The notes under the pieces: model-generated
What the model was told of the DNA's origin: nothing
Database searches by the model: none
Seen by the model: only the letters and a program-made list of their open reading frames with translations
NCBI GenBank assembly: GCA_037951105.1
Contig: JBAMJV010004292.1
Span: 81,343 to 145,342, forward strand
DNA length: 64,000 nt
Direction of reading: 5' to 3'
From: Echinarachnius parma
Lineage: Eukaryota > Echinodermata > Echinoidea > Clypeasteroida > Echinarachniidae
Translations under genes and position numbers: made by a program
Part shown: positions 1 through 64,000 of the stretch, piece by piece
Numbering within the stretch: position 1 is the first letter of the stretch
Layout: the number at the start of each line of letters is the position of its first letter

Positions 1-216
1 AACAACATATCAAATTCTGACTGCCTTGCTAACAAATCCTACGCTGGACACCCCCAGGTAGAAGACAAAGGAGTCGACCAAAATGAGCGGACAACAGAAC
101 ATTCAAAGTGACCATCATGGCTGCCTCAAGAGCTGGAACAACAGCACACCGTACTGCTGAACGATCCAGCAGCTGGAGAGGGATGACCGCCTCAGACAAC
201 ACATTAGCTAGGCTAC
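1..216. other. Unassigned stretch
   Basis: A minus-strand frame of 74 codons is open from 253 to 29, and plus-strand frames are also partly open. It has no recognised domain, does not look like the second half of a SEA domain, and shows no convincing splice sites in the phase required by the SEA exon at 760. It may be a fragment of an unknown mobile element. Confidence 0.3.
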
Positions 217-710
217 TTAACCCTAAATCCCCCTCCCACAACTTTTCAAGCAATAATTCAGAAAATAATTAAAAACTATTGGGAAAAAAATGTAGTCTTG
301 ATGATTATGCCGCAAGCTACCTGCGTGCCAAATTTTGTGGCTGCCGTGCATTCCAAAAATCAAAGTAATTTTATGAGCTTAAAAATATGTGAATTTTCAT
401 GTACAAAACCCATGGCGAATTCCTTGTCAGTGAAATTTGCAATATTGGAAAGTCGCCGGAAAGTATCCATCATATCTATCATTGTTCAAATCTGCATAAC
501 TCTCACATTTCTTTGCTGATTTTGATAAAATGTTCTCTTATAAAAGTGGCCAGAGACCGAGATCACTGGTTTAGTTGTGTAAACGAGGGGAGGGGGGGGG
601 GGGGGGGGGTAGATCAGAGAAAAGATGGACCTTTCTGATTTTGCTTTGCTTTTTTTTCTTTTTTTTTTAGGGGGGAGGGGGGTGCTTACGCACAGGCCTC
701 AGTGGGTTAA
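217..710. mobile_element. Diverged copy of the G-tract TTAA element family
   Basis: Starts TTAACCCTAAAT and ends CAGTGGGTTAA, the terminal signature of the family at 17834-18637. The interior carries a long G run (588-609) and a second near 670-682. The text at 300-345 matches 13564-13605 in another copy. The element ends only 50 bp from the SEA exon donor. Confidence 0.6.
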
Positions 711-759
711 ATGGCAACATGTCTTACAAATAACACACCACAACTCTAGCTTATCTTAC

Positions 760-869
760 AGTTTCCTCAATCTTCTGTGCTTTCTCCATGAAAAGAGTGC
801 TTGTAGGATCTGCCAGTGCTGCATCATCGAAGGCAGCACGGATGTCATTCATCGCCAGAATGTTAAAAC
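760..869 (-). CDS. SEA domain, first exon (partial domain)
   Basis: Exon of 110 nt, phase 1 at the 5' side and phase 0 at the 3' side; acceptor TGCTAG, donor GTAAGATA. The residues FDDAALADPTSTLFMEK followed by KIEET fit the start of a SEA domain, where a D-P-x-S segment precedes an LF..KA..IEE helix. The rest of the domain, including any GSVVV cleavage motif, should be in an exon left of base 1. An exon in 1-759 is not evident. Confidence 0.75.
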
Positions 870-902
870 CTAGCAAGATTATCTTAGTCACTGTATATGG
901 TT

Positions 903-955
903 GGGCCCATAGAGAGAGGGAGGGCGAGAGAGGGAGGGCGAGTGAGGGAGAGAAA
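903..955. repeat. GA-rich microsatellite
   Basis: Imperfect runs of GAGAGAGGGAGGGCGA. Lies just upstream of the SEA exon in gene orientation, so on the transcript it is a CT-rich tract 40-90 bp before the acceptor. Confidence 0.8.
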
Positions 956-1039
956 TAGATAATTAGAAATATAATTTACTAAACAACTTCTATTGATATT
1001 ATTATTTTTAATAGACATTTGTGGTTACTACCTTTAAGA

Positions 1040-1850
1040 AAATATGGTGAGTCCGTATCAAATCATCCAAAATGTTTCTCTGTAACCATTGTGAATTAGC
1101 TCAAAGTTGGTTAAAGGGTGATACAGGGTACACGTTTTAGCACGATCAGCCTGACATGTTGTATTGATCTTAATACTCATTTTGGAGATGATCAGCTTAG
1201 AATACTAATAATAAAGTATTGAAATATTTAGCTGTTAAATAACAAGGTATGAAAATATTTTACTTTAAAATTATTAAGCATATTATTACACACACCAACT
1301 TTGAGCAAGTTTGAAACTGGTACAATAAACAAGGCAATAACCGTAAAGTGTCTCATCCACTTGCGCGCAATTGACCCTCATTTGACCTTTGACCTACTTA
1401 TGTGACCTTTGACCCCAGAATATCATGGAGGCCAATGTAGGGCACCTACCAATCAAGTTTGGTTACAAACGGATGCAGGGTTGGAAAGTTATCAACCCTA
1501 ATAGACACATGCAGGTAAAACTTCACATTGACCCTCATTTGACCTTTGACCTACTTATTTAATGGGCGAGTCCATATCATATCATTCAAAATGTTTCTCT
1601 GTGAATTTGCTCAAAGTAAAGTTGGTTAAAGGGAGGGTTAGGTTTTAGGTTTTAGCCCGATCCGCCTAACATATTTTAATAAAAGTGCTCTTAATACCCA
1701 TTATGGATGATCAGCCGTATAAGAAAGTATTGAAACCATTTGGCTATTAAATAACAAGGTATGAAAATATTTAACTTTCAAAATTTAAAGCCAATCATTA
1801 CACACACCAAATTTTAGCAAATGTGAAATAGGTACAATGAAAAAAAACCC
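1040..1850. repeat. Two diverged direct copies of a ~300-bp repeat
   Basis: The segments 1040-1345 and 1557-1850 share the order GAGTCC(G/A)TATCA, CAAAATGTTTCTCTGT, CTCAAAGT, GGTTAAAGGG and ACACACCAA. Between and inside them are TGACCTTTGACC-type motifs (1380-1415, 1528-1550). Family unknown. Confidence 0.6.
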
Positions 1851-2063
1851 AGGCCTTGGGTGATTTGACTCAAAATATAAAAAAGCCTACAAGCTAGTTG
1901 TATTTGCCAGACGTGTTTACAACGCATCATCACTGACTTACAGTCTTTTCTGGGAATTGCAGAAAAGAGAGGTGCCAGTTTATATGCCCATGCATCTCTG
2001 GTTATTATAAGGTTAGGTTTGAGAGGTTATTCTTGTCCGAATCAAATTCTTTTCTGCATTACT

Positions 2064-2412
2064 ACACATTAGCTGTAACATTACTATCACAGATCTATAT
2101 TCCCCTATCTCGCATTGTTCACATTAGCTGTAACATTACTATCACATATTTATATTCCCCTATATTGCATTGTTCACATAAGCAGTAACATTACTATCAC
2201 ATATTTATATTCCCCTATCTTGCGTTGTTCACATTAGCTGTAACATTACTATCACATATTTATATTCCCTTATCTCGCATTGTTCACATTAGCTGTAACA
2301 TTACTATCACATATTTATATTCCCCTACATGTATCTCGCATTGTTCACATTAGCTGTAACATTACTATCACATATCTATATTCCCCTATCTTGCATTCTT
2401 CCACATCAGCTG
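2064..2412. repeat. Tandem array, ~57-60 bp unit
   Basis: Six imperfect units built on CACATTAGCTGTAACATTAC followed by TATCACATATTTATATTCCC. The last unit is diverged (ACATCAGCTGGAAC). Open frames across it are a by-product of the repeat. Confidence 0.85.
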
Positions 2413-2656
2413 GAACACTATCATCACATAGTTAGCTTCTGTTCTTTTCTCCACATTGTTGTAACCAATATCCAGTACATGTTTACATACAATGTTATCA
2501 AACCTGTCTATAACTGTCTACATTCATGACCAATTTGCCAATAGTGGCCACTGAAAGTAATCCCCCACAAATAAAAACAGTTTTATAGAAACTGTCTACA
2601 GAGGTCACCTGTCTACCACTTAGGTGGTCACTATAAACAGGTTTCACTGTATTTAC

Positions 2657-2773
2657 CTTTTTTGCATTTGTTATCCCGCGAGTCTCTTGAATGGGATGGT
2701 CGACACTGGCATGGCGCTCCTGGCGAGGAACACATTTCTGTCTGCAAATCTGTGCAAGCTGGCTGGCATTGGT
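2657..2773 (-). CDS. Second atypical EGF-like module exon
   Basis: Exon of 117 nt, phase 1-1; acceptor ACAATAG after a pyrimidine-rich stretch, donor GTAAATAC. Six cysteines (DQCQPAC, EMC, PCQCRPSHSRDS, KCK). The CxCRP turn resembles the preceding exon. It has no Met, so start-to-stop searches miss it. It sits 7.3 kb from the previous exon. Confidence 0.82.
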
Positions 2774-2828
2774 CTATTGTATTATTGAAAAGGGGCAGAA
2801 ACACAAACAGAATGTCATAAGGAGTATC

Positions 2829-3279
2829 TTAAACGGGAAGGAATCCCTAGCCTTTTGACTTACTGGATGTGATGAGAGCATAACTACTATCATTGCTAGT
2901 CACTTATTTCCTCATGAATATTCCCGATTACAAAAATAATCAATATTTTATGGACCACTGTCGTCTGCTTTCAATGCCCACAGGAGGCGGCCATTTCTTT
3001 TACTTCTCGCGGTGAAATGACGTGTCTGGCGGAGAACACAATAGCATTATCGTAACCCGCTATTGTGTTCTCCGCCTGACACGTCATTTCACCGCGAGAA
3101 GTTGAAGAAATGGCCGCCTCAGACCTGTGGGCATTGAAAGCAGACGACAGTGGTCCATCAAATATTGATTATTTTCATTATTGGGAATATTCATGAGGAA
3201 ATAAGTGACTAGAAATGACAGGAGTTATGCTCTCATCACATCCAGTAAGACAAAAGGCTAGGAGTTCCTTCCCCTTTAA
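2829..3279. mobile_element. TTAA-flanked foldback element (family F6)
   Basis: An almost complete palindrome. Left end TTAAACGGGAAGGAA, right end TTCCTTCCCCTTTAA. The arms meet near 3050-3060 around the motif GTGTTCTCCGCCTGACACG and its complement. A diverged relative is at 49042-49498. No coding content. Confidence 0.85.
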
Positions 3280-3736
3280 ATTAAAACCAAAAAAAAATGA
3301 CCAGTAATATCAAATATATTTAACTAGATGGATCTTCGACTGCGCGCAGTCGAAAATTATGCCTCCGCTATCGCGCGAATTTAATATCAAACCCAAAGAC
3401 CTGTGACCATGACAATATGACCTCAAATTTTGATGGCTACATTGGCTCCCTAAGAAACATTCAGGTACCAAGTTTAATTGTAATCTGACATTTAGTTCTT
3501 GGTATTTTTCCATTACAAGTTTGTTTGGATGTATGAGTCCTGTGACCTTGACCTCAACTTCATGATCCTAATATTGTATGGCTATGTTGACTCTTTATGA
3601 TACATTCAGGTACCAAGTTTGATTGAAATCTGACATTCAGTTCTTGAAATGTTGCCATTACAAGCCATTTTTGCATGTATATTCAGTCCTGTGACCTTGA
3701 CCTTTGACCTCATGAAACCCAAAATCTAATCAGATC

Positions 3737-6700
3737 CCCAGCTAGCCACCTGACGTCGGGCCGATGTCAAAAGTTGTTGGCCGGATGTCGGCATATCGAG
3801 GTTGGCTAGAAGTTAAAATGTCCGCCAGCCCAACATCGTCACTACGTCATTTTGTGATATATTGGCATAACGTCAATTTCCGACAATGGCCCAACATCAT
3901 CTCATGACATTGGATCAACATAACATTATGATGTCGGCTCGAGGTTAAAATGTCCGCTAGCCCAACATTGTCACGACATCATTCTGTGATGTTGGCCCAA
4001 CGTCAATTTCCGCCAATGGCCCAATAAAAATCGATTAGACATGAATATGACATCTCAATGATGACGCCATAGCGATATTCTGCCGATGTCAGCCTCTGGC
4101 AGCTATGAAACAAGTCGGCAAATGGTCATAAAATTGATGTTGCGCCAATGTCAATAGTCCGACATGAATATGACATCTCATAAATGACGTCGGGCTAATA
4201 TCGCGCGGATGTTGGAACTGGTATCAATTTAAGAGGTCGCTTAATGGTTGTGAAAGTAATGTCGGGACAATGTGATATCAATATGATATCTACAATATGA
4301 TGACAGGCCGATATCACGCCGACGTAAGAACATTCAGCAATGAAACAACTCAGCAAATGGCATAACATTATGATTTCGGCTCGAGGTTAAAATTACCGCT
4401 AACCCAACGTTGTCACGACATCATTGTCGGGCAAATGTCAATTTCCGACAATGGCCCAACACCGAATCCTGACATAGGACAGATATCAAATTTTGATGTG
4501 GGTTCGACGTTAAAATGTCCGCCAGCCCAATATCGTAACCACTTAATTTTGTGATATTGGCCTAACGTCAATTTCTGACAATGGCCCAACATCAACTCAT
4601 GACAATGGCCCAACATAACATTATAATGTGGGCTATAGGTTAAAGTTTCGGCTAGCCAAACATTGTCACAACATCATTCTGTGATGTTAAGCCAATGTCA
4701 ATTTCCGACAATGGCCCTACACCGAATCCTGACATAGGAGAGATATCAAATTCTGATGTGGGCTCGACGTTAAAATGTCCGCCAGCCCAACATTGGCCCA
4801 ATGTCATTTTGTGATGTTGACTTACCATTAATTGTTGGCACTGGCCCAATGTCAGTTACCCAACAAAGGGCCAACATCAAATCCTGACGTTGGCCCGACA
4901 TTAAAATGTCCGCCATCCCGACATTAGCCCAATGTTATTAATTGAACCTCAATATGACATTTCAATTATGACGTCACACCGATATCCTGCCGATGTCAGA
5001 ATTAGCAGCAATAAAACAAGTCGGCAAATGGTCATCGAATCGATGTTGCACCAATGTCTATAGTCCTACATGAATATGACATATCATAAATGACGTCGGG
5101 CTAATTTAGCGCCGATGTTGGAACTGGTAGCAATTAGAGAGGTCGGTAAATTTTTGTGAAATTGATGTCGGGTCGATATCATTAAGGAGACAAAAATATG
5201 ACTTATCAATTTTGACGTCGAACCGAAATCCTGTCGATGTCAGAATGGGCAACAATGAATCGAATCGGCTTATAGTCATTGGGCCGTATGCATAAAAACA
5301 AGCAATTGCTTGTGCTAGCCTTTTGCTTGAATCGGTATGCATAAAAACAAGCAATTGCTTGTAAGCAAAAACATTTGCTTACAAGCACAAGCAATTGCTT
5401 ACTGCTCGTAAGCAATGGCTTACCAAACAAGCAATTGCTTAAAACCGTATGCAGAAAACGAACCTTTTACTTGTCTTGATAAGCAATTGCTTGCGTTTTT
5501 TCAAGCACATCCAGACCAGCTTGAGCTCTTGCTTACTCAGGGCATTCGCGTTTAAGGATCAAATGTTCATACCGTTTCAGGATGATTACAAGCTCCCTAT
5601 TCCAGAGGTTATGTTGTGATTTCATATTTAATCAAATTCCTGTTATTTTAGACTTTTTACGGCAATTTTTGTCCAACAATCTGCACAGAAACCCCCCTGA
5701 TGCTCTGCGCGGTTTCCCCCCTATTTGCGTAATAAGAAATACTGCTGCCAGGTCGGGCACGAAGCGTTGTTGTCCTGCAGTGCGATGTTCGCACAACCGT
5801 AACGATCCTTTGTCCAACACGTAAGCAATTGCTTAGGCAGTGCAAGTAAAAGGTTTCAGCACAAGCAAAAGCTTGTGCATACGAATTTAAGCAATTGCTT
5901 GAACTTGATCTTTTGCTTGACAAGCTCTTGCTTGTGCTTAAAGCATTTGCTTACAAAATAATCTTACGAAATTATCCCGACGTCATATTGGAGATGACAT
6001 ATTCATGTCAGAATATTGACATCGGCTGAACATCGATTTCATGACTATTTGCCGACTCGTGTCATTGCTGACAATTCTGACATCGGCGCGATATCGGCTT
6101 GACGTCATATTTTTGATGTCATATTGATGTCCAATTAATAACATCCGTCCGACATCAATTCCACAACCATTTACCGAACTCTTAAAATGATATATTCCGA
6201 CATCGGTACAACATTGGCCCAACGTCATATTTGAGATGTCATATTCATGTTGGTTTATTGACATCGGCCCAACATTAATATTACAACCGTCTATCGAGCT
6301 CTTAAATTGGTATCAGTTTCGGCATTGGTGCGATTTTAGCGCGACGTTTTATTTGAGACGTATTTTTTCGTCAGCTTAATGACATCGGCACGACATTCAA
6401 CTATTTCATTTCCAAAACCTCCAACTTAAATTCGACGTTGGCGTTATGTTGGCGCGACGTCTGTTTGCCGACCGCGATCTTGCCGACGACCTGCCGACAC
6501 CGGTCCGACGTCAGTTAGCTAGCTGGATACTTATAATATTTTTGTTAACTTGCTTTGAGAATCTTGAATGAATTTATTTTGTTTGATCGATTACAAACAT
6601 TAGTAATTCAAAAGTAAAAAAAAAAAGAAGTATTGCTATCGGGAAATCATGATCGATTTTAAGCGATCGTAAGTGAAATGAAAATTCTAGATTTTTAGAA

Positions 6701-8208
6701 TTATTTATATTAAAAAATATACTTTTGTCATGTCCTTGCTGCTGTATATAATTTAGAAGGACATATACGAATATAAATAACACCTTTAAATAGTGTTATG
6801 AATATGATTTGAAGGTGGATTATTTCAGATTCAACGTTCTGCAAATACTAACCATTACAAAACATACATGCTAAGAAGAAGTGTATATATATTATACCGA
6901 TTGCGACCTATGTTTGTAGGACGATAGGATGATAGGTTTAGGAGTAGGCAATAGGTGTAGGAATAGGATATTTATGATTTATTAATGAATGTGTGTAAAG
7001 GTTAAACAAAATGCATGGATCGAACGTGGAATCTATGCATGTTTTTTCCAATTTCTTTTTACGTTTTTGATGTTGGTCCTACGTTGGCCATTTGACATTG
7101 GGCCATTGTCAAATTTTGATGTTGGTCCAGCATCAGAAAATGACGTTGGGCCAATGTTGGGTTAGCGGACATTCAAACGTCGGGCGAACGTCAAGATTTG
7201 ATGTTGGGGCAACGTCAAGATTTGATGTTGGGCCAACAATAACAAATAACGTTGGGCTAATGTCCAGCTGGTGGACATTTTAATGTCGGGCCAACGTCAG
7301 AATTTGATGTTGGCCCAACGTCAGGATTTGATATTGGGCCATTGGCGGAAATTGACGTTGGGCCAACATCACAGAATGATGTCGTGACAACGTTGAGCTA
7401 GCGGACATTTTAACCTCGAGTCGACATCATAATGTTATGTTGGTCCAATGTCATGAGTTGATGTGCGGCCATTGTCGGAAATTGACGTTATGCCAATATC
7501 ACAAAATGACGTAGTGACGATGTTGGGCTGGCGGACATTTTAACGTCGAGCCCACATCAGAATTTGATATCTGTCCAATGTCTGGATTCGGTGTTGGGCC
7601 ATTGTCGGAAAATGACATTGGCTCAACATCACAGAATGATGTCGTGACAATGTTGGGCTAGCGGACATTTTAACCTCGAGCCAACATCATAATGTTATGT
7701 TGGTCCAATGTCATGAGTTGATGTTGGGCCATTGTCGGAAATTGACGTAATGCCAATATCACAAAATGACGTAGTGATGATGTTGGGCTGGCGGTCATTT
7801 TAACGTCGAGCCCACATCAAAATTTGATATCTGTCCTATGTCAGGATTCGGTGTTGGGCCATTGTCGGAAATTGACATTTGCCCGACATCACAAAATGAT
7901 GTTGGGACAATGTTGGGCTGGCGGACATTTTAACGTCGGGCCGACGTCAGAACTTGATGTTCTCTCAACGTCAGGAATCGATGTTGGGCCTACATTAGAA
8001 CTGACATTGGGCCATTGTCAATAATTGATGTTGGGCCGAAATCGCTAATGACGTTGGGCCAGCATTAAAAAAAGACGCCGAGCTGATGTTGGGCTGGCGG
8101 ACATTTTCACGTCTCGGTGACGTCGCATGTCGCATGTTGGCCCAACGTCCCCTTACAACGAAAATGACATCGGCCCAACGTTGGCACGACGTCAGGTGGC
8201 TAGCTGGG
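3737..8208. mobile_element. Inverted-repeat element with internal satellite-like units
   Basis: Inverted termini CCCAGCTAGCCACCTGACGT and its complement. The pearl-like host sequence resumes cleanly: AATCAGATC on the left, TCATTGTTACC on the right. The interior consists of many short variants of a unit like GATGTTGGGCCAACGTC, in one orientation at 3750-6510 and in the other at 7066-8190. An internal terminus-like sequence is at 6505-6526, so two copies may have fused. 6527-7065 is plain AT-rich DNA. Open frames here are repetitive and not genes. Superfamily not recognised. Confidence 0.75.
5281..5960. mobile_element. MITE with AAGCAATTGCTT motifs, copy 1 (right end lost)
   Basis: Left end GGGCCGTATGCATAAAAACA is the same as in the complete copy at 12434-13075. 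The body contains repeated AAGCAATTGCTT palindromes and a GC-rich core (5690-5820) shared with copy 2. The right terminus is not present. Confidence 0.75.
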
Positions 8209-8458
8209 TCATTGTTACCCAATTATGTACACTCATACTAAGTTTGAAATTGATCTGTCTACCGGTTCTTGAGATATCGTAAGAATGAGGCATTTTTGCA
8301 CATATATTGAGTCATGTGACCTTGACCTTTGACCGCATAAACCCCAAAATCTAATCAGATCATTGTCACCCCGATATATACACTCATACCAAGTTTTAAA
8401 TTGATATGTCTAACGGTTCTTGAGATATCGCAAGAACGAGGCATTTTTGCATATATAT

Positions 8459-9463
8459 GGTCGTGTGTCATGAACTCGCCTCCAAATAGGGTGGAGCCGT
8501 TACATTTTTGGGATTTTTTTTTGTGCATTTTACTTCATATTTTCAAAACCAATTCATTCTGCAAAGTTTCGAAGGTATACCTCTATTTAAGATCGAGATA
8601 CAGCCGTTTGAAGGTTTAAGCCGGAGGGTGGAGCAGGAAGCGGCGTCGCAGGAAGCGGCGCCCGTGTACAAAGTCTATGGGGAAATGACTCTCAAAGCGC
8701 AATTTTTCTTAAAACGTTAATAATTTTGTCAAAACTACATGTACTGTATAACTTCAATTTTGGTATCAAATGAAAGCTTACATATTGAACTTTAATGTCA
8801 AATGATTGAAAAGTGTCTTTGCCAAATAATTTTTTTATTAAATCAACACAAATAAAGAAAATTGGGGGTTTCCTGTACAGACTCTATGGGGGCACAATCT
8901 TGACCGATAAATTTTGTGAATTCTTGATAAAAACGTTAATATCTTGAGAAAAAAAAAGGTTTCAGAATACAAATTTGGTATCAAATTAAAGCTTACTTTA
9001 TCAAACTGTATTATGGCTCATCATATTTAGGCTTTACTCTATATTCCATTCATCTAGTGACTCCTACTGAGTGAAAATTATTGATTATTTAAAAAATCTC
9101 CTGTAAAATAATAATTTACCCCATACAATATTATATTGCTGTCAAGGTCTAAGTTTGCACTGCAAGAAAACATTATAATTTCTTGTCTAGAGCTACTTTA
9201 GAAAAAGTTATCAGGAAATTATTGACCTCTAAAACTGTAAACAAAATTTCATGTTTTGGTCAATATGAACAATTAACTCTACACCCAGTGTTATTTCTGA
9301 GTGCATATTTTGGTTTCTTGGGTAATTTCCTTTCAGAAAATGTATAGTTTTGATAGGGTAGGGGGTCTTCCTCAGAAAATATTGGCTCTCAACTGTAACA
9401 TTGTCCCGCAGAAGCCCAAAATGGCATGTAACGCAAAAGGAGGCGACCTCACGACGCATGACC
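8459..9463. mobile_element. TIR element inside P1
   Basis: Termini GGTCGTGTGTCATGAACTCG and, as complement, GGTCATGCGTCGTGAGGTCG match over about 25 bp with five differences. Flanks read ATATATAT and ATATTGAG, so an AT-type target site is likely. Interior without recognisable coding sequence. Confidence 0.65.
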
Positions 9464-9875
9464 ATATTGAGTCATGTGACCTTGACCTTTGACCTCATGA
9501 CCCCTAAAATCTAATCAGATCATTGTCACCCCAATATGTACACTAAACCAAGTTTGAAATTGATCCGTCAACCGGTTCTTGAGATATCGCGAGAACGAAA
9601 ACGGGACGTACGTAAGGACGGACGGCCGACCCAAAAACATAATGACTCCGGCCACTTCGTTGGCGGAGGCATACAAACTGAGCAAAGAAAACACTTTTTC
9701 TATTGGTTTGTGCCATATACATGTATTTAGCTTTGACTAGCATGAGCATTAATCCATGCGGGACTGACTGATTATGCTACAACATGTATTCTCTATAGAC
9801 CAACGCATGAGTAACAGTAACAGTAACAGGGTCAAACAGGATGTCTTTGATAGATAGCCATCCAAAAAGCTTTCT

Positions 9876-9915
9876 TGCTTAGTTGGTAGAGCACTGGTCT
9901 AGGCTAGCAATCAAA
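9876..9915 (+). repeat. tRNA-like fragment (SINE head)
   Basis: TTAGTTGGTAGAGCACTGGT followed by CTAGGCTAGCAATC looks like the 5' half of a tRNA with an A box. It matches the tRNA-like sequence at 19620-19694. No B box or acceptor stem follows. Confidence 0.55.
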
Positions 9916-10094
9916 AAGTAAAGATTCCTCCAAACAAGATCTGAATTGACTTCTAGATTTACCTCAGAATTTGTGATGGAGAATGCGAAAATGATTTTTT
10001 TTTTGTAATGCAATTAAAACAAATCCTAACCCCAAATCCCCAATGAGAATGCACCCTCAATATCTGCCCTAAATATGATTGACCATTGTCTTAC

Positions 10095-10199
10095 CTTTGC
10101 ATGTGCCAGATACAACACTATTCCCTGGTCTGCAGGTACATAGCTGGCCGTTGTTGCAGTACTCAGTGTCTGAACAGATTGCCCCACCACACTTAAGAT
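10095..10199 (-). CDS. Atypical EGF-like module exon
   Basis: Exon of 105 nt, phase 1-1; acceptor TCCTTAG, donor GTAAGACA. Six cysteines with a short first loop (KCGGAIC) and the CTCRPGNS turn, ending SGTCK. Such compact EGF-like modules often precede SEA domains in invertebrate mucin-like proteins. The frame joins its neighbours without a stop codon. Confidence 0.85.
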
Positions 10200-10604
10200 C
10201 TAAGGATGGAGAAAGTAGACATCATATGATGTTATCTGACTTGGTCAAATACGAGTTTGAAATTAAATCATGTGATTTTAACTTATTTTTAGTAAGTCCC
10301 ACAGAAGAAGTGTTATGATTCACTCCTCAGAGACAATATTGATCGAAAAAAGAAAAGTTTCATGAACATCCAAGACTAAATTTTCTTAAGATGCAATCGA
10401 TTGCAAGGTTTCTGTTCCAATCTGGAAGAAGACACATGATGTATTATACAAGTATGTTTAATGTATTGTTATGATGTCATCTGCTAGAGGGGTTGAACTG
10501 TAAACATGTGTTAAAGTCATGTTTGACATATTCTTCAGGTACCATTTACTCTGATCTAGAGAGAGAAGAAGACGAAAGAGTGGGTTCACAGGCACTTAAA
10601 TAAA

Positions 10605-11144
10605 TTAAAGGGGTAGTTCAGTTTTGGTATATAGGGCACTGCACAAAATAATTTGTGTGTGAGATAATGAAAAACTGTGTACAATTTGAAAGAGCATACA
10701 ATTTCTGTGACAGAATAAACTTTATTTGATCAAAATCGGTTCACAAACGGCTGAAATATCAATAAATATATCCAATCAGAATAAATCTGGGGCCAAGATT
10801 TATTTCACGATTTTGCTTTAAATGTAAAAATGCTTACACTTTTTCAAAAAAATTCAAAAGAGGTTTTTAAATAGTTCTTGATCATCTCTCTATTCATTAT
10901 TGCAACAGAACATTACATGCATATTTTTTTATGAAAAATGGTTGAAACCAATGCATTTTTAGAGAGCGCCCTCTTGTGTTTTAATGGCACTTTTTTTTTA
11001 ATAACAACATGCTTTTTACTTATTTTTTTTGTAATTTTTAATACCTTTCAAGCATGGTAGACTCATAACTATTAGTTTGTAATGTTATTGTGCAGGCTTT
11101 GGTTTCGAAAGCTCAGCCTTACCCAAACTGTACTACCCCTTTAA
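10605..11144. mobile_element. TTAA-flanked MITE, diverged F2 member
   Basis: Left end TTAAAGGGGTAGTTCAGTTT, right end AAACTGTACTACCCCTTTAA. The interior shares AGAGAGCGCCCTCTTGTG-type text with copies at 21478, 52873 and 55087. Its right TTAA is at the same time the left TTAA of the next element, so the two are inserted back to back. Confidence 0.8.
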
Positions 11145-11441
11145 CCCTAACCAGGCCGGGGGGGGGGGGGGGGGAATACACCCCCTTTTAATGTGTAGAG
11201 AAATTAATCAAAGGTAAATTTTCCCCATCATCTATTTACCTTTGATTAATTTCTCTAAACATTAAAACATAATTTCATGCAAATATGTCCAATTTTTGCC
11301 CTCTGAACAAAGGATCATTCAAAGTCAATCGCTGTATGGGCTAATCCCATTCATCGCGTATAGCATGGAGGCTGCCATTATATTTTTTGAACCCCGGATT
11401 TTGAATTGTTCGCGCCGAAACGCTACGTCAAACCCGAACAA

Positions 11442-13108
11442 ACTAGATGGATCACGCTATCACGCGATTTTAATATCAAGCCCAAATTAACATGCACTGA
11501 TTTATTTTTTAACAATATTTTTCATATATTTGGAGTCCTGTGACCTTGACCATATGACCATAATCTTTGATGGCTCCCTAAAAAACATTCAGGTACCAAG
11601 TTTGATTGAAATCTGACATTTAGTTCATAAGATTTTGGCATTACAAGCTTTTTTTGCATGTATAATGAGTCCCGTGACCTTGACTTCAACCTCATGACCC
11701 CAACATTTTATGGCTACGTTGACTCTTTATGAAACATTCAGGTACCGAGTTTGATTGAAATCTGACATTCAGTTGAGTCTTGTGACCCTGACATTTGACC
11801 TCATGACCCCCCAAATCTAATCAAATCAGTGGCACCCCGATATGTACACTCATACCAAGTTTGAAATTGATCCGTCAACCAGTTCTTGAGATATCGCGAG
11901 AACGAGGCATTTTTGTATATATATATTGAGTCCTGTGACCCTGACCTTTGACCTCATGACCCCTAAAATCTAATCAGATCATTGTCACCCCAATATGTAC
12001 ACTCATACCAAGTTTGAAATTGATCCGTCAACTGGTTCTTGAGATATCGCGAGAACGAGGCATTTTTGCACATACATTGAGTCCTGTGACCTTGACCTTT
12101 GACCTCATGAACCCCAAAATCTAATCAGATCACTGCCACGCCAATATCTACACTAATACCAAGTTTGAATTTGATCCGTCAACCAGTTCTTGAGATATCG
12201 CGAGAACGAGGCATTTTTGTATATATATTGAGTCCTGTGACCTTGACCTTTGACCTCATGACCCCTAAAATCTAATCAGATCATTGCCACCCCAATATGT
12301 ACACTCATACCAAGTTTGAAATTGATCCGTCAACTGGTTCTTGAGATATCGCGAGAACGAAAACAGGACGGACGGACGTACGTACGGACGGATGTACGTA
12401 CGTACGGACGGACGAACAACCTGAAAACATATTGGGCCGTATGCATAAAAACAAGCAATTGATAATAAGCAAATGCTTTAAGCACAAGCAAGAGCTTGTC
12501 AAGCAAAAGATCAAGTTCAAGCAATTGCTTAAATTCGTATGCACAAGCCTTTGCTTGTGCTTAAACCTTTTGCTTGCACTGCCAAGCAATTGCTTACGTG
12601 TTGGACAAAGGATCGTTACGGTTGTGCACTGCACTGCAGGGCAACAACGCTTCGTGCCCGACCTGGCAGCAGTATTTTTTATTACGCAAATAGGGGGGAA
12701 ACAGCGCGGAGCATCAGGGGGGTTTCTGTGCAGATCGATGGACAAAAATTGCCGTAAAAAGTCTAAAATAACAGGGATTTGATCACAACATAACCTCTGG
12801 AATATGAGCTTGAAATCATCCTGAAACGGTACGAAAATTGAACCTTAAACGCGAATGCCCTGAGTAAGCAAGAGCTCAAGCTGGTCTGGATGTGCTTGAA
12901 AAAACGCAAGCAATTGCTTATCAAGACAAGTAAAAGGTTCGTTTTATGCATACGGTTTTAATCAATTGCTTGTTTGGTAAGCATTTGCTTACGAGCAGTA
13001 ATTGCTTGTTTTTATGCATACCGATTCAAGCAAAAGGCTAGCACAAGCAATTGCTTGTTTTTATGCATACGGCCCAATGCCTCCGGCCACTTCGCTGGCG
13101 GAGGCATA
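11442..13108 (+). mobile_element. Pearl/HINE-like element P2
   Basis: Starts CTAGATGGATCACGC, has about four ~154-bp tandem units with TGACC(T/C)TGACCTTTGACC and CGAGAACGAGGCATTTTT, a GGAC/GTAC microsatellite (12366-12415), and ends GCCTCCGGCCAC...GGAGGCAT. The MITE at 12434-13075 is inserted between its AAAACATA and ATGCCTCCGG tail motifs. Confidence 0.75.
12434..13075. mobile_element. MITE with AAGCAATTGCTT motifs, complete copy
   Basis: Perfect outer inverted repeats GGGCCGTATGCATAAAAACA / TGTTTTTATGCATACGGCCC. Many AAGCAATTGCTT or similar palindromes lie near both ends. The core at 12600-12780 is close to 5640-5820 in opposite orientation and can be read openly in several frames, with no known domain. 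GGGCC-type ends recall PIF/Harbinger MITEs, but a 3-bp target duplication is not clear. Confidence 0.8.
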
Positions 13109-13808
13109 ACAAGCTCGGCCTCTTTTTGTTAGCTCTCGCAGCTCGCGGGGTTTGTGCACAAACACAAGGCAAAACGTGAGCCAACAAAAAGAGTAGTTCG
13201 GGTTTGACATTTTAGAGCGATCCGAGTTTCATAAACATCAATGGCAGCCTCCTTGGTGTTCGCGATGAATGGGATTATCCTGTACAGCGAGTGACTTTGA
13301 ATGATGCTCATCCCTTGCTCAAAAGGCCAATGTTGGTCGTATTTGCATGAAAATGTGTTTTAATGTTTAGAGAACATAATCAAAGGTGATTATATGTTGG
13401 GGAAAATGTCCCTTTAATTAAGTCATAAAGAATATTCATACACAAAATTAGCATATTCTGAGCTATATTTAGTGACTTACAGATAAAAAGGGGATTTCTG
13501 CATAAATTTGCATAATTAATCAAAAATTGATTATTTTCAACAAAATAACAATGCAATCTTGTAGATTATGTTGCAAGCTATCTGCGTGCCAAATTTTGTG
13601 GCGGGGGTGGTGGAATCCACCTCCCGGCCAGAGCATAGCCAAAATAACCCAGCCTGGTTAGGGTTAAATTCTATTTAATTTCTGTTTCAAAAACAAATAT
13701 CAAGGGAACTGCAATGTAATTATTAACAAAATAAATTAACAAACACTTTCAAATGTGATCTTTAACAAAATTACAAAATATATTAAAAACACTTTTAAAA
13801 TGTGATCA

Positions 13809-14459
13809 TTAAAGGTGGTATCTCACCGGCCTGGAGACTAGTTGGCGATCTGTTGGCAACTGAGTCTCCGCTGGATGCGGAGACGTCTCCGCGACGTCTC
13901 CTGGAGACTATAGCCGGGTCGCCGGGGAGTCGCGGGGAACATGGGCGTAGATACTTAGTATACGTAATACGTATTCATCAGGGGGAATGAATGAATAGAT
14001 CTTCCCCCTAGTTGAATAGGTATCAATGACAGATCTACGCCCATTGTGCCGGGGAAATCAAACGTGTCTGAATTTTTGGGAGACTTTTTCCAGTCTCCAA
14101 CAGGTCTCAGAGACGTCTCCGCGATGTCTCCTGGAGACTAGCCGGGTCTCCGGGGAGTCGCGGAGAAATCAAACATGATCAATTTTTTTGGAGACTTTTT
14201 TCAGTCTCCAGCAGGTCTCCGCGACGTCTCCGAAACCTACTGGAGACCAAGGCGACTGAGAGGAGATGTTGCAGCGACGTCTTCGCGACTTTGCTTGACC
14301 CACTTTAGAGACCACGTGACTGAGGTCTTTATCATCTAGTTGTAGATCTAGATATATATAGACAGGCAAAAGTCGCGGCGACGTCGCCGCAACCTTGTTG
14401 AGACTCGAGTCGCCAACAGGTCGCCAACTAGTTTCCAGGGCGGTGAGATACCACCTTAA
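13809..14459. mobile_element. TTAA-flanked foldback (family F7)
   Basis: Ends TTAAAGGTGGTATCTCACCG and CGGTGAGATACCACCTTAA. The inner arms continue with GAGACTAGTTGGCGA / TCGCCAACTAGTTTCC. Repeated GGAGAC/GTCTCC words fill the body. The ~104-bp hairpin at 13941-14044 is nested in it. Confidence 0.85.
13941..14044. repeat. Short hairpin element, GGGCGTAGAT ends
   Basis: ATGGGCGTAGATAC at one end and GATCTACGCCCAT at the other. The centre has a C/G-rich AGGGGGAATGAATGAATAG arm. A second copy is at 57208-57307. Confidence 0.75.
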
Positions 14460-14798
14460 CCAAACTACAAGAGTTGTATAAAAAGGTAAAAAAGGCACCA
14501 CAACCTGATTCATGTCGAGGTGCTTGGTATTAATAGTTAATATGTTAATTATTTGATGGCTTACAAACAATTAAATGACTTGATTTTACAAGGATGTTTA
14601 ATGCATTCTTGTACACATTCAAATGTACACACTTATTAAACTCATGTATGACATTCTTCAGATACCATTTACTCTAATCTAGAGAATAAAAAGAAAGATG
14701 AATGTTCCCATGACTACCATTTTTCACATTAATACCATAAAGAATAACATGAGTAAACAAATTATCTACCAGGTTCTAGTAGACAACTAAATGCTTAC

Positions 14799-14918
14799 CT
14801 ATTTCACATCTCGATCCTGTATATCCCTTTGTGCATGAGCAGCTGTAGGACGTTGGAGTCTGAATGCATGTACCTTCATTCATGCAATGTTCAATTGGAC
14901 ATGATGTAGTGGGAGTCA
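14799..14918 (-). CDS. EGF module 4 exon
   Basis: Exon of 120 nt, phase 1-1; acceptor ATTTCAG, donor GTAAGCAT. A short Thr-rich lead (VTPTTS) is followed by a six-cysteine EGF module (HCMNEGTC, CSCTKGYTGSRC). The next exon in the gene is 4.6 kb away, past a deeply nested stack of mobile elements. Confidence 0.89.
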
Positions 14919-15244
14919 CTGAAATAAGAGAATTCTCATTAGAAAGATTCCTTTAAATAGTATGTATTTGAACATTTTAAAAGATATTGTCCACCTTTTG
15001 AAGGAGCGTCTAGATGGCCTAATTTTCACAATTAGGCTCTCTATACGTATTTTTTCCTCACGAAAAAGAATTTGGCAGTCATTACCTCCGCCGTACGAAA
15101 TTGGAAGGAGGTTATGTTTCTCGTACGTTTCTAATTCTGTTGTTGTGTTTTAATTCTTTTGTTTCTCTTTGTGTGTTAGTGTGTTCGCCTGTTAATACGC
15201 ATGCGCCAACTACAGCTGAATGCTATATCTAGATAGAGAACTCT

Positions 15245-15350
15245 GATCGCCCCCGTTACATACTCGTCTCCTTACCAAGTATTTTTACCAAGTCGCCATT
15301 ATGTATTAGGGGCGACTTGGTAAGGAGGCGAGTATGTAATGGGGGTGATC
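15245..15350. repeat. Short hairpin element
   Basis: GATCGCCCCCGTTACATACT and, inverted, AGTATGTAATGGGGGTGATC; arms continue with CTCCTTACCAAGT / ACTTGGTAAGGAG. About 106 bp, MITE-like. The rest of 14919-16384 holds no recognised feature apart from a CCTCCGCC...GGAGG motif near 15090. Confidence 0.75.
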
Positions 15351-16384
15351 GGATGGGGGGCGACCCCGTCTAGTCACCGTAACCATATATGGAGCGAATC
15401 GCGCTGTTATTTGTTTGCGATGCCGAGCTAGAAAGCGTTTTAAATACAACAAAATAAGCATAAAAAATACATGTCATGTAGTGGGAGACCCGAGATCGGT
15501 GGGTTAATTTATTTTTTTCGTGATTTTATGTTTTGCCAGTAACTGAATTCTCGTAATCTGGTAGGTAATTCACAGATTGGTCTGGATGACGGTGTTCTTC
15601 ACACATGTCATAGACACACCATAGACATTATCCAATGCAGTGAGATTGCTATTAACATGATTGACGACATGTTGAAGCCTTTCATGGACCGTTCTTTTTT
15701 ATTTGGTACATTTATGTTTATTTTTATGAATTTAAATGAACAAACAACTACATGTACTATGCTTACCAAATATGCTGTTTTGAATGTTCAATTGCGCTGT
15801 TTAATAACATTTTAGCTCCTTTTCTCTGGAAAAATTAGTGGTCGGCTAAATGTCATAAAAAGACAGTACTAAATGAAACTCCATCTACAATGAATTGTCA
15901 ATCACACTGCCGATTCTGGACCCTAAATGTTGGGGCGTAAACGGGCTGCTAAATGAGATTTGGCTTCACAAAATTAGTCTTAAATCACTACTGTGTTTAA
16001 TTTCATGGAGTTTTTTTCGGCAGACCTATTTTACAAATCAAAACTATGGAATAAGTGCCAAAGTACGTTGTATTCTTTAGTTCCTTTAATAGCCAAAATT
16101 AAACAGTTGCAATATTATTGTCTTATATGAAAGAAAATACCATTTAAGAGCTAGTCTAAGAAGATAAAGACTTGAAATATTTGTAAGTGATATATTTTTA
16201 GAGCTCAAAATAATAAACGTTCACTGCGACCTTTTAACTAGTATAGCATCTGTAGACCCTTTATTGTATTATCAAGTTATCAACTAAAACGATGACTGGT
16301 TGAATACTGCATACAAACCTTGAACAATCATATTAATATTTACACAGGGCAGGTTTTCAAAACAAAATCTAAATTGTAACTTAC

Positions 16385-16522
16385 GGTCACAAGAGGTTCG
16401 ATTTGCCGAAAGAGTATAGCCCTCCTCACATGCACAGTAGTATGATCCAACATTACTGATGCAGATGATGTGAGAATCCTGATTCGTGTGACAGGGGTTA
16501 CTCTCAATACATTCATTGATAT
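16385..16522 (-). CDS. Calcium-binding EGF module exon
   Basis: Exon of 138 nt, phase 1-1; acceptor TTCCAG, donor GTAAGTTA. The Asp of the D-I-N-E-C calcium-binding start is formed across the splice junction. Six cysteines and one sequon (NRT). The consensus for Asp/Asn beta-hydroxylation is not met exactly: Ser replaces Asp/Asn two residues after the third cysteine. Confidence 0.9.
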
Positions 16523-17375
16523 CTGGAAGGGAAAGTCAAGGGGGATAAAAACAGTTTTCACAAAATGTGCCATCATGTACTAGGTAATACTCCATCCTTA
16601 CTTTTGTCCCCTGTATAAAGCATATTCTTGATTGCCTACTTGAAAAATTAATTATATTATGAAAATCTGATTGTTTTGTAAAGTTTTGTAAAGATGTCTA
16701 CAATGCATTTTCCATTAATATTGAAAAAAAATCAACAACTCTGTTCTTAATTGAAGAGTTATTCTTTTTTTGTATGAATGCATTTCTTCATCATTTAAAT
16801 AATAATTTCTATTATGAGATTATGTTGAAATACATATTAAATGTAATTAATCAGCACATTTATTTATAATATATTCGCAAATTGCAATAGAAAATTGTAG
16901 GCAATATAATTCTTTCTCTTCAGTGTTGATCATTTCTTCTTTCTCTTCTTCCTTTTCTTCTTCATAGTGTACTGCCTAAAGATTCTTTCAGTATGACTTA
17001 TTTGTGAGGTTTACTAATAAATCGGGTAAACATCATGCTCTTTGAGAAGTAGATTCAGTGTTTTTACATGCATGAGATGAGACATACATGTACACAAGAC
17101 CTCCATTTATCTTCCTATCAGAAGGACAGAGAGTTTTCTGTAGAATCACAGGAAAACGCACATTAACACAGAACGTGAGTTCGGTTAAATTTCATGTACA
17201 TCAGTTTCAAATTAGCTGTGTTTATCTGTTACAATTTGCCCCTAAACCCCTTATATATATATATTTACGCAATCATGAGTTACTTTGAATATTTTGTATG
17301 CATTTTATGAATAGCTTTTATAAAAATAAACTAAACTAAAACTAAATAGAATTGAAATGAATGAAAGACACTCAC
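16523..17375. other. Intron without recognisable content
   Basis: AT-rich, with short TTCTTC runs near 16920-16960. No repeat, ORF or motif I can support. Confidence 0.5.
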
Positions 17376-17471
17376 CAGATTCACAAAATGTGCCACTGAA
17401 TCCTGCAGCACAGATACACCTAGTCTCAGTGCATGTAGCCCCATTCTCACACTGGTTAACTCTGCAGTCGA
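17376..17471 (-). CDS. EGF module 2 exon
   Basis: Exon of 96 nt, phase 1-1; acceptor AATGCAG, donor GTGAGTGT. Six cysteines (NQCENGATC, CICAAGFSGTFC). Same length as EGF module 1. The intron to the 5' side contains a CR1/L2-like fragment that is split by a TTAA-flanked element. Confidence 0.9.
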
Positions 17472-17575
17472 CTGCATTGACACACACAAAGAGAAACAGA
17501 CAATTTACAAAATGTTGCTATTACAGTGAAGCCCCATAATCCCATCAGATCATTGACACCCATACCAAGTTTAAA

Positions 17576-18930
17576 ATAATAATAATAATAATACATAATA
17601 TTTATATAGCGCTTCATACTGATGTTTCTAAGCGCATTAAGCATTAAGAACAGAAAATAATACAACTTATACGGTGTGCGCCCGAAAAAAATAATACCAA
17701 TACCAATATTTAAGGTAGAAATACTACAAAAGAGAACCAATTATATGACGATGTAATATAAAACTAAGACATAAAACGTGTGCTTGACAAAAAATTATAC
17801 AGTTGATTGAACAGGTAAGTTTTAAGAAGTGATTTAACCCTAATCCCACTGGGTTATTTTGATCACTTGAGTCCACTGGGGGGGGGGGGGGGCATTTTGG
17901 CCCCCCCCCCCCCCCTCAAATCTCGGCAACGAATGGACCGATTGACTCGAAAATTGGCACATACGTAAAACTAGTCTAGTAGAATAATAATTTGAGGAAA
18001 GAAAACAAATTGGACCATTATTTTTTTTTTTTTAATTAATTAAAATTTTGAATATGCAAATTTTTGACGAATTTGGGGGAAAATTGGGATTTTCATCTAA
18101 AATCAAGAGAAATTACCGGATTTCTTCAGGTTTTCAGGTAAAAATACTTTCAAATGATGTAATTCATCATATCCATGTTTTTTATGGCAATGAAATATAT
18201 CACTAATTTGCATAAATATGCAAATTAGTATTCCCGGATTTACCCACATTGTTTTCATTCTTATGTATTTTATTGTTTTTATTGTTTTTTTAAGTTTTTT
18301 TTTTTAGAAGAATTTATCTCTAAAGTGTATGAATTAAACTAATAACAAAGAAATTATAACAGATTTGGAGTTTACATGGCATCGGATTTAGGAATTACAT
18401 AGAAACCTGTACAAAAATTGCATTTTTTTGTGACGGTCGAGCAATTATCGACCTCTAAAATCCGTTCTACATGTCCGACCGGGGTGAATTATATATCAAA
18501 ACGTGCGGGAGACTTGAGAGAAAAAAGTCATGAAGTTTGAACGTGAAATTCCAATCGGTCTAGATGCACGTCGAAAAAACGACAGGGGGGGGGCCAAAAT
18601 GGCCCCCCCCCCCCCCCCCAGTGGGATTAGGGTTAAATATATCTACTGTGGGGGCATCTTGAATATGATGGGAGAGCTTGTTCCAAAGGGCTGGGGCTAT
18701 TAAGGAGTAGGCACGGTCTCCATATCTAGTCTTACTACGGGATCCGTGGGAAAGCTGCAGCGTTGAGGAAGAACGAAGATGTCTGGAAGTGGATGAAGAA
18801 CGAAGTGAAATAAGATCTTGAAGGTAATTAGGTGCAAGTTGATGAAATATTTTATACACAAGCAGGATTTTGAAGCTAATGCGATGGTGGACCGGAAGCC
18901 AGTGGAGGGAACGAAGAACTGGAGTTACTG
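17576..18930 (-). mobile_element. CR1/L2-like non-LTR retrotransposon 3' fragment, split by a TTAA element
   Basis: On the minus strand, 18930-18638 encodes the end of a reverse transcriptase ORF (features such as APNYLQDLI, KTRYGDRAYS, APALWNKLSHHIQ). The frame stops at the TTAA element and resumes on its far side at 17833 with LKTYLFNQL. It ends with a GCGCTATATAAATA tail and an ATT repeat at 17576-17592. Truncated and inactive. Removing the insert with one TTAA gives a continuous frame. Confidence 0.85.
17834..18637. mobile_element. G-tract TTAA element, type copy (F1)
   Basis: 804 bp. Termini TTAACCCTAATCCCACTGGG and CCCAGTGGGATTAGGGTTAA. Next to each end is a hairpin made of a G run, a short spacer and a C run (17878-17915 and 18584-18619). 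The body is AT-rich, with the conserved text CTCGGCAACGAATGGACC. Non-coding. It lies in the retrotransposon reading frame with duplicated TTAA. Confidence 0.9.
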
Positions 18931-19133
18931 TATGTGTTCGGATTTCCTAGTAAGAATATACAATGTGAGATTGAAGTCTCAAATATCACTTTTACCTGTT
19001 CATGACTGATTAATTTTGCTATAAGATGTATTATCCATTGACCCAAGCCAAAATATTTTAGGGACCAGTCCTGAATGGGTTAAAAAAAACCTCATGAAGT
19101 AATAACAGTTCACAGAAAGCAAGTCATACTTAC

Positions 19134-19229
19134 GGAGGTGGCACTTTATCCCAGTGTATCTAACGGGACAGAAGCATGCATCATTTTCACATGTTCCTCC
19201 ATTAAGGCAAGGATCTTTGGTGCAGTTGA
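19134..19229 (-). CDS. EGF module 1 exon
   Basis: Exon of 96 nt, phase 1-1; acceptor TCCACAG, donor GTAAGTAT. Six cysteines in standard EGF spacing, with DPCLNGGTC and YTGIKC. No calcium-binding D-x-[DN]-E start. It marks the switch from CCP to EGF modules; 900 bp from the last CCP exon. Confidence 0.9.
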
Positions 19230-19619
19230 CTGTGGAACATGGATAACATTTGAGGGTTAATATAGCAATTATACATAAGAATACTAATCTCTATGGACCA
19301 CAGCCAAGCATTTTAGGGGATAGTCCTGGGCTCTATGAGACAAAGTTTGATGATTAATCATACAATCGACTGTCATTTGTACGCCTCAAGAAGAATCTGC
19401 CATATTTGATAGCTCACGGCTTCATTGATTTACAACATATTTAATTAATTATACATTTAATTATCAATATTTTATGTTAAAGGGCCCTGAACAGGTTAAC
19501 AAAGTTCTATGGCAATTACTTTTCTTCCCACCTCCCATACATGTAATATAATATTTAATTCAAACATATAGGGAAACTGACCAGAAATATATTGTGATTA
19601 AAAGAAGGCAAAGAAAATG

Positions 19620-19694
19620 GGATTCCAACGGGATTCGAACCCGAGACCTCCAGATTGCTAGACTGGTGCTCTTCCGACTGAGCTATAGAAAACC
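19620..19694 (-). tRNA. tRNA-Ala(AGC)-like sequence, probably a SINE head or pseudogene
   Basis: The minus strand reads through an intact A box (TAGCTCAGTCGGAAGAGCA), an anticodon loop CTAGCAA (anticodon AGC) and a perfect B box region GGGTTCGAATCCC. The acceptor stem has one T-T mismatch and the anticodon stem one mismatch. Related fragment at 9876. It looks like a tRNA-derived SINE rather than a functional gene. Nothing else is seen in 19230-20124. Confidence 0.5.
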
Positions 19695-20124
19695 CTAGAC
19701 GGTGCTCGTCCCTGAAACCCCTTAATTCTCATTGCCTGAATGGTCAGAAGCTATTATGAACCTGACATAAACCCGAAGGATACAAATCAACTTTACACAC
19801 ATTAAATATCAATAGATTACTTGTGTAGTATGATGGCCATGTCAGATATGTATATTATATCAATTGTATATATATACAGTATGTTATTGATAAATAAATT
19901 ATCATAGAAAGTTTAGAGGGTGTGGTTAAACATATTTCCATAGAGACATTGATAACTTTGTGTAAAACTTTAGACTATGTTTACATGAGTAACCAATGCA
20001 ATAAATGACAGTCATTAATCTATGTATGAGGCCATGTAATATAGGGTTGCATTTTCCAAAATAAAGCTGGCACTAGGATATACAATTACAATCTTAGTTC
20101 TTTCAAAAATGTAATTTGTTTTAC

Positions 20125-20310
20125 TGATGCATGTTGGGATTGATCCATTCAGGACCCCGGAAGCTAGGCATGCGAGTTCTGAGTCTCCGTTGATCTTGAG
20201 TTCCTCATCCACACACTGAAAATCACACACAGTGCTGTAGTCAACGGCACTTCCCACTGCACAGCTACCTTGAATCAGCTGGGTGTCATACTGAACAGGG
20301 CAGGTGATAA
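20125..20310 (-). CDS. CCP/sushi module 12 exon (last CCP)
   Basis: Exon of 186 nt, phase 1-1; acceptor CTGATAG, donor GTAAAACA, weaker than the others. Six cysteines; starts ITCPVQYDTQL, ends SIPTCI. A diverged copy of its acceptor and first dozen codons lies about 85 bp upstream at 20365-20400, the first unit of a minisatellite. Confidence 0.88.
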
Positions 20311-20735
20311 CTATCAGGAAAATACAAGAAATAACAAAAACAAAACATAAGAAGACTGCCATGAAGCAGAAGGGTACCGTACTGAAGTGGGCAGGTGATA
20401 AGTGCCAGGAAAATAAAAGTAACAACAAAACAAAATATATGAAATCTTCCATGATTATATTTATTAAAAAAACAGAAGAACATTGTCATGACTATATAAA
20501 AAACAACATCAAAATATTAGAAAACTGGCATGACAATACAAGCAAGAACAAAAACAAAACAAAAGAAAACTGGCATGACAATACATGCAACAAGAACAAC
20601 AAAACATTAAGAAAACTGCCATGATAATACATGCAACAACAATAACAAAATATTAGAAAACTGCCATGACTATAGAAGCAACCATAATAAAAAAGAAACA
20701 TAAGGAATCTGCAATGACTTAACAAGTAACAACAA
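20311..20735. repeat. Minisatellite grown from an exon-intron junction
   Basis: Seven or so diverged ~50-56 bp units of the type GAAAACTGGCATGACAATAC followed by an A/C-rich stretch. The unit nearest module 12 (20365-20410) still contains CTGAAGTGGGCAGGTGATAA, a copy of the exon start and its acceptor. Confidence 0.8.
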
Positions 20736-20812
20736 AAACAAACTATTCAACAATCCACCTATTCAGAACTTAAACTTTACCAATGAAAACTAATAGCTAT
20801 CATTAAAGTAGA

Positions 20813-22326
20813 ATTTCATTGAAAATAACAAAATATGAGAATAATGCATCACTAGAGAGCTAGGGGCTAACAGATTAAGATTAATACTTCTTAATTTCCC
20901 ATACCAACACGATATCTTAGTACAACAACAAAACAAAACTCCATCACAAGAATCGAAAACAAGCACTCTTTGCGCTAACAAAACGCCAACGTTTTGATGA
21001 CGTCACACATTGAGTAAGTTATCATTAGCAGACGATGTCTCATTGTCAATCTACACAACCATTAGTGCACTCATATTGTCTGCTAAACGTGTATTCTTGC
21101 CACGAAAGCGCATTTATTTCATTGCATTTTGTAAATAAGGTTGACCTCGACTTATACACAATAATCTTTCTCTCAGAGACATTTACGGAAATAAACACAC
21201 ATTCAATGAAGTAAGTCACACACCGTCCTACTTTATCTGCTTGAAAGACCCGCCGAAGTCGGGGCACGATCTACTGGCCCATTGTTCAACAGCTGTATTA
21301 TGATGCGGGTGTCGCTGAATGTGCAGTTCTGTGTGTGATACTTTAGGCGATGTGATATATTAAAATAACTTTATTTAGCATGCTTTACGGAAAAATTGTG
21401 TCAAAATACAACAAAGTGCTTTTAAGAGTGAGACAGAGGAGCAAATAACAAATATTCTCCTCAATAAACAAGGATGATTAAAGGGATAGTTGAGTTCTGG
21501 TAAGGAGAGTACAGTTTTAGTGAAACTGAATTTTAGTAACCAAAACCTGCATCATTACATTACAAACTAATAGTTATAACTAGAAAGGAACACAAAATTA
21601 CAAATGACGTAGTAAAGATCATGTTATCATTCAAAAAGAGCCGTTAAAACGTAAGAGGGCGCTCTCTAAACACTCATCGGTTTCAACCATTTTGAATAAA
21701 ATATTGTGCATGTGATGCTTTGTTGAAATAGTGATTAGATAGAGAAATAACCAACAACTATTTAAATACCTATTCTGTAACTTTTTTGAAAAGAGGAAGC
21801 ATTTTTTTGAATTTTTAACGGCTGGTTCAAAATTCTCTAATAAACCCGGGGCCCCGGGTTTATTACAAATTGTTATATTTATGGATATTTCAGCCGTTTC
21901 TGAACCGATTTTGATCAAACAAAGATGATTTTATTGTTTAAATATTATGCTCTTTCAAATTTTACACTCAGTTTTTCATTACCTCACAAACCAATTAAGT
22001 AGTCTAGCGCCCTCTCTACCAAAACTCAACTTTCCCTTTAAACAGAATCATGTTAAAAGGGCACTATAAAATGTGTGTGTTATATTATATCGGACATCGT
22101 CTGCTAATGATGACCTACTCAATGTGTGACGTCACAGTATTTCAACTGGTTTCCGCGGGACTTTTGATGCCATAAGATGGCTTACGAATTACCACTATTT
22201 CATTGATGGTAACTCCTTAACGCAATGTTTTGAAACACATATTTTTAATATTCCTGTCATTGATTATGTATGAAAAATAGAAATATGAGCTGAATCTAAA
22301 TTCAAATCAGTGAAATTCTACTTTAA
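20813..22326. mobile_element. TTAA-flanked foldback (family F10) with nested F2
   Basis: Ends TTAAAGTAGAATTTCATTGA and TCAGTGAAATTCTACTTTAA. Further inverted text ACGTCACACATTGAGTAAGT (20999) and its partner near 22110-22135. The middle is occupied by the F2 MITE at 21478-22041. Confidence 0.8.
21478..22041. mobile_element. TTAA-flanked MITE, family F2, copy 1
   Basis: Left end TTAAAGGGATAGTTGAGTTC, right end ACTCAACTTTCCCTTTAA. Central palindrome AAACCCGGGGCCCCGGGTTT. About 560 bp. Copies at 52873 and 55087 are very similar. Confidence 0.9.
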
Positions 22327-22432
22327 ATGCTTGAGTGGTATAAAAAGTCTCTTTTTAGGAATGTACATTGTATAAACCAAAAAATTTGACTTTTTTGGTT
22401 TCTAAAAGGCCAGCAAATATTATTTGCGAAGA

Positions 22433-22560
22433 GGTATTCTGGTCTAGTGGTTAGAGCTCTGCTCTTCGCACTAATCAACCTGAGTTCGAATCTTGGCCGC
22501 GTCTATCGGATGGTGATACAGGGCGGTCCCAGACGTAAATAATCATAACTGATTGAACAC
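22433..22560 (+). mobile_element. tRNA-derived SINE fragment
   Basis: A box TGGTCTAGTGGTTAGAGC, B box GAGTTCGAATCTT, followed by CGGATGGTGATACAGGGCGG, the kind of body found in deuterostome SINEs. Tail and target duplication not resolved. Confidence 0.7.
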
Positions 22561-22672
22561 GTCTGCAAACTCCTACCAACCAAACATCATTTGCGCATGA
22601 TCAATACTTGCTAATTGAAAAATATAATAGTACACAATTAACTTAGTATTTTTAATTGTACATTTCAAACAT

Positions 22673-23030
22673 CATCAATGTTCTTCCTCAAAAGCTCTAC
22701 TTGCTATTTTGTGTGTGGGGGTATTGATCTCATGGTTACATCATCAATGTTCTTCCTCAGAAGTTCTACTTGCAATTGTGTGTGGGGGGGGATATGGATT
22801 TCATGGTTACATCATCAATGTTCTTCCTCAAAAGTTCTACTTGCTATTGTGTGTGTGGGGGTATTGATTTCATGGTTACATCATCAATGTCCTTCCTCAG
22901 AAGTTCTACTTGCAATTGTGTGTGTGGGGGTATTGATTTCATGGTTATATCATCAAATGTCCTTCCTCAGAAGTTCTACTTGCTATTGTGTGTGTGTGTG
23001 TGGGGGGGGGGGGGGTATTGATTTCATGGT
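22673..23030. repeat. Minisatellite, ~69-bp unit
   Basis: Five units with CATCAATGTTCTTCCTCA, AGTTCTACTTGC, a GTGTGTGGGGG stretch and TTGATTTCATGGTTA. The last unit has an expanded GT/G run. The unit length of 69 keeps a frame open by chance. Confidence 0.9.
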
Positions 23031-23531
23031 TATAAGCCACTTTGGTATATTGGTTTCCTAAATGTACATTGATTTAACATCTGTGAAAAGTCAATGCCTG
23101 CATCATTAATTTAGATAGATAGACAGATAGAAAGACATATCTATTTGGTCTTCAAACATGCAAAATGTTACAAAGAAATGTGTCATCCATTGGTAAAAAA
23201 AAAAACAATCATAACAATTGTGCGCTTCATTACAAATATTACAATTCTACGAACATAAACATTTTCTTATAGGCATGATCACTTGCATGCCTACATACAA
23301 AATATTATTTAAAAAAATATTTGGCTGTATCAGGTAAATGGACTGAACCAAACTTTATACAATATTAAATAAAGGTAATTATATTCTGTCATACTCCTTC
23401 AAATGAAGTGTAGAAAAAGCCAAGGTGGCATAAGAAATTTTAATTATTATAATATATAAATACCCCCTTATATTACTTGAACATAGCACTACCAGGTTCC
23501 TGTAAAGAATGGAATAGTAAAAAGTACTTAC

Positions 23532-23717
23532 TCTGACACACGGGTGGAGAGGAAAGCACGCCATCAGAGTTGCAGACAACGACATTGTCGGTTAGAAACT
23601 CATATCCAGCAGCACCGCAGTCAAATTGACACTGGGTGCCATCTGTGACATTACTTCCTGCTGGACAGTTGTCCAAAAGGTCCGAGACCGGTCCAACGTA
23701 ATTCACCCTACACAACC
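23532..23717 (-). CDS. CCP/sushi module 11 exon (B-type, copy 1)
   Basis: Exon of 186 nt, phase 1-1; acceptor GTAACAG, donor GTAAGTAC. Six cysteines, start LCRVNYVGPVSD, end SSPPVCQ. It is one codon longer than the other two B exons and clearly more diverged, in agreement with the older age of this A-B pair. One sequon (NVT). Confidence 0.9.
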
Positions 23718-24140
23718 CTGTTACAGAATGAAAGTTTAATGATGATAAAAAGTAACAGTGAATTTCTTATAAATTCAGACAAGGCCTTCAATACTGTGAC
23801 ACTCCTGGTATGAGTACTACATGTACTTTGTCTTTTCATACCAATGGGGCATTTCACTAACATGCTGTACACACAGTGGTTATATAACTGCAATGATAAC
23901 ACATCAGATGCTTATCTCACCAAATTTTTAAAAATATTTTGTAACTCAATTGAAACATTGTCAATTATTACTATTGTCAAACCCAACAATATCGTTGATT
24001 ATTCTACAGATCAGAAATACAATACTATTTTTTTTTTAATTACCGCTAGAAAATAATAATGGTATATAGCACTGCATTCTGTTTTATGGCACTAAACAAG
24101 TGTTATCTATAATTTTAATTGTCAATTATTACAATTTAAA

Positions 24141-24930
24141 GCTACTCTCACACTTTGGCGAGTTGTAATTACGAGTTAGGGCGAGTTGAAGCGAGTGTCA
24201 ACTTGCGTGCAACTCTCGGACACTTTAGAAATTTGTGGAGTGCTTTACAGGCCCGAAGTCGAGTTTATCGCGAAATTGACTTTAGACGATCTTCGTACAA
24301 TTGAACTGAGTGTGCAAGGAGTTGTGATGATCTATGTACGATCTTTGTGTGAGGATCCACAAGCTTTGCTTTGTCAAGTTTGCGCAGGTGTTGTGGCATG
24401 ATCAGATAAGAGCGTGCGCTTGACTCCAAATCATGGGATCCAAGTTCGAAACCGATCAACGCTCCGGCATTGCTGATTTTCACCCAGGAGTAATATAAAA
24501 TGGGAACTGAATCGGAAGTTATCTAGCCTGTAGCACCATGATCAAAACGACCTGACTTGTACAGCGCTCTCCCCCAATTACTAATATGAGTTACGACAAG
24601 TTTATTATGACGAGTTCATTACGAGGGACTTCGAGCATAATACGAGGTACAAGTGGAACCGAGCTGGTCGAAATTTAAAACATGTTTGAAAAGTTGTCTG
24701 AATAATTCCGCAGTTTACGCCGAGTTCTGGAGAGCTTGTCAAGTTATGCCGAGTTGACCCGAGCTGTCCCGATTTGTTGCAAGTCTTATTGCGAGTTCTG
24801 CACAAATTGTATTTTTCAGATACATTCCCACATGAGCGAAGCTGCACTGCAAAGATTCACTCATATGTGAACGTATCTTTTTGTCACCTGGCCTAACTCG
24901 TCCTTACAACTGGGCTAAGTGTGAGAGACA
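24141..24930. mobile_element. TIR element, GCTACTCTCACACTT ends
   Basis: Left GCTACTCTCACACTTTGGCG and right, inverted, AAGTGTGAGAG-AC. The body is rich in GAGTT/AACTC words, as in satellite-like MITEs. No coding content. Confidence 0.6.
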
Positions 24931-25022
24931 CTTCAGGTCTCTACACAAAAAGATGCATATCCAACTATTTGATTGATTATTCTACTAACATGCATGATTT
25001 TAATAAGTTGTACAAAACTTAC

Positions 25023-25211
25023 GAATGCAGTTTGGAACTTCCTCTGAGAAATTCCCACTGGCCTGACATGTCACCAGAGGGGCGCCGTCAATCTGATAGC
25101 CATCCACGCAGGCGAACGAACAATTGTTCCTCCACTCAACAGAGCCTAGTGCAGGACAACTTCCATTTAATCCAGCAACCGAATCATAGGCAGGGACATG
25201 GCAAGTTACAA
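25023..25211 (-). CDS. CCP/sushi module 10 exon (A-type, copy 1)
   Basis: Exon of 189 nt, phase 1-1; acceptor ATCACAG, donor GTAAGTTT. Six cysteines with the same VTCHVPAYDS start as modules 6 and 8. It differs more from those two than they do from each other (NNCSFACVDG, IDGAPLV), so this pair split off earlier. Confidence 0.9.
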
Positions 25212-25779
25212 CTGTGATGGAATAAGAACAAATGGGTAAATATGGCAAAGTACATACATGTACATTTAATTGACTGATAAGGAAAAAATGAATGATTTCG
25301 CTTGGATTGGCCAAGAATATATTCCACGAAGTGCCAGACAAGCTTCCTGGTTTATTCAACAAGCCGCGTTGCACCGCGTTGAATAGACCAGTGGCGAGTC
25401 ATGGGTCGAGGGCAATTATCAGGCCATGCCACATGATTCAAATCTTTCAGTATTTCCTTTATATAATAACACCTTGCTAAGATAATTACAGTGTCTAACT
25501 ACACGTTTAACCCAGCAAGATAAAACGTGAATGAAATGAGCTAGATGCGTACTCCAAAACCAAGTCTAACTTCTGGCTTCCATGCAAATGCAGAACATCC
25601 TTGAGTGTTTATATAAACACAATCCAGGCATCGCAATCAGTGTCACAATCTCACATCTTGAATTGTGCAAGCCATATTGTAAGGTCAGGTCTCTGAGATC
25701 ATTTAATAGACCATTTATTCTGAATGTCATGTGACTTGAATTAAATCGATCACGTTTCGAGAGCAACCTAAAGGTGTTA

Positions 25780-27290
25780 TACAGTGCGTCCCAGATAAAA
25801 CGAATCCGAGATTTATTAATTTTTAATCATATCTCAATCAAAATTATGAATAATAAATGACACATATTTGGAAAGCTTGGCTCCTCTTCTTTCATTTGAT
25901 ACCACTCATATGATACCTAATTCATGCATGAGTGAATAAAGACAATAGAGATAGATTTGAAAACATTTTTAATATCGTGACGTGGCAATCATACTTCTAA
26001 AAAGTTCATTTTCTGCTCTTTCATAGGACATCTCAATCGATAAAAATGAGCTAGGGATGACAGAGATATCTTGGTTTTAAAAAAAAGCTTGCATTTGCAT
26101 GAATTTTAAAATCATCCGTTTTTACTGTTTCTTTGACCCAACTGCCAACAAACATAACACCTGATCGATTTTTCGCATGGAGCCATGAATGGATTCTGAG
26201 ATGGTCACACAATAGGCACGTGCTGATTAAAAACTTGCATGCTGAAACCCCTCCCCCTCCCCCTCCTCCTCCCCCCCCCCCCCCCTCATTCCCATCATTT
26301 ACTAACTTTCAGCTGATTTTGATAATTCCATATCCAGTGTTTTTTTGTTAAAGGGGAATTAAACTATGGCTTTCCGTTATTATCGTTTTGAGGGTGAACA
26401 GACATTTGATTTAATACATAACTTGGCAATTTTGGCCTCCTGGATCTGAAATCCTTACGTGAACATACCCACATTTTACTAATTCTTACGGCGGCAAAAG
26501 ATGATGGGAGCGGCCATGTTTTTGTAATTACCCGACATGCTTTGCAAACTCTGACGTATGTGCTTAGGGCCGAACAAAAAGCTTTTCACTGATTTCAAAG
26601 CATGTACAAGTATTCAGACAATGGTTTGAATTGGTGCTATTGAAATGCATTAGTGCATATCATTGACCGTAGTCCGCACAGACCCAATAATGGCGGCCTC
26701 CAGTGTTCGCGTGAATAGTGGTACACCCGATAGAGTTTTCACATAATTTCTTCCAAAGCAGAAATATGAGTCGGAGTAATGTTACATATAATGAACAGGC
26801 ATATTACGATGTATAAAGTAGGATAAACTCTATTCTTGAGTTGCATTGCCCTTTAACGGTCAGCCATGCATAAAATCTATTGTCATGTTTGTTTCCTGCC
26901 AGGGCAGGCAAGCAGTGCAAACGGATTCATTAAAAAAATCATGCAAATGCAAGCATCACTTTACATCTAGATATCTCTGTCATCCCTGACTCATTTTTAT
27001 CGATTCAGATGAGCAGAAAATGAAGTATGATTGTTACGTCACGATATTAAAAATGTTTTCAAATCTATCTCTTCGAAATTCAGGTTTCGTTGTGCAAATG
27101 ACTTTTTGGTAGCCCTGCTTCATATTGTCTTTATTCACTCATGCGTAAATTATGTATCATATGAGTGGTATCAAATGAAAGAAGAGGAGCCAAGCTTTTC
27201 AAATATGTGTCATTTATTATTCATAATTGTGATTAAGATATGATTAAAAATTAATAAATATCGGTTTCGTTTTATCTGGGATACATTGTA
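25780..27290. mobile_element. Long foldback with TA-flanked CAGTGCGTCCC ends
   Basis: TACAGTGCGTCCCAGATAAA at the left and TTTATCTGGGATACATTGTA at the right. Arms of about 330 bp, with some divergence. TA flanks and CAGT ends suit a Tc1/mariner-type MITE. A TTAA-flanked F8 element (26348-26856) is in the loop. The right arm alone is repeated at 35634-35888. Confidence 0.8.
26348..26856. mobile_element. TTAA-flanked element (family F8)
   Basis: Ends TTAAAGGGGAATTAAACTA and TTGCATTGCCCTTTAA. About 509 bp, non-coding, nested in the foldback 25780-27290. Preceded by a C/T-rich microsatellite at 26248-26287. Confidence 0.65.
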
Positions 27291-27440
27291 TAATGACGTT
27301 TATCAGACTTTGCGTTCACATTTCAAGATCATAAACAAGGGTAAAATGATGATTTTGTACAGTCAAGGCTCTTGTTAGTAATAAACACTCATAATTACTA
27401 TAAATCAACATTGCTTAATATTGCTTAATTAGGTAGATCT

Positions 27441-28706
27441 TTAACCCTATGTTAACTGGGGGGGGGGGTCAATTTGACCCCCCCCCTCAACTTTTCGCGC
27501 GATAATTCCGCAATGCGCGCCAATGTTGCCGCGCGACTTCATGAGTTTTTTCATTGAAGTCTTGCGCAACTTTTGAGACCAAATTTGTGACGACCGGGTA
27601 CTCTGTTCTAAAGTCACGTGACCTTTTGTAAGTGAGCGTCGGACCAAAAATCGCTAAATTTTGTGATTTGTGTACAAATCCTATGGAAATTGATTTTTTC
27701 CTCTAATAGACAATTCCTTCATTTTTTTTCATTCTAATCACTGCAATCATTTGATTTTTGGCTAAACATGGTCAATAATTTATTCCATTGAAAAAAACAA
27801 TAAAAAACATGAGTAAAAGAAACAAAGAAATACATAAGATAACACGTACTAAAAGATGTGAATCCATAAGTCCAGTTTTGTATAATTTACATTGGTTGCC
27901 TGTAAATAAACGAATTCTGTTTAAGATTTTAGTCATTACGTTTAAATGCATACATGGAAATGCACCTGATTATTTTCAAGAACTTATTAGTTTGTATAAA
28001 TCATCTAGGGTCCTTCGTTCAAGTTCAAAGAATCTTTTAGTTCAGTATTCTGTTAAAACTAAGACATACGGTCAGCGGTCTTTCCAGTTTGCTGCACCTA
28101 TGCTCTGGAATAAACTTCCTTACCATATTAGACAATCTGATACAGAGCAACAATTTCGAGCCAATTTAAAGGCTTTTTTGTTTGTTAATGAATTGTAAGT
28201 TTCTACTATTGTATCTTTGCTTAAATACGCTTCTATTTCTCTCTCTCTTTCATTTATGCGCACTGAGACTTAATTGTAAGATTGCGCTATATAAGAAATT
28301 ACCATTATTATTATTATTATTATAAGAAATTCCAAAAACAACGAAATACATAAGAAAATTTTGGCTATCGCAATTTTTAATTTTGAAAACATGTTAATTA
28401 AGTCATAAAGTATATTTATGCAAACAATTTGCATATTCTGAGCAATATTTAGTGATTTACAGACAAAAAGAGGATTTTTGCATAAATTAGCGTATTTCGG
28501 TAATTAATATGCGCATAATTTGCATATTTAACGTTAGATCGTTTAAACGAAAACATGAACACGTCGCTAATACTTCAATGTACCCTCGTGCAAAATTTCG
28601 CGTGAATCGGACAATCGGTCTTCGAGATCATTACGGAGGGGGGTCAAATTGACCCCCCCCCCCAGTAAAAACCCGGTCTGAAATAGCCCAGTTAGAATAG
28701 GGTTAA
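27441..28706. mobile_element. G-tract TTAA element copy with an L2-like insertion
   Basis: Ends TTAACCCTATGTTAACTGGG and ATAGGGTTAA; G/C hairpins at 27460-27487 and 28637-28663. Unit 2 shows the empty site: AGATCT-TTAA-AGACTTTAG near 36031, against two TTAA copies here. A retrotransposon fragment (27782-28324) is inside. Confidence 0.92.
27782..28324 (+). mobile_element. CR1/L2-like retrotransposon 3' end
   Basis: An open frame (27788-28198, about 136 codons) holds the C-terminal region of a non-LTR reverse transcriptase: VLYNLHWLPVNKRI, GNAPDYFQELI, KTYGQRSFQFAAP, LWNKLPYHIR. It is followed by GCGCTATATAAGAAATTACC and an ATT repeat tail. 5'-truncated on insertion, as usual for this group. 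Confidence 0.9.
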
Positions 28707-29725
28707 AGACTTTAGATGATTTTTAGACGATATGAAATCTTAGAAAGGAAACAAAATGTGGTAATTGGAAAAACTGCAATTCCAATCATCATATTTAGCC
28801 CCAATGAATGATTACGGAATATTTTTGCACTTTGTACAATAATTCAGTTTTGGTAAGGCATACAATGTACAGATCGTGTTCTGGCACAAAATGGATTTGG
28901 TGTAATAAATATTACAAATAATTGATTAGATCTCACAATTGACAAACTCAATTGAGTTCAAATGAAACCCACAGACAACCCTAATTATCTATTATATTAA
29001 TACGGTAAGCTTCAACCCCCCGAAATGTCCCAGTCGGGCGCGCCTCCACCCGAGGTTTTGGGGACCGTCGTGATCGAAGGGTATACGATTTGCGGAGGAC
29101 GTAGAGGCATTCCCGAGTCACCCCCTCCACTGGTCGCCGTCCAGATCGAAGAAAAGGGAGGGTGCACAGTACCAGTTCCCCGTTTAAGCCACCGAGCATT
29201 GACTAACGATTTACCGCCACAACTTTGTTCGACGAATATAAAACGGAGTTGATAAAGCAAGATATATATTGAGAAACATATTTAAAGTTTACAGGTTGCA
29301 AATTAAAATTATCCAGTTTTAGATAAATATAAATATTATTATCACGCAAATGGTCGATATGATCCGTAAGTCTAAAATTGACAACGCACTGAATGTAATA
29401 ATAGCTAAGTTCAATAGTTTCGTCATCATTGTTTTGCGTGTGTTATTCGCGAGCCCACGTGTTTTGTATACAGATGAGCGGGCGAGCTATACCCATAGGC
29501 GGGTTATGTACACAGTGCAAAGTGCATTGAAGTGAATAGAGCGGGATGGACAATGGTGGAGCAGGGTAATTTCTTTCGTCTTATACCTCCTTGGTTTCAC
29601 CACATCGAGTGCCTTTCATCAATAGTTATCAGGGATGCGGTTATGCTTAGGCCTATATTCACCGAAAATCGTTCAGATCGGGAGGAAAATATTTCCCCGC
29701 CTTTCTACAACATTCACAAGGTAAA

Positions 29726-31020
29726 CTAGATGGATCTTCGACTGCGCGCAGTCGAAAATGATGCCTCCGCCATTACGCAATTTATTTATATCAAGCCCAA
29801 ATCAACATATACACTGAATTAATTCTGTACACTGAATTAATTCTGTTAACTCAATTTTGATGGTACTCTATCTTTTAGATCTTGACGTATCACAATTATG
29901 AGCTATCAGTGACCTTGACCTTTGCCCTCATGACCCCAAAATCTAATGACTACAATTGTTCCCTAAGATACATTCAGGTATCAATTTGGATTGAAATCTG
30001 ATATTCAGTTCTTGAGATTTCCAATCTCAAGCTACTTTTACATATAATGAGCCCTGTGACCTTTGACCTCATGACCCCCAAAATCTAATCAGTTCATTGG
30101 CTCTCCAAGGAACATACATGTACCAAGTTTGTTCAGAATCTGTCAATCCCTTCTTGAGATAACGCGATCACGAGCTATTTTTGCATATATAATGAGCTCT
30201 GTGACCTTTGACCTTTGACCTCATGACCCCAAAATCTACTCAGATCATCGGCCCCCCAAGATATACATGTACCAAGTTTGGTCAGAATCTGTCAATCCCT
30301 TCTTGAGATAACGCGATCACGAGCTATTTTTGCATATATAATGAGCTCTGTGACCTTTGACCTTTGACCTCATGACCCCAAAATCTAATCAGATCATCGG
30401 CCCCCCAAGATACATACATGTACCAAGTTTGGTCAGAATCTGTCAATCCCTTCTTGAGATAACGCGATCACGAGCTATTTTTGCATATATAATGAGCTTT
30501 GTGACCTTTGACCTTTGACCTCATGACCCCAAAATCTAATCAGATCATTGGCCCCCCAAGATACATACATGTACCAAGTTTGGTCAGAATCTGTCAATCC
30601 CTTCTTGAGATAACGCGATCACGAGCTATTTTTGCATATATAATGAGCTCTGTGACCTTTGAACTTTGACCTCATGACCCCAAAATCTAATCAGATCATT
30701 GGCCCCCCAAGATACATACATGTACCAAGTTTGGTCAGAATCCGTCAATCCGTTCTTGAGATAACGCGATCACGAGCTATTTTTGCATATATAATGAGCT
30801 CTGTGACCTTTGACCTTTGACCTCATGACCCCAAAATCTAATCAGATCATCGGCCCCCCAAGATACATACATGACCCAAGTTTGGTGAAAATCCGTCAAT
30901 CGGTTCTTGAGATAACGCGATCACGAGAACGGGACGTACGTACGTACGTACGGACGTACGTACGGACGGACGGACAACCCGAAAACATAATGCCTCCGGC
31001 TACTTCGTTGCGGAGGCATA
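29726..31020 (+). mobile_element. Pearl/HINE-like element P3
   Basis: Starts CTAGATGGATCTTCGACTGC, ends CGTTGCGGAGGCAT(A). Five to six ~150-bp tandem units (about 30030-30880), each with TGACCTTTGACCTTTGACC, TACCAAGTTTGGTCAGAATC and GATAACGCGATCACGAG. Then a GTAC/GGAC microsatellite (30935-30976). The empty site in unit 2 (37050) is an A run, with no clear target duplication, as expected for Helentron relatives. Confidence 0.82.
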
Positions 31021-31613
31021 AAAAGGTTTAACCATCTCGCAATTCGCTCAGGATTGATATTACAAAATAGTATAAAGGGAGTAGTTTGATTAAATGCATT
31101 AAGATGCTGTTATGATTATTCCCTCCAAGGTATTAATATATCCACGGGTTCACAAGAATATGATAAACAGGCCAACGGGGGATAAAATTGAATTTGGAAA
31201 TTAAAATTTGGAGATCATTTTGTAGGAAAAGACGATCCTATCTAACTTTGAAAAAAAAAAAAAAAAAAAAAAAAAACACATCGATTGCATGTGTTAGTAT
31301 TTTGGATGTGTCATGCATAGGCCTATAATTTTACATTTCTTGCAGATGTCATTGTATCATTTAATTTGTGATCCCTTTTCTCTGACTAAAACCCCACGGA
31401 TTTCCGCGGGTGCCGCTAGTTCTTTATTAATATGGCAACAAACAAGGTTTATTTCAAAATTACATTCATAAAAAACATTTTCCGCATGTAAAATTGTTTG
31501 CGATATCTACCATTTTCCAAACAAATAGATAAACATACATGTATAGGACAGTAATATGAAAAGAAGAAGAAATAGAGTTCCTTCAAGCAATTGCTCTTGT
31601 AAAAAGTGCTTAC

Positions 31614-31796
31614 TCTGACACACAGGAGGAGATGAGAGTAGGCCATTGGAGTTGCAGATGGCTGCAGGCTCTGAGATTAATGTGTGGCCTGTACTGCAAC
31701 TAAACTGACACTGGGTGCCCTCTTTGACATCACTTCCTTCTGGACAGTTGCCCATAAGGTCCGAGACTTGTCTGTCGTAGCTCACCCTGCACAGTG
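31614..31796 (-). CDS. CCP/sushi module 9 exon (B-type, copy 2)
   Basis: Exon of 183 nt, phase 1-1; acceptor GTAACAG, donor GTAAGCAC. Six cysteines; starts LCRVSYDRQVSD and ends SSPPVCQ. Almost identical to module 7; the acceptor-side intron has the same sequence until a TTAA-flanked element interrupts it in copy 3. Confidence 0.9.
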
Positions 31797-31908
31797 CTGT
31801 TACATAATGAAAGTTCAATGATAATGAAAAGTAAAAGTTAATTTCCTATAAACACACTATTAAAGGTCTGTCATGCTGTGACACTCCTTGCGTGAATACT
31901 TCTGCATC

Positions 31909-33138
31909 TTAAAGGTATGGTGAAATCCCTGCTTTGATTCAGGTTTATAGCTAAGTTGGGCAAAAAAGGTAAATTTCATGCAACTTTTTTGCTTGTTTTC
32001 GCATCGGCGTTCCATGCTGATAAAAAAGTTTTTTATAGCGGAGCGGGAATGTGCGCACGTGCAACCCGGATAATGACATCACAAGCAGACCGCAACACGG
32101 AGGAACGTGCATGGTTTACATGCAGAGCCTATGACTTGCTTGTAAAACAAACTCGTTTTTGCTTGTAAATTGAGGCTTAAAGTGATCCAGGTAAAGTGTC
32201 TAACTCCATGAAAAATACTTGGAGCTTCCTCGTTTTTCTTCTGCCGTGTTGTTTAGCTCATGGTAAGAGAAGAATAAAATAGGGTTCGATTTTGTCAAAT
32301 GTCCCTTTAGTATGAAGATAATTATCATTGAAAATCATTATTTCAAAAGCGTTAGCTAACGGTTTTGATAAAAAGTACAATTGTCGTTGCTGAACACGTC
32401 CTGCCAGAGCGCGTGGGAAATTTTCCCGACCCACTGAACTTTGAGCCTAGCGTGCGCAAATTCCATGAATTCCGTATCGTCTGTAGCTGTATACACGGGT
32501 GCGGATATCGTCAAGATCAAACGGATGATTATTACTGCGACAAATCTACAACAGACCATCAGTATTCGGTGATAAAATATGAACTCAATATTCGTTTTTT
32601 TCACTAGGTAAACAGTGGTCGTTTTCTTTCAAACGTTCACAAATCTTTCAATTCTATTTTACAATGATATTGATATAGGATTGAAGTATCAAATGTCAGT
32701 TTGTGCAATATCTGACACTTTACACGGATCACTTTAACTGAAAATTCCTATGAAATGAATTATAGCAGCTTGCAACAACACATCTGAGTGTAGATCGTCC
32801 ATGATATAAACTTTAACAAATGTTTGCAAAAATTGACAAAAATCGAAAAAATATCTCTCTGTCAACGCGAGTATTGCACTCAGCGTGTACGTCTATGACC
32901 GAGCTACTTGTATACTGCGACTGCCTGCATGTGACGTCACAAAGATGACGTCATTTTTCTTCGCCCGGACTCAATTTTTTTATGGGGATTACTAAAGTGA
33001 ATTTAAAAGTTGATTTTTTTTATTTTACTGGGTTTTCCGACGCGGAAAATATGTTTTTATTAGTAATCTTCATGAAAATCTACCTTAGATACAGTAACAC
33101 ACAATTTTTAGGTAGTTTTCTTGTCAGCCAACCTTTAA
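31909..33138. mobile_element. TTAA-flanked element (family F4), copy 1
   Basis: Ends TTAAAGGTATGGTGAAATCC and GTCAGCCAACCTTTAA. Unit 2 has the empty site CATC-TTAA-TTTGCTG near 40185, so the target duplication is TTAA. Copy 2 is at 62116-62848 in reverse orientation. Non-coding. Confidence 0.9.
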
Positions 33139-33244
33139 TTTGCTGATGGATTTCGTGTTGGTTGTGGGTTTGATTCGCAACTGCGGCATTATGTGTCCCT
33201 CAGCAAGGCTCTTTATCTATATTTGCCGTTTCAACCCAGGTGTG
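33139..33244 (+). repeat. SINE-like fragment (unit 1)
   Basis: Contains GGGTTTGATTCGCAACTGCG, a degenerate B box, and GTGTCCCTCAGCAAGGC, text common in deuterostome SINE bodies. The same fragment is at 40187-40292 in unit 2. Confidence 0.6.
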
Positions 33245-33927
33245 TTAACCCTAAAAATGCCAGGCTATGTGTGGTCTTTCTGTGGCCGGGGGGGGGGGGG
33301 GGGGCTATTATGCCCCCCCCCCCCCACCCACCTACGATCTCAACTGCGAAACGGCCAATTGCCGCAACAATTTGCACGCATGTCAAGTGAAAAGTAAAGA
33401 ATACTATGGTAATTTCAATTTTTTGAAAAATTCATTAATTTTCAAGTTTATGGTAATTTATGCAAATAAGGTCATAAAATTCATATTTTTACCCATAAGT
33501 CATATATCCTTCATAGTTAAACATGGTTTTCACTACATATATTCTTTAGGCCATTTTGAATAATAATACAACAACAAAATTTTGAAGAGCCTGGTCATTC
33601 CTTATGTTTTCTATTGTTTGGATGATTTTATTTATGTATTTTTTATTTTTTTTTACTTTAATTTTTTTGCTGTTTTATTTTATATCTAACTATCAAGAAA
33701 ATGAGCAAAGCAATTTTCGGGCTGACATGCAGTGACAAAAGGTCACCTGACTTTGTAACAGTAGGTCCGATTTTCAAATATGTTTTTGTCAAAGGTGCGC
33801 AAGACTCGAAAATAAAAAGTCACCAAGCGGAGGTGCGTCATCTTTACGCATTCCCGGACAATCAGAAAAATCGAGGAGGGGGGGGGGGGGGCATAATGCC
33901 CCCACCCCCTGGCCTTATTAGGGTTAA
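33245..33927. mobile_element. G-tract TTAA element copy in unit 1
   Basis: Ends TTAACCCTAAAAATGCCAGG and CCTTATTAGGGTTAA; G run/C run hairpins 33288-33326 and 33876-33909. The orthologous insertion 40293-40954 in unit 2 shows that this copy predates the duplication. Confidence 0.9.
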
Positions 33928-34190
33928 CTGGGTACTTGACAGAAACTTATTCTTTGAAATGCTTGATGCACCTAATTGATACAGCGTGGATAAAGCCAGT
34001 GTATAATAATGGTACATCATACAGCAGTTTGAAACGTTAGTATCAAGCCCTAGAAACAGGTTTTTATCTATCATCAATTATTATAATGTTTATACCGTCT
34101 ATTGTCCAAATACACGAAAAGGTACACACCCACAATTGTATTGAGTACTCTACTGACATGCAATATTTGAATGAGTTTTAAAAAACTTAC

Positions 34191-34379
34191 AAATGCAGTT
34201 TGGAACTTCGGCTGAGAAATTTCCACTGGCCCGACATGTCATCTGAGGGGCGCCCTCAATCTGATAGCCATCCGCGCAGGCGAATGAACAATTGTCCATC
34301 CACTCAACAGAGCCTAGTGCAGGACAACTTCCATTTAATCCAGCAACCGAATCATAGGCAGGGACATGGCAAGTTACAA
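34191..34379 (-). CDS. CCP/sushi module 8 exon (A-type, copy 2)
   Basis: Exon of 189 nt, phase 1-1; acceptor ATCACAG, donor GTAAGTTT. Six cysteines, VTCHVPAYDS start. It carries small replacements relative to copies 1 and 3 (for example EWMDN where copy 3 has EWRDN). Intron sequence on both sides aligns with that of module 6. Confidence 0.9.
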
Positions 34380-34672
34380 CTGTGATGGAATAAATACAAA
34401 GAAGAACCATATAAATATAAACAGAAATATTTGATCGAGGAAGAATATCGTAAAGTAACACCAAATCATTTATCAAACACAATTGCCTCTGATTGATTAT
34501 GCTATCAACAGCACAATTTGTATTCAACCCACTGACAATTAATGTTGTCAAATATAGTTCTTTTATAGTAACCCTGGAATGACTAAAAAGACTCCCTTTA
34601 TTTTTGTGACAACTCCGAAATGCAAAAATCTCACACATCATCGCAATGGGGATTTTTTCCTTTAGAGTCTTA

Positions 34673-34884
34673 AGCCCGGCGCAGACAGAGCCGACTCGAC
34701 CCAACCCGACTGGTTTCAATCAGGCTAGAGTTGGGCCCGGTCGGTCGGAGCAGATTTATCTTGTTGAATTGGCCCCAACTGGCAACCGACTGTCTCTCTA
34801 CTGGCAAAATGTGTGTTGCGAGGCACTAAAAACTGAGCCGATCGGAATGACAACCAGTCGAGTCGGCTCTGTCTGCGCCGGGCA
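34673..34884. mobile_element. 212-bp MITE, PIF/Harbinger type
   Basis: Inverted ends GCCCGGCGCAGACAGAGCCG and CGGCTCTGTCTGCGCCGGGC. The unit 2 site near 41700 is empty (GAGTC-TTA-TGCAT), while here TTA stands on both sides. A 3-bp TTA duplication is typical of PIF/Harbinger. Confidence 0.88.
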
Positions 34885-35523
34885 TTACGCATCTTTTGAT
34901 TCCAAATGTGCAGGCTTCGTGACAATAGTCCTGGTGTCAAATGTCATTTTAAGGTCGAATGTCGCACTAACAAATACAATTAAAGTGCAATTTCCCATTC
35001 TTTTCTGTGTTAAATGCACAGTAGTTTTGAAATATGCAAAACTATATTTCCAGCAAAGTCATGTAAAGTTTAAAAAACCTATTGAAACGTGTTTATGACA
35101 CAAAATGAAATAAAAACCAAAACAAATACAAAAGAAAGTAATGTATCTTGTTTATGTTTTTTGTGGTTTTGTCAGGATTGTTTAACTCATTAATTTTTCA
35201 AAATATAAACTGAACCCTCAAATCAACTTTTTGACAACATTTGTGACCGGCTAGCCCAAATTGAGACACGTCTTGACATTTATCATGTTTGAGTTTGGTA
35301 TACCCTCTTGTTGTCCATGTCTCAAGCTTTAATTTGATGTTTAAATAATATTTCGTGCCGAGATACAACCATTTAAATGTGGAATAGATAACCAGCTGTG
35401 AAAAAAGGAAGATATGGAGAAAATCGCTTTCAAAGTTACGGTTCGGTAACACTGTAAATAAACATGACTTTAAAAATTATTAAAAATTCATATTTAAAAT
35501 TACCCTTTTGGTCTGTAATTTTG

Positions 35524-35624
35524 ATCTGAGGGGCGCCCTCAATCTGATAGCCATCCGCACAAGAGAATGAACAATTGTCCCTCCACTCAACAGAGCCTAG
35601 TGCAGGACAACTTCCATTTAATCC
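35524..35624 (-). pseudogene. Truncated A-type CCP exon relic
   Basis: About 101 bp match the middle of the A-type exons (34191-34379, 41219-41407, 25023-25211). Both edges are missing: the acceptor and roughly the first 17 codons on one side, the last third with the donor on the other. It therefore cannot be spliced in as a module. One side joins directly to sequence that matches 27030 onward, so it marks the breakpoint of the tandem duplication. Confidence 0.85.
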
Positions 35625-38600
35625 TGCATTGTCACGTCACGATATTTAAATTTGTTTCAAATCTATCTCTTCGAAATTCAGGTTTCGTTGTGCAAATGAC
35701 TTTTTGGTAGCCCTGCTTCATATTCTCTTTATTCACTCATGCGTAAATTATGTATCATATGAGTGGTATCAAATGAAAGAAGAGGAGCCAAGCTTCCCAA
35801 ATATGTATCATTTATTATTCATAATTGTGATTAAGATATGATTAAAATTTAATAAATCTTGGTTTTGTATTATCTGGGACGCACTGTAAAATGACGTTTA
35901 TCAGACTTTGCGTTCACATTTCAAGATCATAAACAAGGGTAAAATGATGATTTTGTACAGTCAAGGCTCTTGTAAGTAATAAACACGCATAAATAATATA
36001 AATCAAAATTGTGTAATATTGCTTAATTAGATCTTTAAAGACTTTAGATGATTTTTAGATGATATGAAATCTTAGAAAGAAAAAAAAAATGTGGTAATTG
36101 GAAAAACTGCAATTTCAATCATCATATTTAGCCCCAATGAATGATTACGGAATATTTTTGCACTTTGTACAATAATTCAGTTTTGGTAAAGCATACAATG
36201 TACAGTTCGTGTTCTGGCACAAAATGGATTTGGTGTAATAAATATTACAAATAATTGATTAGATCTCACAATTGACAAACTCAATTGAGTTCAAATGAAA
36301 CCCACAGACAACCCTAATTATCTATTATATTAATACGGTAAGCTTCAACCCCCCGAAATGTCCCAGTCGGGCGCGCCTCCACCCGAGGTTTTGGAGACCG
36401 TCGGGATCGAAGGGTATACGATTTGCGGAGGACGTAGAGGCATTCCCGAGTCACCCCCTCCCCTTGGTCGTCGTCCAGATCAAAGAAAAGGGAGGGTGCA
36501 CGGTACCAGTTGCCCGTTTAGGCCGCCGAGCATTGACTAACGATTTACCGCCACAACTTTGTTTGGCGAATATAAAACGGAGTTGATAAAGCAAGATATA
36601 TATTGAGAAACATATTTAAAGTCTACAAGTTGCAAAATTATCCAGATTTAGATTAATATAAATATTATTATGACACATATGGTCGATATGATCCGTAAGT
36701 CTAAAATTGACAACGCACTGAGTGTAGTAATAGCTAAGTTCAATAGTTTCGTCATCGTTGTTTTGCGTGTGATATTCGCGAGCCCACATGCTTTGTATAC
36801 AGATGAGCGAGCGAACTATACCCATAGGCGGGTTATGTACACAGTGCAAAGTGCATTGAAGTGAATAGAGCGGGATGGACAATGGTGGAGCAGGGTAATT
36901 TCTTTCGTCTTATACCTCCTTGGTCTCACCACATCGAGTGCCTTTCATCAGTAGTTATCAGGGATGGGGTTATGCTTAGCTCTATATTCACCAAAAATCG
37001 TTTAGATCTGGAGGAAAATATTTCCCTGCCATTCTATAACATTCACAAGGTAAAAAAGGTTTAACCATCTCGCAATTCGCTCAGGATTGATATTATAAAA
37101 TAGTATAAAGGGTGTATTTTGATTAAATGTATTTAGATGCTGTTATGATTATTCCCTCCAAGGTAATATGTGACCCGTCCTACGTAGAAGAACCAGAAGT
37201 CGACAAAGTTGATTTTCTGGATTTGTATTTAGTTCGATTCAGCAATATCTAAGCTTTAATATGATATAAAGTTTGTCTCATAATGATTCTGCAACGCGGA
37301 GTTATTGACGCTTTTCTAAGGCAAATATTGAACGGTCTGGAAATAAGATGCCGAGAAAATAGCTCAAGAAACTTTACATCCATTTCGAAAGTGAAATTAG
37401 CGTTTTAAGCAGGCCATAAATGAACCGATTGCATGAATAGAATGTCGTAGCAACCTTTATTCAATTTTCTTGAAAACTTGCATATCAGTAATATGTATGA
37501 TATACACCTTCCCTCCAGAAACTGTTGAATATTATCCATGCATTGTAGAGATATGAACAGATTTAATTACAATTTAAGTAGGTTTGGAACGATAAACTGT
37601 ACACATCGAGCACATGATACAATAGCGAGCACTTTCAGGTAACAAAAGGGATTCCGCTCTGGCTCTGTTTATTGTTCGATTAATCGGTATTGACTGGCAG
37701 TTTGATTTTAGGAATGCAAACTTGCGTCTGGTGCGTAATGTAAAAACTATTACAAAGAACAGTATGTTGATACGTGAAAAGTAAAACGGGGTATCGAAGC
37801 TAAACATTTTGGAGGGGGAGGCCCCAGGTACCAAAGGGGGAGTGGGGGGGGGGGGATCCGTTGGTGTAGGGTTTGTTTTCGTTCTTTTGGCGGGGATGCC
37901 CGGGGATGTCCCTTAGAAAATTTTGAAACAGGTGTCTAAGTAACGGAGGCGAGCCTCGGTCAACTTCAAAATGAGGGTATATAAAAGAGTGGGATTGTGC
38001 TTTAGCCAACTTAAAACAAGCTCTAAATAGCGTTTTTTTTTTTTTTTTTTTGGTGGTGTGGGGGGGGGGGGGGGGGGGGGGGGTATGCCTTATTATAAAA
38101 TTATTATGAACTACTTAAATATTTAGTACGACAAATTAATTCTACATACGATTAATGAATGTTATGTTACAGGGCCCAATTCTTTAATCTATAGAATACT
38201 CACACTCAACCAGTGGTGTACATAGTGTATGAGGTTGGAGGGGGGGGGGGGGGGGGTGTGCAGTTAATTGGATAGGACTTGGGTCGTATTGTCATAAACA
38301 TACTTTGTCAAACTCAATAGGGCCACTATACAATGGAGGCCATTTGGATTACTAATCTCCGTGCAAGCGACCGCGCAGTCAATAGGAATTAAAGAATCTC
38401 GATGTGCGCTGGCCGCTCTTGACGGCTACCGAGATTCCAACTTAGCACAAAGGGGTTGTTAAGAGGCGGAGCTTAATATCGATCGCTTTTAGTGGCAAAT
38501 AATTTTGGAACGCAAACTTTTCAAACCTGCAAAAAACATGCTTCAAAACTCTGCTTAATGTTTACCTTTCCACTGGATATTTTTACTGGATATTTTGCGT

Positions 38601-39095
38601 ACCGGTAGAACAGATATCAGGGAAATGCATGAGGCAATAATATTTTTTTTCACTTTTTCATGCAATTTCAAATCAATTCGTGATTTCTGAGGTTCGACAT
38701 CTTGCGACTTTTGGCTCCCCTGCGGATGGCGAGGCACATATATCCAAGGGTTCACAAGAATATGATAAACAGGCCAACAGGGGATAAAATTGAATTTGGA
38801 AATTAAAATGTGGAGATCATTTTGTAGGAAAAGGCGATAATAATTAACTTTGCACAAAAAAGAAAGAAAACACATCGATTGCATGTGTTAGTATTTTGGA
38901 TGTGTCATGCATAGGCCTATAATTTTACATATCTTGCAGATGTCATTGTATCGCATTGTATCATTTAATTTGTGATCCCTTTTCTCTAAAACTCCGCGGA
39001 ATTTCGCGGGTGCCGCTGGTTCTTTATTAATATGGCAACAAACAAGGTTTATTTTAAAATTACAATAAGCAATTGCTCTTGTAAAAAGTGCTTAC

Positions 39096-39278
39096 TCTGA
39101 CACACAGGAGGAGAGGAGAGTAGGCCATCAGAGTTGCAGATGGCTTCAGGCTCCGAGATTAATGTGTGGCCTGTACTGCAACTAAACTGACACTGGGTGC
39201 CCTCTTTGACATCACTTCCTTCTGGACAGTTGCCCATAAGGTCTGAGACTTGTCCGACGTAGCTCACCCTGCACAGTG
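39096..39278 (-). CDS. CCP/sushi module 7 exon (B-type, copy 3)
   Basis: Exon of 183 nt, phase 1-1; acceptor GTAACAG, donor GTAAGCAC. Six cysteines; starts LCRVSYVGQVSD, core TQCQFSCSTGH, ends SSPPVCQ. It differs from copy 2 (31614-31796) at only a handful of codons. The flanking intron also aligns with copy 2, which marks a recent segmental duplication. Confidence 0.9.
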
Positions 39279-39334
39279 CTGTTACAGAATGAAAGTTCAA
39301 TGATAATGAAAGTTAATTTCCTATAAACACACTA

Positions 39335-40137
39335 TTAACCCTCAAAAGACTGGGCTATTTTGAACCTTAACAAAACTGGGGGGGGGGGGGGGGGGGGGGG
39401 GCTAAAAGGCCCCCCCCCCTAAGATCTCGGCAACCGAAACTCCAATCGACTCCAAATTTGGCATCGTGATAGATGTCCATAAGGTCTACAATATTGCGTA
39501 GTTAAAACAAAAATTAATTAGGATATGCTAATTAGAGCTAATTAATTATGCAAAAATGGTATTTTTTTGTAGTTTTTGTAGTTTTCTCGGCAATCAAAAC
39601 TCCAATCGACTCCAAATTTGGCATGGTGGTAGATGTCCATGAGCCATACAATATTGCATAGTTATTTTTTTTGTTTTAATCATAATATGCTAATTAGAGC
39701 TAATTAATTATGCGATAATTGCAAATTTTTTTTCGTATTTTTTGCATTTTTAAAATATTTGTTATAATATATATTTTTTTGATGGAATAAAATATTAACC
39801 ATTATTCAACCATTTGTAGTCCAAAATTAAATAATTGCAGTGATCAGAATGAAAAATAATGAAGATTTTGTCTAATCTAGGAAAAAGTCAATTTCCATAG
39901 GATTTGTACACAAATCACAAAATTGAGCGATTTTGGGGCCGACGCTCACTTACAAAAGGTCACGTAACTTTAGAACGGTACACCTGGTTGTCGCAAATTT
40001 GGTATAAAAAGTTGCGCAAGACTCTAAGGAAAAAAGTCGTGAAGTGGCACCGTAAAATATTTAAGCGTTGCGAAGTAATCGCGAAAATAGAGGAGGGGGG
40101 GGGGCTAAATCAGCCCCCCCAGTCTTTTTAGGGTTAA
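39335..40137. mobile_element. G-tract TTAA element copy unique to unit 2
   Basis: Ends TTAACCCTCAAAAGACTGGG and TTTTTAGGGTTAA; G run of about 23 near 39378. Unit 1 shows the empty site CACACTA-TTAA-AGGTCTG near 31857. The body has two copies of CTCCAATCGACTCCAAATTT. Confidence 0.92.
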
Positions 40138-40292
40138 AGGTCTGTCATGCTGTGACACTCCTTGCGCGAATACTTCTGCATCTTAATTTGCTGATGGATT
40201 TCGTGTTGGTTGTGGGTTTGATTCGCAACTGCGGCATTATGTGTCCCTCAGCAAGGCACTTTATCTATATTTGCCGTCTCAACCCAGGTGTG

Positions 40293-40954
40293 TTAACCCT
40301 AAAAAGGCCGGGCTATTTGTGGTCTTTCTATGGCCGGGGGGGGGGGGGGGGGCTATTATGCCCCCCCCCCCCCCACCCCCCTAAGATCTCAATCGTGAAA
40401 CGGCCAATCGGCGCGAAAATTTGCACGCATGTCAAGTGAAGAGTAAAGAATACTATGGTAAATTAATTTGACAGTTTATGGTAATTTATGCAAATAAGGT
40501 CATAAAATTCATATTTTTACCCATAAGTCATATATTCTTCATAGTTAAACATGGTTTTCACTACATATATTCTTTAGACCATTTTCAATAATAATACAAC
40601 AACAAAATTTGGAAGAGCCAGGTAATTCCTTGTATTTTCTATTGTTTGGATAATTTAATTTATGTTTTTTTTTTTTTTTTTTTACTTTATTGTTTTTTAT
40701 ATTTTATTTTATATCTAACTATCAAGAAAATGAGCGATTTTCGGGCTGACATGCAGTGACAAAAGGTCACCTGACTTTGTAACAGTAGGTCAGATTTTCA
40801 AATATTTTTTTTCCTCAAAGGTGCGCAAGACTCGAAAGAAAAAAAGTCAACAAGCGGCGGTGCGTCATCTTTACGCGTTCCCGGACAATCAGACAAATCG
40901 AGGAGGGGGGGGGGGGGGGCATAATACCCCCACCCCCGGCCTTATTAGGGTTAA
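40293..40954. mobile_element. G-tract TTAA element copy in unit 2, paralogous to 33245-33927
   Basis: Ends TTAACCCTAAAAAGGCCGGG and CCTTATTAGGGTTAA, with G and C runs near both ends. It lies only 156 bp from the copy at 39335-40137. Confidence 0.9.
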
Positions 40955-41218
40955 CTGGGTACTTGACAGAAACTTATTCTTTGAAATGCTTGATGCACCT
41001 AATTGATACAGCGTGGCTAAAGCCAGTGTATAATAATGGTACATCATACAGCAGTTTAAAACATTAGTATCAAGCCTTAGAAACAAGTTTTTATCTATCG
41101 TCAATTATTACAATGTTTATACCGTCTTTTGTCCAAATACACAAAAAGGTACACACCCCACAATTGTATTGAGTATTCTACTGACATGCAATATTTGAAT
41201 GAGTTTTAAAAAACTTAC

Positions 41219-41407
41219 AAATGCAGTTTGGAACTTCCTCTGAGAAATTTCCACTGGCCTGACATGTCATCTGAGTGGTGCCCTCAATCTGATAGCCATC
41301 TGCGCAGGCGAATAAACAATTGTCCCTCCACTCAACAGAGCCTAGTGCAGGACAAGTTCCATTTAATCCAGCAACCGAATCATAGGCAGGGACATGGCAA
41401 GTTACAA
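41219..41407 (-). CDS. CCP/sushi module 6 exon (A-type, copy 3)
   Basis: Exon of 189 nt, phase 1-1; acceptor ATCACAG, donor GTAAGTTT. Six cysteines; starts VTCHVPAYDSVAGLNG. It is a near-identical paralogue of the exons at 34191-34379 and 25023-25211, with a few replacements such as GTTQ in place of GAPQ. It belongs to the third A-B pair, with the B exon at 39096-39278. Confidence 0.9.
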
Positions 41408-42231
41408 CTGTGATGGAATAAATACAAAGAACCATATAAATATAAACAGAAATATTTGATCGAGGAAGAATATTGTAAAGTAACACCAAATCATTTATCA
41501 AACAAAATTGCCTCTGATTGATTATGATATCTACAGCACAATTTGTATTCAACCCACTGACAATTAATGTTGTCAAATCTAGTTCTTTCATAGTAACCCT
41601 GGAATGACTAAAAAGACTGACTCCCTTTATTTTTGTGACAACACCGAAATGCAAAAATCTCACACATCATCGCAATGGGAATTTTTTCAAACAGAGTCTT
41701 ATGCATATTTTGATTCCAAATTTGCAGGCTTCGTGACTATAGTCCTGGTGTCAAATGTCATTTTAAGGTCAAATGTCGCACTAAAAAATACTACAAAAGT
41801 GCAATTTCCTATTCTTTTCTGTGTTAAATGCACAGTAATTTTGAAATATTCAAAACTATATTTCCAGCAAAGTCATGTAGAGTTTTCAAAACCTCTTCAA
41901 AAGCGTTTATTACACAAAATGAAATAAAAACCAAAACAAATACAAAAGAAAGTAATGTATCTTGTTTATGTTTTTTGTGGTTTTGTCAGGATTGTTTAAC
42001 TCATTCATTTTTCAAAATATAAACTGAACCCTCAAATCAACTTTTTGACAACATTTGTGACCAGCTATCCCAATTTGAGACACGTCTTGACATTAATCAT
42101 GTTTGAGTTATGTATACCATCTTGTTGTCCATGTCTTAGTAGCATCACCAACTTCATCAACATTATTACCACAATCATAATCATAATCATAATCATCATA
42201 ATCATTGTCATCATCAACACCACTATCTTAC

Positions 42232-42417
42232 TTGTGCATGTGAGTGGAGGTTCCATGAAGGTTCCATCTAGTCCACATCGCACACTTGAGCTCCCATTAA
42301 CAACGTTGTACCCTTCACGGCATTCCAAGCTGCAAGTTTCATCGTATAGCACTTCAGAGTTGGAACCGCAGCTTCCGGTTATCATTTCTTCATCATAGTT
42401 GAGCAGACACGTTATGT
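42232..42417 (-). CDS. CCP/sushi module 5 exon
   Basis: Exon of 186 nt, phase 1-1; acceptor CCCTAG, donor GTAAGATA. Starts ITCLLNYDEE and ends PPLTCT, with six cysteines and the ETCSLECREGY core. A CAT/ATG-type microsatellite (about 42165-42215) lies directly past the donor. Upstream is the giant palindrome at 42527-45254, whose edge is only 110 bp from the acceptor. Confidence 0.88.
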
Positions 42418-43215
42418 CTAGGGATACAAAATGTAATTATGAAAAGTATTTTTCTATTTTGGATAAAAAATACTCAGTGAAAATGCAAAATAATGTTTTC
42501 CAGTGTATGATGATAATATGTAATATTATATAACGCCTTAGAATGTTCTCGTGTTGTGATTGGCTGAATTCAGGTCACATGCCATTCAGAAAAAATGATC
42601 TATCTGCACTCAGTAACTGACGTCAGCCGTGCTATAGTCGACTATTGCACGGCTGACGTCATCAATTAAAGGAGTGATGTACCGGCGGTACACCCTACAC
42701 GTTATTAAACGTACATTACGCGTCGTTTGAACATGCATGCATGCAGCGAGCTTCGCTGCATTTTTATAAGCGTGCTTTAATCGTTGTTTGTTTGTTTACT
42801 TATACTGCGTTGCGAGTTTATTCTGTTGCGCGGACAACAAGCGCGCTAAGCGCGCACACGCTGTCTGGTCGCGTCGCGTCGTTAAGATGTTCATAAAGGT
42901 TGTACACACGTCAGGTACTTCTAATTCTCCCGTGTACAAAGACCGCGTCGCGTTTAAGCGTTCTTAGTACTGGTACTACGCTTAGTTCTCGCACTTTGAA
43001 CTCAAGTACCTATTTCACTTTGATTATTCATCTGGATTAAAATATTGACTCGCACCTTCTTTGGATTGTTTATCTGGATAACATTATTGACATTGTTTGT
43101 TTATTGTACACTGGATCGAACATGGTATTTATATTACTTTTACGATAGCGAAATTTGTGTTATTAAACTGAAGATGAACTACTCAACTAGGCCTAGCAAA
43201 TGTTCTTGATTGAAC

Positions 43216-43489
43216 GTTACTCTGTATACCAAAAAGTTAACTAAATATGCAGTGAATCCTCTTGAAGCTTTTGCAAAATGTGTAGGGCTAAACTCTCTTG
43301 ATTGAGGATGTTGATCATTTGAAAGCGGATGTACTAGACAAAGTGTTGAGTCGCTTTTATGCTGGTTTGAGAAAGGATGACGGGACATTGTACACAAAAA
43401 AGAGCATTCAATTTTACGGCGAGTTCTTTTGGAACTGGTTAGAGCTTCATGGACATGTTGGAACGGCATCGTTTTTCCTGGGATTATAA
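43216..43489 (+). pseudogene. Crypton-like recombinase N-terminal fragment, left arm
   Basis: Open frame 43298-43489 includes LKADVLDKVLSRFYAGLRK followed by DDGTLYTKKSIQ. This resembles the N-terminal SAM-like region of Crypton tyrosine recombinases and related DUF3504 proteins. Text in another frame just upstream (43225-43310, LTKYAVNPLEAFAKC) fits the same region, so a frameshift separates them. After SIQ the similarity ends, and no catalytic part is present. Confidence 0.6.
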
Positions 43490-44290
43490 AAACATATTTT
43501 GTGTCAAAAGTGTAGTTGTTATATAAAGAAAATAATTAATGATTTCTCGTGCGAGGGCAGTCTATTGCACTCAGCGTGCAGCCACGTAAGTACTATTGAA
43601 CTCGCTACTTCGTAGCTCGTTCAATAGTACTGACGTGGCTGCACGCTTCGTGCAAATAGACGTGCCCTATCGCACTCAAAATCATCAATTATTTCCTTAA
43701 TATTTTATCCACCTAATTTTCTGTTGTATACATGCAAATAACTATAGTATAGGTATACTTAATTTCATAGTTCTTTGTTATTTGTCTCAATGAAAACAAT
43801 AATTAATGATTTCTCGTGCGAGGGCAGTCTATTGCACTCAGCGTGCAGCCACGTAAGTACTATTGAACTCGCTACTTCGTAGCTCGTTCAATAGTACTGA
43901 CGTGCAAATAGACGTGCCCTATCGCACTCAAAATCATCAATTATTTCCTTAATATGTTTCTTTATTCCATGCAGGATATATTGTTTTCATTGAGACAAAT
44001 AACAAAGAACTATGAAATTAAGTATACCTATACTATAGTTATTTGCATGTATACAACAGAAAATTAGGTGGATAAAATATTAAGGAAATAATTGATGATT
44101 TTGAGTGCGATAGGGCACGTCTATTTGCACGAAGCGTGCAGCCACGTCAGTACTATTGAACGAGCTACGAAGTAGCGAGTTCAATAGTACTTACGTGGCT
44201 GCACGCTGAGTGCAATAGACTGCCCTCGCACGAGAAATCATTAATTATTTTCTTTATATAACAACTACACTTTTGACACAAAATATGTTT

Positions 44291-44563
44291 TTATAATCCC
44301 AGGAAAAACGATGCCGTTCCAACATGTCCATGAAGCTCTAACCAGTTCCAAAAGAACTCGCCGTAAAATTGAATGCTCTTTTTTGTGTACAATGTCCCGT
44401 CATCCTTTCTCAAACCAGCATAAAAGCGACTCAACACTTTGTCTAGTACATCCGCTTTCAAATGATCAACATCCTCAATCAAGAGAGTTTAGCCCTACAC
44501 ATTTTGCAAAAGCTTCAAGAGGATTCACTGCATATTTAGTTAACTTTTTGGTATACAGAGTAA
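44291..44563 (-). pseudogene. Crypton-like recombinase N-terminal fragment, right arm
   Basis: Mirror copy of 43216-43489. The 63-codon frame is identical in translation to the left arm, with the same upstream frameshift. Confidence 0.6.
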
Positions 44564-45289
44564 CGTTCAATCAAGAACATTTGCTAGGCCTAGTTGAGTA
44601 GTTCATCTTCAGTTTAATAACACAAAATTCGCCATCGTAAAAGTAATATACATACCATGTTCGATCCAGTGTACAATAAACAAACAATGTCAATAATGTT
44701 ATCCAGATAAACAATCCAAAGAAGGTGCGAGTCAATATTTTAATCCAGATGAATAATCAAAGTGAAATAGGTACTTGAGTTCAAAGTGCGAGAACTAAGC
44801 GTAGTACCAGTACTAAGAACGCTTAAACGCGACGCGGTCTTTGTACACGGGAGAATTAGAAGTACCTGACGTGTGTACAACCTTTATGAACATCTTAACG
44901 ACGCGACGCGACCAGACAGCGTGTGCGCGCTTAGCGCGCTTGTTGTCCGCGCAACAGAATAAACTCGCAACGCAGTATAAGTAAACAAACAAACAACGAT
45001 TAAAGCACGCTTATAAAAATGCAGCGAAGCTCGCTGCATGCATGCATGTTCAAACGACGCGTAATGTACGTTTAATAACGTGTAGGGTGTACCGCCGGTA
45101 CATCACTCCTTTAATTGATGACGTCAGCCGTGCAATAGTCGACTATAGCACGGCTGACGTCAGTTACTGAGTGCAGATAGATCATTTTTTCTGAATGGCA
45201 TGTGACCTGAATTCAGCCAATCACAACACGAGAACATTCTAAGGCGTTATATAAAGTGTACTTTCATTTTCAAATGCTAAATATGTAAA

Positions 45290-45500
45290 CAATCAAAAAA
45301 TAATAATACATAGCACTTAGTGTGCGCCATCAATCTAGTGAACTATTCTGAGGCGCAGAGGGATGGGGGAAAAAGTCCCTTGTCCAATGCAGCCGCTAGT
45401 CAAACGGCAATCTAAACAAGTATGTTTTAAGACCGGATTTAAAAGCTGCTATAGTGACTTTATGTAGGCTATAAGGGCCTGCTATCAAATTTCTATGCAA
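45290..45500 (-). mobile_element. Possible L2-like 3' tail
   Basis: On the minus strand, text such as FKSGLKTYLFRLPFD is followed by about 150 bp and an ATTATT end, as in the retrotransposon at 17576-18930. Short and decayed. Confidence 0.45.
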
Positions 45501-45511
45501 GGTATGACACA

Positions 45512-47079
45512 ACTAGATGGATCTTCGACTGCGCGCAGTCGAAAATGATGCCTCCGCCATTACGCAATGTATTGATATCAAGCCCAAATCAACATGTACA
45601 CTGAATTAATTCTGTCACTCAATTTTGATGGTACTCTGTCTTTTAGATCTTGACGTATCACAATTATGAGCTATAAGTGACCTTGACCTTTGCCCTCATG
45701 ACCCCAAAATCTTATGACTACAATTGTTCCCTAAGATACATTCAGGTATCAAGTTGGATTGAAATCTGATATTCAGTTCTTGAGATTTCCAATCTCAAGC
45801 TACTTTTTACATATAATGAGCCCTGTGACCTTTGACCTCATGACCCCAAAATCTAATCAGTTCATTGGCTCTCCAAGGAACATACATGTACCAAGTTTGG
45901 TCAGAATCTGTCAATCCCTTCTTGAGATAACGCGATCACGAGCTATTTTTGCATATATAATGAGCTCTGTGACCTTTGACCTTTGACCTCATGACCCCAA
46001 AATCTAATCAGATCATTGGCCCCCCAATATACATACATGACCCAAGTTTGGTGAAAATCCGTCAATCGGTTCTTGAGATAACGCGATCACGAGAACGGGA
46101 CGTACGGACGTACGGACGGACGGACGGACGCAGGGGCGTCGATCCTGGGGGGGCAAGGGGGGCGGTCGCCCCACCAATGAAAATATTGGGGGGGCGAACA
46201 TATCATTTCGCCCCCCCAATAATTCCGAAAATGAGGAAGAAAAAAATTGAGTGATATAATGCCAAAGAGTGAAAAGACTCATTTATCAATAATTAGTCTT
46301 CCAAATAGCTGTTTGTTAGTTTAAAAAGGACTATAAATCTCATTTTTGCCACGCGCTTCGCGCGCATACAGTTCAATCGGAATATCATGTCCCCCACATT
46401 TGAAAGTGGAGGAGATTGTCCCCCTCTCTTTGTCGTTATGTATGTTTGGTTCCATACTTATAGACTTCATATAACGTGAAATTAATGTCTTAGGTGTGCA
46501 CCAAATCGCACAATTTCACGCCCCAAAATACAAAAGCTCCCTACTGTGGGAGGGGGACACCCCCTCCCACACCCTCCCCCGCTCCGTCGCTTCTCTTCCT
46601 CGCAATGTCTCCCCTCCACTTTGTAGGAGTTGTTGACGCTCTAGAGTATATCGATGTCTCTATTGAATCACGTGGATCCATCTCATGCAAGGCTCAATCT
46701 CTTCTTCGCTATGCCCTTTAAGAATACATTACGAGTATAGGTTCACCTTTTTATACAATTTTAACACGCATGATAGGAGTTGCAAATGTCTGAAATCTAA
46801 AAGCTTCCGGGGGCTCCGCCCCATGTGGGTGCCCCCAAAGTCAGGTCTTCAAGCCATCAAGACACTTTTAACGAGCGCATAATAAAATTGTTGGGCATGC
46901 CAAATGTGAGTTGTTTAGCTCTCTCAGTGGTCACTCTCGAAAAATTTTCATATTTCGCCCCCCCAATCGCAAAAACGGATCGACGCCCCTGGACGGACGG
47001 ACGGACGTACGTACGTACGGACGGACGGACGGACAACCCGAAAACATAATGCCTCCGGTTACTTCGTTGCGGAGGCATA
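45512..47079 (+). mobile_element. Pearl/HINE-like element P4
   Basis: Starts CTAGATGGATCTTCGACTGC, ends GTTACTTCGTTGCGGAGGCA. Two TGACCTTTGACC units, then a GTAC/GGAC microsatellite, which is split by the element at 46132-46990. Confidence 0.8.
46132..46990. mobile_element. TIR element, AGGGGCGTCGATCC ends, inside P4
   Basis: AGGGGCGTCGATCCTGGGGG at the left and GGATCGACGCCCCT at the right. Subterminal G/C-rich arms (GGGGGGGCGAACATATCATT and TTCGCCCCCCCAATC). The surrounding GGACGGAC repeat continues on both sides. The GGCGTCGAT end recalls the short hairpins at 13941 and 57208. Confidence 0.8.
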
Positions 47080-47221
47080 AACATATAGGGGCACCATTTA
47101 TAGTGAATACGTTTGTCTTCTATAGTGAACAATGTCCCAAAAGACAAAACACAGATAAAATGCAATAAAGGTAATAGTAGACTACACTTGCTCAAAAATA
47201 CCCCAACAATGCCACTGAAAG

Positions 47222-47640
47222 AATGCAACAAGTTGTAACTGGCATTTGCCTTTAATGCAGAAGGTATGTCACATGCAAAAATTGACTACATCGCTAGATC
47301 AGCACAGGATCTTGACATCAACATTATCCTTCTACAAGAAACCCATATCCGTGATGAAACATGTGCATCTAAGTTTCGCATATGCGGTTTCAAGCTCATT
47401 GCGGCCGTGCATCACGCCAAGTATGGAGTTGCTACCTACCTATTAGACATGACCTGACGGACTTTTGTGTCCTCGAGAAATCCTCTAATACTGACATCTT
47501 CACTGCTACCGTGAAAGTTGGAGATACGACAATCACAAACATATACAAACCACCAAAAACAAACTGGCCCTCTTCTGCACTACAGATCCATGCCCACCCT
47601 GAAGTCCATGCTGGAGATTTTAACAGTCACCACTCATCCT
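47222..47640 (+). pseudogene. Non-LTR retrotransposon endonuclease fragment
   Basis: Translation shows FNAEGMSHAKIDYIAR, then IILLQETHIRDE, then (after a frameshift near 47440) NIYKPPKTNW and HAGDFNSHHSSWG. These are the N, QET and GDFN motifs of an AP-type endonuclease domain of CR1/I/Jockey-like elements. No reverse transcriptase follows; the fragment runs straight into a minisatellite. Confidence 0.85.
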
Positions 47641-47654
47641 GGGGAAGTTGCATT

Positions 47655-48335
47655 ATGTTTCATGACCTCTCACACGACACATCTTTTTTGCTGAAATGCT
47701 AAGAGATCAGAAGTTGCATTATGTTTCATGACATCTCACACAATGCAACTTGCTTGTTGCAACGCTAGTGATCAGAAGTTGCATTATTTATGTTTCATGA
47801 CATCTCACACAATGCAACTTGCTTGTTGCAACGCTAGTGATCAGAAGTTGCATTATTTATGTTTCATGACACCTCACACAATGCAACTTGCTTGTTGCAA
47901 CGCTAGTGATCAGAAGTTGCATTATTTATGTTTCATGACATCTCACACAATGCAACTTGCTTGTTGCAACGCTAGTGATCAGAATTTGCATTATTTATGT
48001 TTCATGACATCTCACACAATGCAACTTGCTTGTTGCAACGCTAGTGATCAGAATTTGCATTATGTTTCAAGACCTCTCACACGACGCAACTTTTTTGCTG
48101 CAATGCTAGAGATCAGAAGTTGCATTATTTATCATGACATCTCACACAATGGAACTTGCTTGTTGCAACGCTAGTGATCAGAAATTGCATTATTTATGTT
48201 TCATGACATCTCACACAATGCAACTTGCTTGTTGCAACGCTAGTGATCAGAAGTTGCATTATTTATGTTTCATGACATCTCACACAATGCAACTTGCTTG
48301 TTGCAATGCTAGTGATCAGAAGTTGCATGTTTCAT
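47655..48335. repeat. Minisatellite, 69-bp unit
   Basis: About ten units with GATCAGAAGTTGCATTATTT, ATGTTTCATGACATCTCACA and CAATGCAACTTGCTTGTTGC. The unit is 23 codons long, so a 148-codon frame stays open. It is a repeat artefact and not a protein. Confidence 0.93.
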
Positions 48336-48342
48336 GCCATGA

Positions 48343-48555
48343 AGCAGCAGGAATCTTGTGGGAGTGAAGCAGCAGGAATCTTGTGGGAGTGAAGCAGCAG
48401 GAATCTTGTGGGAGTGAAGCAGCAGGAATCTTGTGTGAGTGAAGCAGCAGGAATCTTGTGGGAATGAAACAGCAAGAATCTTGAGGGAGTAAAACAGCAA
48501 GAATCTTGTGGGAGTGAAGCAGCAATAATCTTGTGGGAGTGAAACAGCACAAATC
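48343..48555. repeat. Minisatellite, 25-bp unit
   Basis: Eight units of GAAGCAGCAGGAATCTTGTG plus GGAGT. It starts within 10 bp of the end of the 69-bp array, so two unrelated tandem arrays sit side by side. Confidence 0.93.
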
Positions 48556-48833
48556 ATAGGAGTTGATGAGACCATTGCTTGCACTAAACTATCCACTCCC
48601 ATTCTGTCACACACTAGAGACGTTACAGCAATATCTGCATTATACAAATTGTACACCACTAACTGCCCTCAAGATATGGCAAAATTGCTTCCCTCTCGGT
48701 TTTGAAAGAGGGCACGTGATTAGGTTGAGTTCATCTATGCCCGACCATGCAGTTACTACCCATGAAGCCAGAACATACTCATTGGATAGAAGCTTTATCC
48801 ACTGTGCTGTTGGGGCCAACATCAGTACAAAAG

Positions 48834-48954
48834 GTCAAGAGACTTCGCAACGGTATACCCGGTCGTCGCAAATTTGGTCTCAAATATGCACTTCAATGAC
48901 AAAACTCATGAAGCAGCGCAGCAATACCTGCAAGTGTTGCCCTATTAGGGTTAA
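48834..48954. mobile_element. Right-end fragment of a G-tract TTAA element
   Basis: Ends CCCTATTAGGGTTAA and contains GGTATACCCGGTCGTCGCAA, which matches 27545-27610 (complement) and 39970-40000. The left end is lost. Confidence 0.7.
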
Positions 48955-49041
48955 GATAAAGATGTCCTCTTGAGGCTTTTGTTCACTAAATGCATTTAAT
49001 ATTTAATTTTACTTTATTAAAGTCTCGACATATAAGACAGT

Positions 49042-49498
49042 TTAAAGGGATCTAGTAACTTTGTTGACGCAGTATGCACAAATCTATGAATGGTTGATAA
49101 AATGTGTATTTTTGTGATCTGATAATTATGTCCACTGAGTAATGTGTGAACATTTCGCATCAAATGGATGTTACATGGCCGGGTAATAAGCGAAAAATGC
49201 AGGAGGCAGCCATTTCTTCAACTTCTCGCAGTGAAATGACGTGTCAGGCGGAGAACACAATAGCGGGTTACGATATGCTATATAATTGTGTTCTCCGCCT
49301 GACACGTCATTTCACCACGAGTAGTTTAAGAAATGACCACCTCATGTGGGCATTGAAAGCAAAAGACAGTGGTCCATAAAAAAAAGATTATTTGTGTCAT
49401 CAGGAATTTTCAAGAGGAAATAACTGACTAGCAATGACAGGAGTTATGCTCTCATCACATCCAGTAAGTCAAAAGCATAGGATTTCCTTCCCATTTAA
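49042..49498. mobile_element. TTAA-flanked foldback related to F3 and F6
   Basis: Left end TTAAAGGGATCTAGTAAC is that of F3; the palindromic centre (GTGTTCTCCGCCTGACACG) and the right end CCTTCCCATTTAA are those of the F6 copy at 2829-3279. A chimera of two families, or one family with variable ends. Confidence 0.7.
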
Positions 49499-49802
49499 AT
49501 TGAACTTTAAAAAGCCTACTATTTTGCCCCATAATCTTTAGTTCTGGATATCGAACACCCAGAAAGTTATGAAGCCAAAGCAAGCGCTCACCGAGTGTGC
49601 TATGTGCAACATGACACTGTTCGTGGAAAAAAAATATTTTGAGCCCCCCCCCCTCCCCCATCATAAGATCCTAGCCACGCCACTGGGTTGGTCACTTCAC
49701 TCCATAGCCCAAAAAGGTGGACATGAATTATCACCCCCCCCCCCCCCCCCAATGGCGAGAAGAAATTGACACCATTTTTTTGTTAATGATTGTTGAACTT
49801 AC

Positions 49803-49988
49803 GTCTGCAAACCGGGAATGTACCCGACAGTGCACCATTCAGTTGGCAGGTAACCATGGCATCACCCTCCAGTCTGTACTGTATACCGTCGCATCCATAC
49901 TCGCACGATGTGTTGTACACTACACTAGAATTGGACCCACAGTTCCCAGAGAGGACGGCACTGTACGCAGGGACCGGACAGGTAACAT
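49803..49988 (-). CDS. CCP/sushi module 4 exon
   Basis: Exon of 186 nt, phase 1-1; acceptor CAAACAG, donor GTAAGTTC. It has no internal start codon in a useful position, so a simple Met-to-stop search misses it. The frame reads VTCPVPAYS at the start and GTFPVCR at the end, with six cysteines and sequons NSS and NTS. Only about 280 bp of intron separates it from module 3, the shortest intron in the gene, and that interval (49989-50267) holds nothing recognisable. Confidence 0.88.
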
Positions 49989-50267
49989 CTGTTTGGAGAG
50001 AGAGAGTTATACAAAGACGGAGATTAAAAAAGGACCATTTTAGACAAAATTAATTTTTAAAAAGAACTGTTGGTATGATTGCAAATTCCTCCCAGTAAGG
50101 CATGAGCATGTCAATGTATGATATTTTTGTTTCTTCTTTTATTATTTAGAATGTAGCAAGGTTTAATTCCTGCAAGTGTGCGATTTTTTTTCGACATAAA
50201 TATATTCGTGCCAATTATAGTGATACTGGAGTATTGTGATTTTTAAACATATTGTCTTAATACTCAC

Positions 50268-50456
50268 TGACACATTGTGGGAATGGCTCTGAAAAGAGAG
50301 AGCTCTGTTGACAGATGGTGCTGGGAGAATCACCTGCTAGCCGGTAGCCCTCCGCACAACTGAATTCACACACAGTGTCAAACCGAAGACTCTGACCGAT
50401 GGTGCAGTTCCCAATCAACAACTGTTCATCGTACTCCGGAACGTCGCAATAAACCG
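50268..50456 (-). CDS. CCP/sushi module 3 exon
   Basis: Exon of 189 nt, phase 1-1; acceptor TTGACAG, donor GTGAGTAT. Six cysteines in the order YC, GNC, VC, FSC, IC, QC, with the CEFSCAEGYRL core that is characteristic of selectin-like CCP modules. One sequon (NCT). A 33-bp minisatellite (50573-51330) sits about 120 bp upstream in the preceding intron. Confidence 0.9.
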
Positions 50457-50572
50457 CTGTCAATTAAAGAAGAGAAAAACAATACAACCAATGACAGAGC
50501 AAATACCTCCTAAAGTGCCAAGTACTTGACTGCAGTGCTTTGAGCTTGAGTGTAATCTAACACTGCAGTTCT

Positions 50573-51330
50573 TTATGCATGACTGCAAGCTTCCACTGCA
50601 GTGTGTTATGCATGACTGCAAGCTTCCACTGCAGTGCTTTATACATGACTGCAAGCTTCCACTGCAGTGCTTTATGCATGACTGCAAGCTTCCACTGCAG
50701 TGCGTTATGCATGACTGCAAGCTTCCACTGCAGTTCTTTATGCATGACTGCAAGCTTCCACTGCAGTGCTTTATGTATGACTGCAAGCTTCCACTGCAGT
50801 GCTTTATGCATGACTGCAATCTTACACTGCAGTGCTTTATGCATGACTGCAAGCTTCCACTGCAGTACTTTATGCATGACTGCAAGCTTACACTGCAGTG
50901 CTTTATGCATGTGCTTTATACATGACTGCACGCCTCCACTGCAGTGCTTTATACATGACTGCAAGCTTCCACTGCAGTGCTTTATGCATGACTGCAAGCT
51001 TCCACTGCAGTGCTTAATGCATGACTGCAAGCTTCCACGTCAGTGCTGTATGCATGACTGCAAGCTTCCACTGCAGTTCTTTATACATAACTGCAAGCTT
51101 CCACTGTACAAGTGCTTTATACATGACTGCAAGCTTCCACTGCAATGATATATGCATGACTGCAAGCTTCCACTGCAGTGCTTTATGCCTGACTGCAAGC
51201 TTCCACTGCATTACTTTATGCATGACTGTAATCTTCCACTGCAGTGCTTTATGCATGACTAAGCTTCCACTGCAGTGTTTTATGCATGACTGCAGGCTTC
51301 CACTGCAGTGCTTTATGCATGACTTTGCGC
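50573..51330. repeat. Minisatellite, 33-bp unit, ~23 copies
   Basis: Unit TGACTGCAAGCTTCCACTGC plus AGTGCTTTATGCA. Eleven codons per unit keep long frames open on both strands. It lies in the intron close to the acceptor of module 3. TGCAG words recur in every unit. Confidence 0.95.
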
Positions 51331-51670
51331 ATCGGTATATAATGCAGTAATTGATCTTGAGTATCAGTGCTAGCAGTTCAATACATATTATTGTTAATCA
51401 CCAAATTGCATTAAACATTGGCCTCATGATGAGGCTGACACTGGAATTATTAAATTGGCAGTGTTAAAGGGGGGGGGGGGGGGGGGGGCAAAGGAGTTCA
51501 ATAAAACATTGCTTTCACATGTCGAAGTAAGAAACCTCCTCATGAACACTAATGGGTACAATTACAAAAGAAACACATGTTGATAAAATTGTAGGCACAG
51601 ACTTTACATACACTAGTGTAGAACAAGATTATAGGCTGGTAGTCATAACGTATTTATAAGCATTCCTATA

Positions 51671-52302
51671 CAGTGTGAGTATAACAAAACCGGACTTTGA
51701 TAGTTTATAAATCCACAATTCTAAACATATATATATGTTGGTATTAGTATCATGTTAAAGCTTGGGAAATTGGCTTTGAAATGATATATCATAGATTTTG
51801 ATCGCTTTACGCTTGACCGAACATGACCTTATTATCCAAAGTCATGCAAAAGGATGCGTCTGTTTACCGTTTTCTTTTCAAAAGAACATTTCAAAAATAT
51901 CATTTGGTGAATCAAAACAAAATACCAGCTGGTTGCCAGTGTTTTTCATGTTTATCAAGGTGGAAGGGGTCCCCCCCCCCCCCCCCACCCTCCTCCCATC
52001 AGCAACCCCACACTTTTTGGAGGCAGGGGGCCCTGAATAGGACATGCAGGATGAAGCTATCTTTGAAAATCAGACAACAGATGCAACCATTCACAAAACA
52101 AGAACGCTGCAAACTTGGACACGGGTAGCTTTTGCATGACTTTGGATAATAAGTCGCGTTTGGTGAAGCGTAAGGTGATCAGAGTGTATGATATATCAGT
52201 ATGATATACGCCATTTCCCAAGCTTTAACATGATACCAATATGTTAGAATTGTTCATTTATAAGCTATTAAAGTCCGATTTCGTTTTATTTGACTCACAC
52301 TG
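51671..52302. mobile_element. Foldback with CAGTGTGAGT ends
   Basis: CAGTGTGAGTATAACAAAAC at the left, inverted counterpart TTTTATTTGACTCACACTG at the right; arms share CATGTTAAAGCTTGGGAAAT. TA stands before the left end. Tc1/mariner-type MITE is possible. Non-coding. 52303-52872 shows nothing recognisable. Confidence 0.75.
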
Positions 52303-52872
52303 CATATCATGTGATATTTCTAATAATAAAAGCATTACAAAATTGTTTAAATATATCAGTAAATTATACAAAAATAGGCTGTTAATTCAAATATACAAAG
52401 AGAGATATTTAAATTTAATGTAATATAAAATAGAACAAATACAAACTTTGAAGATAAATATTCTTTTCCTTCTGCATTTTTATGAATTAAAGTGATTAAT
52501 TAACTTCATCAGATTTTTCCTAAAAGTGATATTTGAGACTTTAATCAAATGCCAGTATCACGGTTAGATTCTTATTTCATAATGTGTGAAAGTTTTATAG
52601 AAAACAACACCATTTACCTAGTAAAAAGGGGAGAAAATGGATTGTATTGCCTACTCCCAATAGATCTTGGCTACAATCAAAATGCCTTCTCTATAAATTG
52701 GGACACAAACATATCCAAACCCAATTCATTATTGTCTTACCATAAGCCAAACAACAATGTACATGTACAAGAGAAAAATGAAAGCTCCAAGTGATTTTGG
52801 TTGAATTTGACAAAGTTAATGGATCACTTATAAAATAAAAACTGACTATCAAGAAGTTACATGTACATGTTA

Positions 52873-53439
52873 TTAAAGGGATAGTTGAGTTTTGAGTTTT
52901 GGTAGAGAGGGCGCTAGACTACTTTTTTTGTGAGGTAATGAAAAACTGAGTGCAAAATTTGAAAGAGCATAATATTTAAATAATAAAATCATCTTTGTTT
53001 GATCAAAATCAGTTCAGAGACGGCTGAAATATCCATAAATATAACAATTTGTAATAAACCTGGGGCCCCAGGTTTATTAGAGAATTTTGAACCAGCCGTT
53101 AAAAATTCTTAAAAAATGCTTCCTCTTTTCAAAAAGTTACAAAATAGGTATTTAAATAGTTGTTGGTTATTTCTCTATCTAATCACTATTTCAACAAAGC
53201 ATCACATGCACAATATTTTATTCAAAATGGTTCAAACCGATGAGTGTTTAGAGAGCGCCCTCTTACGTTTTAACGGCTCTTTTTGAATGATAACATGATC
53301 TTTACTACGTCATTTGTAATTTTGTGTTCCTTTCTAGTTATAACTATTAGTTTGTAATATAATGATGCAGGTTTTGGTTACTAAAATTCAGTTTCACCAA
53401 AACTGTACTCTCCTTACCTGAACTCAACTATCCCTTTAA
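52873..53439. mobile_element. TTAA-flanked MITE, family F2, copy 2
   Basis: Ends TTAAAGGGATAGTTGAGTTT and CTCAACTATCCCTTTAA; central palindrome AAACCTGGGGCCCCAGGTTT. Reverse orientation relative to copies 1 and 3. Confidence 0.9.
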
Positions 53440-53494
53440 GAAGTGCATATTCACAAAGTGTGATTAAAACAGGATAAAACAATGCAATTCATAC

Positions 53495-53686
53495 GTGAGC
53501 ATCTGTAATCTGGATAAAGATCCAAGGTTCCATTAGCGTGGCAGGTGTAGTTTTCAGTCCCTTCTAATATGAAGCCCCTCTCGCATCCGAGCTGGCACGT
53601 CGTTTGGTAATCAACAACAGACTCCTGGCAGGCCTCGTTCAGGTAAAGAGCGGGTAGACACAGATCCCACAAAGAACAGTTGATTA
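53495..53686 (-). CDS. CCP/sushi module 2 exon (seven cysteines)
   Basis: Exon of 192 nt, phase 1-1; acceptor ATCAG, donor GTATGAAT. The module starts INCSLWDLC and ends YPDYRCS. It has seven cysteines because of an additional one in the WDLC segment, so one may be unpaired or pair with another module. Sequons NYT and NGT are present. It is more diverged than its neighbours. It lies just 5' (in gene orientation) of a TTAA-flanked MITE at 52873-53439. Confidence 0.85.
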
Positions 53687-53737
53687 CTGATGTACAGAAA
53701 GAAAAAACAAAGTAAAGAGGAGAGTGTTATAACAAAA

Positions 53738-53990
53738 CTAGATGGATCTTCGACTGCTCAGTCGAAAATGATGCCTCCACCGTTAAGCGATTTTTATTAC
53801 AAGCCCAAATTAACATGCACTGAATTATTTAAACTTAATTTTGATGGTATTCCGTTGACCAGATAGGGAGATATCATAATTACAAGCTATTTTGCATATA
53901 AAAATGAGCCGTGACATTGACCTTTGACCCCATGACCCAAAATCTAAATATATATCTTATAAGCTCCCCAAGATACATACAGGAGGCATA
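53738..53990 (+). mobile_element. Pearl/HINE-like element P5, internally deleted
   Basis: Starts CTAGATGGATCTTCGACTGC, has one TGACATTGACCTTTGACCCC unit and ends directly in GGAGGCATA, with no microsatellite or hairpin arm. Confidence 0.75.
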
Positions 53991-54313
53991 ACAATTGTCT
54001 TGCATGGGTTAACAGCAGGTTATAAAACAACAGGGGGAGTGATTATGTCATAGAGATGGAGTAAATCATGTAATCCCCATATACAGCCTTGGACAAAATT
54101 ATTAGACCAAGCACTTTTTCATCAAATCTATCGAAGTATTACACTATTTTGTCCATTTTATAATATTTTAAAGAAAAAAAGTTAATGACATACCAACAGG
54201 GGTTTAGTCCATGGTGTTAGAGATACCTACCACATATGTTCTGCCTTTAATTTGATAACAAACATGATTTTTTATAGAAATTGTATGGATTTTGTCCATT
54301 CCGTACATGTACA

Positions 54314-54729
54314 TTAAAGGGTACCACCACCCAAATCTAATATTCTTATTATAGAAAGGTAACATCTTTAGTATTCCATTCCATCAACAAGTTCACAAAA
54401 ATAAGTTTTCAGAAGAAAAAATATATAATTGGAAAACGCATCACCATTCTAAAGCATGCGTTCATGTGGTCTGAATTGAGTAGACTACTGCGTGTGCAGC
54501 AAGCGAATCGCCCAGGATTACATTGCCTACACACGTACGCGTGAATAGCATTGGCGCACTCGCAAACCAGGAACCAGGAAATAGTAGTGGTTCCGTAAGT
54601 GGTGGAAATTAATTGCTTTGTTTATGAATTACACAACCCTTTGTAAAATGTTGGGTATCTATTTGATATCACAAAACAGTTCCAAAACATATAGTAATGT
54701 GTTGTTATTTGCCCGGTGGTCCCCTTTAA
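54314..54729. mobile_element. TTAA-flanked MITE (family F5)
   Basis: Ends TTAAAGGGTACCACCACCC and GGTGGTCCCCTTTAA. About 416 bp, non-coding. Confidence 0.75.
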
Positions 54730-55086
54730 TGTATGGGTTTTATAGATATCTTTTTAATACAAAGTGCAAAATTGTATGAATTTTTTCCCTGTAAGTTGTG
54801 ATTATCCATAATGGTCTCTCCAGTTCCTAGTGTGACTTGTATTAGCACTTTGATTCTTGGTGAGAGGTGCCAAGTGGCATTTAACTCTGTTGGAGAAGCA
54901 AATAATATGTTGATGCTGACTGCCTGTGCTTTAGCAGTATACCAGGATAGATAGAGTCCAAACTCCATCTTCACCTGGTTTTACTTCTTTGATAAGAGCG
55001 ATTGACTGTCACTTAGCAACTCTAATCAAGAATTGATTTACTATAAATAAACAAGCTACACAAAGAATGGAAAACATTTCTATGAT

Positions 55087-55649
55087 TTAAAGGGATAGTT
55101 GAGTTCTGGTAAGGAGAGTACAGTTTTGGTGAAACTGAATGTTAGTAACCAAAACCTGCATCATTACATTACAAACTAATAGTTATAACTAGAAAGGAAC
55201 ACAAAATTACAAATGACGTAGTAAAGATCATGTTATCATAAAAAAGAGCCGTTAACACGTAAGAGGGCGCTCTCTAAACACTCATCGGTTTGAACCATTT
55301 TGAATAAAATATTGTGCATGTGATGCTTTGTTGAAATAGTGATTAGATAGAGAAATAACCAACAACTATTTAAATACCTATTTTGTAACTTTTTGAAAAG
55401 AGGAAGCATTTTTTAAGAATTTTTAACGGCTGGTTCAAAATTCTCTAATAAACCTGGGGCCCCAGGTTTATTACAAATTGTTATATTTATGGATATTTCA
55501 GCCGTCTCTGAACTGATTTTGATCAAACAAAGATGATTTTATTATTCAAATATTATGCTCTTTCAAATTTTACACTCAGTTTTTCATTACCTCACAACAA
55601 AAATAAGTAGTCTAGCGCCCTCTCTACCAAAACTCAACTATTCCTTTAA
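55087..55649. mobile_element. TTAA-flanked MITE, family F2, copy 3
   Basis: Ends TTAAAGGGATAGTTGAGTTC and CTCAACTATTCCTTTAA; central AAACCTGGGGCCCCAGGTTT. Nearly identical to copies 1 and 2, so this family was active recently. Confidence 0.9.
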
Positions 55650-56076
55650 GCACCACTTACAGAAAAAAAAAGAGTCATAAATTGTTCCCCTATGCATTGA
55701 AAACGTGTGTATAAAACCCATACCTTTTTATGGTAAAAACCCACGTAATTATTCATAAAATTCATATTTTCTTCTAATTCAAGACATAAAATACAATATG
55801 TTGTAGGCATTCCTAATCCCATTGACTATACCCCCTTTGATATTGTATGAACTTTTGTTTCTTTAAAATGTAATTAAAGTGACATAATAGTGTGAACAAT
55901 CTCAACAATTGAGCAGAAAGTGCTTGGTCATATAATTGTTTCCAAGGCTGTATATGTATTAACATACTTACACTTTAATTCTGCTTCTTAATTGAAATGT
56001 GAATATGTTGGAATACTTACTGTTTATTGCTTAGTAATGTATTGCCAAATTACTCTCTTTGCATTTGATCTCATGA

Positions 56077-56298
56077 TTAAAGGGATCTAGTAACTGTGTT
56101 GACATGTTATCTGATATGTCCAAAGGGTATTGTGTGTTATATGGCTGAGTAATGAGCAAAAATGCAAAGTGATGTTCACAAACTCATTGCACTCAATGTG
56201 TACACGGTTTCGCGATCCGTTGGATTAATTAACATCTGAACACTTCAATCGTAAATATCTTTTTAATGAAAGGGAAATTTGAAAAACCGAAAAAGGTC
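56077..56298. mobile_element. F3 element, one end
   Basis: TTAAAGGGATCTAGTAACTG and the following text GAGTAATGAGCAAAAATGCA match the complement of the complete element at 57983-58367. No right end is evident. Further on, 56400-56530 holds GGTGGTCGCATTA repeats of unknown type. Confidence 0.6.
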
Positions 56299-57207
56299 CC
56301 ATGTAAGTCCCATTGTCCCACATGTTTTTATTTTTATGAGCATTATGTACCCATTCATTATTTTGTATGTCTATATATGTTTGTCTGTAATTTCAGAATT
56401 ATGGGGTGGTCGCTGGTCGCGTTAGGCAGGTGGTCGCATTACGCAGGTCGTTTAGCACATGATTTTTCAGGGGAGGACCGGAGAGGTGGTCGCTGTAGAC
56501 AGGTGGTCGCATTAGCAGGTTTGACTGTATAATCAATCGTTGTGAAAATGTAGGGATGGACTAGAAAGCAGAGCTTGCGAATTGTGGATCCCTGAAATTA
56601 GTAAGTACAAAATATAAATAATAATAAACTATAATAGTATTGTGAATACATTTTGGCGTCTAGGAGATAGAGAAAATAGTCATGGAAATCCCACACATGG
56701 CTATATCATATACATGTAGTATATCATACTTATGCAGTACAAACACAAGCCTAAAACTCCCCAAATAAATCTTCCACAGTAATGTTTAATTGCATCTATT
56801 GTTCCTTTATTATTCTCTTATGCCGGGATATTTTGCTCATCATTGCTCAAAATTTGCACTTCTGTGCTGGATTCTCTTCATATCAGAGTATGATAAGATA
56901 ATGATGCACCTGGTCATCACGCTGTGTGCACCAGATAAGTAGGCACCATAACAGTTACTATATTGTTGATTGAACAATTTAAAACGGTAAATACCTGAAA
57001 GAAAGACGTATTAATTATTGTTCAAAAATGTACAATTTCATACAAGATTTTTTTTATCAAAGCACGGTTACAGAAATGTTATGATGGTGAATATTGACCT
57101 GATATCAATAACTAAAATAATATGCACAATATAATGTATTGCTTTTTTAATCACTCTTGTTTTCTTAGGCAGCAAAGACTCTATTCAGAGCCACATGCAG
57201 TGCAATC

Positions 57208-57307
57208 ATGGGCGTCGATCTGTCATTGATACCCATTCATCAGGGGGGATGATCTATTCATTCATCCCCCCTGAGGAATATGTATTACGTAAGTATCGAC
57301 GCCCATG
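57208..57307. repeat. Short hairpin element, GGGCGTCGAT ends, copy 2
   Basis: ATGGGCGTCGATCTGTCATT with inverted GTAAGTATCGACGCCCAT; centre CAGGGGGGATGATCTATTCA. Same family as 13941-14044. The rest of 56530-57551 shows nothing else. Confidence 0.75.
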
Positions 57308-57551
57308 AGTGCAATCATATATATGTATATTACATGTACCTCCGTACAATAAATGTCATGTGGAATTTTTATTTCAGAGAACTTTTCCCGACCGAGTTGC
57401 ATTATAGTCCCTACAGACCTGGATATTTATAATGTAGGTTGTGAAATTGTATTATTCAAACAATACGAGTCATTATGTAAGATTGATTTTGATATATCCA
57501 TTTATTTAGAATAGCAATACATAGAGGTAATGAAAAGAAGGGACTACAAAC

Positions 57552-57749
57552 CTTGGCATGTTGGCCAGGCATCTGACCAAGTGTGGTTACGAAGACACCT
57601 CAGCTGAGGGCTCCCGCTGATCACATACCCCGTTTCACAACCAAAGCTGCACATCTGAGTCTCATTAATCATATCTCCCAGGCCACAGGTAATGCCGTCA
57701 GATAGGTCTACCATACGTGGGCCCAAGTCATTCTCAACCGTGCAGAGTG
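57552..57749 (-). CDS. CCP/sushi module 1 exon
   Basis: Exon of 198 nt, phase 1-1; acceptor TTTACAG, donor GTTTGTAG. It encodes one CCP module with six cysteines (LC, TC, MC, GC, RC, TC). The late Trp and the WPTC end are typical of CCP modules. Two N-glycosylation sequons (NET, NHT) are visible. The extra cysteine pair matches the selectin type of CCP rather than the four-cysteine complement type. It is the most 5' exon found; I saw no further cysteine-rich exon in 57750-64000, so the upstream intron is longer than 6 kb. Confidence 0.86.
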
Positions 57750-57982
57750 CTGTAAATTAAGTTATGGGAAATTCTTGTTTTCATCATCATCCACATGATC
57801 AGCATAATAACAAAAATCACCATATTACTCATACATACATTACATGTATTTACTCACAATTAAAGATGCTCAAAAGATGATCAAACGAACGGCACACTAG
57901 TATAGTATGCTATGATCACATAAGTTAGCAAGATGCTAGTGCCTTGATGCACAGTCAGTTGATGATTATGATGATCAACAGG

Positions 57983-58367
57983 TTAAAGGGACCTAGTAAC
58001 ATTGTCCAAATCCTCAAAATAAAATTTTTATTCTAGCGGTTCCCTCATACCTTGTTGTATTCGTATTAACAATAAAATCATGGGACAGGTTTCGGTTTTT
58101 CAAATTTCCCTTTCGTTATAAAGATATGTACGATCGAAGTATTCAGATAAGAAAAACTCAGGGGGAGTTTTGAAACCGTGTACAAAGCGAGTGCAGTGAG
58201 TTAGTGAATATCACTTTGCATTTTCGCTCATTACTTGGCCATGCAATGTCCACTTGACTTGAAATGTTCACAAAATACCCTGTGGACATATGAGAAAACA
58301 ATAATATACATTGCATGAACCATTCATCACTTTTTGCACATTTCAACAAAGTTACTAGATCCCTTCA
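57983..58367. mobile_element. TTAA-flanked MITE (family F3)
   Basis: Left end TTAAAGGGACCTAGTAAC, right end GTTACTAGATCCCTTCAA. The right TTAA has mutated to TTCA. Non-coding. Confidence 0.75.
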
Positions 58368-58659
58368 ATAATGGTATTTTATTCAACAAACATAATGTCA
58401 CATTTGCAGTTACAAGCTAAATTGCAGTGTCATGTACAATAAAATGGAATGATATTTACAAACATCAAGATACCTAAGATGAAATAACGAGGTTTAAATA
58501 ATTTTTGTTAATATATATACAGGACACTTATTTAAGACAAAATATTTCATATTTATTTACGATAACATAGATGATATTGTATATCAAATTAAAGATACAA
58601 TTACCCCCTTCAATATTGGCATACAATTTAAAGATGAAATCACTCATGTATGACCTGTT

Positions 58660-59335
58660 ACAGTCAATTAACCACAGCAAGGTCCGTTTTTCAAAAATAG
58701 CAAAATTGGAACATTCCCACTACCATATTTATGTTGATAAGCATATCGAAAACGCTATATTCATGACGTTGCATAATTTTTCATTACAAATGTGATCTTT
58801 TTTATTTTTATATCAATAAAAAAGTATAAATGAAGACAATTGTTAACGTTATAGGTTTTATTTTGATCCAAATGTAACGAAATGGGGAATTCCATGACAA
58901 AGGTTTATTTGTCGAAACCACAGTTTGTGCCCTTATTTCAGCATGAAACTTGGTATAAATTCTTCTGAAGAATTCTACCGTAGTCCAAAGATCTTAAAAA
59001 CCTGATGTCACCCTTGGTCAACCAGTTGAACAGTCTCTAACATGTCATTTCTCTAGGTAACTATGGTTAAAATTGCAGTGGGCACATGAAACAGACAAGC
59101 TTTATGCCTCAAAGATAGACCAGTATGTTGATGTTCTCATAACCTGGCCCCGTTATATTGGAAAATGTGTATTTGCAGAGTATGTTCATACCAATAACAA
59201 GGTAATGTCATAATTTACTTGCCCCGCAGTTTGTTTTAAGCGAAACGCTTACTATCATTTCAGTCGAATGGTATGGTCCTCCATTGTTTTTGCTATTTTT
59301 AAAAACAGACCTTGCTATTGTTAATTGACCATGGC
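58660..59335. mobile_element. Degenerate foldback
   Basis: AGTCAATTAACCACAGCAAG with GTCCGTTTTTCAAAAATAGC near 58661-58705, inverted as GCTATTTTTAAAAACAGACC and TTGCTATTGTTAATTGACC near 59292-59332. Termini not resolved. Confidence 0.55.
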
Positions 59336-59539
59336 AGTTTATGCATAAACAAATACACCTAATATTTATTCCCTACTTGTAGAGGACTAAATATCCTTGA
59401 ATTTGATATATGATAATGTACACTTTATCGTACATGAATCTGAAATATTTCAACTTAAACAAGTATCCTGTTTCCTTTTTTTGCGGAGTATACATACAAT
59501 AATTAGAGAAAGTGATACATGTACTAATAACACATGAAT

Positions 59540-60090
59540 ACGGTTAACCGTCGGGTAACCGACCAGGGGTAACCGACCGTTCCCGCGGTTACCGTTTTAA
59601 TTTTTTCGGTTTTCGGCAACCCAAATGTTTTGTTTTTGTTTTTTTGTTGTTGGCACTCTACAGTTTCAGTTTAGTATAGGTTTTATGTATATTGTTAATA
59701 TGTTTAACATATATGTTTAATATATACCTATTTCAAGAGGTCACCGATTAAAAAAAAAAATTTTTTTTAATATTTAAATATATATAATTAAATATATATT
59801 TAGTTTTGTATTTAGTATATTAGGGCTCCACATTAACTTTTTGCTATTTCTGACCATTACTATAGAGTGCACACACGTTTCAAATTTAGACAACATTCGG
59901 AGTGACTGTTAACGTTGTCTTGCTTTTAAACAGGAACAACCAAAAAAATCAATAACAACAACAACAGCAACAAAAAAAAAAACAATAAACAACACACACA
60001 CTCAAACAAATTTTGTTTACAATTTCCCGGTTAAGCGAACCGTTTTTCCATGACGGTTACCCGGTTTCCCAAATAACCGAGATACTACAG
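59540..60090. repeat. Region with GGTAACCG-rich ends
   Basis: CGGTTAACCGTCGGGTAACC at the left and GACGGTTACCCGGTTTCCC at the right suggest a decayed inverted-repeat element. The centre is AT-rich. Confidence 0.4.
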
Positions 60091-60469
60091 CTGTGAATAC
60101 TAATTAACATTGGTATTAAAATTATGTTGTTATTGTTTTACAAAGTTATATGTATTAGTAATAAAAGAGCTTGCAAGTAGTTGACCTCAGATGACCTCTG
60201 ACCTGGGCTAGTGATCTTTGACTGTACAACAACATGGAGTAAATCCTAATGCATTTTTGACAAAGTTTGATTCCAAATGGATGAAGGGTTATAAAGTTAT
60301 TAGCAAAGGAGCTTGCAAGTAAACTATAACAAACATTTTGGACGGACAGACAGATGAGCGGGTTAGTGGAGCGGATAGGCGTAACAATCGTGCAAATAGT
60401 CATACAAGCAAGCAAATTGGCATGTACATTACCTGTTGTCCACTTTTTCAGAAAAAAAATCTGGCCACG

Positions 60470-62050
60470 CAAAATACCAACATGGCGGCCATTTTCCAAG
60501 ATGGCCGCCAAAAAGCTACTTTTTGTCATAAACAGAGAAATAATCAGTAGATTTCAGGGATCTTGGAGTCGATTCCAATTATATATGGTATGCAGAAACC
60601 CCATGGGCTACATGTAGCAACTACCCAGAGGTGTATCTACTGTTAAAATCCAATATGACGGCCATTTTCCAAGATGGCCGCCAAAAAAGCTACTTTTTGT
60701 CATAAACAGAGAAATAATCAGTAGATTTCAATGATCTTGGAGTCGATTCCAATTATATATGGTATGCCGAAACCACATGTGCTACATGTAGTTACTATAT
60801 AGTGGCGTATATACTGTTAAAATACAATATGGCGGCCATTTTCCAAGATGGCCGCCAAAAAAGCTACTTTTTGTCATAAACAGAGAAATAATCAGTAGAT
60901 TTCAATGATCTTGGAGTCGATTCCAATTATATATTGTATGCCGAAACCACATGTGCTACATGTAGTTACTATCTAGTGGCGTATCTACTGTTAACATACA
61001 ATATGGCGGCCATTTTCCAAGATGGCCTCCAAAAAGCTACTTTTGGTCATAAAAAGAGAAATAATCAGTAGATTTCAAGGATTTTGGAGTCGATTCCAAT
61101 TATATATTGTATGCAGAAACCCCATGTGCTACATGTAGTTACTATCTAGTGGCCTATCTACTGTTAAAATACAATATGGCGGCCATTTTCCAAGATGGCC
61201 GCCAAAAAAGCTACTTTTTGTCATAAACAGAGAAATAATCAGTAGATTTCAATGATCTTGGAGTCGATTCCAATTATATATGGTATGCCGAAACCACATG
61301 TGCTACATGTAGTTACTATCTAGTGGCGTATCTACTGTTAAAATACAATATGGCGGCCATTTTCCAAGATGGCCGCCAAAAAAGCTACTTTTTGTCATAA
61401 ACAGAGAAATAATCAGTAGATTTCAATGATTTTGGAGTCGATTCCAATTATATATTGTATGCAGAAACCCCATGTGCTACATGTAGTTACTATCTAGTGG
61501 CCTATCTACTGTTAAAATACAATATGGTGGCCATTTTCCAAGATGGCCTCCAAAAAGCTACTTTTTGTCATAAAAAGAGAAATAATCAGTCGATTCCAAT
61601 TATATATTGTATGCAGAAACCCCATGTGCTACATGTAGTTACTATCTAGTGGCGTATCTACTGTTAAAATCCAATATGGTTGCGGTTTTCCGAGGTGGCC
61701 GATAAAAATCTACTTTTTGTCATGAGAAGAGAAATAATTAGTTGATTTCATTGATCCTGGAGTCGATATATGCAGAAACCTAATGTTCTCTATTTAGTCC
61801 CTATCCAATGGCGTAGCTACAGTTGAAATCCAATATGGCGGCCATTTCCCTTGATGATTGCTGAAAAGGCTACTTTTTGGCATAAAAAGAAAAATAATTA
61901 GTATTTTAGTATGATCTTGGAGTCGATTCCAAATATATATATGGTATGCAGAAACCAAATGTGCTACAATAAGGCAATATCCAGTGGGTTAGCTTCTGTG
62001 AAAATCCAACATGGCGGCCATTTTCCAAGATTGCTGCCAAAAAGCTACAA
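60470..62050. repeat. Tandem array, ~174-bp unit, ~9 copies
   Basis: Each unit has GGCGGCCATTTTCCAAGATG + GCCGCC, AAAGCTACTTTTTGTCATAA, GGAGTCGATTCCAATTATAT and CACATGTGCTACATGTAGTT. The last two units are diverged. It is preceded by a TGACCTCTGACCTG segment and a GGACGGACAGACAGATG microsatellite, as in the pearl-like elements. Confidence 0.9.
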
Positions 62051-62115
62051 TTTTGCATACAAATCGGTTGAGGTGGTACATTTTAATGCATTTTGGAGTG
62101 GATTAAAAATTTACA

Positions 62116-62848
62116 TTAAAGGTATGGTGACAAGAAAACTGCCTCAAAATTGGGTTTTACTGTATCTAAGGTAGATTTTCATGAAGATTACTAATACAAA
62201 CATATTTTCCTCATGGGAAAACCCAGTAAAATAAAAAAATCAACTTGTAAATTCACTTTCGGAACCCCCGTAAAAAAAACTGAGTCCCGGGCGAACAAAA
62301 AATGACGTCATCTTTGTGACGTCACCTGCAGGCAATCGCAGTTTAGCTCGGTCATATACGTACACACTGAGTGCAATACTCACGTTGACACAGAGATATT
62401 ATTTCCATTTGTTTCAATATTTGCAAACATTTGTTCAGGTTTATATCATGGACGATATACACTCAGATGTGTAGCTGCATCCTGCTACAATTCATTTCTT
62501 AGCAATTCTTAAGCATTTTCAGTAAAACCTCAATTTACAAGCAAAAACGAGTTTGTTTTACAAGCAAGTCATAGGCTCTGCATGTAAACAATGCACATTC
62601 CTCCGCGTTGCGGTCTGCATGTGATGTCATGAATCGGGTGACACGCGCGCACATTCCCGCTCTGCTATAAATGACTTTTTTTAGGAGCATGGAACGCCGA
62701 TGCGTAATAAAGCAAAAAAGTTGCATGAAATTTACCCTTTTTTCCCAACTTAAGGATTTCTTTGAAAAAAAGAGTGTGGTATATCAATAAAGGCACATAT
62801 TTAAAGCTATAAACCTGAATCAAAGCCGGGATTACACCCCTCCTTTAA
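62116..62848. mobile_element. TTAA-flanked element (family F4), copy 2
   Basis: TTAAAGGTATGGTGACAAGA at the left and ATTACACCCCTCCTTTAA at the right. Same family as 31909-33138 in reverse orientation, about 500 bp shorter. Confidence 0.88.
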
Positions 62849-64000
62849 CACCAAGAAACAATTTCATGCTACACACTACTTTCTACATCGGTTCTAGGCT
62901 AGTTTTCAAATTACGGCAATGTCAGCGCCGATGGCATCTATTTTTCGTGTACGAGGCAGCTTCAGGAGGAAGTTATAACCAAATGACTAACGACCATGAG
63001 CAAACATTGCAAGCTCACATTAGTAGAATAATCTACAAGCGAACAACAGTGCATTGTGATTATTATGAGCCACCTAATCCAGTAAGAATCTGAAGGCCTT
63101 CTTTTGCTAGAAATTGAACTAATCTAGGTGCGCGAATGTTGCTAACGGCTAGACTTCTTTATAAAGGTATGGAAGTGGCTGGAAATGAAGCGAGTGCACT
63201 TATTAAAGTGCATTCGATGGAATACAATTTTATAGCACCATAACCAGAAATATCGAGCGATTATTACAACGCACACATCCCGGAATCCTTCAGCTAATAG
63301 AATCAACCGACCCTGTAGACCCTGCAGCACTCGGTGACTGTATACAAGTCCAAATTACAATATTCATATGCCACGGATGAAGTCTTTGAAGCATAAGACT
63401 GGTGCCATGTATATCATTTTTTGTATACATATTTCATTCAGAGCATTAAGTGTAAGAGTAAAATTAGTGGAGGGGGGGGGGGGGGGGGTCCGGGGAGGTG
63501 ACTGGTAAAGAGAACTGACAGATCTGATACTAATAGCACGTTAATATTAGCAGTAACGCACTATTGTTAAAAGCTTGTATGTAGGACATGTGGTTGTCCT
63601 GATGGAGGTCTAAACAGCTCACTGCAGCATTCTAATTGTATGCTCATTCTAGAATATTGTGTGAATTGATCCTTTACCTGCACTTAGGCGAAAACAAGTG
63701 TTAGTTGCAGTACCTGCAGGTGGTAAGTGCTCCAAATGATATATTATGGAGACATAAACTGAAATGCAGAGTCCTGATGTATATCAGTTCCGTGCTTGAA
63801 ACAAGGGGGCGGTTGACTTTCGTTCCAGAATAGTTCCTGGAGGTTAAAACGGAGTGAGATCTGTCAATCTCTTTGATGATAAATGTTTGGTTTACTGCTT
63901 GAATATTTCTGATATGTTGACAAAACAAACCTTTACTTTCAATCTCTATTCCATCCTGGAAAATACTCAATAACAGATTTAGTTGGTTTGGTCACATTGT
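62849..64000. other. Intron or flank without recognisable content
   Basis: Apart from a G run at 63472-63488, I see no repeat, ORF with known features, or cysteine-rich exon. Confidence 0.4.

Follow-up and report, generated by a model that had tools for sequence, protein, structure and literature searches.

The piggyBac element of T. ni has a CCC tip and a 13-bp end repeat. Its palindrome, TGCGTaAAATTgACGCA, is described as lying internal to the end repeat, 3 bp further in at one end and 31 bp at the other (PMC3459987); the far end has an insertion and a duplication. Two cysteine-rich domains (CRDs) of the transposase dimer were reported to bind bp 17–33, and the minor groove to be narrowed close to bp 25 (PMC7351741). 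A short human relative, the PGBD3-related MITE MER85, was reported to have a palindrome 3 bp inside its 13-bp repeat that is needed for PGBD3 binding in vitro; replacing the palindrome lost 80% of the binding, and it was present in all copies bound in cells (PMC3459987). The near/far layout of T. ni is not universal in the superfamily: piggyBat of Myotis lucifugus differs from it. In piggyBat a motif and an imperfect AT-rich palindrome at bp 19–30 were reported to be bound by two CRDs (PMC11707139). By definition, piggyBac elements carry a CC[C/T]T tip and an end repeat of 12–19 bp (PMC2872659).

The elements studied here were found in a 64,000-nucleotide window of the Echinarachnius parma genome (contig C4290, positions 81343 to 145342), and the search was extended to the whole assembly (1.2 Gb, 14790 contigs). 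They resemble T. ni piggyBac (LE35/RE63) in having TTAA targets, AT-centred palindromes and near and far ends, and differ from it in that no transposase is encoded and the palindrome arms, TGCGT/ACGCA in T. ni, are G/C runs of 5–27 bases. Like MER85 they are short, non-coding piggyBac elements, whereas MER85, with 889 human copies, is described with a single palindrome at one end (arms GTTCCA/TGGAAC). In contrast to these elements, piggyBat is described as having three palindromes on one end and none on the other; its CRD fold also differs from the piggyBac CRD fold. The CMITE elements of Acropora corals, as described, are similar in comprising several piggyBac-type MITE families that differ in their end repeats, have related interiors and show duplications of TTAA, but are only about 100 bp long, and G/C-run palindromes are not mentioned in the available portion of that description. 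Among the titles and abstract openings listed, none concerned piggyBac-type MITEs with homopolymer palindrome arms. We conclude, with a probability of roughly 0.8, that the elements are non-autonomous piggyBac-superfamily MITEs mobilised in trans, and that the structures annotated as hairpins are most likely CRD palindromes of the transposase. A puzzling hairpin is thereby recast as a candidate binding site.

Table 1. Elements of the window, their palindromes and target sites.
Feature	Position	Strand	Remarks
Family F1, whole element including both TTAA	17834..18636	+	Far-type end left, near-type end right
F1 element, left TTAA target-site copy	17834..17837	.	From the sequence
F1 element, right TTAA target-site copy	18633..18636	.	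From the sequence
F1 far-end palindrome, G15-CATTTTGG-C15	17878..17915	+	G-run begins 40 bases past tip
F1 near-end palindrome, read inward G17-CCATTTTGG-C9	18585..18619	-	G-run begins 13 bases past tip
Family F7 element, CCCTAT tips	27441..28706	+	Near palindrome 27458-27486, far 28638-28663; same spacer TCAATTTGA in both
F3-like element	33245..33927	+	Far palindrome 33288-33325, near 33878-33909 (one-base break in outer run)
Family F2 element	39335..40137	+	Far palindrome 39378-39419, near 40095-40120 (spacer read inward CTGATTTAG)
F3-like element, duplicate of 33245	40293..40954	+	Far palindrome 40336-40374, near 40905-40937 (one-base break in outer run)
Family F8 element, related, 2.5 kb, other repeats within	11141..13667	+	
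Left end of related element	217..261	+	Tip intact, palindrome missing
Fragment, one tip (48945-48954)	48834..48954	-	No palindrome; interior resembles 27441 and 39335
Empty-site counterpart of element 39335	31703..31912	+	94.3% identity to joined flanks

The F1 element was largely as the first-pass annotation had described it: flanked by TTAA, with a perfect end repeat and a G-run/C-run palindrome inside each end, although it ends at 18636 rather than 18637. The terminal repeat is 20 bases long with TTAA counted in, CCCTAATCCCACTGGG follows the TTAA at both ends, and tip and repeat conform to the piggyBac definition. The other listed places were also real; they belong, however, to several families and not to the single one proposed, as tips and spacers differ and interiors are only partly similar. 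Ends of the form CCCTAA...TTAGGG had been claimed for all copies, but the F7 element has CCCTAT at its tips and the left tip of element 39335 reads CCCTCA. Palindromes of a G-run, an AT-rich spacer and a C-run were present at both ends of five elements (17834, 27441, 33245, 39335 and 40293) and were absent from 217 and 48834–48954. The F8 element has a G17 run at its left end without a matching palindrome there; at its right end a palindrome with a GGTGGATTCCACC core occupies 13605–13625 (score reached by 26 of 200 shuffles). The end at 217–261 resembles 27441 just inward of the near palindrome, and no other end of it was recognised.

The motif TTAACCCTAA was found 11 times in the window (0.17 expected) and 7495 + 7616 times in the genome, compared to 1927 + 1915 for the reversed control. 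With the whole end pattern, the run being placed anywhere in the allowed range, 4816 forward matches were obtained in the genome against 121 in the control. The further genomic copies on which the first-pass annotation had staked its family therefore exist. A genome search with the whole F1 element gave 1458 candidates; in the 40 places scored, most or all of the element was matched at 83–100% identity, and 30 of these were taken for close study. Three pairs shared both flanks (L039/L040, 99.6% identity; L061/L065, 99.0%; L063/L066, 99.4%) and look, from their sequences, like alleles or recent duplicates. In one copy, L071, tandem units of about 1.2 kb have brought the length to 5.7 kb, and four of these units share nearly the same 89-aa frame. 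Another, L075, is 2.5 kb long and contains inserted DNA with repeated GTTACGTATGGGACA motifs (a tandem pair at 963–992, others by eye).

Since the palindromic TTAA on both sides could belong to the element, the 150-base flanks were joined with 0, 1 or 2 copies of TTAA and compared with the studied sequence. At least one place aligned across the junction for 9 of 26 elements. A single TTAA was best in six of the nine (L004, L008, L041, L042, L051 and 39335 of the window) and at 30 of 35 places overall, including 11 of 12 for L004 and 15 of 16 for L051; in the detailed alignments of L051, L008 and L004 it was best in eight of eight, and the L051 sites themselves read TTGA. The clearest empty site was the counterpart of element 39335, with scores of 358, 375 and 366 for 0, 1 and 2 TTAA. 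The other three of the nine were narrow exceptions and count against the reading: 0 TTAA won for L045 (312 vs 308), and 2 TTAA for 33245 and 40293, two cases of one insertion (145 vs 142). A TTAA target-site duplication, with a single TTAA at the empty site, is supported on balance.

Elements 33245 and 40293 are one insertion duplicated with its surroundings (33135–34672 vs 40183–41701, 92.6% identity). Element 39335 was present in one copy of the duplicated stretch only; it is younger than the duplication, because the other copy, at its empty site, lacks it. The duplicated stretch extends over approximately 31136–34672 and 38738–41701, in pieces 88–98% identical with one F3-like copy each, and contains minus-strand ORFs with a Sushi domain (34150–34719 and 41178–41663).

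The G-runs began at two distances from the tip. On the forward strand of the genome, with a non-G base required before the run, it started 11–14 bases past the tip in 2035 matches (control: 0) and 37–41 bases past it in 2126 (control: 5). The 21 offsets from 16 to 36 gave 427 matches (control: 63) and the 24 offsets from 42 to 65 gave 479 (control: 66), offset 15 lying outside these ranges; most of the few places shown from the 16–36 class were near or far ends with another base interrupting the outer run. Reverse-strand counts were left out because the same start was listed with several ends. Among 72 parsed ends, which include four second readings of the same element (via L005 and L039), the G-run followed after 13–14 bases in 31, after 38–41 in 34, and after 23 or 42–47 in seven. 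All 24 elements parsed at both ends, up to 2.6 kb long and with two allele-like pairs making up four of the rows, had one near-type and one far-type end, the asymmetry of the T. ni layout. In the near end, 13 bases are followed by GGG and the palindrome. The far end is about 26 bases longer and repeats the motif that precedes the run, e.g. ACTGGG, and the far-end spacers shown (such as CTAAAAGG, CTCATTGG and CTGTTTTGG) were often poorer palindromes than those of near ends, which counts against a transposase site. The piggyBac type, which had been proposed from the target and the CCC start, is thus supported by single-TTAA empty sites, the CCC tip and the near/far asymmetry.

An autonomous partner would be expected to have TTAACCCT at its tips and G-run palindromes 13 and 40 bases in. 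The list of matches to PF13843, the piggyBac transposase family, contained 118 in the genome. CCCTAA tips with G-run palindromes were not found at the 35 loci representing 38 of these 118 matches; many of these loci end before the element does. No autonomous partner, as sought since the first pass, was recognised at these loci, which counts against the piggyBac reading. Transposase groups A (571 aa), C (453 aa), D (L073/L074) and E (L017) were rejected as partners on their differing tips and palindromes, and L016, L021, L072, L076 and L077 were rejected as such ends were not found there. The long copies L071 and L075 were rejected as autonomous elements, their longest frames being 89 aa with a start and 108 codons from stop to stop; that they have no transposase-sized frame also counts against the piggyBac reading. 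The source transposase is probably present in this genome, or was formerly. Kolobok and Sola3 are other superfamilies with TTAA targets, and one of them might instead mobilise the elements, given that TTAA by itself is not unique to piggyBac and that no partner was found at the 38 matches. We regard this as very improbable, for piggyBac is matched by the CCC tip, by a palindrome placed close to where piggyBac has its own and by the asymmetry of the two distances.

Several other piggyBac groups were observed in the course of this search. The 453-aa transposase occurs in dozens of near-identical copies (L018–L020, L022–L038, L069 and L070; approximately 98–99.9% identity in compared pairs) and looks recently amplified; inspection by eye placed it next to a tandem array, of about 72 bases, on contig C2868. 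In the group L009–L015, six copies have an open frame of 571 aa and the seventh, L010, one of 552 aa; the tip TTAACCCATCGGCGCC is present in six of the seven, and C-runs of variable length lie beyond the gene.

The palindromes of these in-genome groups gave an indication of where a CRD site might be expected. Group C has CCGAGAATTCTCGG at bp 18–31 (ranked third in palindrome scoring), group D has GGCCACGATCGTGGCC at bp 17–32, repeated at 51–66, and group E has GCACGTACTATTACGTGC at bp 16–33 with a shorter copy at 60–75. The three are unrelated in sequence and all centred at bp 24.5. In group A, the program listed a palindrome at bp 60–79, and a similar one at about bp 19–32, outside the program's three, was seen by eye. 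The palindromes of the three groups and of three published elements centre at about bp 24–25, which suggests a positional rule. When the letters of the first 100 bases were plainly shuffled 200 times, the best left-end score was reached in 5, 4, 3 and 8 shuffles for groups A, C, D and E, a moderate excess only, and in 0, 0, 1 and 1 for four G-run ends. Palindrome scoring found none at this address in the right ends of groups D and E, whose scores were reached in 8 and 90 of 200 shuffles, respectively; this counts against the CRD reading. The Pfam zinc-finger model zf-Tnp_2 gave nothing above cut-off in the four transposases (A whole; C, D and E as pieces, those of D and E C-terminal), the sole match, to the group C piece, scoring 20.4 bits (E 0.00077) against a cut-off of 24; this, too, counts against the CRD reading. 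Cysteine patterns were seen by eye at the C-termini of the tested transposases.

The spacers covaried between families. In eight family spacers, 27 of 32 Watson-Crick cells paired, compared to 17.1 expected when the partners were dealt anew among families (P about 1e-4), and 23 of 28 without F5b (seven families, P about 0.001). One spacer was picked by hand for each family, from the near end if one had been seen there; the set excluded family F8, the spacer of 33245/40293 and far-end versions. Within F1 no compensatory change was seen: positions 2–3 vary (CCA, CTG, CCG, CCT) against an unchanged TGG, positions 7–8 being fixed. The compensatory changes looked for on the strength of the first-pass annotation thus occur between families and were not seen within this one. 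Symmetry is preserved from family to family, which a dimer site and a hairpin would predict equally well.

The covariation had been taken to mean that the hairpin fold itself is kept, and a G:C hairpin, cruciform or G-quadruplex of a single strand could be the signal that serves the transposase or replication. The arms are indeed long and complementary, and in a preprint (PMC12324416) the formation of hairpins or cruciforms by the subterminal inverted repeats of human piggyBac-like elements is described as theoretically possible. Nevertheless, a duplex palindrome for a transposase dimer predicts the same covariation and also accounts for the position, and the asymmetry and AT-rich centre fit known duplex CRD sites; the F1 spacer changes, moreover, stay uncompensated. 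We consider it improbable that the fold is the signal, and neither fold-based nor quadruplex readings are needed to explain the data. According to the preferred CRD reading, a piggyBac-type transposase acting in trans would insert the elements at TTAA, its CRD dimer would bind the G-run palindrome as a duplex (a putative site), and the near/far asymmetry would set how the transposase pairs the two ends. After insertion, the G/C homopolymer arms would grow and shrink by replication slippage.

Run lengths were compared in 61 ends (29 near, 32 far), L005 and L039 having been dropped as repeats. Outer G-runs ranged over 6–27 bases, with medians of 13 at near and 17 at far ends; inner C-runs ranged over 5–20, with medians of 9 and 8. 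The outer run was longer than the inner one in 54 ends (paired P 3e-9), and this held for either strand of the assembly (29 of 33 ends and 25 of 28). Outer G-run length differed at four of six ends of the three allele-like pairs, which could be due to slippage or to sequencing error; slippage is the source that we infer. The GGG motif precedes the palindrome, so the outer arm starts three bases longer and would pass a slippage threshold first.

One possibility is that the long runs have no function: a short palindrome would have been present at transposition, and the runs would since have grown by slippage, or be partly assembly error, and would hold no information beyond the ancestral core. 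The length differences between allele-like copies and the wide range of the outer runs agree with this. It bears on run length only and not on the palindrome, and plain sequencing error would not favour the outer run on both strands. We give it about an even chance; it is compatible with the palindromes being CRD sites.

The palindrome was centred at a median of bp 31.5 in the 29 near ends and of bp 61.0 in far ends. These centres lie further in than those of T. ni, by about 7 bases or more, which counts against a CRD site. In the near end with the shortest run (L071), the palindrome is centred at bp 24.0, and the median lies at bp 31.5 rather than about 25 because of the long runs. The arms, being G/C homopolymers, would slip in length, and most palindromes would therefore sit beyond the canonical bp 24–25. 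A rigid rule for the spacing of tip and CRD would leave most copies inactive, and it is here that a rigid CRD model fits the data least well. What is new in these elements is that the homopolymer arms vary even between allele-like copies, pushing most palindromes off the canonical position. The run-length variants form a natural series for asking how rigid the tip-to-CRD spacing is.

More speculatively, and in our view unlikely, the G-run palindrome might be a hypermutable, self-tuning site in which slippage shifts the distance from the tip to the CRD dimer copy by copy. Copies would then drift in and out of register and toggle their own mobility, following the logic of a contingency locus, and a matching CRD able to read G tracts would be required.

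Tandem repeats were also observed elsewhere in the window. Repeats of about 150 bases, as judged by how far apart the BLAST matches lie, occupy 29911–30923 and 45679–46089, and relatives of these are the empty target of L051. Short tandem repeats at 47728–48174 and 50460–51148 are open in frame over 140–189 codons and are probably minisatellites.
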